Source of the DNA: a bacterium
GTDB lineage: Bacteria > Bacillota > Limnochordia > DTU080 > RSA5
Reading direction: 5' to 3'
Assembly (NCBI GenBank): GCA_002919195.1
Contig: PKEU01000170.1
Location: forward strand, 1 to 32,695
Length of the DNA: 32,695 nt
Part shown: positions 1 to 32,695 of the stretch, one piece after another
Numbering within the stretch: the first letter of the stretch is position 1
Layout: each line of letters begins with the position of its first letter
Notes under the pieces: generated by a model
The model's input: the letters and a program-made list of their open reading frames with translations, nothing else
What the model was told of the DNA's origin: nothing
Databases searched by the model: none
Made by a program: the position numbers and the translations under genes

Positions 1-786
1 GCCGAGGACGCTGGAGCTGTGGCGGTGATGGCCCTCGAACGGGTGCCCGCGGATATCCGGGCCGCCGGCGGTGTCGCCCGCATGGCGGACCCCGAGGTGA
101 TCCTCACCATCAAAGAAGCGGTGAGCATCCCCGTGATGGCCAAAGCGCGCATCGGTCACTTTGTGGAGGCGCAGATCCTCGAGGCGCTCGGCGTCGACTT
201 CATCGACGAGAGCGAGGTGCTCACCCCGGCCGACGAGCGCTACCACATCGACAAGCACAAGTTCAAGACTCCCTTTGTCTGCGGCGCCCGCAACCTGGGA
301 GAAGCCTTGCGGAGAATTGGCGAGGGCGCGGCGATGATCCGCACCAAGGGCGAGGCGGGCACGGGCGACATCGTCGAAGCGGTCCGCCACTTGCGCCAAG
401 TGCAGGAGGACATCCGCAGGGTACAGAGCGCGTCCTTTGAGGAGCTGATGACCATCGCCAAGGAGATGGGCGCTCCCTATGAGCTCGTCGTCCAAGTCCA
501 CCGCACTGGGAGGCTTCCGGTGGTCAACTTTGCGGCCGGGGGCGTCGCGACGCCCGCGGACGCAGCGTTGATGATGCAGCTGGGAGCCGAAGGCGTCTTT
601 GTGGGCTCGGGCATCTTTAAGTCGGACAACCCCGTCGCCCGGGCCAAAGCGATCGTCGAGGCGGTCCGTCACTACAACGATCCCGACGTGCTCGCGCGCG
701 TCTCCCGTGGCATCGGGGAAGCGATGCGGGGGATCCACGTCGCCCAGATGGCGCAAGAGGAGCGGTTGGCTGGCCGAGGCTGGTAA
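1..786 (+). CDS. pdxS: Pyridoxal 5'-phosphate synthase lyase subunit PdxS (5' truncated)
   Basis: PdxS builds pyridoxal 5'-phosphate from ribose 5-phosphate, glyceraldehyde 3-phosphate and ammonia supplied by the glutaminase PdxT. The reading frame is open from base 1, so roughly the first 30 residues lie outside the window; 261 residues are visible against a usual length of about 294. The conserved block [12 protein letters not shown] is present. The ribose-phosphate Schiff-base lysine lies in VMAKARIGH (codon 142-144) and the second catalytic lysine in RTKGEAGTG (codon 346-348). The phosphate-binding stretch [16 protein letters not shown] and the C-terminal ending GRGW are typical. The partner pdxT does not follow; the next gene is a protease 105 bases downstream, so pdxT must lie elsewhere. 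No clear terminator was seen after the stop. Confidence 0.97.
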
Positions 787-891
787 ACCGAGGCGCGTCC
801 GCCATGCCGCGCGTTCGTATGCGGCGCTTCTCCCGGGCAACACTAGATCCGACGGCCGATGTGCCGAAATGAGCACCGGGGAGGCGCCGCG

Positions 892-2016
892 GTGGAGCAG
901 GGCGGAAAAAAGAGCGACAAGGTCGTGGCATTGCTGTTGGGCCTCGCCCTCGTGCTGGGCGTGGCCCTCGGTCTTCCTATGGGGGCCCAAATTGCGGGGC
1001 GCTCGGAGGGGAGCGAAGGGACACACGGAGCGGGCCTAAACTCCCAACAACGCATCCTCGACGACGAAGAGGCTGTGATCCGGGCAGTGGAGCGGGTCGG
1101 CGCGAGCATCGTCAAGATCTCGGTCACCCAACAGGGACATCTCGACAGCCTCTTTGGACGGGTGCCCACGACTCAACAGGGGTTAGGATCGGGCGTCATC
1201 GTCGATTCCCGCGGCTATATCCTCACCAACCATCACGTAGTCGAAGGGGCGGATACGATCCACGTCGCACTGCCCGATGGACGGCAATTTCGGGGGAGAC
1301 TCGTAGGCTCGTATCCCGACGCCGATCTGGCGGTGATTCACATCGAAGGGGACGATCTCCCTCAGGCCGAGCTCGCGCAAGGGAAAGAGCTCAAAGTCGG
1401 GCAACTGGTAATCGCGATCGGCAATCCCTTTGGCCTCGACTACTCGGTTACCACCGGCATCATTAGCGCGCTGGGCCGCGAGCTGGTCGTCGATCCTGAA
1501 AGGGGAGTCGCGCTGACCAATTTGATCCAAACCGACGCGGCCATCAATCCTGGAAACTCCGGCGGTCCCCTTGTCGACCGGGAAGGGCGGGTGATCGGCA
1601 TCAACACGGCGGTGCTCCGGGCAAGCCATGGCCTACAGGCCCAAGGGCTCGGGTTTGCGATCCCCATCGACGATGCTTTGAGCGTTGCCGGCCAGATCAT
1701 CCGGCGCGGCCGTCCGCCGGCCCGGCTGGGCATTTTAGCGGGAACGCTCACCCCCGAGATCGCCCGGGCGGTTTATGAGGCCACGGGGATCCCAATCGGC
1801 GCCCAACGAGGTGTGTTTGTCCGTGAAGTCCACCCCGGTTCACCCGCCCAAGCCGCTGGCCTTGAGCCGGCCGACGTCATCGTGCGGGCGGGAGGCCGGC
1901 GAATTGAGAGTGTCGAAGAGTTGCTCCAGCGGGTGTGGGAGGTGGGGCCGGGCGCTTCGCTCTCGTTGGTGGTCCTGCGTAAAGGGAGGAGGATGACCCT
2001 CACGGCTGAGCTCTGA
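892..2016 (+). CDS. Membrane-anchored HtrA/DegP-type serine protease with one PDZ domain
   Basis: Predicted envelope quality-control protease of family S1C. A GTG start at 892 was chosen because GGGGAGG (878-884) lies 7 bases upstream; an in-frame ATG at 859 has no ribosome site. The 374-residue product has a short charged N-terminus and one hydrophobic segment (about residues 10-30) acting as signal anchor. The trypsin-like domain carries the triad: His115 in TNHHVV, Asp145 in DADLAVI and Ser223 in NPGNSGGPL. A single PDZ domain follows (about residues 275-370, with GVFVREVHPGSPAQAAGL). The family degrades or refolds misfolded exported proteins on the outer side of the membrane. Its position 23 bases before rlmH matches the htrC/yyxA-rlmH neighbourhood of Bacillus, which suggests co-transcription. 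Confidence 0.95.
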   Translation: MEQGGKKSDKVVALLLGLALVLGVALGLPMGAQIAGRSEGSEGTHGAGLNSQQRILDDEEAVIRAVERVGASIVKISVTQQGHLDSLFGRVPTTQQGLGSGVIVDSRGYILTNHHVVEGADTIHVALPDGRQFRGRLVGSYPDADLAVIHIEGDDLPQAELAQGKELKVGQLVIAIGNPFGLDYSVTTGIISALGRELVVDPERGVALTNLIQTDAAINPGNSGGPLVDREGRVIGINTAVLRASHGLQAQGLGFAIPIDDALSVAGQIIRRGRPPARLGILAGTLTPEIARAVYEATGIPIGAQRGVFVREVHPGSPAQAAGLEPADVIVRAGGRRIESVEELLQRVWEVGPGASLSLVVLRKGRRMTLTAEL

Positions 2017-2039
2017 CGCTGGTGGGCGGAGGGTGATGG

Positions 2040-2516
2040 GTGCAGCTTAAGCTAATATGCATTGGCAAGGCGAAAGGCCCTTACCGGGAGCTTTCGCGAG
2101 AGTATGAAAAGCGGATCGATCGCTACGCGCGCCTCGTCGTGCGGGAGCTCAGCGAGGTGAAGTACTCAGGAAGCCCCACACCCGGTGAGATCAGCCAGAT
2201 CCTCCAACGGGAAGCCACAGCGATCCGGCGAGAGCTTACCGGCCGCGAGCTCGTCGTCGCCCTCGACGCCCATGGGACGTCGATTTCATCCGTGGAGCTC
2301 GCCGAGTGGATCCACAGCCACGCCGCGGAGGGGCGCTCCCAGGTGGCCTTTGTGATCGGGGGGTCGCTGGGCCTCGATGAAAACCTCAAACGGGAAGCCG
2401 ACTTTACGCTCTCTCTTTCGGCCATGACTCTTCCCCACCAGTTAGCGCGCGTCGTCTTACTCGAACAGCTCTACCGGGCGCTCACCATCATCCGCAACGA
2501 GCCTTATCATAAGTAG
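2040..2516 (+). CDS. rlmH: 23S rRNA (pseudouridine1915-N3)-methyltransferase RlmH
   Basis: RlmH is a small SPOUT-class methyltransferase that uses S-adenosylmethionine to methylate pseudouridine 1915 in helix 69 of 23S rRNA on assembled ribosomes. The 158-residue product has the family length. It shows the trefoil-knot SAM-binding segments LVVALDAHGT and VAFVIGGSLGLD, and the diagnostic C-terminal tail RNEPYHK. The start is GTG at 2040, with GGAGG at 2028-2032 and 7 bases of spacing. The gap from the protease gene is 23 bases, so the two probably share a transcript. Function is well established for the family and all key motifs are visible. Confidence 0.97.
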   Translation: MQLKLICIGKAKGPYRELSREYEKRIDRYARLVVRELSEVKYSGSPTPGEISQILQREATAIRRELTGRELVVALDAHGTSISSVELAEWIHSHAAEGRSQVAFVIGGSLGLDENLKREADFTLSLSAMTLPHQLARVVLLEQLYRALTIIRNEPYHK

Positions 2517-2531
2517 GAAACCCCGGCAGAA

Positions 2532-2560
2532 TTGCGCTCCTGTAGGCCAGCCGCTATAAT
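2532..2560 (+). promoter_or_regulatory. Sigma-A-type promoter of rex
   Basis: TTGCGC (2532-2537) and a perfect TATAAT (2555-2560) are separated by 17 bases, immediately after the rlmH stop. Transcription would begin near 2567, inside the Rex-like operator and about 30 bases before the rex start codon. Confidence 0.75.
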
Positions 2561-2574
2561 GAAAGTGTTCACAA
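2557..2574 (+). promoter_or_regulatory. Rex operator (autoregulatory site)
   Basis: The 18 bases TAATGAAAGTGTTCACAA match 13 positions of the Rex consensus TTGTGAAATATTTCACAA. The right half-site TTCACAA is perfect and the left half keeps TGAAA. The site overlaps the end of the -10 box and the expected start point of the rex promoter, so a bound Rex would block it. Rex is released by NADH, so this predicts induction when the NADH/NAD+ ratio rises. Autoregulation is an inference from position and match. Confidence 0.65.
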
Positions 2575-2595
2575 ACCGAGGCCGGAGGTAGATCG

Positions 2596-3237
2596 ATGCG
2601 CTGGAAAAAGATCTCCGACGCCGTCGTGCGCCGCCTCCCCCTGTACTTGCGGGTTCTCGAGGAAGTAAGCCGCGATGAGGATCGCAAGCTCATGTCGTCA
2701 CAAGAGCTGGGAGAGCGGGCAGGGGTGAGCCCTGCGCTGGTGAGGAAAGACCTGGCCTGGTTTGGTGAATTCGGCAAGCAAGGTGTGGGCTACGAAGTCT
2801 CGTATTTAAGAGACGAACTCCGGCGCATCCTCAACCTCGATGAAAAGATTCGCGTCGCCCTCGTCGGGGTCGGCAGCCTCGGACAAGCCTTGACGCGTTA
2901 TAATAAAAATCGGACCGAACAAGACCGAAGTTTTAATATAGAGATCGTCGCTCTTTTCGATAACGATCCCAGCAAATTTGGCAAGACAATCGAAGGGATC
3001 GCGATCCGGCCCGTTTCGGAGCTGGCCCAAGTTGTCAAAGAGCTGGGCGTGCAGATGGCGATCGTCACGGTGCCGGCGGACCAAGCCCAAGTGGTCGTCG
3101 ACGCAGTGGTCCAAGCAGGTATCCGGGCCATCCTCAACTTCGCGCCGACAAAGCTCGTCGTACCCGAAGGGGTGCACGTGGCCAGCGCTGACCTCAGCCT
3201 CGAGCTGCAACGATTGGCATACTATCTCGATGACTGA
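2596..3237 (+). CDS. rex: Redox-sensing transcriptional repressor Rex
   Basis: Rex is a homodimeric repressor that senses the NADH/NAD+ ratio and controls fermentation and respiration genes in Gram-positive bacteria. The 213-residue protein has the usual length. It has an N-terminal winged-helix domain (about residues 1-80, with SSQELGERAGVSPALVRKDL) and a Rossmann domain with the dinucleotide motif G91-V-G93-S-L-G96. The acidic residue that binds the adenosine ribose lies in ALFDNDPSKFG, and a C-terminal swapped helix is present. The start is ATG at 2596 behind GGAGGT (2584-2589). The gene follows its own promoter and a candidate Rex operator. The downstream quinone, molybdenum-cofactor and Tat genes fit a redox-controlled region. 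Confidence 0.97.
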   Translation: MRWKKISDAVVRRLPLYLRVLEEVSRDEDRKLMSSQELGERAGVSPALVRKDLAWFGEFGKQGVGYEVSYLRDELRRILNLDEKIRVALVGVGSLGQALTRYNKNRTEQDRSFNIEIVALFDNDPSKFGKTIEGIAIRPVSELAQVVKELGVQMAIVTVPADQAQVVVDAVVQAGIRAILNFAPTKLVVPEGVHVASADLSLELQRLAYYLDD

Positions 3238-3267
3238 CCGTGGGGAAGGCACCCGGTAAAGGGGCAG

Positions 3268-4248
3268 ATGAGATTGAAGCTTGCAGAAGAAGTCTTCGCC
3301 CATGTGGGAGAGGCCATGCTCCAAGTCGAAGCAGGCCTTCGAGACGCTCTTCAAGATGCGTCGCCCCAGACCCGCGAAGTGATGTTGCACCTGGCAGAAA
3401 GCGGTGGCAAACGGGTGCGCCCGATGCTCTCCTTGCTTTCGGCGCAATATTTCAGCAAAGATCCTAGGCCTGCGGTGCCCGTCGGTATCGCGTCGGAGAT
3501 GATCCACATGGCAACGCTGGTGCACGACGATGTGATCGACCGGGCCGAAACCCGGCGGGGAAGGAAGACCGTCAACCAGATCTGGGGAAACCATGTCAGC
3601 GTCCTGGCCGGCGACGCGCTGCTGGCCAAGGCCCTCGTGATCCTGGTCGACGAGACGAGCAGCGAAGTCGTGCGGATCATGTCCGACATGATCTACCGCA
3701 TGTGCGAAGGCGAAATCGCCCAGCATGCCAGCCTGCACGACATGTACCAGGATGATGACGATTACTTCGACCGCATCGAGAAAAAGACCGCGCTCTTTTT
3801 TGCCGCCTGCTGCCAAGCAGGTGCCCTCATGGGCGGCGCAGAGCCCGAGCAGGCCGGCGCGATGTGGGCGTACGGCAGACACCTTGGCATGGCCTTCCAA
3901 GTCGTCGATGACCTCCTCGACGTGAGCGCCGATGCGGAAGTGGTGGGCAAGCCCGTCGGCAACGATCTTCGCTCCGGGGTTTTGACGCTGCCGATCCTCC
4001 ATTTGCTCCGCAGCCAGGGATACCAGGGCGAAGCGGCAAGCCTCGTGGCCAAAGGTGCCGATATGACGCCGGCCGACATCGATCGCGTCCTCAAGCTGGT
4101 GCGCGAAAACGGGGCCGTCGACTACGCTTTCCAGGTCGCGCAAAGCTTTGTGGATCAAGCGAAAGCGGCGCTGAAGGAGCTCCCGGACAACGAGACCCGG
4201 ACGCTCCTTCATCAGATCGCCGACGGCGTGCTGACCCGCACCTTTTAA
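3268..4248 (+). CDS. hepT: Long-chain polyprenyl diphosphate synthase (HepT-like)
   Basis: Trans-prenyltransferase that condenses isopentenyl diphosphate units onto an allylic primer, probably making the menaquinone side chain. The 326-residue all-helical protein has the first aspartate motif in LVHDDVIDRAETRRG, the second in FQVVDDLLD, the substrate-binding block GGKRVRPM near residue 50, and GKPVGNDLRSGVLTLP. The region before the first aspartate motif (SEMIHMATLVH) has small residues, which fits a long product; exact length cannot be read. HepT of Bacillus needs a small partner HepS, and none is encoded here. The ATG at 3268 has AAAGGGG only 3 bases away; TTG at 3274 is better spaced, so the start may shift by two codons. 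The gene lies 30 bases after rex and is probably co-transcribed with it. Confidence 0.9.
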   Translation: MRLKLAEEVFAHVGEAMLQVEAGLRDALQDASPQTREVMLHLAESGGKRVRPMLSLLSAQYFSKDPRPAVPVGIASEMIHMATLVHDDVIDRAETRRGRKTVNQIWGNHVSVLAGDALLAKALVILVDETSSEVVRIMSDMIYRMCEGEIAQHASLHDMYQDDDDYFDRIEKKTALFFAACCQAGALMGGAEPEQAGAMWAYGRHLGMAFQVVDDLLDVSADAEVVGKPVGNDLRSGVLTLPILHLLRSQGYQGEAASLVAKGADMTPADIDRVLKLVRENGAVDYAFQVAQSFVDQAKAALKELPDNETRTLLHQIADGVLTRTF

Positions 4249-4266
4249 CCTCTTTGCCCGGCACTT

Positions 4267-4289
4267 TGCCTCGGTGGACGACCGAGGCA
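4267..4289 (+). terminator. Hairpin terminator after the prenyl synthase gene
   Basis: TGCCTCGGT (4267-4275) and ACCGAGGCA (4281-4289) form a perfect 9-base-pair stem with a 5-base loop, 18 bases after the stop codon. The following TTGGTGTCTCC is only weakly T-rich, so termination may be partial. Confidence 0.6.
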
Positions 4290-4310
4290 TTGGTGTCTCC
4301 CTGACAACGC

Positions 4311-4341
4311 TTCGACCCGCCGGCCCCCGTTGTGGTATGAT
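4311..4341 (+). promoter_or_regulatory. Candidate promoter of the molybdenum-cofactor genes (extended -10)
   Basis: TGGTATGAT (4333-4341) is an extended -10 element. TTCGAC (4311-4316) is a weak -35 with a 19-base spacer. It lies just after the preceding terminator-like hairpin and about 33 bases before the mog start. Confidence 0.5.
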
Positions 4342-4374
4342 GGGATCGTCACCCACGCAAGGAGGAGCACCAGC

Positions 4375-4854
4375 TTGAGGGTGGGCGTCGTCACCGTCAG
4401 CGACGGTGTGTTTTACGGTCACCGGGAAGACGAGAGCGGACGAGCGATTTGCGAGGTCGTCCAACACGCAGGGCACGTCGTCGTGTCGCATCGCGTCGTG
4501 CCCGACGAGATGGAGGCGATTAAAGCCGCCCTTTTCGAGATGGTGGACGAGCTCGACGTGGACTTGGTCCTCACGACTGGCGGGACGGGCGTTGCTCCTC
4601 GCGACGTGACCCCCGAAGCGACCCGCGCCATCTTGGAGAAGGAAGTTCCCGGCATTCCCGAAGCTATGCGTTACCATGGGCTGGCCAAGTCGCCCAGGGC
4701 GATGTTTTCGCGGGCCGTCGCCGGCGTGCGAAAGCGGACATTGATCGTCAATCTCCCAGGGAGTGTGCGCGGCGTCCAGGAGAGCCTGGAGGCGATTTAC
4801 TCCGAGCTCGAGCATGCGGTCGCGCTGATCCGGGGGCAGCCCGTCGACCACTAG
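4375..4854 (+). CDS. mog: Molybdopterin adenylyltransferase / MoaB-Mog family protein
   Basis: Mog/MoaB proteins adenylylate molybdopterin before molybdate insertion during molybdenum-cofactor synthesis in the cytoplasm. The 159-residue product is one MoCF-biosynthesis domain. It opens with VGVVTVSDGV, carries the signature TTGGTGVAPRDVTPEAT with the conserved aspartate after the glycine loop, and closes with NLPGSVRGVQESL. The TTG start at 4375 was chosen because GGAGGAG (4361-4367) lies 7 bases upstream; a longer frame from 4330 starts inside the promoter. The gene is followed 15 bases later by a moeA-like gene, so the two probably act in sequence. Distinguishing active Mog from catalytically variant MoaB needs alignment. 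Confidence 0.9.
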   Translation: MRVGVVTVSDGVFYGHREDESGRAICEVVQHAGHVVVSHRVVPDEMEAIKAALFEMVDELDVDLVLTTGGTGVAPRDVTPEATRAILEKEVPGIPEAMRYHGLAKSPRAMFSRAVAGVRKRTLIVNLPGSVRGVQESLEAIYSELEHAVALIRGQPVDH

Positions 4855-4869
4855 GAAGGAGGGGCCCGA

Positions 4870-5856
4870 GTGCGGAAGGTTCCAGTCCAACAGGCTGTGG
4901 GAAGCGTCCTCTGCCACGACATCACGCGCATCATCCCCGGCAAGGTGCAAGAGGCAGCGTTTAAGAAAGGACACGTCGTGCGGGAGGAAGATATCGAGGA
5001 GCTTCTCAAGCTGGGAAAGGACCATGTGTACGTCTGGGAGCCCCAACCTGGCATGCTGCACGAGGACGACGCGGCGCTCCGCATAGCGGCCGCAGCCGCG
5101 AAAGCCGGGATCGAGTGGGACGATCCCAGCGAGGGAAAGGTCGAACTCAAAGCGGTCCACCCGGGAGTCTTGCGCGTCGACGTGGAGGCCTTGAGGCAGG
5201 TCAACAGCGTCGAGCAGGTGACGCTCGTCACCAGAAGGAACCACGAACCCGTCTTGCACCGTGGGGAACAGATCGCCGCAGCCCGGGTGATCCCCCTTTT
5301 TATCGAGGAAGAGAAGGTGGCGGCCGCCGAAAAGGTCATGGCCCAAGCGGGGGGCATTCTCGCGGTGACGCCGTTCCGCCTCAAGCGGGTGGGGGTGGTG
5401 ATCACCGGAAACGAAGTGTACTACGGGCGCATCCAAGACGGTTTCGGCCCAGTACTCCGGGAGAAGTTTGCCGCGCTGGGCTGCGAGATCGTTGGCGTGG
5501 AGTATGCCCCCGACGACCGGTCGGTTATCGTCGACAAAATCCTCTCCTTTGCTCAAAGCGGCGCGGAGATGATCGTCGCCACCGGCGGCATGTCGGTGGA
5601 CCCGGACGACCAGACTCCCGGTGCGATCAAAGCAGCGGGTGTAGAGATCGTCTCTTACGGCATTCCCATGCTGCCGGGCAACATGTACTTGGTGGGCTAT
5701 CTGGGAGACCTTCCGGTGATGGGGCTTCCCGGCTGTGTCATGTTTAAAGAGAAGACGGCTTTTGACTATCTTGTGCCCCGGGTGTTGACGGGTGAACGCT
5801 TGACCCGGGCCGACATCGTCGAGCTGGGCCACGGCGGCCTTTTGAACCACTGCTGA
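4870..5856 (+). CDS. MoeA-like molybdopterin-binding protein (short form)
   Basis: Predicted late step of molybdenum-cofactor synthesis or cofactor delivery. The 328-residue protein starts at GTG 4870 behind AAGGAGGGG (4856-4864). The C-terminal half (about residues 170-310) is a MoCF domain with VGVVITGNEVYYGRIQD, ATGGMSVDPDDQTPGAI, IPMLPGNM and MGLPGCVMF. The N-terminal half resembles MoeA in VLCHDITRIIPG and KGHVVREEDIEELLKLG. It is shorter than classical MoeA (about 400 residues) and appears to lack the extra C-terminal domain IV. Such short forms are common in anaerobic Firmicutes and are usually labelled molybdopterin-binding protein. It sits in an operon with mog and just upstream of the Tat genes, through which many molybdoenzymes are exported. 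Confidence 0.88.
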   Translation: MRKVPVQQAVGSVLCHDITRIIPGKVQEAAFKKGHVVREEDIEELLKLGKDHVYVWEPQPGMLHEDDAALRIAAAAAKAGIEWDDPSEGKVELKAVHPGVLRVDVEALRQVNSVEQVTLVTRRNHEPVLHRGEQIAAARVIPLFIEEEKVAAAEKVMAQAGGILAVTPFRLKRVGVVITGNEVYYGRIQDGFGPVLREKFAALGCEIVGVEYAPDDRSVIVDKILSFAQSGAEMIVATGGMSVDPDDQTPGAIKAAGVEIVSYGIPMLPGNMYLVGYLGDLPVMGLPGCVMFKEKTAFDYLVPRVLTGERLTRADIVELGHGGLLNHC

Positions 5857-5912
5857 CGGCTGAGCCGTTGACCCGACAAGGTCTGACGAGGCCGCCGAAA
5901 GGAGAAGCGCGC

Positions 5913-6131
5913 GTGTTTGGAAACATCGGTGCCACTGAACTGATTATCATCCTGGTGCTGGCGCTCATCATTTTTGGACCGGGAAAGCTGCCGGAGGTCG
6001 GCAAAGCCATCGGCCGCAGCATCCGCGAGTTTAAGAGAGCCCAAAGCGGGCTCGATGAAGATGATGAACAGGGAGGCGCAAAGCTTCCGCCCAAGGATGG
6101 CGCCCAGCCGGGTGATCGCCCTGAAAAGTGA
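5913..6131 (+). CDS. tatA: Twin-arginine translocase subunit TatA
   Basis: Pore-forming component of the Tat pathway, which exports folded, often cofactor-bearing proteins. The 72-residue product begins at GTG 5913 behind AAAGGAG (5898-5904). It shows the classic pattern: MFGNIGATELIIIL, one membrane helix, FGPGKLPEVGKAIG forming the hinge, an amphipathic helix (SIREFKRAQSG) and an acidic, proline-rich tail. A longer in-frame reading from 5868 lacks a ribosome site. No TatB-like gene is present; in Gram-positive bacteria TatA is usually bifunctional. The stop overlaps the region just before tatC, so translation is likely coupled. Confidence 0.96.
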   Translation: MFGNIGATELIIILVLALIIFGPGKLPEVGKAIGRSIREFKRAQSGLDEDDEQGGAKLPPKDGAQPGDRPEK

Positions 6132-6156
6132 GGTGGACGAGGGCAAGGAGCTGGAG

Positions 6157-6930
6157 TTGGAGCAAGGCGGCCAGCCTTTCCCGGGCCCTCTGGGAAGCCT
6201 CTTGGCGGTGCTCGAGCAAGAGGCCGAAGGCCTTGTCGAGCACCTGGCGGAGCTCCGGATCCGCCTCATCATCTACCTCGTTGCGCTGGGCGCGGGATCG
6301 ATCGCCGGCTGGTGGCTGACACCGCACCTTCTCGCGCTGTTTGCAAAATCGGTGGGAAGACTTATTTTCATTGCGCCGGCGGAAGCTCTCTTGACAAAGA
6401 TCAAGATCGCCTTTTCCTTGGGATTCGTGTTTTCGCTTCCCGTCGGTCTCTTCCAGCTTTGGCGGTTTGTAGCGCCGGCTCTTTTTCCCGAAGAAAAGAG
6501 CCTTTTCCGGTGGTTTCTGGGGCTTGGGAGCTTCCTGTTTGCGTCGGGGTTGGTGTTTGGCTACACCGTGGTGTATCCGGTCGCTCTCTCGTTTTTCTTA
6601 CGATTTGACACCGAGGGATTGCGGGCAGCCATCGTCGTGAGCCGGCACCTTTCGTTTTTCTTGGGAACGACGCTCTCGTTTGCCCTCGCCTTTCAACTGC
6701 CGCTGGCTCTCTTGATCCTGGTGAGAGCAGGGATCGTTTCAGCGGCGAGGCTGAAAGAGATGCGCCGGCCCGCGATCTTTTTTTGCGCCGTCGCGGCAGC
6801 GGTATTGACGCCGGCAGACGCGGTGTCCCACCTCCTGATGGCCGTTCCTCTCGCCATCTTGTACGAGCTGACCGTTTGGCTCGCGCCTCGCTTTGAAAGG
6901 AGAGAGGATTCTCCTGAGCCAGGGATTTAA
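6157..6930 (+). CDS. tatC: Twin-arginine translocase subunit TatC, copy 1
   Basis: TatC is the six-helix membrane receptor that recognises twin-arginine signal peptides. This copy shows the N-terminal cytoplasmic motif EHLAELRIRLI, the family block FIAPAEALLTKIKIA with the conserved glutamate, FVAPALFPEEKSLF after helix 2, and LTPADAVSHLLMAVPLAILYE at the C-terminus. The start is uncertain. TTG at 6157 has AAGGAG (6145-6150) 6 bases upstream and gives 257 residues; GTG at 6133 directly after the tatA stop is an alternative. The acidic N-terminal extension before the first motif (about 25 residues) is longer than usual. The 3' end overlaps the second tatC. Confidence 0.93.
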   Translation: MEQGGQPFPGPLGSLLAVLEQEAEGLVEHLAELRIRLIIYLVALGAGSIAGWWLTPHLLALFAKSVGRLIFIAPAEALLTKIKIAFSLGFVFSLPVGLFQLWRFVAPALFPEEKSLFRWFLGLGSFLFASGLVFGYTVVYPVALSFFLRFDTEGLRAAIVVSRHLSFFLGTTLSFALAFQLPLALLILVRAGIVSAARLKEMRRPAIFFCAVAAAVLTPADAVSHLLMAVPLAILYELTVWLAPRFERREDSPEPGI

Positions 6931-7639
6931 TGTCCTCGATCATCTTGATTATCTGAGGCTCCGCCTCATCAGGGCCATCCTGGCTTTTTTGCTCGCGTCG
7001 GTGGCCGGGTTTTGGCTGGCCCCGTGGGTGGTCCAGTCTGTGCTCCTCCGTCACGTCGGCCTCGACGGATTGGTCTTTCTCAGCCCGGCGGAGGCGCTGC
7101 TTGCCCGGCTCAAGCTCGCGTTCTCGATTGGGTTTGTCTTGGCCCTGCCGCTCATCCTTTACCAACTATGGGCTCTCTTTGTGCCCGCCATGGACCAAAA
7201 ACAGCGGCGATGGACGCTCTTATTGATTCCCGGCGTCTACGCCCTTTTTCTCTTGGGGATCGCTTTCGCGGTCGGGGCGGTTTTGCCCACGGCGCTCCGC
7301 TTTTTACTGGGCTTTGGCGGGGAGCACCTGGAGCACGAGATCTCCATCGCCAACTACATCTCTTTCGTGATCAATTTCGCCCTGCCGTTCGGCATCATCT
7401 TTGAGCTGCCGGTGGTGGTGGTCGGGCTGACGCGCCTTGGCATCCTGCGCCCGGCCGCGCTCGAGCGCAACCGCAAGTACACCATTTTTGTCATCTTTGT
7501 GCTCGCTGCGATCTTGACGCCCCCCGATGCGGTCTCCCAAATCATGCTGGCCGTACCCATCATCCTCTTATTTGAGTTGAGCCTTCTTCTCGCCCGTTGG
7601 ACAAAACCCAGGGAGGAGAGGCAAGAAACGGAGGTCTAA
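6908..7639 (+). CDS. tatC: Twin-arginine translocase subunit TatC, copy 2
   Basis: A second full-length TatC directly overlaps the first. It has DHLDYLRLRLI at the N-terminus, FLSPAEALLARLKLAFSIG, LYQLWALFVPAMDQKQRRW and a C-terminal LTPPDAVSQIMLAVPIILLFE, with six predicted membrane helices. Both copies keep the conserved glutamate in the SPAEALL or APAEALL block, so neither looks dead. The start codon is odd. The only canonical option is TTG 6893, which has no ribosome site. AAAGGAG (6896-6902) instead points to ATT at 6908 (5 bases) and GAGAGG to CTG at 6914 (6 bases). I use 6908. The gene is in tandem with tatA and tatC1 and lies 2 bases before the hemB-like gene. Confidence 0.9.
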   Translation: MLLSQGFNVLDHLDYLRLRLIRAILAFLLASVAGFWLAPWVVQSVLLRHVGLDGLVFLSPAEALLARLKLAFSIGFVLALPLILYQLWALFVPAMDQKQRRWTLLLIPGVYALFLLGIAFAVGAVLPTALRFLLGFGGEHLEHEISIANYISFVINFALPFGIIFELPVVVVGLTRLGILRPAALERNRKYTIFVIFVLAAILTPPDAVSQIMLAVPIILLFELSLLLARWTKPREERQETEV

Positions 7640-7641
7640 GC

Positions 7642-8610
7642 GTGTTTCCCACCCACCGCATGCGCCGGCTGAGAAAAAGCGAAAACGTGCGCCGTCTCGT
7701 ACGCGAGACAGGTTTTTCCATCGATCGCCTGGTCTATCCGCTCATCGTCGTGCCAGGCATGGGGAAAGCCGAACCGATCCCCTGGATGCCTGACGTCTAC
7801 CGTTTTTCCGTCGACCGCTTGATGGACGAGATTCGCTCGATCGTTCAACTGGGCATCCGCTCCGTGCTGCTCTACGGGATTCCCGAAGCCAAGGACGAAG
7901 AGGGAAGCGAGGCCTACAGCCCCGCCGGCACGGTGCAGCGTGCGGTGAGGGCCATCAAACACCTGATTCCCGACCTGGTGGTCATCACCGACGTATGCCT
8001 CTGCCAGTATACGACACACGGTCACTGTGGGATCTTTGAGGCTGGGAGCGTGCAAAACGACGCGACGCTCGAGATCCTGCAGCGCGTGGCGCTCTCCCAT
8101 GCGCAGGCCGGCGCCGATTTCGTCGCCCCTTCCAGCATGATGGACGGGCAGGTGGCAGCTTTACGCGAAGCGCTTGACCGGGACTACTTTGAAGAGGTGG
8201 GCATCGTCTCCGTTTCGGCGCGGTACGCGTCGGCTTATGATACTCCCTTGTACCAGGCGGTCGATGCCGTGGTCGCGGACGACGATCGTCGCGCTTATCA
8301 AATGGACCCGGCCAACGCCTACGAAGCCTTGCGGGAGGCAGCCCTTGACATTGAGGAGGGCGCCGACGTGATCATGGTGCAGCCCGCTCTGCCTTACGTG
8401 GATGTGATCCGCCGGGTCAAAGAGGCCTACCAGATGCCGGTCGCCGCTTGCAGCACCGGAGGCGAGTACGCCATGATTAAAGCAGCCGCTCAGAATGGCT
8501 GGATCGACGAGCAGCAAGCGGTCTTAGAAAACGTGCAGGCGATGCGGCGCGCCGGCGCCGACTTGATCGTCACGTTTCATGCAAAGGCGATCGCCCAATG
8601 GCTTGCGTAA
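7642..8610 (+). CDS. Porphobilinogen synthase (HemB) homologue lacking both catalytic lysines
   Basis: By overall sequence this 322-residue protein belongs to the HemB family, whose members condense two 5-aminolevulinate molecules to porphobilinogen for tetrapyrrole synthesis. Conserved blocks include RMRRLRKSENVRRLVRET, KDEEGSEAYS, DVCLCQYTTHGHCG (zinc cysteines 119, 121 and 129 all kept), YQMDPAN and KAAAQNGWID. The active site, however, is rebuilt. The first Schiff-base lysine (SAKxAS in the family) is Arg194, the second (VKPA) is Gln247, the FYGPFRDA loop reads YDTPLYQA, and the (V/I)SGEY loop reads TGGEY. The codons are in frame and unambiguous. Normal Schiff-base chemistry is therefore unlikely; the protein may be a regulatory or structural paralogue or may catalyse something else. 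GTG 7642 has GGAGGT (7630-7635) upstream and follows tatC2 by two bases. Confidence 0.85.
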   Translation: MFPTHRMRRLRKSENVRRLVRETGFSIDRLVYPLIVVPGMGKAEPIPWMPDVYRFSVDRLMDEIRSIVQLGIRSVLLYGIPEAKDEEGSEAYSPAGTVQRAVRAIKHLIPDLVVITDVCLCQYTTHGHCGIFEAGSVQNDATLEILQRVALSHAQAGADFVAPSSMMDGQVAALREALDRDYFEEVGIVSVSARYASAYDTPLYQAVDAVVADDDRRAYQMDPANAYEALREAALDIEEGADVIMVQPALPYVDVIRRVKEAYQMPVAACSTGGEYAMIKAAAQNGWIDEQQAVLENVQAMRRAGADLIVTFHAKAIAQWLA

Positions 8611-8721
8611 GGTGATACGCTAAAGAAGTCAGGGGCAATCAGGAAGGCCCCGCCGCCGCGACCGAGTAATCTACAACGTTGTGCGTTACAAAGGCAAGAG
8701 TGAGGAGGAGCGCATCACACG

Positions 8722-9132
8722 ATGGAAACGCAGCAAACATTTATCATCATCAAACCTGAAGCCGTCGCCCGCGGGCTCGTCGGCGAGATTTTGAGGCGCT
8801 TTGAAGCGAAGGGGCTCAAGATCCGCCGGCTTGCCATGAAAACCATCGAGCCCGACGTCGCCCGGGTGCACTATGGTCACCACGCGGACAAGCCCTTTTT
8901 TCCAGAGCTGATCGAGGCGATCACGGCTGGTCCCGTGGTCATCGGCGTCCTCGAAGGCCCTGGCGCCATCGCTCACGTCCGCAACTTGATCGGAGCTACG
9001 GATCCGCTCAAGGCGGCCCCTGGAACCATTCGCGGCGACTTTGCGTTGCAAAATCCCTACAATATGGTTCACGCCTCCGACAGCCCCGAGACTGCCCGTG
9101 ACGAGATCGCCCGGTTTTTCGGCGACGAGTAA
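8722..9132 (+). CDS. ndk: Nucleoside diphosphate kinase
   Basis: Ndk equalises nucleoside triphosphate pools by moving the gamma phosphate of ATP to nucleoside diphosphates through a phosphohistidine. The 136-residue product has the usual length. It shows the N-terminal TFIIIKPEAVARG (nucleotide-binding lysine), HYGHHADKPFF, the VRNLIGATDP loop, APGTIRGDF, and the active-site histidine in NMVHASDS. ATG 8722 is preceded by GAGGAGGAG (8702-8710), 11 bases away. About 110 bases separate it from the hemB-like gene; no convincing promoter was found there, only a 10-base palindrome. It is convergent with the vWA operon, and a strong hairpin lies between them. Confidence 0.97.
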   Translation: METQQTFIIIKPEAVARGLVGEILRRFEAKGLKIRRLAMKTIEPDVARVHYGHHADKPFFPELIEAITAGPVVIGVLEGPGAIAHVRNLIGATDPLKAAPGTIRGDFALQNPYNMVHASDSPETARDEIARFFGDE

Positions 9133-9173
9133 GCCAGTTGGAAGTGGCAAAGCCTCCGGCACGGGCTTTGAAG

Positions 9174-9208
9174 AAGCGCGCGGGAAGGCCAGCCGATCCC
9201 GCGCGCTT
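9174..9208. terminator. Bidirectional terminator between ndk and the vWA operon
   Basis: AAGCGCGCGGGA (9174-9185) pairs perfectly with TCCCGCGCGCTT (9197-9208), giving a 12-base-pair stem with an 11-base loop. It is followed by TTGCTTT on the plus strand and by CTTCTTC on the minus strand. A smaller hairpin (AAAGCC at 9149-9154 with GGCTTT at 9164-9169) precedes it. The position between two converging stop codons (9132 and 9213) fits termination in both directions. Confidence 0.8.
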
Positions 9209-9212
9209 TGCT

Positions 9213-12029
9213 TTACACGGCGTCGCCTTCTCCCGGCTCCTGCTCGGCTTCTTTTCGCCGGCGCGCGAGGTATTTGCGAGCTTCCTGGGTGACATCGCGC
9301 CCCTCCTCGCGTGCGCGCGTACCGCTTGCGCCGGGTTGGGCTACTGGGGTGGTCGCGGCGAGGATCCGGGCTCTGAGCGCCTCTTCGTCGGGCAAGCGTT
9401 CCCCAGCCGCATCCCCAGTCAATTCCCGCTCCCTTTGCCGGCTGTCGAAGATGTGAGAAGGGAAGTAGCGGACGAGGACGTCGACGAAAAACAGCAGCAA
9501 CGCTCCCGCCAACAGGAAAGGCGCGAGGGGCCGCGAGGCGTAGGCCGGAGAGGGGTGTCGCAGCAACGCTCGGAGCTCATCGGCTGAGCCCTCCGTCAAA
9601 ATGATGCCGCCGGTTTGCTCCGCTAGAGCATAGAGGAGACCGGAGTCGGGACGCAAGACCCGGTATTCGTCGGGGTAAGCGAGCACGGCTCCCGTCGTCG
9701 TCGAGACCAGCTCGGCTCCGTCGCTTCCCGAGATGAACGCAGTGTACACCCCTTGGTTGGCAGCGGGAAACTCCCCTTGGTAACGCCCAGGGGCGACTTG
9801 CTCCAGGGGAACGACGAGGCGGGACCCGTCGGGGGCAATCACTTGGCCTTCAAGGTCGAGGAAGTTGCGAAATCCTCCTTCGGGGTCCAGCGCGTCGACG
9901 ACCAGCCGGCCCGTGCCCGCTTCGATGGTCATCTGAGCCAAGAGACCCGTCGCCGGGTCGGGGCGCATCAACCACCGGACGAGCTGGCCAAAGAGCGCTC
10001 CGTAGCCTTCCCAATTGCGCCACTGGCCAAGCCACGCCCCTTGGGTGCTGGATGTAAAAGCCGCAACCTTGCCCAAGCCTCGACGCCACGTCGACAAGAT
10101 CGGGCTCTCATCAGGAGCTTTCAGGTGTACGGCCGCCGCGGCCTTTGGGCTGGTGAGGACGTACCCTCCCAGAGGCGGAGGTGGGCTCGTGTCGTGCCAA
10201 AAGTCGGCTTGCTGGTGCCAAAGAGGAGTAAACTCCGCGTCGACCCGCATCGGCCGCGTCATGACGGTGGTCTCCGTCGCAAAGATCTGGGGTATCGCCC
10301 GGATGTCGTCGGTGTAGTAGAAGCGCCCGTCGCCCCACTCAGCGATTTGCGCAAGAAGCTCTCGATCGGCGTCGCGGCCGATGCCCACGGTGCTGACCGT
10401 AATACCGGCGCCTCGCAAATTGCGCGTCAAGGCTTCGAAATCTCCAGGGGTCGAGCGCCCGTCCGAAAGGACGATCAGGTGTTTGAGCGACGCTTCCACG
10501 TCCCGAAGGCTCTCGTAGGCAGCCGCCAACGCCGAGGCCAGGTTGGTGCCGCCCTCGGCGGTCAACGAAGCGATCGACGATGCGATCGCAATGCGGTTTT
10601 CCACCGGTTGCGGCGGCACGACCCAATAGGGGAGCGAGTCAAAGGCGAGGACGCCGATGAGGTCCTTCTCGTTCATTAGGTCGAGCACGCCAAGAGCGGC
10701 TTCTTTAGCCAAGTCCAGTTTAGAAAACGACCCTTGGGTCTCGGCCATGCTTCCTGACCGGTCGAGGGTGAGCACCATGGCGAGCGACGGCATGATCACA
10801 TTTTGGGGGACGTCCATGGACACAGGGAGGAGTTGCTCCAGCAGCGTGCGGGCGTAACCGCCCAAGCCAAAGCTGCGGACGCCTCCGATGGCCAGCAGCC
10901 CGCCGCCGGTCTCTTCGACAAAGTGGGCCAGAACCTCAAGCTGCGCCCTGGAAAACGAGGTTGCAGCTACATCCACTAGGACAATAGCTCGATACTCGAT
11001 AAGAGCTGGCGCGTCCAAGACCAAGGCGCCGCTCGTGCGCACGTCGACAGCAATCCCTTGGGCCTGGAGAAGCCGGCCGAAATCTTCCCCCGCTTCAGGG
11101 TCCCGGGCGATGACGAGGACCCGCGCGTCGCCCTCGACGCGCGTTAGGCCGTACCCCACGTTGTTTTGCAAGAACCCGTCTTCGACGGGGTTGACCCTCA
11201 TCTCGTACGTTACGATCCCGTCGCCGGCCTCCGGCAGTTCAAAGCCCTCAAACGCAATGACGTTGCGGCCCGGCTCCAGCTCCACCAAACGTCGAACGAC
11301 AAGCGATCCATCCCGATAGAGGGAGAGCTCGGCGGGCGTGGCCACATTGCTTATGATGACGGCTCTAAGGTCGTAGGGTTCGCCGGCGGCGACAAGCGGG
11401 GGCAGGGTTAGGCTCTCCACCAAGACCTCTGTATCGTAACGAGAGGAGAGGGGGTAGACGTCGATCGGTACGCCTTTCCTCTTAGCTTCTTCGACCAGGC
11501 TCAAGGCTGTATCGCCGGTTTCGACGCCATCGGAAAAGATCAGCACACGGGCGTTGCTCTGGGCCGGAAGCCGCTGGAAGACCCCCTCCAGCGCATAAGC
11601 CAGGCGGGTCGCCGAAGGATCCACCGACGCTTGACTCAACGCGGCGCTGGGCTCGAGGCCCTCCTGATAGGCGCCCAGTGAGACGACGTCGCGACCAAAC
11701 ATAAAGAGGTTCATCCGATCGTCGGGACCGAGCAGCGTCGCCAGCGTATCGACGACATCGCGCGCCTTGCGTTGATCTACTGCCGCGATGCTGGCCGAGC
11801 CGTCGAAAAGCACGTAGAGGTCGACACCCGCAAGCGGCGTCCGCAGTGTGGCGCCCGCGACGGCCAGGACGAGAAAGGCGAGCGCAAGTCCGCGCAAGGC
11901 CGGGAGAAAGCGATGCGAAGGTGGCACTCCAAGGAGCCGGCTGTAACGACGCCACATCCACCATGCGTAGGGAATCGCGATCGCAGCCAGCAGCCACCAC
12001 GGCGATGAAAAGGTTATCCCCAACGCCAC
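9213..12029 (-). CDS. Large membrane protein with two vWA domains flanking a GATase1-like domain
   Basis: The 938-residue product starts at GTG 12029 behind GAGGAGG (12039-12045). The order of parts is: two N-terminal membrane helices (about 8-28 and 41-62); a first vWA domain (about 68-215) with DGSAS at 76-80; a beta-rich segment; a glutamine-amidotransferase-like Rossmann domain (about 300-405, GGGLLAIGGVRSFGLGG); a second vWA domain (about 415-600) with DRSGS at 423-427 and metal-site partners GGTNL and SDGRS; a second beta-rich part; one helix (about 834-856); and a charged C-terminal tail of about 80 residues. Both MIDAS motifs look intact. Similar proteins accompany MoxR/DUF58 genes, but the function is not established; a metal-dependent adhesion or chaperone role at the membrane is likely. 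It overlaps the previous gene by 16 bases and is last in the operon. Confidence 0.9.
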   Translation of the reverse strand: MALGITFSSPWWLLAAIAIPYAWWMWRRYSRLLGVPPSHRFLPALRGLALAFLVLAVAGATLRTPLAGVDLYVLFDGSASIAAVDQRKARDVVDTLATLLGPDDRMNLFMFGRDVVSLGAYQEGLEPSAALSQASVDPSATRLAYALEGVFQRLPAQSNARVLIFSDGVETGDTALSLVEEAKRKGVPIDVYPLSSRYDTEVLVESLTLPPLVAAGEPYDLRAVIISNVATPAELSLYRDGSLVVRRLVELEPGRNVIAFEGFELPEAGDGIVTYEMRVNPVEDGFLQNNVGYGLTRVEGDARVLVIARDPEAGEDFGRLLQAQGIAVDVRTSGALVLDAPALIEYRAIVLVDVAATSFSRAQLEVLAHFVEETGGGLLAIGGVRSFGLGGYARTLLEQLLPVSMDVPQNVIMPSLAMVLTLDRSGSMAETQGSFSKLDLAKEAALGVLDLMNEKDLIGVLAFDSLPYWVVPPQPVENRIAIASSIASLTAEGGTNLASALAAAYESLRDVEASLKHLIVLSDGRSTPGDFEALTRNLRGAGITVSTVGIGRDADRELLAQIAEWGDGRFYYTDDIRAIPQIFATETTVMTRPMRVDAEFTPLWHQQADFWHDTSPPPPLGGYVLTSPKAAAAVHLKAPDESPILSTWRRGLGKVAAFTSSTQGAWLGQWRNWEGYGALFGQLVRWLMRPDPATGLLAQMTIEAGTGRLVVDALDPEGGFRNFLDLEGQVIAPDGSRLVVPLEQVAPGRYQGEFPAANQGVYTAFISGSDGAELVSTTTGAVLAYPDEYRVLRPDSGLLYALAEQTGGIILTEGSADELRALLRHPSPAYASRPLAPFLLAGALLLFFVDVLVRYFPSHIFDSRQRERELTGDAAGERLPDEEALRARILAATTPVAQPGASGTRAREEGRDVTQEARKYLARRRKEAEQEPGEGDAV

Positions 12030-14053
12030 CGCAGCCGGCCTCCTCTCGATGGTTTCGGTACGCCTCTTGCCCTGCGTGCCGGGCCACGAGCAACCGCGGG
12101 CGCTCCGCTCAACAGCTCGGGCTCGGCAACGTGCCCCCCGTGCCGGGCCGTGTAGAGCCGCCCTTCCAAGAGCAGGAGAATGATCGAAAGAAGCCCGATC
12201 CAGCGCCATAGGCGCTCCGTCTGAGATGCAGCGGGAGCATCGCGGCGGATGGACGCCTCCGGGACGAGATCTGCCAAGCGGTCCCGGTCGAGATTGAGAA
12301 AGGTGGCGCCGCCTTGGATGAGGGCCTCCGTCCACCGGCTGTTGAGATTGGATTCTTCCCGGTCGAGGAGGCTCACGGCAAAGCTCCCCTCGCCGCTTTC
12401 GGCCCACCACCGGTAAACACCCGGCTCCAGCACCCACGCGTGGGCTTCGCGCGATAGCTCGCGGTCACCGGACTCCAGGTGGTGCACTTCCCCCGAAGGT
12501 TGCGCCAGAGTCAATGCCTCGCCTTCGTTCCACGCCTTTAAGACCGCGGCCGGGAGCCGACCCGGTTGAACCGGGTGAGGGACGCTCTCCTGCGCGCTGG
12601 GATTGACCCACTCTACGACGTTTTGCAAGAAGACGGGGAAGGCGATCCGGAAGGGCAGGTCGCTTTGAAACAACGGGATGGCCAGGCGAATGATCCTGCG
12701 TTCAGGCTCGTCAAGAAGAGTCAGCAAAGGACCTGCGGTCGATTGGAGAAGGACGATCTCGGTCGGGAGGGGGGTAAGCGGCTCCGCCATGGCAATCGAG
12801 ACGCTTTCCCAATCGACGAAACGTGAAAAGGGGTGCCGCCGATCCCACCATGTGACTGTAGCCGGATACGCTTCCCGCAGCGCCGAGCCGCTCGTCACGA
12901 CCAGTGCTGTCCCTTGGAAATCGGCAGGCACCTCTTCGTCGAGAAAGACCACCAAATCGTACGAGACGTTGGGATCGAGCGCCGCGGAGGGGAGGTATGC
13001 ATGTACCGTCTCTACATTGGGGAAAGCTGCGAAACCTTGGTGGAGGAAGCGGCTCTCCTCGCCCACGACGAGAACGCGGGTCGCGCTTTGAGAGCCGACC
13101 ACCAGGTACGCGGCATCGTCGACAGGAAACGGGTCGGTGGACGCAAGCCGCGCCTCAAGGCTGTAGCCTGGGCCAAGCGAGTGCTCGAGGACGATCCGCT
13201 CCCTTCCTCCCGGGGCCAGGGTCACCGTCGACTCAAACAACAACAAGCCACCGGTCTGATCTTGCAGCGACCCCGGTGCTGGGAACGCGGCCACCGAGAC
13301 GAGTGGGGTTGCCTGCTCCTCTCCAAAGTTTTCCACCTCGAGCAGGATCTGGTGGTGGCCTTCGCCGCGCCCGCTGGGACGGGCCGAAAAACGGGTGATT
13401 CCGAGGTTGTCCACCGGTGTGCCCACATCGATGAGAGAGAGGCGAGTGCCCGGTCCCAAAGACAAAAAGGGCATCAAGGTGTCAGGGGCGACAGCGCCGT
13501 CGCTCACGATCACCACGTGCACGGGAACGTCGTCCGAAAGCCGGGCAGTCATCAAGCGGTGGAGCTCTTCCCACGCACTGCTTCCCGCAGGAGGCGGCAA
13601 CGCCGAAAGCCGCGCTAGGAGTTCTCCTTTCTCCGGCCCATCATAAAGCAGATGATCTCCTGTGGTCGACCAGAGGAGGTACCGGTCCGCCTCCCCCTCG
13701 GAGAGAAACCGCTCGATGGAGGCGCGGGCCACGGTCGCCCGGGATTCTCCCGGCCCCACGGCCATGCTGGCCGATGTGTCAACGACGATCGCCAGGTGGA
13801 ACGGCGGGCGCTGGAGTCTTGGCCGCGGGTCGGCAAGGCCCGTGGAAAGCACCGCCACGATGAGCAGCTGGACCAAGAGGAGCAGGCTCTTGGTAAAACG
13901 GCGTCGCCGGTAATCCGCCGCGAGGGTTCGCTCCACGCGTTCCCACAAGAAGAGGCTGGACACCACGTAGGGACGGCGCCTGGCTCTCAATGTGTGAAGG
14001 AGGATGATGACGGCGCCTGCCACCGCGCCGGCGATGAGCCATCCCCAGGACAA
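12014..14053 (-). CDS. BatA-like membrane protein with vWA domain
   Basis: A 679-residue protein with the BatA N-terminal layout: one membrane helix (about 5-20), a basic stretch with SLFLWERV, a second helix (about 57-72), then a vWA domain with the MIDAS motif DTSAS at residues 92-96. A long beta-rich periplasm- or surface-facing part follows, with a GATase-like segment around VLVVGEESRFLHQGF, and a C-terminal helix (LWRWIGLLSIILLLLEG). Proteins of this family act with MoxR ATPases and DUF58 proteins. The TTG start used here lies 17 bases from the ribosome site. CTG at 14062 is only 8 bases from GAAGGGGGG (14071-14079), overlaps the upstream stop as CTGA, and gives the N-terminus LTFLSWGWL, closer to the family pattern. 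Confidence 0.88.
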   Translation of the reverse strand: MSWGWLIAGAVAGAVIILLHTLRARRRPYVVSSLFLWERVERTLAADYRRRRFTKSLLLLVQLLIVAVLSTGLADPRPRLQRPPFHLAIVVDTSASMAVGPGESRATVARASIERFLSEGEADRYLLWSTTGDHLLYDGPEKGELLARLSALPPPAGSSAWEELHRLMTARLSDDVPVHVVIVSDGAVAPDTLMPFLSLGPGTRLSLIDVGTPVDNLGITRFSARPSGRGEGHHQILLEVENFGEEQATPLVSVAAFPAPGSLQDQTGGLLLFESTVTLAPGGRERIVLEHSLGPGYSLEARLASTDPFPVDDAAYLVVGSQSATRVLVVGEESRFLHQGFAAFPNVETVHAYLPSAALDPNVSYDLVVFLDEEVPADFQGTALVVTSGSALREAYPATVTWWDRRHPFSRFVDWESVSIAMAEPLTPLPTEIVLLQSTAGPLLTLLDEPERRIIRLAIPLFQSDLPFRIAFPVFLQNVVEWVNPSAQESVPHPVQPGRLPAAVLKAWNEGEALTLAQPSGEVHHLESGDRELSREAHAWVLEPGVYRWWAESGEGSFAVSLLDREESNLNSRWTEALIQGGATFLNLDRDRLADLVPEASIRRDAPAASQTERLWRWIGLLSIILLLLEGRLYTARHGGHVAEPELLSGAPAVARGPARRARGVPKPSRGGRLRWRWG

Positions 14054-14058
14054 AAACG

Positions 14059-14943
14059 TCAGTGGAGCAGCCCCCCTTCACGAAAGGTCGTCACGAGCAG
14101 CTGGCGCAAGGGATAGGACGTGTCCAACTGATAGCAAGCGATCCCCAGCCGGTGGCACCGGTCGCGCACTTCCCGCATCCAGTCCCGGGCAGCTTCAGCG
14201 TAAAGGCGCGCCGCTTCGTCATCGACACTGACCACCAAGCGCTCGCCGCTTTCTGCGTCCCTCAACTCCAGTTCGCCGCGCTCGTGAAACAGCCAGTCGA
14301 CGGGGGCGAGGAGGTGAACGAGGACACTGGTCCCCCGCCAGCGCGCCAACGTGGAGAGCGCCGCGTCCCAATTGCGGTCAAAAAGATCGCTGATCAACAC
14401 GGCGATCCTCCCCCGGCTGGACGGATCACCGCCCAGCGAGTACAGCGCGGACGCGAGATTGGTGGGGCCTCGGGTCTCGCCTTGTGCCAACCGCCGCAAA
14501 AAGGCGGGCAGACGGTGGCGGCCCCGCCACCAGGGCGTGCACCACTCAAGGCGCGTTGATACCTCGGCCTGGCGGACTTCGTCGCCCCTGCGGAGAGCGA
14601 CGTATCCCAAAGCCGCGGCGAGCTGGCGGGCGTAGAGCTCTTTCGGGGGATCGCCGATCCTCATGGAGTCGCTGCAATCGACGAGCAAGAGGAGCCGCCG
14701 GTTTCGCTCCTCGGTGAAAACCTTGACAAAGAGGCGATCGAGGCGGCTGTAGATGTTCCAATCAATGTAGCGGTAGTCGTCGCCCGGCTCGTACTCGCGG
14801 TAATCGCTAAACTCGAGGCTCGTGCCCCGGCTCTGGCTGCGATACTCACCCTTGTGCGCGCCCGACGCGTCCTCGGGCGCGCCCAGGCTCAGGCGGTCCA
14901 ACACGCGCATGAGGTCGGAGGAGAGCAGCGACCGCATGGTCAA
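14059..14943 (-). CDS. DUF58 domain protein
   Basis: DUF58 proteins accompany MoxR-type AAA+ ATPases and are thought to be their partners or substrates. The 294-residue product carries the family signature YREYEPGDDYRYIDWN (about residues 48-63) and a vWA-like core with DCSDS at residues 89-93. The downstream core includes TNLASALYSL and LISDLFDR. No membrane helix is evident, so it is probably cytoplasmic. TTG 14943 was chosen because GGAGA (14951-14955) is 7 bases upstream and the start overlaps the moxR stop as TTGA, implying translational coupling. ATG 14937 is an alternative but sits 13 bases from the ribosome site. Confidence 0.93.
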   Translation of the reverse strand: MTMRSLLSSDLMRVLDRLSLGAPEDASGAHKGEYRSQSRGTSLEFSDYREYEPGDDYRYIDWNIYSRLDRLFVKVFTEERNRRLLLLVDCSDSMRIGDPPKELYARQLAAALGYVALRRGDEVRQAEVSTRLEWCTPWWRGRHRLPAFLRRLAQGETRGPTNLASALYSLGGDPSSRGRIAVLISDLFDRNWDAALSTLARWRGTSVLVHLLAPVDWLFHERGELELRDAESGERLVVSVDDEAARLYAEAARDWMREVRDRCHRLGIACYQLDTSYPLRQLLVTTFREGGLLH

Positions 14944-15938
14944 ACGACGATCTCCTTTTTGGCCTGTTGGATCAACTCACCCAGGAGGTCGTCGACGTCA
15001 ATCCCCTCCGCCTCAGCTTCGAAGTTGAGGATGATGCGGTGCCGGAGGGCGGGCGGCGCGACGGCAACCACGTCCTCCACCGCCGCGTTGAAGCGACCGC
15101 GGATCAACGCCCTCGCCTTGGCAGCCAAGATCAAGGCCTGAGCTCCCCGGGGGCTCGATCCGTAGCGGACGTAACGCTTCACGTCAGCGCTGGCCTCAGC
15201 AAAGGCAGGGTGGGTCGCTTGCACCAAGTGGACTGCCAAGTCGACGACGTGGGAGGCGACGGGCACTTCCCGCACGGCCCGCTGGAGGGAAAGCAACTCA
15301 TCCCGCGTCAGCACCGAGTTGATGACGGGTTCGTGCTCGCCCGTCGTCCGTTCGACGATCACCTTGAGCTCTTGAGGCCCGGGAGGCTTGACCAGCAGCT
15401 TGAAGAAGAACCGGTCGACCTGCGCTTCCGGCAAGGGATAGGTGCCTTCCATTTCAATGGGGTTTTGCGTCGCCAGCACGAAAAAGGGGCGCTCTAAAGG
15501 ATACGTCACCCCCGAGACCGTCACGGTCCCCTCTTGCATCGCCTCGAGGAGTGCTGACTGGGTCTTGGGCGTCGCCCGGTTGATCTCGTCAGCCAGCACC
15601 AAGTGGGCAAAGATCGGCCCCGGCTGAAACGTGACGTTGCGTCCTTTGCCATCGGCGTCGGTGAGGAGGACGTTGGTGCCCAGGATGTCGGCAGGCATGA
15701 GGTCAGGGGTAAACTGGATCCGAGAAAAGCTGAGATCGACTCCTCTGGCCAGCGCGCGGACTAAGCTGGTTTTTCCCAGCCCCGGCGCTCCTTCTAAAAG
15801 GACGTGTCCGCCGGCCAGGAGGGCGATCAACGTCTCTTCCAATAGCTGGGATTGGCCCACAATGACTTTGCCAATCTCTCTTTGCAGCCGGTCGATTTTA
15901 CCCTGGAGCTCGACCAGCGAATTGTCGGGCGCCTCCAT
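14940..15938 (-). CDS. MoxR-family AAA+ ATPase
   Basis: MoxR ATPases are cytoplasmic AAA+ chaperones that help assemble or activate protein complexes, often with a vWA partner. The 332-residue protein has Walker A GAPGLGKT (residues 50-57), Walker B LVLADEINRA with D117 and E118, sensor 1 in FVLATQNPIEMEGTYPLPEAQ, and the arginine-containing VDRFFFKL segment. The C-terminal lid domain includes SSPRGAQALILAAKARAL. ATG 15938 has GGAGG (15948-15952) 9 bases upstream. It sits in the centre of the operon, after the coiled-coil membrane protein and coupled to the DUF58 gene, as in many aerotolerance (bat) type operons. Confidence 0.96.
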   Translation of the reverse strand: MEAPDNSLVELQGKIDRLQREIGKVIVGQSQLLEETLIALLAGGHVLLEGAPGLGKTSLVRALARGVDLSFSRIQFTPDLMPADILGTNVLLTDADGKGRNVTFQPGPIFAHLVLADEINRATPKTQSALLEAMQEGTVTVSGVTYPLERPFFVLATQNPIEMEGTYPLPEAQVDRFFFKLLVKPPGPQELKVIVERTTGEHEPVINSVLTRDELLSLQRAVREVPVASHVVDLAVHLVQATHPAFAEASADVKRYVRYGSSPRGAQALILAAKARALIRGRFNAAVEDVVAVAPPALRHRIILNFEAEAEGIDVDDLLGELIQQAKKEIVV

Positions 15939-15968
15939 GGGGTTCGGCCTCCTTTCAGCCGTAGGCCA

Positions 15969-17465
15969 TCATCTGTCGGGTTCGAGTCCTTGGAAGTACC
16001 TGCGGACTGCCTCTCGATACGCGAGGGGGACCGTTTCCCGTTCGACCGCACGGGACTCCTCGCTCCCTGGAGAGGCGGGCGAGGAGGGGGAGAGCCCGAT
16101 GGGCGAGTCGTCCTGCTCACCGACGCTCGTGTGGACCTGGCCTACGTGGAGCGGCCCAGCCTGAAGCTCTCCAAAGAGCCGCTGTAGGATCCTCAAGCTT
16201 TGCGGCGGGCTTTGATACTCCCCATCCGTCCCCGTGCTCGTCCCGGTGTCGCCGACCCCGTGGGGAGAAGACGGACCTTGGGTGTCGGCTCCGTCCTGGA
16301 CGGAACCGCCGGAGGGCGAAGGTAAGCCCGGCTCGCTCTCCTCAGAGCCAAGGTCGCTGCCGGGTTGAGCTTCGGCGGCGGCTTCTTGGCCTTGCCGTCC
16401 CGGACGGGGCAGACCGGCGCTTTCGGAAGCCGCGGCCTCATCCGCTTGGGGACCTGCCTCTTGGCCGCCGGCGCCGCCTTGGTTGGTCACCCCTGGTCCT
16501 GCCATCCCCGTCTCTCCTGGGCGGCTGTCGAGTTCAGCGATCCGCCGGAGCACTTCGAGCAATTCGGGAGGGAGGTCGGATTCGCTGACCTCCCGGGGGC
16601 CGAAAGGCGATAGCTGCCCGCTGTCGACGTTGGCACCGGAAGAAGGCGCGCCTTCCTGAACACCGACGACCAGCAACCTTTCGGCCAAGTCCTGAATGCG
16701 GTCCAATCCGAGCTCATCCGCGGCCGGTTGGTCTTGTAGCTGCTCGCGGAGCGTCGATTGGGCGCGGCGCTCAAAATACCGGAGGAGGGCGACCGCTTCG
16801 TCTTTCGGCAGCGCGCGGTCTCGAAGCCCCGCCTGAAGTTGGGCAAGGTCCCGGTCGAGCCGTCGCATCTCCGGAGTACGGAGCCCGGCGATTTGTTGTC
16901 TCAAGGACGCGATCCGCTCCAGCATTTCCAGCTCTTCCTGGTCCATGACCCCTTGGGCCGCCGTCTGGGCGGGCCGGAGAAAAAGGCCCGAGGGTAATGG
17001 CGCCGTCCAAAGCGCCACCAAGGCGGAAGCTAAAGCCAACCAGGCAAAGGCCTGACGGGGTGCAGGAACTGGCACCGGCACCACTGCTCGCGGATCCAGA
17101 AAGCGCGCTTGTTGGTCCGCGTCTTGGAGCAGCCACGTCACGAGGGGAGAAGCGCGGTCCTCCCATTCGACGGCTGTGGCGAGCCGGTCTTTCAGATCCA
17201 GGCGCTGGTCGGCGAGCCTGGCCAGGAACAACCGGCCGGGTGGCGGCCGGTAGCCCAGGGCAAAGGTCAGCGCCGCGGCGGCAAGAAACACTGCGATCAC
17301 GACCACGAGGGACGGGCGATTCCAGCCCAGGCGGATCGCCGCATCGACGAGGGTCGTCACACATCCCCCTACAAAGACAGAGCGCAGCACAAGGCGGGCC
17401 AGTGTGACTCGCCGGTACCGCCGGCCGATTTCATCCAGTTTTCTCTCCAGCGTCTTGGAGATCAC
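15969..17465 (-). CDS. Membrane protein with central helical region and low-complexity tail (DUF4175-like)
   Basis: I do not recognise a precise family; position and layout resemble the DUF4175-type proteins found beside moxR. The 498-residue product has two N-terminal helices near residues 23-45 and 52-70, and a third near 140-158. A helical, probably coiled-coil region follows (about 175-275, rich in Glu, Arg, Leu and Gln). The next stretch (about 310-430) is low complexity, rich in Gly, Ser, Glu, Gln and Pro. The conserved-looking end is VPLAYREAVRRYFQGLEP. The GTG start at 17465 has AAGGGAGG (17478-17485) 12 bases upstream. It lies 30 bases before moxR. A role as membrane scaffold for the MoxR/vWA complex is inference. 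Confidence 0.75.
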   Translation of the reverse strand: MISKTLERKLDEIGRRYRRVTLARLVLRSVFVGGCVTTLVDAAIRLGWNRPSLVVVIAVFLAAAALTFALGYRPPPGRLFLARLADQRLDLKDRLATAVEWEDRASPLVTWLLQDADQQARFLDPRAVVPVPVPAPRQAFAWLALASALVALWTAPLPSGLFLRPAQTAAQGVMDQEELEMLERIASLRQQIAGLRTPEMRRLDRDLAQLQAGLRDRALPKDEAVALLRYFERRAQSTLREQLQDQPAADELGLDRIQDLAERLLVVGVQEGAPSSGANVDSGQLSPFGPREVSESDLPPELLEVLRRIAELDSRPGETGMAGPGVTNQGGAGGQEAGPQADEAAASESAGLPRPGRQGQEAAAEAQPGSDLGSEESEPGLPSPSGGSVQDGADTQGPSSPHGVGDTGTSTGTDGEYQSPPQSLRILQRLFGELQAGPLHVGQVHTSVGEQDDSPIGLSPSSPASPGSEESRAVERETVPLAYREAVRRYFQGLEPDR

Positions 17466-17498
17466 CGGGAAACGGCGCCTCCCTTCACGCCTCGGCTC

Positions 17499-18350
17499 TC
17501 ATCGCCATTCTTCGCCATCAGCCCTGTCACCCCTTGCCGGGGGAGGAGGCGAGCCTTTCCCGCGCTCGTTGGCTTGGGCGCGCAGCTCCCGTGTGAGCTG
17601 CGCGGTTGTCAGCGCGGCGAGCACGATCCCCACGGGGGCGTAGAGGATAACCCACAAAGGCCAGGAAATTCCGGGAACCGACTCGTCCATCATCGCCCGC
17701 ATCGGGGGATCGACGATGTACACCATCACTTTTAGAGGATTGAGGTAAAACGCCAATCCGTCAGTAGGCACATCGCCTTTCGAACCCGCGGCAAAGAGGA
17801 GGATGGCAAGGGCGAGCGCCAGGGCATCGACGGCGATCCGCCGGTTGGATCGCTCGTCAAATCGGCTGCCGATCCAGACCCCTACGATCCCGAGCAGCGT
17901 GAGGCTCGTCAGCGCCACCACGGTCCAGGCGCCCAGTGCGGCCGCCGGGACCGGCGACGCTCCATGAGCCATGGTAAAGATGGGGAGCGCGGTGAACGCC
18001 AGGAGGGCCAACACCTGCCACAACGCGACGAGCCGGCCCCCGAGCGCGGCCCAAGCAGGACTTGCTCCGTACGTGACCCAGTGAACGGGGCGAATCCGCT
18101 CGGCCTCTCCCCACGGCAGGCTGTCGGACGTGAGCACCAGCGTGATGTAGGCCAGCGTGGTCACTTCGACCAAGAGGATCCATTTTAGGGTGAAGGGGGG
18201 CTCGGCCGTAGCAAGGCGCGCTGCGGGAGGCCACGTCAAAAGGAGGGCTGCCACGAGCAGCGCGCTGTGCACCCCTGCCAACTTCCACAGGGCTCCATAG
18301 CGGCTTAACAGGCGGGTTTCAGCGATCGCGACGGCGAGGAGCTTCCTCAA
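17499..18350 (-). CDS. ABC-2-type permease-like membrane protein
   Basis: Six hydrophobic segments are visible, among them HSALLVAALLLTW, ILLVEVTTLAYITLVL, LALLAFTALPIFTM, ALTSLTLLGIVGVWIG, LALALAILLFAAG and LWVILYAPVGIVLAAL, with a basic, proline-rich C-terminal tail. The pattern resembles the permease half of ABC-2 exporters. No ABC ATPase gene is found in the operon or elsewhere in the window, which is unusual. The TTG start at 18350 was chosen because its TTGA overlaps the stop of the upstream gene and GGAG (18360-18363) is 9 bases away, giving MRKLLAVAIAETRLL. GTG 18365 would add five residues. Substrate and direction are unknown. Confidence 0.78.
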   Translation of the reverse strand: MRKLLAVAIAETRLLSRYGALWKLAGVHSALLVAALLLTWPPAARLATAEPPFTLKWILLVEVTTLAYITLVLTSDSLPWGEAERIRPVHWVTYGASPAWAALGGRLVALWQVLALLAFTALPIFTMAHGASPVPAAALGAWTVVALTSLTLLGIVGVWIGSRFDERSNRRIAVDALALALAILLFAAGSKGDVPTDGLAFYLNPLKVMVYIVDPPMRAMMDESVPGISWPLWVILYAPVGIVLAALTTAQLTRELRAQANERGKGSPPPPARGDRADGEEWR

Positions 18351-20311
18351 TCCCAACCGCTCCACCCCCCGGTGGACGCTTCATCAAAAGCCGGCATGAT
18401 CAGCACTCGCTTCTCTACCCTTTGGCCCGTAGGCCGGTGCCAGAGCGTGGCACGGGGCTCGATCAGGGCGACGATGAAGGGGCGATCGGCTTCAGCGGCG
18501 AGCCAGGATTCTCCAAGTCCGCGATCGGCGGCGAGGGCGAGGAGCCTTACGTCCACATCTTCGGGGCGGTGTTCGGGCCTTTGCCGCAGGAGCCCCGACT
18601 GCAAGGTCATGCCCATCCACCCCGCCGATGCCGCCCGGGCCGAGGGATCGGTCCAGCGCATGGTGGTGCGGGCGGGCACATGGCCCAGCGGCGCAAGGCG
18701 CGTCCGCTCGACATAATGGACATAACGCAGCTCGTAATCGGAGTTGTTGACGATCACGAGGGGACTCCTTTCGTCGACGCGCGGCCGGACGTGGATGTCG
18801 ATCTCTTCGATCGAGTCGTGATAGATGCGGATGGGCTGGGAAGGCATCACCTTTTCAAACCGGATTCCCGTAGGCGTCACCGTGGCGTGGATATCCCGGT
18901 CTGCTTGATAAAAGGCCGGGAAGGGGCGGGGCATCGGCCCCTCGATTTCCAGGTTCACCGGATAGTGGGCCATCGACACCGCGAGGGCATACGAGCGGTT
19001 GAGGACGATGCCTCGACCCACGCCCCTGGTGAGCTGTACGTGGGCGAAGCCCACCTGATCCCTCACCCCGGTAACCTGGGTGTAGTGCCAAGCGTACCAC
19101 GTAGCCCCCGCAATAAAGAGCACCAAGATAGGAAAGCGAGCCGGCCGCTGCAGCGTGAAAAACGCGATGGCTGTCATCGAAAGGGCGTACAGGATGGCGA
19201 GCACCGTCAGGAGCTGGTTGTTGCCGAAAGTCACCTCGATCTGATTGACGAGGTTCCAGATGTCGTCGTCCAGGATCTCCGGAACCTGCCCGCGCTGCCC
19301 TGTTCCCAGCGCGATTTGTGCTGCTAACACCCGGAGGCCTCTGGCCGTCCCGGTTTCGAGAACGGGCGCCGTGGGGTCGTAAGCGATGATCGTGGCCTGA
19401 CCCGCTCCCACGGGCTGGGTCAGCCAGAGCCGGACCGGCGTCGCCTCTCCATCATCGGACTCGGGGCCGGCGAGCTCCCAAAAGGGGATGCTGGCTGTGT
19501 CGATCCGCAGGATCTTGACGCGCCCCGTCGTCGCCGGCAGCCAGCCTAGCCACTCGAGAGGGATGGCGGGAGGGGAGGAACCGCCCGTGACGATCAAGTG
19601 GCCGCCAGCTTTGACGTAAGTAGCGATCGCCCGCAGCTGTTCGGGCGAGAGAGCTTCCAGGGGAAAGGTATCTCGGACGATCAACGCGGTTACGGACGAC
19701 AAAGCCAGGGGGTCGCTGGGAAGGTCCATCGGCCGGCGCAACTCAGCGACGACCACCTCGCCGGGCCCGTCCGGCCCTTCCGGGGACGATGCGCCCAAGA
19801 AGCCCCATCCTGTGGCCGAAGGATCGAGGACGACGACGATCGGGCCCGTCGCCGGCCCTTGGCGAAGCTCGCGCTGGAGCGTGGCGACAACCCTTCCTTC
19901 CCGGTCCTTAACCGTCGCCTGCAGCGGATAGGGGCTGCCCCGGAGCGGCAGCGTCAGCCAAACCCGAAGCGTCTCGTTGGGCGCGAGCGTGATCGGTTGA
20001 CTGAGCCGCACGTAGGTTTGCGGCCCGCTAAAGAGATCCGTCCGGGGCACCGCCACTTCCAAAGTGCCCTCAAAACTCCTCACATGCGTGAGGTCCACCG
20101 CGACGGGCGTCCACGCACCGTGACGAAACCGGCCGGCAAAACCCACGTGCAGCTCCGCGCGAAACCCCGGGCTCGGTTGAGACTGGGCCGACGCCGAGCA
20201 GGCGAGAAGGGCGATAAGGGCCCACGTCCACAAGGAGCGCGCCCAGCGACGGGCCGCGGACACCAAGGCTCTTCGATCCCACGAAACGAGCAAACTTCTC
20301 ACACTCCACAA
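18347..20311 (-). CDS. Exported/membrane protein of unknown function, first gene of the vWA operon
   Basis: The 654-residue product has a basic N-terminus, a hydrophobic signal segment (about residues 27-42) ending in ACSASAQS, and a beta-sandwich-like region (LHVGFAGRFRHGAWTPVAVDL). A Rossmann or glutamine-amidotransferase-like part follows (LSPEQLRAIATYVKAGGHLIVTGG), then two membrane helices (about 385-430, around LLTVLAILYALSMTAIAFF and FPILVLFIAGATWYAW) and an outward beta-rich C-terminal domain. LLAC at about 35-38 could also act as a poor lipobox. TTG 20311 lies 9 bases after AAAGG. The same general layout occurs in proteins near moxR operons, but I assign no function. It is divergent from speE, sharing a 133-base upstream region. 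Confidence 0.82.
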   Translation of the reverse strand: MWSVRSLLVSWDRRALVSAARRWARSLWTWALIALLACSASAQSQPSPGFRAELHVGFAGRFRHGAWTPVAVDLTHVRSFEGTLEVAVPRTDLFSGPQTYVRLSQPITLAPNETLRVWLTLPLRGSPYPLQATVKDREGRVVATLQRELRQGPATGPIVVVLDPSATGWGFLGASSPEGPDGPGEVVVAELRRPMDLPSDPLALSSVTALIVRDTFPLEALSPEQLRAIATYVKAGGHLIVTGGSSPPAIPLEWLGWLPATTGRVKILRIDTASIPFWELAGPESDDGEATPVRLWLTQPVGAGQATIIAYDPTAPVLETGTARGLRVLAAQIALGTGQRGQVPEILDDDIWNLVNQIEVTFGNNQLLTVLAILYALSMTAIAFFTLQRPARFPILVLFIAGATWYAWHYTQVTGVRDQVGFAHVQLTRGVGRGIVLNRSYALAVSMAHYPVNLEIEGPMPRPFPAFYQADRDIHATVTPTGIRFEKVMPSQPIRIYHDSIEEIDIHVRPRVDERSPLVIVNNSDYELRYVHYVERTRLAPLGHVPARTTMRWTDPSARAASAGWMGMTLQSGLLRQRPEHRPEDVDVRLLALAADRGLGESWLAAEADRPFIVALIEPRATLWHRPTGQRVEKRVLIMPAFDEASTGGWSGWD

Positions 20312-20324
20312 GTGAACCGGCCTT

Positions 20325-20333
20325 TGGTATACT
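20325..20333 (+). promoter_or_regulatory. Extended -10 promoter element upstream of speE
   Basis: TGGTATACT is an extended -10 element without a clear -35 box. It lies 111 bases before the speE start in the intergenic region shared with the divergent operon. Similar TGG-type extended elements precede other genes of the window (4333, 29072). Confidence 0.45.
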
Positions 20334-20403
20334 ACGTGTGAAAAACCGGGCGCCCCCCGCCATCATCGCGTTCAGTGGTCAAACGGGCGCCGGGTGTGGT
20401 TCC

Positions 20404-20419
20404 TGGCATCTATATGCCA
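20404..20419. repeat. Inverted repeat in the speE leader
   Basis: TGGCAT (20404-20409) and ATGCCA (20414-20419) form a perfect inverted repeat around CTAT, 25 bases before the speE start. It could be an operator or a small leader hairpin; nothing identifies its ligand. Confidence 0.4.
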
Positions 20420-20444
20420 CATAGGAAGTGGGTTTGGAAATCGT

Positions 20445-21290
20445 ATGGAACTTTGGTACACCGAGCGCCAAACCGACGGCGTCGCCCTGAGCTGCAAAGT
20501 GATCCAAACGCTTCACTCGGAACAGACTCCTTTTCAAAGGTTGGATGTCATCGAGACCGCATCGTACGGCCGCATGCTCGTCCTCGACGGGATGGTGCAG
20601 ACCACAGAGGTCGACGAGTTTGTGTACCACGAAATGATCGTGCACGTCGCGATGCAGACTCATCCTCAACCCCGGCGAGTGGCGGTGGTCGGCGGGGGCG
20701 ACGGCGGTGCAGTCAGAGAAGTCTTGAAGTACCGGTCGGTCGAGAGCGTCAAGCTGATTGAGATCGACGAGCGAGTCGTCGCGGCCAGCCGCAGGTTTTT
20801 TCCCCAGCTTAGCCAGGGCCTCGACGATCCTCGCGTCGAGTGCCTGTTTGCCGACGGCATCCGCCACATTCAAGAGAACAAGGGCGCCTACGACGTGATC
20901 ATCGTCGACTCCACAGAGCCCGTGGGCCCCGCGGTTGGACTTTTCAGTCGAAACTTCTATGTCTCCTGCTACGAATCCTTGACGGATCACGGAGTCCTCG
21001 TCGCGCAGACCGAATCTCCGTTTTTTAATCGCGACTTGATCGAAAAGGCGTTTGCGGCCATAAGCTCCGTTTTTCCCGTGAGCCGGTTGTACCTTGCGTC
21101 GATACCGACGTATCCCAGCGGCCTGTGGAGCTTTTCGCTCGGTTCGAAGAGGCGGGATCCTCTCGAGGTAACGCCCAACCTCGACGGCATCCCGACGCGG
21201 TATTATACTGAGGGAGTTCATCACGCTGCCTTTCAACTGCCCCGCTTCGTACAGGAGATCGTCGCCAAGGCCACGAAAGGGGGAGAGTGA
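20445..21290 (+). CDS. speE: Spermidine synthase (polyamine aminopropyltransferase)
   Basis: SpeE transfers an aminopropyl group from decarboxylated S-adenosylmethionine to putrescine. The 281-residue product begins MELWYTERQTDGVALSCK, the usual family start, so ATG 20445 was chosen over a longer frame from 20394. Its ribosome site is weak (GGAAA at about 20436-20440). Motifs: LVLDGMVQTTEVDEFVYHEM, the cofactor loop VVGGGDGGAVREVLKY, the acidic residue in KLIEIDERVV, the catalytic aspartate in IIVDSTEPVGPA, and the C-terminal YYTEGVHHAAFQLP. speB follows with a single base between stop and probable start, so putrescine production from agmatine and its use are encoded together, as in Bacillus. 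Confidence 0.96.
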   Translation: MELWYTERQTDGVALSCKVIQTLHSEQTPFQRLDVIETASYGRMLVLDGMVQTTEVDEFVYHEMIVHVAMQTHPQPRRVAVVGGGDGGAVREVLKYRSVESVKLIEIDERVVAASRRFFPQLSQGLDDPRVECLFADGIRHIQENKGAYDVIIVDSTEPVGPAVGLFSRNFYVSCYESLTDHGVLVAQTESPFFNRDLIEKAFAAISSVFPVSRLYLASIPTYPSGLWSFSLGSKRRDPLEVTPNLDGIPTRYYTEGVHHAAFQLPRFVQEIVAKATKGGE

Positions 21291-21291
21291 G

Positions 21292-22227
21292 ATAGCCGCC
21301 GACTTTTTAGCCCATCGGGGCGCCTGGCGGGGAAACGCGCCGCACTTTCTGGGGAGTCTCGCGGATCCCGACGAGGCTTCTCTCGTGTTGGTCGGCGCGC
21401 CCTTTGACGGGACGACCAGCTTTCTGCCGGGCACCCGAATGGCGCCCAACCGCATCCGGGAGGCTTCGGTCGGCCTTGAAACGTACAGTCCCTTCCTCGA
21501 CCGCTCCTTGGAGGAGATCCGCCTCGCCGATCTTGGCGATCTTGAACTCCCCTTTGGAAATGTTTCTGAGGCACTCGAGATGATTGAAGCCGCTTGCCGC
21601 AGCATTGTCGACAGGGGTACGAAATTGATCCTCCTCGGGGGCGAACACCTGGTGACCCTGCCGGCGGTGCGAGCCTGCCACAGCGGGTACCCGGACTTGG
21701 CGGTCGTGCAATTTGACGCCCACGCGGATCTCCGGGCCGATTACATGGGAGAACACGACTCCCACGCAACGGTCATGCGGCGCATCGGAGAAGTGGTGGG
21801 CAGCGACAGCATCTTTCAGCTCGGCATCCGGTCGGGAACCCGCGAGGAGTTTGCCTACGGCAGGGCTTTTTCCGGGATCTTTCAAGAAGATCTCGCCACC
21901 GGCGTCCGAAAAACCCGCGAGCTTTTGGGCGAGCGGCCAGTCTACGTCACCGTCGACATCGACGTCGTCGACCCTGGGTTCGCGCCCGGCACAGGGACGC
22001 CCGAGCCTGGGGGATGCAGGCCGCAGGAACTTTTCCAGGCGCTTTGGGCCTTGGAGGGGCTCAACATCGTCGGTTTTGATGTCGTCGAGGTGAACCCGCT
22101 CGTCGACTCAGGTGTCGTCACATCCATCCTGGCAGCAAAAATCGTCCGCGAGGCTGCGATCTTGATGGGGGCGAGCGACGAGGAGACGAGGGCGACCTTT
22201 GGGGGGGCAGAAACGTTTGGCAGGTGA
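21292..22227 (+). CDS. speB: Agmatinase
   Basis: SpeB is a binuclear manganese ureohydrolase that cleaves agmatine to putrescine and urea. All metal-site motifs are present: the histidine of LLGGEH (codon near 21646), QFDAHADLR, DSHATVMRR, and DIDVVDPGFAPGTGTPEPGG. FDVVEVNP and the C-terminal region are also typical. The start is a puzzle. The homologous N-terminus (AWRGNAPHFLGSL and onward) lies upstream of the first canonical start, GTG 21385, which would cut into the first beta strand. AAAGGGGGAG (21276-21285) instead points, with 6 bases of spacing, to ATA at 21292, giving 311 residues. The gene is directly downstream of speE and overlaps the next gene by about 11 bases. Confidence 0.93.
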   Translation: MAADFLAHRGAWRGNAPHFLGSLADPDEASLVLVGAPFDGTTSFLPGTRMAPNRIREASVGLETYSPFLDRSLEEIRLADLGDLELPFGNVSEALEMIEAACRSIVDRGTKLILLGGEHLVTLPAVRACHSGYPDLAVVQFDAHADLRADYMGEHDSHATVMRRIGEVVGSDSIFQLGIRSGTREEFAYGRAFSGIFQEDLATGVRKTRELLGERPVYVTVDIDVVDPGFAPGTGTPEPGGCRPQELFQALWALEGLNIVGFDVVEVNPLVDSGVVTSILAAKIVREAAILMGASDEETRATFGGAETFGR

Positions 22228-22960
22228 ATCGATCGCGCAGGGCGCCGATATCGTCAAACGGTCGTTTCGTAACGTATACGACTACCTGGGCATGACGATG
22301 GTGATGAGCGCCGCCTGGTTTCTCATCGGCTTTTTCCCCTCGGCGCTCACCTTTCTCGTCATGATTCAGGTGCCAGCGCTCAATTCGTTTTTGATCTTTG
22401 CCGTTGTGTCGAGCCTGCTTTTGGGACCGGTGACCGCGGCGACCTACAGTCTCGCCAGCGCGATGGTTCAAGGCGAATACGTCACGCTCCGCGACTACTG
22501 GGCGCGCTTTGTCAAGCATTACAAGCGCTCAGTGGGTTTGACGGCGGCAATGCTCGGAGTACTGGCGATCCTCGTCGTCGACCTTATTTTTTTTATGAAC
22601 AGCCAGGTCGCCTGGATGCAGTACCTGAGCGTCTTATGGGTCTACTTCCTAATCTTTTGGGCCTTGATGGCTCAATACGTCTACGTGGCACTGGTCCGGC
22701 AGGACCGCAAAGTATGGGAGGCCATGAAAGTGGCGGCCCTCCTGGCGCTCGACAATATCGTCGCTTCGCTGATGGTGGCCATCACAGGAGCGTTGGTGAT
22801 CGCGGTCTCCGTGTGGATGAGAGTTCCGCTTTTGCTCTTTCTTGCGGGGACCTTAGCGTTTTTGCATTGCACCGCGTTTGAGATCATCGTCGGCAAGTAT
22901 CGCGACAAGAGCGAGCCGGCCGGATCAGGTGAAGGCGAAAGGGAGAAAACAGATGGCTAA
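22217..22960 (+). CDS. YesL-like (DUF624) membrane protein
   Basis: The 247-residue product contains about five hydrophobic helices (around [66 protein letters not shown] and [13 protein letters not shown]) and the DUF624-like segments [18 protein letters not shown] and [14 protein letters not shown]624 proteins such as Bacillus YesL are integral membrane proteins of unknown function, often beside sugar-utilisation genes; here the neighbours are speB and pyrG. TTG 22217 was chosen because GGGGGGG (22202-22208) is 8 bases upstream; TTG 22199 is a longer alternative. The charged C-terminus overlaps the pyrG start by 8 bases, so the two are co-translated. Confidence 0.85.
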
Positions 22961-24581
22961 GTACGTGTTTGTCACCGGTGGCGTCGTTTCGGGTCTGGGA
23001 AAAGGGATTACGGCGGCGTCGCTGGGACGGTTGCTGAAAAGCCGAGGCATCAACGTCACCATCGCCAAGCTCGACCCCTACATCAATGTCGATCCAGGCA
23101 CCATGAGCCCACTCCAGCACGGCGAGGTGTTTGTCACCGAAGACGGCGCCGAAACCGATCTTGACCTAGGCCATTACGAACGTTTCATGGACGTCAACCT
23201 GACGAGGATGAGCAACGTCACGACGGGCCAGATCTACTGGTCGATCATCACCAAAGAGCGCCGGGGTGAGTTCCTGGGCGGAACGGTGCAGGTGATTCCC
23301 CACGTCACCAACGAGATCAAAGATCATATCAAGCGGATCGCCGAGACCTCGGGGGCTGAGGTAGTCATCGTCGAGATCGGCGGCACCGTGGGTGATATTG
23401 AAAGCCTGCCCTTCCTCGAGGCCATCCGCCAGATGAAAGGCGACGTGGGACGCGACTCGTGCCTGTACGTGCACGTGACTTTGGTCCCCTATGTGGGAGC
23501 CGCAAAGGAGCTCAAGACCAAGCCGACGCAGCACAGCGTCAAAGAGCTGCGCTCCATTGGAATCCAGCCCGACATCATCGTCTGTCGTTCGGAGCGACCG
23601 CTTTCTGAGGAGATCAAACGGAAGATCGCCCTGTTTTGCGACATCGATCCCGAAGCGGTGATTCCCAATTGCGACGCGGAGACAATCTACGAAGTGCCTC
23701 TTCTTTTTGAGAAGGAAGGGTTGGACGAGATCGTCATCCGCCGGCTGGGGCTCAATGCCGGTCAGAGGGATCTCATGGAGTGGCGTTCGATCGTCCAGCG
23801 GATCAAAAATCCGGCCCATACGGTCCGCGTTGGCATCGTCGGCAAGTACGTCTCACTGCCCGACGCGTATTTGAGCATCGCTGAGGCCCTTTGCCACGGC
23901 GGCATCGCCAACGACGCCCGGGTGGAGGTGGAATGGATCAGCGCAGAAGATGTGGAGGCGCATGGCGCCGCGCACTGCCTTGAGGGGTTAGAGGCGATTT
24001 TGGTGCCCGGCGGTTTTGGCGACCGTGGGGTGGAGGGCAAGATTGAAACTGCCCGCTACTGCCGAGAGAACGGAATTCCATATTTCGGCATTTGCCTCGG
24101 GATGCAGTGCGCGGTCATCGAGTTTGCCCGCAACGTCTGCGGTCTTGAAGGCGCCCACACTTCGGAAATCGACCCCGACACGCCTCACCCCGTGATCGAT
24201 CTCATGCCCGAGCAGCAAAATGTGAAAAATCTGGGCGGGACGATGCGCCTCGGCGCGTATCCATGCGTGCTTCAGGAGGGGACCAAAGCGCGCGAGCTGT
24301 ACGGCCAACCCGTGATCAAAGAGCGGCACCGGCACCGTTACGAGGTGAACAACGATTACCGCGACCTTCTCAGCCGGCACGGCATGATCTTTTCAGGCCT
24401 TTCGCCCGACGACCGCTTCGTCGAAATCCTCGAGCTCAAAGATCACCCGTGGTTTATCGCGTGCCAATTCCATCCGGAACTCAAGTCCCGCCCCAACCGC
24501 CCGCACCCCTTGTTTCAGGGGTTTGTCAAGGCCGCGTTGGCACATCAAAGCAGGGTGAAAAGGGGGCTCTACGCGCGGTAG
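22953..24581 (+). CDS. pyrG: CTP synthase
   Basis: PyrG makes CTP from UTP, ATP and glutamine. The 542-residue product has the family length and both domains. The N-terminal amidoligase domain begins [19 protein letters not shown] with the ATP loop, followed by [20 protein letters not shown] and [12 protein letters not shown]. The C-terminal class I glutaminase domain carries the nucleophile Cys381 in [10 protein letters not shown] and the His-Glu pair in [14 protein letters not shown] 22953 is 7 bases from AAAGGGAG (22938-22945) and overlaps the preceding membrane gene. There is no G-rich leader or attenuator directly before it, unlike Bacillus pyrG, because the gene is embedded in an operon. 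Confidence 0.98.
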
Positions 24582-24629
24582 CGAGCGGCCTGGACCGGGC
24601 CCTGGTGGTGGAATCGGGCCCAAAGCTCT

Positions 24630-24638
24630 GATATAATA
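24630..24638 (+). promoter_or_regulatory. Extended -10 promoter of the bifunctional nuclease gene
   Basis: TGATATAAT contains a perfect TATAAT with the upstream TG of an extended -10 element; no good -35 box is present. It lies 38 bases before the next start codon and after the pyrG stop. Confidence 0.6.
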
Positions 24639-24676
24639 GCCTAAGACCGAGACTATGACCCCGAGGGGTGAACCCA

Positions 24677-25165
24677 ATGGTCAGGATGAAGGTTAAGGTG
24701 GTCGGGCTCGATCAAAACAACATGGTTCCTGTCGTCATCATCACCGACCGGGACGAGAACGGTTTCATCCCCATTGTGATCGGTCCGGCGGAAGCCGCAG
24801 CGATCCGCAACGGCCTCGAAGGCAGAAAGCACGAGCGGCCGATGACGCACGATCTCCTTAAAGATATGATTGAGAGTCTGGGCGCCAAGGTTGACCGGGT
24901 CGTGATCCATGACTTGCGCAATGAGACCTATTATGCGCGCATTTACCTCAAGACCCGGGACGGCGAGATCGATATCGACGCTCGGCCCAGCGATGCCATC
25001 GCGCTGGCGTTGAGGACCGACGCGCCGATCTACATCTCCGAAGAGGTGGCGGCCGTCGCCCTGATGGTCAACAAGCCTCAGGAAGACGAGGAGATGGAGG
25101 AGTTTCGCAAGTTTCTCGATTCGGTCACCCCGGAGGACTTCAAACAGCTGTTCCAGGGTGAGTAA
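24677..25165 (+). CDS. Bifunctional nuclease (BFN/DUF151) family protein
   Basis: The 162-residue product is a full-length BFN domain protein. It has MKVKVVGLDQNNMVPVVIITD, IPIVIGPAEAAAIRNGLEG, RPMTHDLLKDMIESLGAKVDRVVIHDLRNETYYARI and the strongly conserved IDARPSDAIALALRTDAPIY, then an acidic C-terminal tail. DNase and RNase activity has been reported for some family members, and plant members act in defence; the bacterial role is unclear. ATG 24677 was preferred to GTG 24668, because GAGGGG (24663-24668) is 8 bases from it. It has its own promoter and a strong terminator, so it is probably monocistronic. Confidence 0.92.
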   Translation: MVRMKVKVVGLDQNNMVPVVIITDRDENGFIPIVIGPAEAAAIRNGLEGRKHERPMTHDLLKDMIESLGAKVDRVVIHDLRNETYYARIYLKTRDGEIDIDARPSDAIALALRTDAPIYISEEVAAVALMVNKPQEDEEMEEFRKFLDSVTPEDFKQLFQGE

Positions 25166-25187
25166 CTCGCCTTCTGACGGTCAACGG

Positions 25188-25216
25188 AAAGCCCCGGCGG
25201 CGGCGTCGGGGCTTTT
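25188..25216 (+). terminator. Intrinsic terminator after the BFN gene
   Basis: AAAGCCCCG (25188-25196) pairs with CGGGGCTTT (25207-25215) around a 10-base loop and runs into a short T stretch. This is the clearest stop of the region. The remainder of the gap to 25354 shows no promoter or gene I can support. Confidence 0.85.
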
Positions 25217-25354
25217 CATCTCCTGTCGATCTCAAAGCCGAGCGCAAGTCGCGGGAATTTCTCCTCCCCATGAAGGAAAACGGCGTCCCGGGCCGAATAA
25301 TTCGTCGACTTTCTCGTGTGTCGACTCTCGGGCGGTAGGAAGCGAGGGGGATGG

Positions 25355-26026
25355 ATGCTGCTCACGGCCGAGCGTGCCCTCGCTCTCAGGTGCCTGGCAT
25401 GCGGACGCTTGCTTGCGCACCCCTTTTCACTTTTTTCTCTTTCAAAGCAGACCACACCAGCGCTCACATTTGACTGCTCCTGCGGTCGGCGTACAGGATC
25501 ACTCCTTCGCCGGGGCCGGATGATCGAAATTGATTACGCGTGCATCGTGTGCGAGAGCTACCACTCGATCACGTTGCCAATCAAGCCGATCATTAGAAAT
25601 GGGGTCACGGATCTCCATTGCGCCGCGACGGGCGTGCTCCTCGCATGCATCGGGGAGGAGAAAGACGCGGTGCGGTCGTGCGCTCGAGGCAGCCTCGAAG
25701 AGCTCGCTCTCGATCCGCAGCGGGAGGGCTATTTTGTCAATCCTGAAGTCATGATGTCCGTGCTCGGAGCCGTGCAGGCCGCGGCGGAGGTCGATCGCTT
25801 GGGCTGCGCTTGTGGCCAGCGGCGGATTGAAATCGAGATCTACCCCGAAAAGGTCGAATTAATCTGCACCTCCTGCCAGAGCGCCGCCGTACTTTATGCC
25901 GAGGATGAGACGGACCTCGAGGTCGCAACTCAGCTTCAAGGCTTGACTCTCCCGGCTTCCCGTTTCGATCCGCCCAAGATCGACCGCATGCAAGATCAGT
26001 CCGATTCACATCATAGGAAAGGCTAA
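25355..26026 (+). CDS. Cysteine-rich putative zinc-ribbon protein, unrecognised
   Basis: I do not recognise this 223-residue protein. It contains several paired cysteines that look like zinc knuckles: C13-x2-C16 with C41-x-C43, C63-x2-C66 followed by LHCAATG, a late CACG, and a final CTSC. Between them lie beta-rich stretches (RRIEIEIYPEKVELICTSC resembles a ribbon hairpin). No membrane segment or signal peptide is visible, so it is probably cytoplasmic. ATG 25355 has GAGGGGG (25344-25350) 4 bases upstream; a longer frame from GTG 25316 lacks a ribosome site. It is isolated between a terminator and rho. Three to four metal sites in so small a protein suggest a nucleic-acid- or protein-binding adaptor, but this is inference. 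Confidence 0.75.
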   Translation: MLLTAERALALRCLACGRLLAHPFSLFSLSKQTTPALTFDCSCGRRTGSLLRRGRMIEIDYACIVCESYHSITLPIKPIIRNGVTDLHCAATGVLLACIGEEKDAVRSCARGSLEELALDPQREGYFVNPEVMMSVLGAVQAAAEVDRLGCACGQRRIEIEIYPEKVELICTSCQSAAVLYAEDETDLEVATQLQGLTLPASRFDPPKIDRMQDQSDSHHRKG

Positions 26027-26044
26027 ACCCATTGCAAGATGGGT
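26027..26044 (+). terminator. Small hairpin after the cysteine-rich gene
   Basis: ACCCAT (26027-26032) pairs with ATGGGT (26039-26044) directly after the stop codon, followed by ATCATCTTT. The 6-base-pair stem is short, so it may be a weak terminator or part of the rho leader. The leader 26045-26197 also holds a 10-base direct repeat ATCTTTGAGA (26048-26057 and 26124-26133); no clear promoter was found. Confidence 0.4.
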
Positions 26045-26197
26045 ATCATCTTTGAGAATCGTGTGTAACCGATCGGTATTCGACTTCCAAGGCCCCTTTT
26101 CTCCCACAAGCTTACTTTCCTGGATCTTTGAGACGATCTTACATCCCATTACTGCAAGGGCATTGTGTTGCCATTGGCACGAGGAGGAACGCCTGCG

Positions 26198-27478
26198 GTG
26201 AACATTGCAGAGCTGCAGTCAAAAACCACTGCCGAACTTCATGAATTGGCCAAGGAATACGAAGTTCCAGGCTACAGTAAAATGCGTAAGAAGGAGCTCG
26301 TCTTGGAGATCCTGCGGGCGGAGACCGAGCGAGAGGGCCTGATCTTGACCCAAGGCGTGCTCGAGATCCTGCCCGACGGGTACGGTTTTCTGCGGGTGCA
26401 CGGCTACACCCCGGGTCCGGATGACGTATACGTTTCGCCGTCACAGATCCGCCGGTTTAACCTCAGGACCGGCGACCTGGTCTTGGGGCAGGTGAGAAAG
26501 CCCAAGGACGGCGAGCGGTATTACGCCCTCCTGCGGGTCGTCGCCATCAACATGCGGGATCCCGAAGAGGCGGCCCGGCGGCCCCATTTCGACGACCTCA
26601 CACCGATCTACCCCAACGAGCGCCTTCGCCTTGAAGTGCCTCACTTCAAAGACGTCGCCACTCGGATGATCGACGTGATCGCTCCCCTTGGAAAAGGGCA
26701 GAGAGGACTAATTGTCGCTCCTCCTAAGGCAGGTAAAACGACGGTCCTCAAGAAAATTGCCAACAGCATTACCGAAAACCACCCCGAAGTCGAGCTGATG
26801 GTGCTCTTGATCGACGAGCGCCCCGAGGAAGTGACCGACATGGAGCGGTCGGTCGCCGGCGAGGTGATCAGCTCCACTTTTGACATGCCGCCGGAAAACC
26901 ACGTCCGGGTCGCCGACATGGTGCTCGAACGGGCCAAACGACTGGTCGAGCACGGGCTGGACGTCGTGATCTTGCTCGACAGCATCACGCGGTTGGCTCG
27001 CGCCCACAACCTGGTGGTGCCCCCCAGTGGACGCACCCTCTCAGGCGGCGTCGATCCCGCGGCGCTGCATCGACCCAAGCGGTTTTTTGGCGCAGCCCGC
27101 AACATTGAAGAGGGTGGAAGCCTCACCATCCTGGCCACTGCCCTGGTGGAAACGGGAAGCAGGATGGACGAGGTCATCTACGAAGAATTTAAGGGTACCG
27201 GTAACATGGAGCTCCATCTGGATCGCCGGCTGGCCGAACGGCGCATCTTCCCGGCGATCGACATTCACCGGTCGGGCACCCGCAAGGAAGAGTTGCTCTA
27301 CACCGAGCGCGAGCTGGAAATGGCGTGGCTCTTGCGCAAGTTGATGAGTTCCATGGGCACCATGGAGACGACCGACCTTTTGATCGAGCGCCTGACCAAC
27401 ACCAAGTCCAACGACGAGTTTGTCGAGCTGGTCGTCAACTCCAGCTTCGCGGAAAACGTGCGCACTTGGTCTGATTGA
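26198..27478 (+). CDS. rho: Transcription termination factor Rho
   Basis: Rho is a hexameric RNA-dependent ATPase that releases RNA polymerase. The 426-residue product starts at GTG 26198 behind GAGGAGG (26181-26187). It has the helical N-terminal domain ([19 protein letters not shown] ... [11 protein letters not shown]) and the cold-shock-like primary RNA site ([14 protein letters not shown] ... [12 protein letters not shown]). The ATPase domain carries Walker A APPKAGKT (Lys180), Walker [15 protein letters not shown] and the secondary-site loop [10 protein letters not shown]. The domain spacing is compact, without the large inserted linker found in some Actinobacteria. rho followed by rpmE (here with a peptidase gene between) matches the order in Bacillus. 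The 171-base leader could serve Rho autoregulation, but no element is proven. Confidence 0.98.
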
Positions 27479-27492
27479 CTGCATGCCGTCGC

Positions 27493-27516
27493 GGCGGGCT
27501 TGCATAGAGCGCCGCC
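27493..27516 (+). other. GC-rich hairpin after rho
   Basis: GGCGGGC (27493-27499) can pair with GC-G-CCGCC (27509-27516), with one bulged G and a 9-base loop, 15 bases after the rho stop. No T tract follows. TTGACA at 27519-27524 directly after it could be the -35 box of a peptidase-gene promoter, but the nearest -10-like TATGAG (27545-27550) is 20 bases away, so I do not annotate a promoter. Confidence 0.35.
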
Positions 27517-27584
27517 CATTGACAGATGATACTCCAAGACTGCGTATGAGAAGGAATGGCACCACTGGGAAAGGGAGTTTATGC

Positions 27585-28688
27585 ATGCGCTTGTTGAGGC
27601 GCCCGGCGCTGTGGGCGGGGATCGTCGCGGCGATCTTTGCCTTGACCTTAGGAGGACAGCCCTTTACCACATTGCCCAGCGACGGAGGCCCCGATTCGCC
27701 GCTGGAAGCGGTCATCACCGTTGAGCCTGCTCGTTCCGCCATCGATTTCGCCCTCGCGAGCCGCACCTTTACGGTCGATGGGGCACCGGAGACGAGCGAT
27801 GCGGCGAGTCCGTCGCGCCTGTCGCTCCCTCCAGCCGCAGAGGAGACGGTCCAAGCACCGCCTGTGGCCGGTGACGCCGTTCGAAGCATGGATCCCATCG
27901 GCGGTCCCACCGAAGAGGAGGCAGAGGCGCATCCCGCGGCCGCGTCCAATAAGCCCAGGATCCTCACGCACGTCGTCCAGCGAGGCGAGACCATCTCCAA
28001 GATCGCGGCGAAATACGGGATCGACGAATACACGATTTTGGCCGCCAATGATTTGCCCAATGCCAACATGATCACTGTGGGCCAAAAGCTCAACATCCTG
28101 ACGATCCCGGGCGCTCTTCACACGGTCAAGCAGGGCGAAAGCCTGTGGGAAATCGCCCGCACCTACCAGACGGATATGAACGAGATCATCGCGGTCAATG
28201 AGTTGGAAAATCCAGACCGTATCAGGCCGCGGCAAGAGCTGGTCATCCCCGGCGCCAACGCGGCGCGTATCGGGAGTGCGATCCGCTCCGAGCGGCTGGT
28301 ATCCGATGACGGCCGCCTGATGCGAGCCTTCAGCTGGCCAGTTTCGGGCCGCATCTCCTCGCGATACGGTCCTCGTTGGGGAAGAATGCATTACGGCATC
28401 GACATAGCTGTCAATACGGGAACTCCGGTTAAAGCCGCCGCCCGGGGCAGGGTAAGCTTTGCGGGGTGGAACGGCGGATACGGGTACCTCGTCATCATCG
28501 ATCATGGGAACAACATCGAAACGCGTTACGCTCACTTGTCGAGGATCGCGGTTCAGGTGGGGCAATACGTCTCCCGGGGTTCCGTAATCGCCTACAGTGG
28601 TAACACAGGCAACTCCACCGGCCCGCACTTGCACTTTGAGATCCGTTACAAAGGCCAGGCAGTGAACCCCCTCAATTATCTCCAGTAA
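27585..28688 (+). CDS. LysM-M23 peptidoglycan endopeptidase
   Basis: Exported cell-wall hydrolase of the lysostaphin/M23 zinc peptidase family. The 367-residue product has a basic N-terminus and hydrophobic signal segment (about 7-22, ALWAGIVAAIFALTL), then a Pro/Ser/Glu-rich linker. Two LysM repeats follow, THVVQRGETISKIAAKYGI and LHTVKQGESLWEIARTYQT. The C-terminal M23 domain has metal ligands His269 and Asp273 (HYGID) and H348-L-H350, within the block GPHLHFEIRYKGQAVNPLNYL. LysM repeats bind glycan chains while M23 cuts peptide cross-links; family members act in cell separation, growth or sporulation. ATG 27585 was chosen because AAAGGGAG (27570-27577) lies 7 bases upstream; a longer frame from 27420 overlaps rho. 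Confidence 0.93.
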   Translation: MRLLRRPALWAGIVAAIFALTLGGQPFTTLPSDGGPDSPLEAVITVEPARSAIDFALASRTFTVDGAPETSDAASPSRLSLPPAAEETVQAPPVAGDAVRSMDPIGGPTEEEAEAHPAAASNKPRILTHVVQRGETISKIAAKYGIDEYTILAANDLPNANMITVGQKLNILTIPGALHTVKQGESLWEIARTYQTDMNEIIAVNELENPDRIRPRQELVIPGANAARIGSAIRSERLVSDDGRLMRAFSWPVSGRISSRYGPRWGRMHYGIDIAVNTGTPVKAAARGRVSFAGWNGGYGYLVIIDHGNNIETRYAHLSRIAVQVGQYVSRGSVIAYSGNTGNSTGPHLHFEIRYKGQAVNPLNYLQ

Positions 28689-28722
28689 CGTTCGGTTTTT
28701 GAGGGCCGAGGGCCAAACCTGA

Positions 28723-28751
28723 TTGCGTTGCCCATGCCACCGTGTTATAAT
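28723..28751 (+). promoter_or_regulatory. Promoter of rpmE
   Basis: TTGCGT (28723-28728) and a perfect TATAAT (28746-28751) are 17 bases apart, and TG at 28743-28744 also makes the -10 extended. Transcription would start about 15 bases before the rpmE start codon. Confidence 0.8.
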
Positions 28752-28773
28752 GGTGCTCGTTGCGAGGTGATCG

Positions 28774-28989
28774 ATGGTGAAGGCGGGCATTCATCCCACC
28801 TACTACCGCACCACGGTAACATGCGCGTGCGGAGAGACTTTTGAAACGGGTTCTACCAAGCAAAATTTGAGGGTCGAGATCTGCTCCAAGTGCCATCCGT
28901 TTTTCACCGGCGCTCGGGGGCGCCTTGTCGACACGGGCGGTCGTGTCGAGAGGTTCCGGCGCAGATTTAACCTTCCCGAAGAGGAATAG
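28774..28989 (+). CDS. rpmE: Ribosomal protein L31, zinc-binding type
   Basis: L31 bridges the ribosomal subunits on the large-subunit side. The 71-residue product begins [21 protein letters not shown] and has the zinc ligands C17, C19, C37 and C40 ([12 protein letters not shown]), so it is the zinc-containing form rather than the cysteine-less form expressed under zinc limitation. ATG 28774 follows GAGGTGAT (28764-28771). Its promoter and a very strong terminator make it a one-gene transcript. No zinc-dependent (Zur) operator was recognised. Confidence 0.98.
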
Positions 28990-29009
28990 CAACCGTCGCG
29001 TTGCAAAGC

Positions 29010-29048
29010 AGCGGGAGCGCGTGGACGCTCCCGCTTTTTTTGTTTTTT
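29010..29048 (+). terminator. Strong intrinsic terminator after rpmE
   Basis: AGCGGGAGCG (29010-29019) pairs perfectly with CGCTCCCGCT (29026-29035) around a 6-base loop and is followed by two T runs (29035-29041 and 29043-29048). This is the best terminator in the window. Confidence 0.95.
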
Positions 29049-29051
29049 CGC

Positions 29052-29080
29052 TTGCTCCCAGCATGAGGCCGTGGTACAAT
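29052..29080 (+). promoter_or_regulatory. Promoter of the HTH-regulator / acyl-ACP-reductase-like cluster
   Basis: TTGCTC (29052-29057) and TACAAT (29075-29080) are 17 bases apart, with TG at 29072-29073 giving an extended -10. It begins immediately after the rpmE terminator. Confidence 0.75.
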
Positions 29081-29086
29081 CTGTCA

Positions 29087-29107
29087 TGTACACGATTTTG
29101 TGCACAA
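29087..29107. promoter_or_regulatory. Candidate operator at the start of the HTH-regulator transcript
   Basis: TTGTGCACAA (29098-29107) is a perfect 10-base palindrome. TGTACAC (29087-29093) and GTGCACA (29100-29106) also form a 6-of-7 inverted repeat. Both sit at the predicted transcription start, where a bound regulator would block the promoter. The HTH protein encoded next is the obvious candidate; this is inference. Confidence 0.5.
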
Positions 29108-29127
29108 GGTGCGTCTTGGGTGGTTAC

Positions 29128-29655
29128 GTGGATCTGATCCGGATCGGCAGCAAACTCATCAGTCGCAGCCGCATCATCCGCCGGATAGACGAGATTCTCG
29201 AGATGCGAGTCTCGGGCAAGAGCCAGCAGGAGACCGCGGAAGCCTTGGGGATCGACCGGACGTTTATCTCACGGCTCGAGGCCCTCGGCGAGGTGCGCAA
29301 AGGCGGCCGGGTTGCGCTCATCGGCTTTCCCATCGAAAACAAGGATGAGCTCCAAAGGGCAGCTCAGGCCGAAGGAGTCGATTTCCTGTTGGTGCTGACG
29401 GAGCACGAGAGGCGTCGCTTTGCTGAAGCTCCGTCGGGAGCCGATCTCGTCAACGAGATCATGAGGCTCGGCGCCGAGCTGAGGTCGTATGACGTCGTCG
29501 TCGTGCTCGGTTCGGATATGCGCATCGCCCAGATGGAGTCGATCATCGGCAAAGAGCGAGTGATTGGAATCGAGATTGGTCGCTCGCCCATCACCCAGGA
29601 CGTGCGCGTGGATGTAGGAGAGATTGTCGAGCTGTTGCGCAACCTCAAGGTGTAA
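29128..29655 (+). CDS. HTH transcriptional regulator with uncharacterised effector domain
   Basis: The 175-residue product has an N-terminal helix-turn-helix (about residues 20-55; SGKSQQETAEALGIDRTFISRLEALG). An alpha/beta C-terminal domain follows, with strand-like segments VALIGFPIEN, DFLLVLTEHE and VVVVLGSDMRIAQM. No known ligand motif is evident. GTG 29128 follows GGGTGG (29117-29122). An in-frame ATG at 29086 would fall on the predicted transcription start and give a leaderless, 14-residue-longer form. The gene heads a cluster with the two dehydrogenase-like genes downstream (gaps 45 and 29 bases) and is the likely regulator of that cluster, possibly through the palindrome in its own leader. 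Confidence 0.85.
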   Translation: MDLIRIGSKLISRSRIIRRIDEILEMRVSGKSQQETAEALGIDRTFISRLEALGEVRKGGRVALIGFPIENKDELQRAAQAEGVDFLLVLTEHERRRFAEAPSGADLVNEIMRLGAELRSYDVVVVLGSDMRIAQMESIIGKERVIGIEIGRSPITQDVRVDVGEIVELLRNLKV

Positions 29656-29700
29656 ATTGGCTCGCCTTTCCGGCGAAATAGAGGGGGAGCGGCCACCCTT

Positions 29701-30663
29701 ATGAAACACGTGGTGAGCGTCAGTATCGGATCGTCCCGACGGGATCACCGGGTCGAAATGGAGCTGTTGGGTGAGCGGGTCTGCATCGAGCGGCGGGGTA
29801 CCGACGGCGACTTGGGGCGAGCAGCCCAGCTCATCCGCGAACTGGACGGAAAAGTCGACGCCATCGGCCTGGGCGGGATGGACCTCTACATCTTTGCCGG
29901 CGGTCGCCGGTACGTGCTGCGCGACGCGCAGAAGCTGGCAAGGATCGCGCGGAAGACGCCGGTGGTCGACGGCAGCGGCTTGAAAAACTCTCTCGAGCGC
30001 TGGGTCGTCCGCCACCTGTGTGAAACCCAGCAAGTCACCCTCACAGGGCGGCGGGTCTTGATGGTCGCTGCGGTCGACCGCTTTGGCATGGCCGAAGAAC
30101 TGGTCGCCCGCGGCGCCGACGTCACCTTTGGCGACCTGATCTTCACCCTAGGGGTGCCGATCCCCCTCCATTCGCTTACGACGCTCGATTGGCTGGCTCG
30201 CTTTCTTGCTCCAGTGGTCACCAAGCTTCCGTTTAAGATGCTTTATCCCACCGGTGAAAAACAACACGAGAGCGTGCCCCGGTATGAGCGCTTCTTCCGA
30301 GAAGTGGAGATCATCGCGGGTGACTTCCATTTCATCCGGCGGTACATGCCCCAGCAGCTGGATGGGAAAGGAATTATTACGAACACGGTGACTGAAAGCG
30401 ACGTCGAGCTCCTGCGCTCGCGCGGCGTCTCGTTCCTCGTGACGACAACGCCCAATCTCGGTGGCCGCTCTTTTGGCACCAACGTCATCGAAGCGGTGCT
30501 GGTGGCGATCTCAGGGCGCTCGCCGGAGACCCTGACTCCCGGAGACTACCTCAACCTGCTCAACCAACTGCAGTTTTTACCGCGGATCGAACGGTTTCGG
30601 GCGAAGGAGTCCCTCCGCGAGCTGCCGGCGCAGCAAAGCACATGGGTCCCACAGCGTTCCTAA
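29701..30663 (+). CDS. Uncharacterised protein of the family labelled quinate 5-dehydrogenase
   Basis: The 320-residue product resembles proteins in Moorella- and Desulfotomaculum-type Firmicutes labelled quinate 5-dehydrogenase, as far as I recall without any demonstrated activity. Typical blocks are VVSVSIGSSRRDHRVEMELLGE, TDGDLGRAAQLIRELDGKVDAIGLGGMDLY, TPVVDGSGLKNSLER, VLMVAAVDRFGMAEELVARGADVTFGDLIF, IIAGDFHFIRRYMP and TTTPNLGGRSFGTNVIEAVLVA. It lacks the shikimate-dehydrogenase catalytic Lys-Asp motifs I would expect, so the label is doubtful. No signal peptide was seen. ATG 29701 has GAGGGGG about 12 bases upstream. It is always worth reading with its neighbour, an acyl-ACP-reductase-like protein. 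Confidence 0.82.
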   Translation: MKHVVSVSIGSSRRDHRVEMELLGERVCIERRGTDGDLGRAAQLIRELDGKVDAIGLGGMDLYIFAGGRRYVLRDAQKLARIARKTPVVDGSGLKNSLERWVVRHLCETQQVTLTGRRVLMVAAVDRFGMAEELVARGADVTFGDLIFTLGVPIPLHSLTTLDWLARFLAPVVTKLPFKMLYPTGEKQHESVPRYERFFREVEIIAGDFHFIRRYMPQQLDGKGIITNTVTESDVELLRSRGVSFLVTTTPNLGGRSFGTNVIEAVLVAISGRSPETLTPGDYLNLLNQLQFLPRIERFRAKESLRELPAQQSTWVPQRS

Positions 30664-30692
30664 GCTCCTCCTTAGATGGAAGGTGGTCTGAT

Positions 30693-31817
30693 TTGGATAC
30701 GTTCGCCTTTATTCTCCACCCCTTGGAAATCCGAGACGTGGCACGCAAATTTGGGTTCGCGAAAAACCTTCCGGAGAAGTGGCTGGAGTCGGCCTTTAGC
30801 CGCCTGCCCGCGTTTAAGATCTCAGAGATTACGGGGGTGCGCTCGGCAGACACGGGGAAAGAGGTGAAGGGGTGGTTTGTCGCTTGTCCCCTCACGGCAA
30901 GGCAGATGCTTGAGCTTCCCGAACCCTATGTGTTGAAAAAGATCATCCAGGCCGCCAAGAAAGCGGAGGAGCTGGGTGCAAAGATCGTCGGCCTCGGCGC
31001 TTTCACCTCGGTCGTAGCCGACGCGGGCATCTCGGTCGACAAGGCCGTCGGCATCCCTGTGACGACAGGCAACAGCTACACCGTCGCGACGGCCCTCTTG
31101 GGCATCGAACATGCCGCCCAACTGCTAGGAAAGGATCTTGCCGGAGCCAAAGTGACCGTGCTCGGGGCATCCGGTTCGATTGGGAAGGCGTGCGCTCGCA
31201 TCATGGCGCGGCGCGGTCACGATATCACCCTAGTGGCACGGCGTCGCGGCCCCCTTGAGGAGGCTGCGGACATCATCCGTAGCGAAGCGGGGGTGACGCC
31301 CCGCATCGAGACGGACATCGAAACGGCGCTCCAAGACGCCGACGTCGTCATCGCGGTGACCAGCGCGGTCGACGCGGTCGTCGATGGCCGCTGGCTCAAG
31401 TCCGGGGCGATCGTTTGCGATGTGGCCCGGCCGCGTAACGTTGCTCGCGCCATCGCGGAGACACGACAAGATGTCTTTATCTTTGAAGGGGGAGTGGTGG
31501 CGCCGCCGGGCGACGTGGAGTTCAACTTCAACTTTGGCTTTCCGCCCAAAACGTGCTATGCGTGCATGGCCGAGACGATGGCCCTGGCTCTCGAGGGCCG
31601 GTTTGAAAGCTTTAGCCTCGGCCGGGATCTCCAGGTAGAAAAGATCGACGAGATCACGGCGATCGCCGCCAAGCACGGGTTCTCCCTGGCGGGGCTGCGC
31701 AGCTTCGAGCGGGCTGTCACCCCCGAATACGTGGAGCGGGTGCTCCGGGCGATCGCGGCTCAAAATGGGGAACGGAAGACCATCAGCTACGCCCCGTCGA
31801 GGGTTGACATTGGCTGA
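30693..31817 (+). CDS. Acyl-ACP reductase-like (AAR family) NAD(P)-binding protein
   Basis: This 374-residue protein aligns along its length with cyanobacterial long-chain acyl-ACP reductase, which makes fatty aldehydes from acyl-ACP. Shared blocks are the N-terminal FAFILHPLEIRDVARKFG, KEVKGWFVACPLTARQML, VGLGAFTSVV, VTTGNSYTVATAL, and the cofactor loop VLGASGSIGKACARIM (G158, G161, G164). The C-terminal YACMAETMALALEG, FSLGRDLQVEKIDEI and AAKHGF also match. The acyl-accepting cysteine of the cyanobacterial enzyme (Cys294) corresponds to Cys291. Automated labels for such proteins are often shikimate or saccharopine dehydrogenase, and substrate cannot be read from sequence. TTG 30693 has AAGGTGG (30680-30686) 6 bases upstream. 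No aldehyde-deformylating oxygenase is present in the window. The greA promoter lies inside its 3' end. Confidence 0.85.
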   Translation: MDTFAFILHPLEIRDVARKFGFAKNLPEKWLESAFSRLPAFKISEITGVRSADTGKEVKGWFVACPLTARQMLELPEPYVLKKIIQAAKKAEELGAKIVGLGAFTSVVADAGISVDKAVGIPVTTGNSYTVATALLGIEHAAQLLGKDLAGAKVTVLGASGSIGKACARIMARRGHDITLVARRRGPLEEAADIIRSEAGVTPRIETDIETALQDADVVIAVTSAVDAVVDGRWLKSGAIVCDVARPRNVARAIAETRQDVFIFEGGVVAPPGDVEFNFNFGFPPKTCYACMAETMALALEGRFESFSLGRDLQVEKIDEITAIAAKHGFSLAGLRSFERAVTPEYVERVLRAIAAQNGERKTISYAPSRVDIG

Positions 31818-31833
31818 AGAGCTGGGATATAAT
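31804..31833 (+). promoter_or_regulatory. Consensus promoter of greA
   Basis: A perfect TTGACA (31804-31809) and a perfect TATAAT (31828-31833) are 18 bases apart. The -35 box lies inside the last codons of the acyl-ACP-reductase-like gene. Transcription would start near 31840, leaving a leader of about 175 bases before greA. Confidence 0.85.
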
Positions 31834-31849
31834 CGTCGCCGGAACCAAG

Positions 31850-31897
31850 AAGTGCATACACATTGGGCTAAGCACTGACCCATTTTGGGCAGTGCTT
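31850..31897 (+). promoter_or_regulatory. Attenuator-like leader of greA with competing hairpins
   Basis: AAGCACTG (31870-31877) pairs with CAGTGCTT (31890-31897), and inside it CCCA (31879-31882) pairs with TGGG (31886-31889), with one bulged A. A moderately T-rich stretch follows (TTTGTGATTATCTTG). An upstream AGTGC (31851-31855) can pair instead with GCACT (31872-31876), which would break the terminator stem. Two copies of TTGTGAT (31897-31903 and 31908-31914) follow, 11 bases apart. The element lies between the greA promoter and the gene, so premature termination is plausible. Confidence 0.55.
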
Positions 31898-32014
31898 TGT
31901 GATTATCTTGTGATCCCAAATCGACGTGGCGTACAAAAGATCACGACACGAGCCGCTTGACCGTTGGCTCGCTGAGCAAAGCAGGCGCTCGTAAAAAAGG
32001 AGAGTAAGCGTCTG

Positions 32015-32491
32015 ATGGCCGACAAAGAAGTTTTGCTCACCCCTGACGGTCTGTCCAAGCTCGAAAAGGAGCTGGACCACCTCAAGACCGTTAAGCGGCG
32101 TGAAGTAGCAGCCCGCATCAAACAGGCTTTGGAGTTTGGAGACATATCGGAAAACTCGGAGTATGACGACGCGAAAAACGAGCAAGCCTTCGTGGAGGGC
32201 CGGATTGCCACCCTCGAGAAGATGCTGCGCAACGCGCGGGTCATCGACCAGGATGAGGTCGACACCGATACCGTCACCGTCGGAAGCAAGGTGCGCCTCA
32301 AGGACCTGGAGAGTGGACAAGAGTACGAGTACACTCTCGTTGGCTCAGCCGAAGCCGACCCGGCCGCGGCTCGCATCTCCAATGAGTCGCCGGTGGGTCG
32401 AGCCATCCTTGGCAAGAAAGTGGGGACCGTCGTCGAGGTCGACGCGCCGGCGGGTACCCTAAGGTACGAGATCTTGTCCATCTCCCGCTAA
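32015..32491 (+). CDS. greA: Transcript cleavage factor GreA
   Basis: GreA enters the secondary channel of stalled RNA polymerase and stimulates cleavage of the backtracked RNA 3' end. The 158-residue product has the usual length, with an N-terminal coiled coil (about residues 10-75) whose tip carries the acidic residues in [19 protein letters not shown]-terminal FKBP-like domain follows ([22 protein letters not shown] ... [18 protein letters not shown]). ATG 32015 follows AAGGAGAG (31997-32004), 10 bases upstream. A long leader with a terminator-like hairpin precedes it. lysS follows 28 bases later, the arrangement common in Clostridia-type genomes. Confidence 0.97.
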
Positions 32492-32519
32492 GATCGCACA
32501 AGACAAAGGAGGCGCCCTG

Positions 32520-32695
32520 GTGGACGACGTACGCAACAACGGAGCATTCGACGACTCTGCGGATGAGCTCGATAGCACCGCCGAGATCAACGATCTCATG
32601 GCGGTACGCCGCGCCAAACTGGAGCGCCTCATTCAAACCGGCGAGCGTCCTTACGACGGCAAGACCGTGCCGACCCACCTGGCGCGCGATGTCAT
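32520..32695 (+). CDS. lysS: Lysyl-tRNA synthetase, class II (3' truncated by window end)
   Basis: The visible 58 residues begin at GTG 32520, 7 bases after AAAGGAGG (32505-32512), and read into the window end without a stop. After an acidic leader (MDDVRNNGAFDDSADELD) the sequence INDLMAVRRAKLERLIQTGERPY matches the N-terminal helix of LysS before the anticodon-binding OB fold, and the following THLARDV fits that alignment. Position directly after greA supports the call. Catalytic motifs lie outside the window. Confidence 0.85.
   Translation, partial: MDDVRNNGAFDDSADELDSTAEINDLMAVRRAKLERLIQTGERPYDGKTVPTHLARDV

Follow-up and report, generated by a model that had tools for sequence, protein, structure and literature searches.

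The gene at positions 7642 to 8610 (plus strand) of the window, the 32,695 nucleotide stretch of DNA analyzed here, encodes an orthologue of HemB (porphobilinogen synthase) in which both Schiff-base lysines have been replaced. It stands in a genome from which the early heme pathway is gone. Judged from the sequence of this single genome, the stranded gene has probably been retained for a job other than making porphobilinogen. Few enzymes of central metabolism are as conserved as HemB. A literature search found no natural HemB lacking both lysines, and to our knowledge none is known. The window is contig C19 of genome G000, which comprises 3.13 Mb in 219 contigs and is 96.7% complete. It was compared to the nearest relative, G001 (the sister), which belongs to the same family and another genus and has a normal HemB with 74% identity.

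The open reading frame starts with GTG and encodes 322 amino acids plus a stop codon, with no internal stops in the translation. A profile search gave a full-length PF00490 match of 436 bits. The NCBIfam porphobilinogen synthase equivalog model matched at 443 bits, with a cut-off of 297. A ribosome-binding site, GGAGG, was read directly from the sequence at 7630 to 7634 (plus strand), within the terminal part of the preceding tatC. An upstream TTG at 7597 is a possible alternative start, which would overlap tatC.

The sister has the order tatC-tatC'-hemD-hemB-hemL-ndk and the window has tatC-tatC'-hemB-ndk. The first tatC (5974 to 6930) and the downstream ndk (8722 to 9132) are inherited neighbors. 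The second tatC (6893 to 7639) abuts hemB here while the sister has hemD between the two. All three are on the plus strand and were assigned by synteny and profile match. The position of the sister's hemL is a 111 bp gap (8611 to 8721) by synteny, and no remnant was found there by tblastn. The sister's gene order is matched over most of the window length. With its 74% identity and the tatC and ndk neighbors common to the sister, the window gene is a true orthologue of canonical hemB.

The original prediction took the two tatC genes and nearby molybdenum-cofactor genes as hints of a redox or export role. This did not hold. The tatC pair also adjoins the normal hemB locus of the sister in the same order and, being inherited, carries no functional clue. 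Between the polyprenyl synthetase gene and tatC there are two molybdopterin-binding-domain genes (4330 to 5856), which the sister lacks at this place. The neighborhood points to no substrate, regulon, or partner of the variant.

Alignment placed the two replacements at Arg194 (codon CGG, 8221 to 8223) and Gln247 (codon CAG, 8380 to 8382), both AAG in the sister, so that the SAK motif reads SAR and the VKP motif VQP. These residues correspond to K205 and K260 of the solved Pseudomonas aeruginosa HemB. The lid loop, FYGPFRD in the family, is YDTPLYQ (residues 199 to 205, 8236 to 8256). The P-site strand (8449 to 8460) has Cys270 for Tyr, Thr272 for Val, and Gly273 for Ser, the last also Gly in the sister. 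Phe312 (8575 to 8577) replaces the P-site tyrosine. In P. aeruginosa numbering F214, R215, Y283, V285, S286, and Y324 have become Leu203, Tyr204, Cys270, Thr272, Gly273, and Phe312. The lid arginine and the P-site Phe, Ser, and Tyr contacts of porphobilinogen synthase (EC 4.2.1.24) are therefore missing from the variant. Retained were the metal-site cysteines Cys119, Cys121, and Cys129 (7996 to 8028) and the A-site carboxylate residues R229 and Q233 of P. aeruginosa, here Arg216 and Gln220. All of these features are on the plus strand and were identified by alignment. The AlphaFold model of the variant has a confident HemB fold (pLDDT 91.4), and its superposition on solved HemBs gives TM-scores of up to 0.97. 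Disorder of the lid was rejected as a sign of decay, as the lid of the sister's normal HemB is modeled with equal uncertainty.

Most of this had been anticipated by the original prediction. The lysine replacements and the altered lid loop were confirmed by alignment, and the zinc cysteines, the fold, and the intact gene by the alignment, the AlphaFold model, and the open frame, respectively. The proposed change of SGEY to GGEY is present but is not part of the lysine loss. The sister's hemB (L103:10472-11443), otherwise canonical and with both lysines, already has Gly at this near-invariant P-site serine, showing that the change preceded the loss.

The Lys to Arg change at 194 and several loop changes each involve two to three base substitutions per codon compared to the sister. 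Such multi-base changes are not explained by single sequencing errors. A pair of frameshifts was also rejected as the source of the altered loop because the codons align in frame and differ by multi-base substitutions.

The pocket was compared to HemBs of the same class and 80 public loci. Lysine was present at both Schiff-base sites in all other aligned relatives (change in 0 of 88). Of the columns with at least 95% conservation the variant departs from 18, while other HemBs depart from 1 on average and from no more than 6. Near-invariant columns were changed at 9 of 16 positions within residues 187 to 220 and at none of 28 within residues 79 to 186. On a list of 12 positions, which we take to be the ligand contacts of the published structures, 10 were changed (9 specific to this genome) compared to 8 of 76 other near-invariant columns. 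The enrichment (Fisher p = 5e-7) is descriptive, the list and the segment limits having been drawn after the changes were seen. A search pattern that excluded a lysine codon from the VKP motif, the lysine form of which recovers 86 of 89 known genes, matched this genome alone among 399 sampled in the phylum. The search for further Arg/Gln members, proposed with the original prediction, thus returned none among the 88 relatives or elsewhere in the 399 genomes. A viral or plasmid origin was rejected, as IMG/VR held no relative of the variant and plasmid HemBs were all below 60% identity.

The search for a second, canonical hemB, also proposed earlier, was run and found none, with a single PF00490 match in the 96.7% complete genome. 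HemA, HemC, and HemE were absent in genome searches while the sister has all three. HemY, present in the sister, had no match above cut-off in the genome. hemD is absent at its ancestral site beside hemB, the one site to which this statement applies, and the hemB-linked hemL is absent from its site downstream. Where the sister has glmM-nnrD-alr-nadE-hemA-hemX-hemC-glgA, nadE is followed here after 63 bp by a glgA-like gene. hemD, hemL, and hemA-hemX-hemC are thus missing within contigs in which the flanking genes match those of the sister. The sister has hemE-hemH-hemY ahead of a luciferase-like gene. Of these three, G000 retains hemH but not hemY at this locus, and no hemE adjoins hemH, the expected position of hemE being near a contig end. 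No remnants of the lost hem genes were found at these sites by tblastn. A selenocysteine tRNA (L135:10639-10735, contig C90) lies between hemH and the luciferase-like gene, at the position of the sister's hemY. The sister has its own selenocysteine tRNA on contig C6 (L138:6675-6771).

A HemL-like aminotransferase is encoded beside ileS (C176:2673-3938; L112, L139) and passes the HemL cut-off. It was rejected as the HemL of the pathway, being an ileS-linked paralogue: the second copy in the sister is 81% identical to it, the hemB-linked HemL 48%. Members of the same order without HemA and HemC carry similar proteins, so it is probably not a heme enzyme. With HemA, HemC, and the hemB-linked HemL absent, hemB is stranded, with no known substrate route and no consumer for its product. 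The original prediction named as counter-case a heme-making organism with this as its only hemB. This is not the situation here: hemB is single but the early pathway is gone.

Later heme functions are kept. The genome encodes a ferrochelatase with the His motif TAHSLP and the Glu motif DHLEVL, ChdC, and three heme-copper oxidase subunits I. The end of the coproporphyrin-dependent pathway is therefore represented by CpfC and ChdC. As CgoX (HemY) had no match above cut-off, already oxidized coproporphyrin, or heme itself, would need to be imported. The need for heme would probably be met by uptake of heme or porphyrin, and the kept ferrochelatase and ChdC could complete heme from imported coproporphyrin III. 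The organism thus probably respires with heme that it imports as such or as porphyrin. A locus on contig C33 (L136:9749-13929) encodes a divergent ferrochelatase homologue of 355 amino acids with the His and Glu motifs partly kept. It directly adjoins genes of a BtuCDF/Hmu-type ABC importer, comprising a periplasmic binding protein, a FecCD-type permease, and an ATPase scoring above the threshold of a heme-importer model. The sister has one ferrochelatase only. By its gene content the C33 locus is a possible site of porphyrin or heme uptake and iron removal. Genome G003, of the same order, has a heme-copper oxidase and lacks HemA, HemB, HemC, ferrochelatase, and ChdC. On this basis heme dependence may be common in the order.

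Compared to the sister, hemB had no stops, frameshifts, or indels in the codon alignment. Its identity of 0.74 and dN/dS of 0.15 were similar to those of the neighbors hepT and speB and of the kept hemH. Around the metal site (residues 79 to 144) dN/dS was 0.036. The branch of the variant is five times longer than that of the sister in amino acids, with 43 derived changes compared to 11. Wholly neutral evolution of the branch was rejected by 20.7 log units, with synonymous sites near saturation. The branch dN/dS was discarded due to this saturation and to a branch length at its bound, and only the rejection of neutrality was used, a test which averages the time before and after pathway loss. 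For 60 to 80 neutral replacements 2.5 to 3.6 stops would be expected. The gene does not classify as a pseudogene, its frame and ribosome-binding site being intact and the neutral branch rejected, a result with which recent relaxation is compatible.

These data bear on whether the gene is a relic, functionless since the pathway was lost, the last early hem gene to decay and with a drifting pocket, its frame still uninterrupted either by chance or owing to a recent loss. The absent pathway partners fit this, and relaxation would likewise give an accelerated branch. One genome carries the variant, the single member of its genus in the comparison. However, no stop, frameshift, or indel was observed against the stops expected, and the other lost hem genes have left no trace. 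Near-invariant columns beyond the pocket were mostly kept, several pocket codons carry two to three base changes, and the overall divergence matches that of functional neighbors. We regard a relic as somewhat unlikely. The intact frame, the kept ribosome-binding site, and a divergence like that of the neighbors favor retention for a new job over decay. We lean towards such reuse, on the evidence of one genome; this preference is divided between a new reaction that depends on metal and a role in binding. Tentatively, the variant may be a HemB-fold enzyme with a new reaction, its pocket rebuilt by selection for a different small substrate. If this is true, no earlier change of reaction is known to us among members of the porphobilinogen synthase family. 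A non-catalytic pseudoenzyme, acting as a sensor, scaffold, or store by binding a tetrapyrrole precursor, porphyrin, carboxylate, or metal, would agree with the missing lysines, with the kept fold, cysteines, Arg216, and Gln220, and with a cell that probably handles imported porphyrin or heme. Against it, the 5-aminolevulinate contacts are mostly gone, making that ligand unlikely, and there is no regulator or partner nearby. This role appears unlikely.

Continued synthesis of porphobilinogen through an unusual mechanism could be argued from the full-length match above the equivalog cut-off and the retained metal site. However, the Schiff-base lysines are absent, and human ALAD K252M, equivalent to Gln247, is reported to be completely inactive (PMC7725820). 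Milder changes in Corynebacterium glutamicum HemB lower activity to 5-15% or to a trace (PMC12997798). The lid arginine and P-site contacts are altered as well, and with HemA and HemC absent the step would be neither fed nor used. An unusual mechanism is scarcely credible. As originally predicted, the variant is very unlikely to make porphobilinogen normally, because it has no Schiff-base lysine and has lost most contacts, and the enzymes of the flanking steps are absent. It is highly improbable that assembly or binning went wrong and that the missing sequence conceals a normal hem pathway. The genome is in 219 contigs and incomplete, and the place of hemE is near a contig end. However, the pocket changes span more than 100 residues in frame with many multi-base codons, and the window gene order follows the sister over most of its length. 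The hem genes are missing inside contigs with both flanks present, and the whole genome lacks HemE and HemY (HemY by cut-off), which the sister encodes at a third locus.

Under retention for a new job, the lineage would have lost de novo tetrapyrrole synthesis (hemA, hemX, hemC, hemD, hemL, hemE, and hemY), leaving hemB stranded and then presumably kept by selection. Schiff-base chemistry appears to have been dropped as one half of the pocket, formerly responsible for holding and activating the first 5-aminolevulinate, was rebuilt. The most likely job would be a zinc- or Fe-S-dependent reaction on a small carboxylate, or binding of one, proposed because the three cysteines, Arg216, and Gln220 are kept. 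An Fe-S cluster has been reported for human ALAD (PMC7725820), and by analogy the three cysteines of the variant could hold zinc or such a cluster.

The variant shares with zinc-cysteine porphobilinogen synthases (HemB, PF00490) the fold, length, three metal cysteines, Arg216/Gln220, and the gene order of the sister. It differs from them in its Schiff-base lysines, lid arginine, and nearly all P-site contacts, which are replaced, and in the absence of the pathway. Pseudomonas HemB2, a Zur-linked paralogue, is also a natural HemB variant with changed active-site residues (PMC2770081). HemB2 is a second copy without the metal cysteines and is expected to remain an active porphobilinogen synthase (PMC2770081), whereas the variant here keeps the cysteines, loses the lysines, and is the sole copy. 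Leucobacter strain GP lacks hemABCE, and strain ASN212 grows on coproporphyrins released by a neighbor (PMC6868719). The Leucobacter strains resemble the present case in the loss of early heme genes, in neighbor-derived heme or porphyrin, and in heme-type importer genes (PMC6868719). In contrast, strain GP has lost hemB too, while here hemB is the sole early gene left, with a pocket that appears rebuilt.

The ancestral hemB of the sister and the derived hemB of the window, in the same gene order, offer a test of the fate of a single-function enzyme after its pathway is lost. The possible fates are decay, a pseudoenzyme, and a new reaction. The gene is also a warning for annotation, as the label porphobilinogen synthase is assigned well above the cut-off in an organism seemingly unable to feed or use that step. 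The finding also indicates a respiring bacterium with a probable dependence on the porphyrin or heme of its neighbors.

Follow-up and report, generated by a model that had tools for sequence, protein, structure and literature searches.

The window (the whole 32,695-nucleotide stretch of DNA analyzed) is contig 19 of a 3.13 Mb draft genome. It carries greA, preceded by a shikimate-dehydrogenase-like gene. The encoded GreA protein retains the D..E tip motif (GDISENSEY), which is required for transcript cleavage. Positions 29701–30663 encode a 320-amino-acid protein with no Pfam match; in several relatives (L004 and L007, for example), the sequence immediately preceding greA appears to encode its C-terminal part. 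The features of the greA region are as follows.

31804–31833, + strand: sigma-A type promoter, TTGACA-18-TATAAT, matching 12 of 12 consensus positions (promoter scan)
31840–32014, + strand: predicted greA 5' leader, with the transcription start inferred about 7 nt past the −10 element
31851–31855, + strand: AGTGC, proposed antiterminator strand, complementary to GCACT at 31872–31876 (role in a switch unsupported)
31870–31877, + strand: 5' arm AAGCACTG of the conserved hairpin (leader comparison, covariation, and fold)
31879–31889, + strand: inner stem CCCA-TTT-TGGG over a bulged A at 31878 (from the sequence; CCCG...CGGG with a longer loop in the related genome G001)
31890–31897, + strand: 3' arm CAGTGCTT of the conserved hairpin (leader comparison, covariation, and fold)
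31898–31909, + strand: interrupted U-tract TGTGATTATCTT, conserved together with the hairpin in G001 (blastn)
31994–32004, + strand: greA ribosome-binding site AAAAAGGAGAG (from the sequence)
32015–32491, + strand: greA, 158 amino acids, with both Gre domains (PF03449 and PF01272) and the ATG at 32015

The greA promoter consists of a −35 element at 31804–31809 and a −10 element at 31828–31833, separated by an 18-bp spacer, and is the only site in the window that matches all 12 consensus positions, or even at least 11 of them. It overlaps the final codons of the shikimate-dehydrogenase-like gene, whose stop codon (31815–31817) lies inside the promoter and 52 nt before the hairpin. The predicted transcription start at about 31840 is 175 nt upstream of the greA ATG, in agreement with an earlier note on this DNA that claimed a perfect-consensus promoter about 175 bases before greA. 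Such 12/12 promoters are present in 184 of 232 distinct greA leaders and in none of 455 control stretches, although these controls are flanking DNA and mostly coding, such that the contrast with other promoters is overstated. The constancy of the promoter at greA is nevertheless striking. Among eight genomes scanned, the number of 12/12 promoters ranges from 2 to 30 per genome (17 in the source genome), whereas a backwards control pattern occurs once or not at all per genome (0 in the source genome). In the source genome, G001, and G005, several of the few perfect promoters (four loci) apparently precede tRNA-like sequences. Very tight promoters are limited by escape, and Gre factors assist this step; for this reason, the greA promoter itself may be GreA-sensitive.

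The hairpin, AAGCACTG-A-CCCA-TTT-TGGG-CAGTGCTT, lies exactly at 31870–31897. It is bulged, contains 12 bp, and has a folding energy of −16.8 kcal/mol when taken alone. A strong bulged hairpin early in the leader is therefore present as the earlier note had described, and it is stable and GC-containing, as is the stem of a canonical intrinsic terminator. The checks proposed in the same note included folding of the leader RNA and a search for covariation in relatives. In the fold, the hairpin forms with pairing probabilities of at least 0.999 for the six core pairs checked (31872–31877 with 31890–31895), and the RNA from 31840 to 31915 is more stable than dinucleotide shuffles (z = −2.9; 2/200). 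In G001, the nearest relative and the only same-family genome compared, blastn gives just two blocks, namely 31870–31909 (84%) and the region of the start codon. The inner stem of G001 reads CCCG...CGGG where that of the source genome reads CCCA...TGGG.

Similar hairpins recur before greA in distant lineages. The 232 distinct leaders are nearly all from Bacillota, and 221 have a recognizable promoter. The core AGCACT...AGTGCT (the AAGCACUG...CAGUGCUU stem) is found in 74 of these 221 leaders, compared with 0.65 in dinucleotide shuffles, and 85 have a perfect stem of 10 bp or more that lies no further than 110 nt from the promoter (2.8 expected). Behind 26 other perfect promoters from eight genomes, no stem of at least 9 bp was found. 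The core hairpin is carried by, among others, Moorella thermoacetica, Desulforamulus putei, Desulfallas, Sporotomaculum, Caloramator, and Clostridium thermobutyricum. The hairpin keeps a more constant distance from the promoter (28.9 ± 12.5 nt, measured from the −10 element) than from the start codon (106.5 ± 33.9 nt). This anchoring to the promoter bears on the idea that the hairpin terminates the upstream operon and lies behind the greA promoter by chance. In the source genome, the preceding gene does end inside the promoter, just 52 nt before the hairpin; yet the tracking of the greA promoter in distant lineages, together with a U-tract that is poorer than those of true gene-end terminators sharing the stem, makes this origin very unlikely.

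A covariance model of the hairpin finds the greA leader as its only match in the source genome and in G001, G008, and G025. Over 399 genomes, greA leaders account for 23 of the best 30 loci, and those of the other seven for which the motif was displayed resemble gene-end terminators with T-tracts. Many Bacillota also share AAGCACTGC...GCAGTGCTT as a terminator stem (L326–L345), and this recurrence suggests a preferred terminator sequence. Within the class, the model matches before greA in only about 10 of the 62 genomes that have the gene, and the remaining genomes have other hairpins or none ahead of greA. These patterns indicate fast turnover.

Several other leader types were observed. Nine leaders of about 75–81 nt have a perfect greA promoter and no strong hairpin. 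In nine leaders from other lineages, a different hairpin, AGTGTCAAG...CTTGACACT, is found in the first 140 nt and has more U-rich tails, and ten leaders from one family of the class have a further conserved hairpin, GTACCCGGCAC...GCCGGGTACTRTRGTGC. A second recurrent motif (CATATATTA / CATATTAA / CATATAATA) occurs in 27 of the 221 leaders, compared with 1.9 in shuffles, and is often located about 50 nt ahead of the start codon; we take it to resemble in part a sporulation sigma −10 element (CATANNNTA). The 3' stretch CTTGTTATGGTAGTTAG was rejected as a universal element, as it is limited to some lineages and the information content of the tail is low over all leaders. An enclosing helix around the hairpin, prompted by L206, L116, and L275, was marginal (7 bp in 8 of 80 leaders versus about 3) and not clear at 5–6 bp.

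The comparison of relatives provides strong sequence evidence for a conserved RNA hairpin. In the proposed covariation check, the stem proved to be conserved across Bacillota, with covarying inner pairs. In 72 aligned hairpins, 85.9% of cells are paired. Double-change cells number 141; shuffles give 58 (0/500), and slid controls no more than 67. Because the six core pairs were used for sequence selection, independent evidence comes only from the pairs outside the core (columns 6–9 and 16–20). For each of the inner pairs 17–20, both sides are changed in 19–25 sequences. Wobble pairs are strongly strand-biased: among cores with one wobble (symmetric criterion), G-U occurs 26 times in the greA sense and once in the antisense, and the corresponding numbers for the flanking pairs are 56 and 16. 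Furthermore, the distance between AGCACT and AGTGCT varies from 10 to 35 nt among leaders. Taken together, the inner covariation, the strand-biased G-U pairs, and the variable arm spacing argue that the transcript acts here, such that the hairpin would work as RNA and not as a DNA operator of fixed spacing. A CIRCE-like operator (TTAGCACTC-N9-GAGTGCTAA), to which HrcA or another repressor would bind, was considered, since the CIRCE consensus presumably has the core AGCACT/AGTGCT in common with the greA leaders. Such an operator has a fixed 9-nt spacer and is recognized as a duplex; given the half-site spacing, the covarying inner pairs, and the strand-specific wobbles, it was rejected as extremely improbable.

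The earlier note further proposed that AGTGC at 31851–31855 pairs with the 5' arm and competes with the hairpin as an antiterminator. The complementarity is real; the competing role finds no backing in the comparison. AGTGC is absent ahead of the hairpin in the G001 leader, and complements of the 5' arm occur upstream in 6 of 80 leaders (4.7 ± 2.0 expected), which is no enrichment. When the entire leader is folded, the probability of the alternative pairs is about 1e-8, and the best fold in which they are enforced has −12.0 kcal/mol, compared with −24.9 kcal/mol for the best fold overall. The conserved alternative pairing of the 5' arm that defines a classical attenuator is thus not found. A nascent RNA of 41 nt can make a 5-bp AGTGC helix (−5.8 kcal/mol); any influence of this pairing would be confined to the short period in which the transcript has about that length. 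Antiterminators have also been reported for greA leaders of other groups by Naville and Gautheret (2010; PMC2965389). Nevertheless, for a strand that is neither conserved nor enriched and is weaker by about 13 kcal/mol, a role as the antiterminator of an attenuator switch has almost no likelihood.

The sequence after the stem departs from that of a canonical intrinsic terminator, in which a U-tract directly follows. The tail UGUGAUUAUCUU has no U-run, its longest T-run in the 12 nt after AGTGCT being 2, and a consensus terminator scan of the window did not call the site at 31870–31897. This interruption is found in greA leaders generally. The longest T-run averages 5.0 at 20 non-greA places with the same stem (80% with at least 4) and 2.4 in 83 greA leaders (7%; p ~ 1e-10), where the strand of the non-greA places was chosen by T content and the same rule applied to greA leaders gives 2.6 (15%). 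The same stem thus appears to act as a normal terminator elsewhere and to have a systematically degraded release signal before greA. For the earlier description of the hairpin as terminator-like, this means that the stem fits and the tail does not.

Such tails raise the question of whether RNA is released at all. A pure hairpin-stabilized pause would time early elongation or sense GreA or Nus factors, and no short RNA would be made. The systematic interruption of the U-tract is in line with this reading, as are the 12-nt tail conserved in G001 without a U-run and tails such as CACGTACTGTCTG in L086. In the GC-rich relatives L083 and L086, the tails are so poor in U that RNA release is doubtful, and the hairpin may do no more than pause the polymerase. 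However, most greA-leader tails remain U-rich (about half T over 12 nt), B. subtilis accepts very poor U-tracts when NusA and NusG act (PMC8060035), and the E. coli greA leader does terminate, so a pause without release is rather improbable as the general explanation. Another alternative is a 5' stability element that shields the message from 5'-end-dependent decay and leaves transcription unaffected. The strong stem close to the 5' end and the degenerate tail would suit such an element, but a fixed stem sequence would not be needed, whereas AGCACUG recurs and forms terminators elsewhere, and about 20–30 nt lie ahead of the hairpin. This alternative is therefore quite unlikely.

We instead favor, with a probability of roughly 0.6, that the greA leader contains a hairpin near the promoter that acts as a leaky terminator or as a pause. 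Transcription would start at the near-ideal promoter, and the hairpin at 31870–31897 would fold behind RNA polymerase once about 58 nt have been made. Because the U-tract that follows is interrupted, the polymerase would stall and release the RNA in only a fraction of cases, probably aided by NusA and NusG, as happens at suboptimal terminators of B. subtilis. The released RNAs would be about 60–70 nt long, with ends near 31904–31910, and the remaining transcripts would continue into greA. GreA acts on polymerases that have stalled and backtracked, so readthrough would likely respond to GreA activity in a feedback loop, a dependence taken by analogy from E. coli. The sequences show the promoter, the hairpin with its conservation, covariation, strand, and association with greA, and the broken U-tract; the partial termination, the short RNAs, the involvement of Nus factors, and the GreA feedback are inferred.

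GraL and the E. coli greA leader were reportedly the subject of work by Potrykus in 2010. In E. coli, the leader terminator is imprecise and lets only about one-third of the greA transcripts through; the short RNAs are GraL, and autorepression requires catalytically active GreA and the GraL leader in cis (Dylewski, 2019; PMC6829880). The earlier note regarded the two arrangements as analogous, and the layout is indeed the same, with a strong promoter, a hairpin about 20–30 nt into the transcript, and a long remaining leader. The predicted RNAs (about 60–70 nt) are also similar in length to those of E. coli GraL (37–59 nt). However, there is no evident sequence relation, and the seven Ts that follow the hairpin in the annotated E. 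coli genome contrast with the interrupted tract of the source genome. The GraL model (RF01769) has no match to 31780–32030 at E-values up to 5, compared with 127.5 bits for the E. coli control, and a search of Rfam with the window and 12 relatives returned nothing credible. The hairpin is analogous to GraL in layout and is not a member of the RF01769 family.

Other known systems share some of these features. Naville and Gautheret (2010; PMC2965389) predicted attenuation of greA in Proteobacteria, bacilli, and Clostridia, and these predictions likewise place early transcript control before greA. They differ in having antiterminators, and their main text does not mention the AAGCACUG stem, a broken U-tract, or ideal promoters. 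Judged against that text, greA attenuation in bacilli and Clostridia is an earlier idea, whereas the shared motif, the interruption of its U-tract, and the pattern of ideal promoters appear not to have been described. The rimP-leader, as presented in the same text (PMC2965389), is also a short hairpin whose stem sequence is conserved and which in most species lacks an antiterminator; it lies before a transcription-factor operon (rimP-nusA). However, its stem is GGGc...gCCC, it has a T-stretch, and it precedes another gene. In the NusA/NusG-dependent terminators of B. subtilis, A-U pairs close the base of the stem and the U-tract is interrupted (PMC8060035). The source-genome hairpin has both, namely two terminal A-U pairs and the interrupted tail UGUGAUUAUCUU, and thus resembles such assisted weak terminators in the sequence features compared; the B. 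subtilis class itself was defined by Term-seq.

It is possible, though doubtful, that the promoter and hairpin together form a GreA-sensing module of Bacillota. Selection would maintain an over-tight promoter and a terminator hairpin with a broken U-tract, such that the supply of GreA governs promoter escape as well as early readthrough. The loop would be the same as that of GraL, built on an unrelated motif unlisted in Rfam, and would produce an RNA of about 65 nt. Among the papers searched, none reported experimental short greA leader RNAs in Bacillota. The motif offers a defined handle in laboratory strains such as Moorella or Desulforamulus, and because the stem occurs both with an intact U-tract and with a broken one, it provides a natural contrast set. 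If the leaky terminator or pause is true, two very distant groups end greA transcripts early through unrelated RNAs, which would argue that selection keeps the logic, in which a factor for stalled polymerases is gated by a stall.
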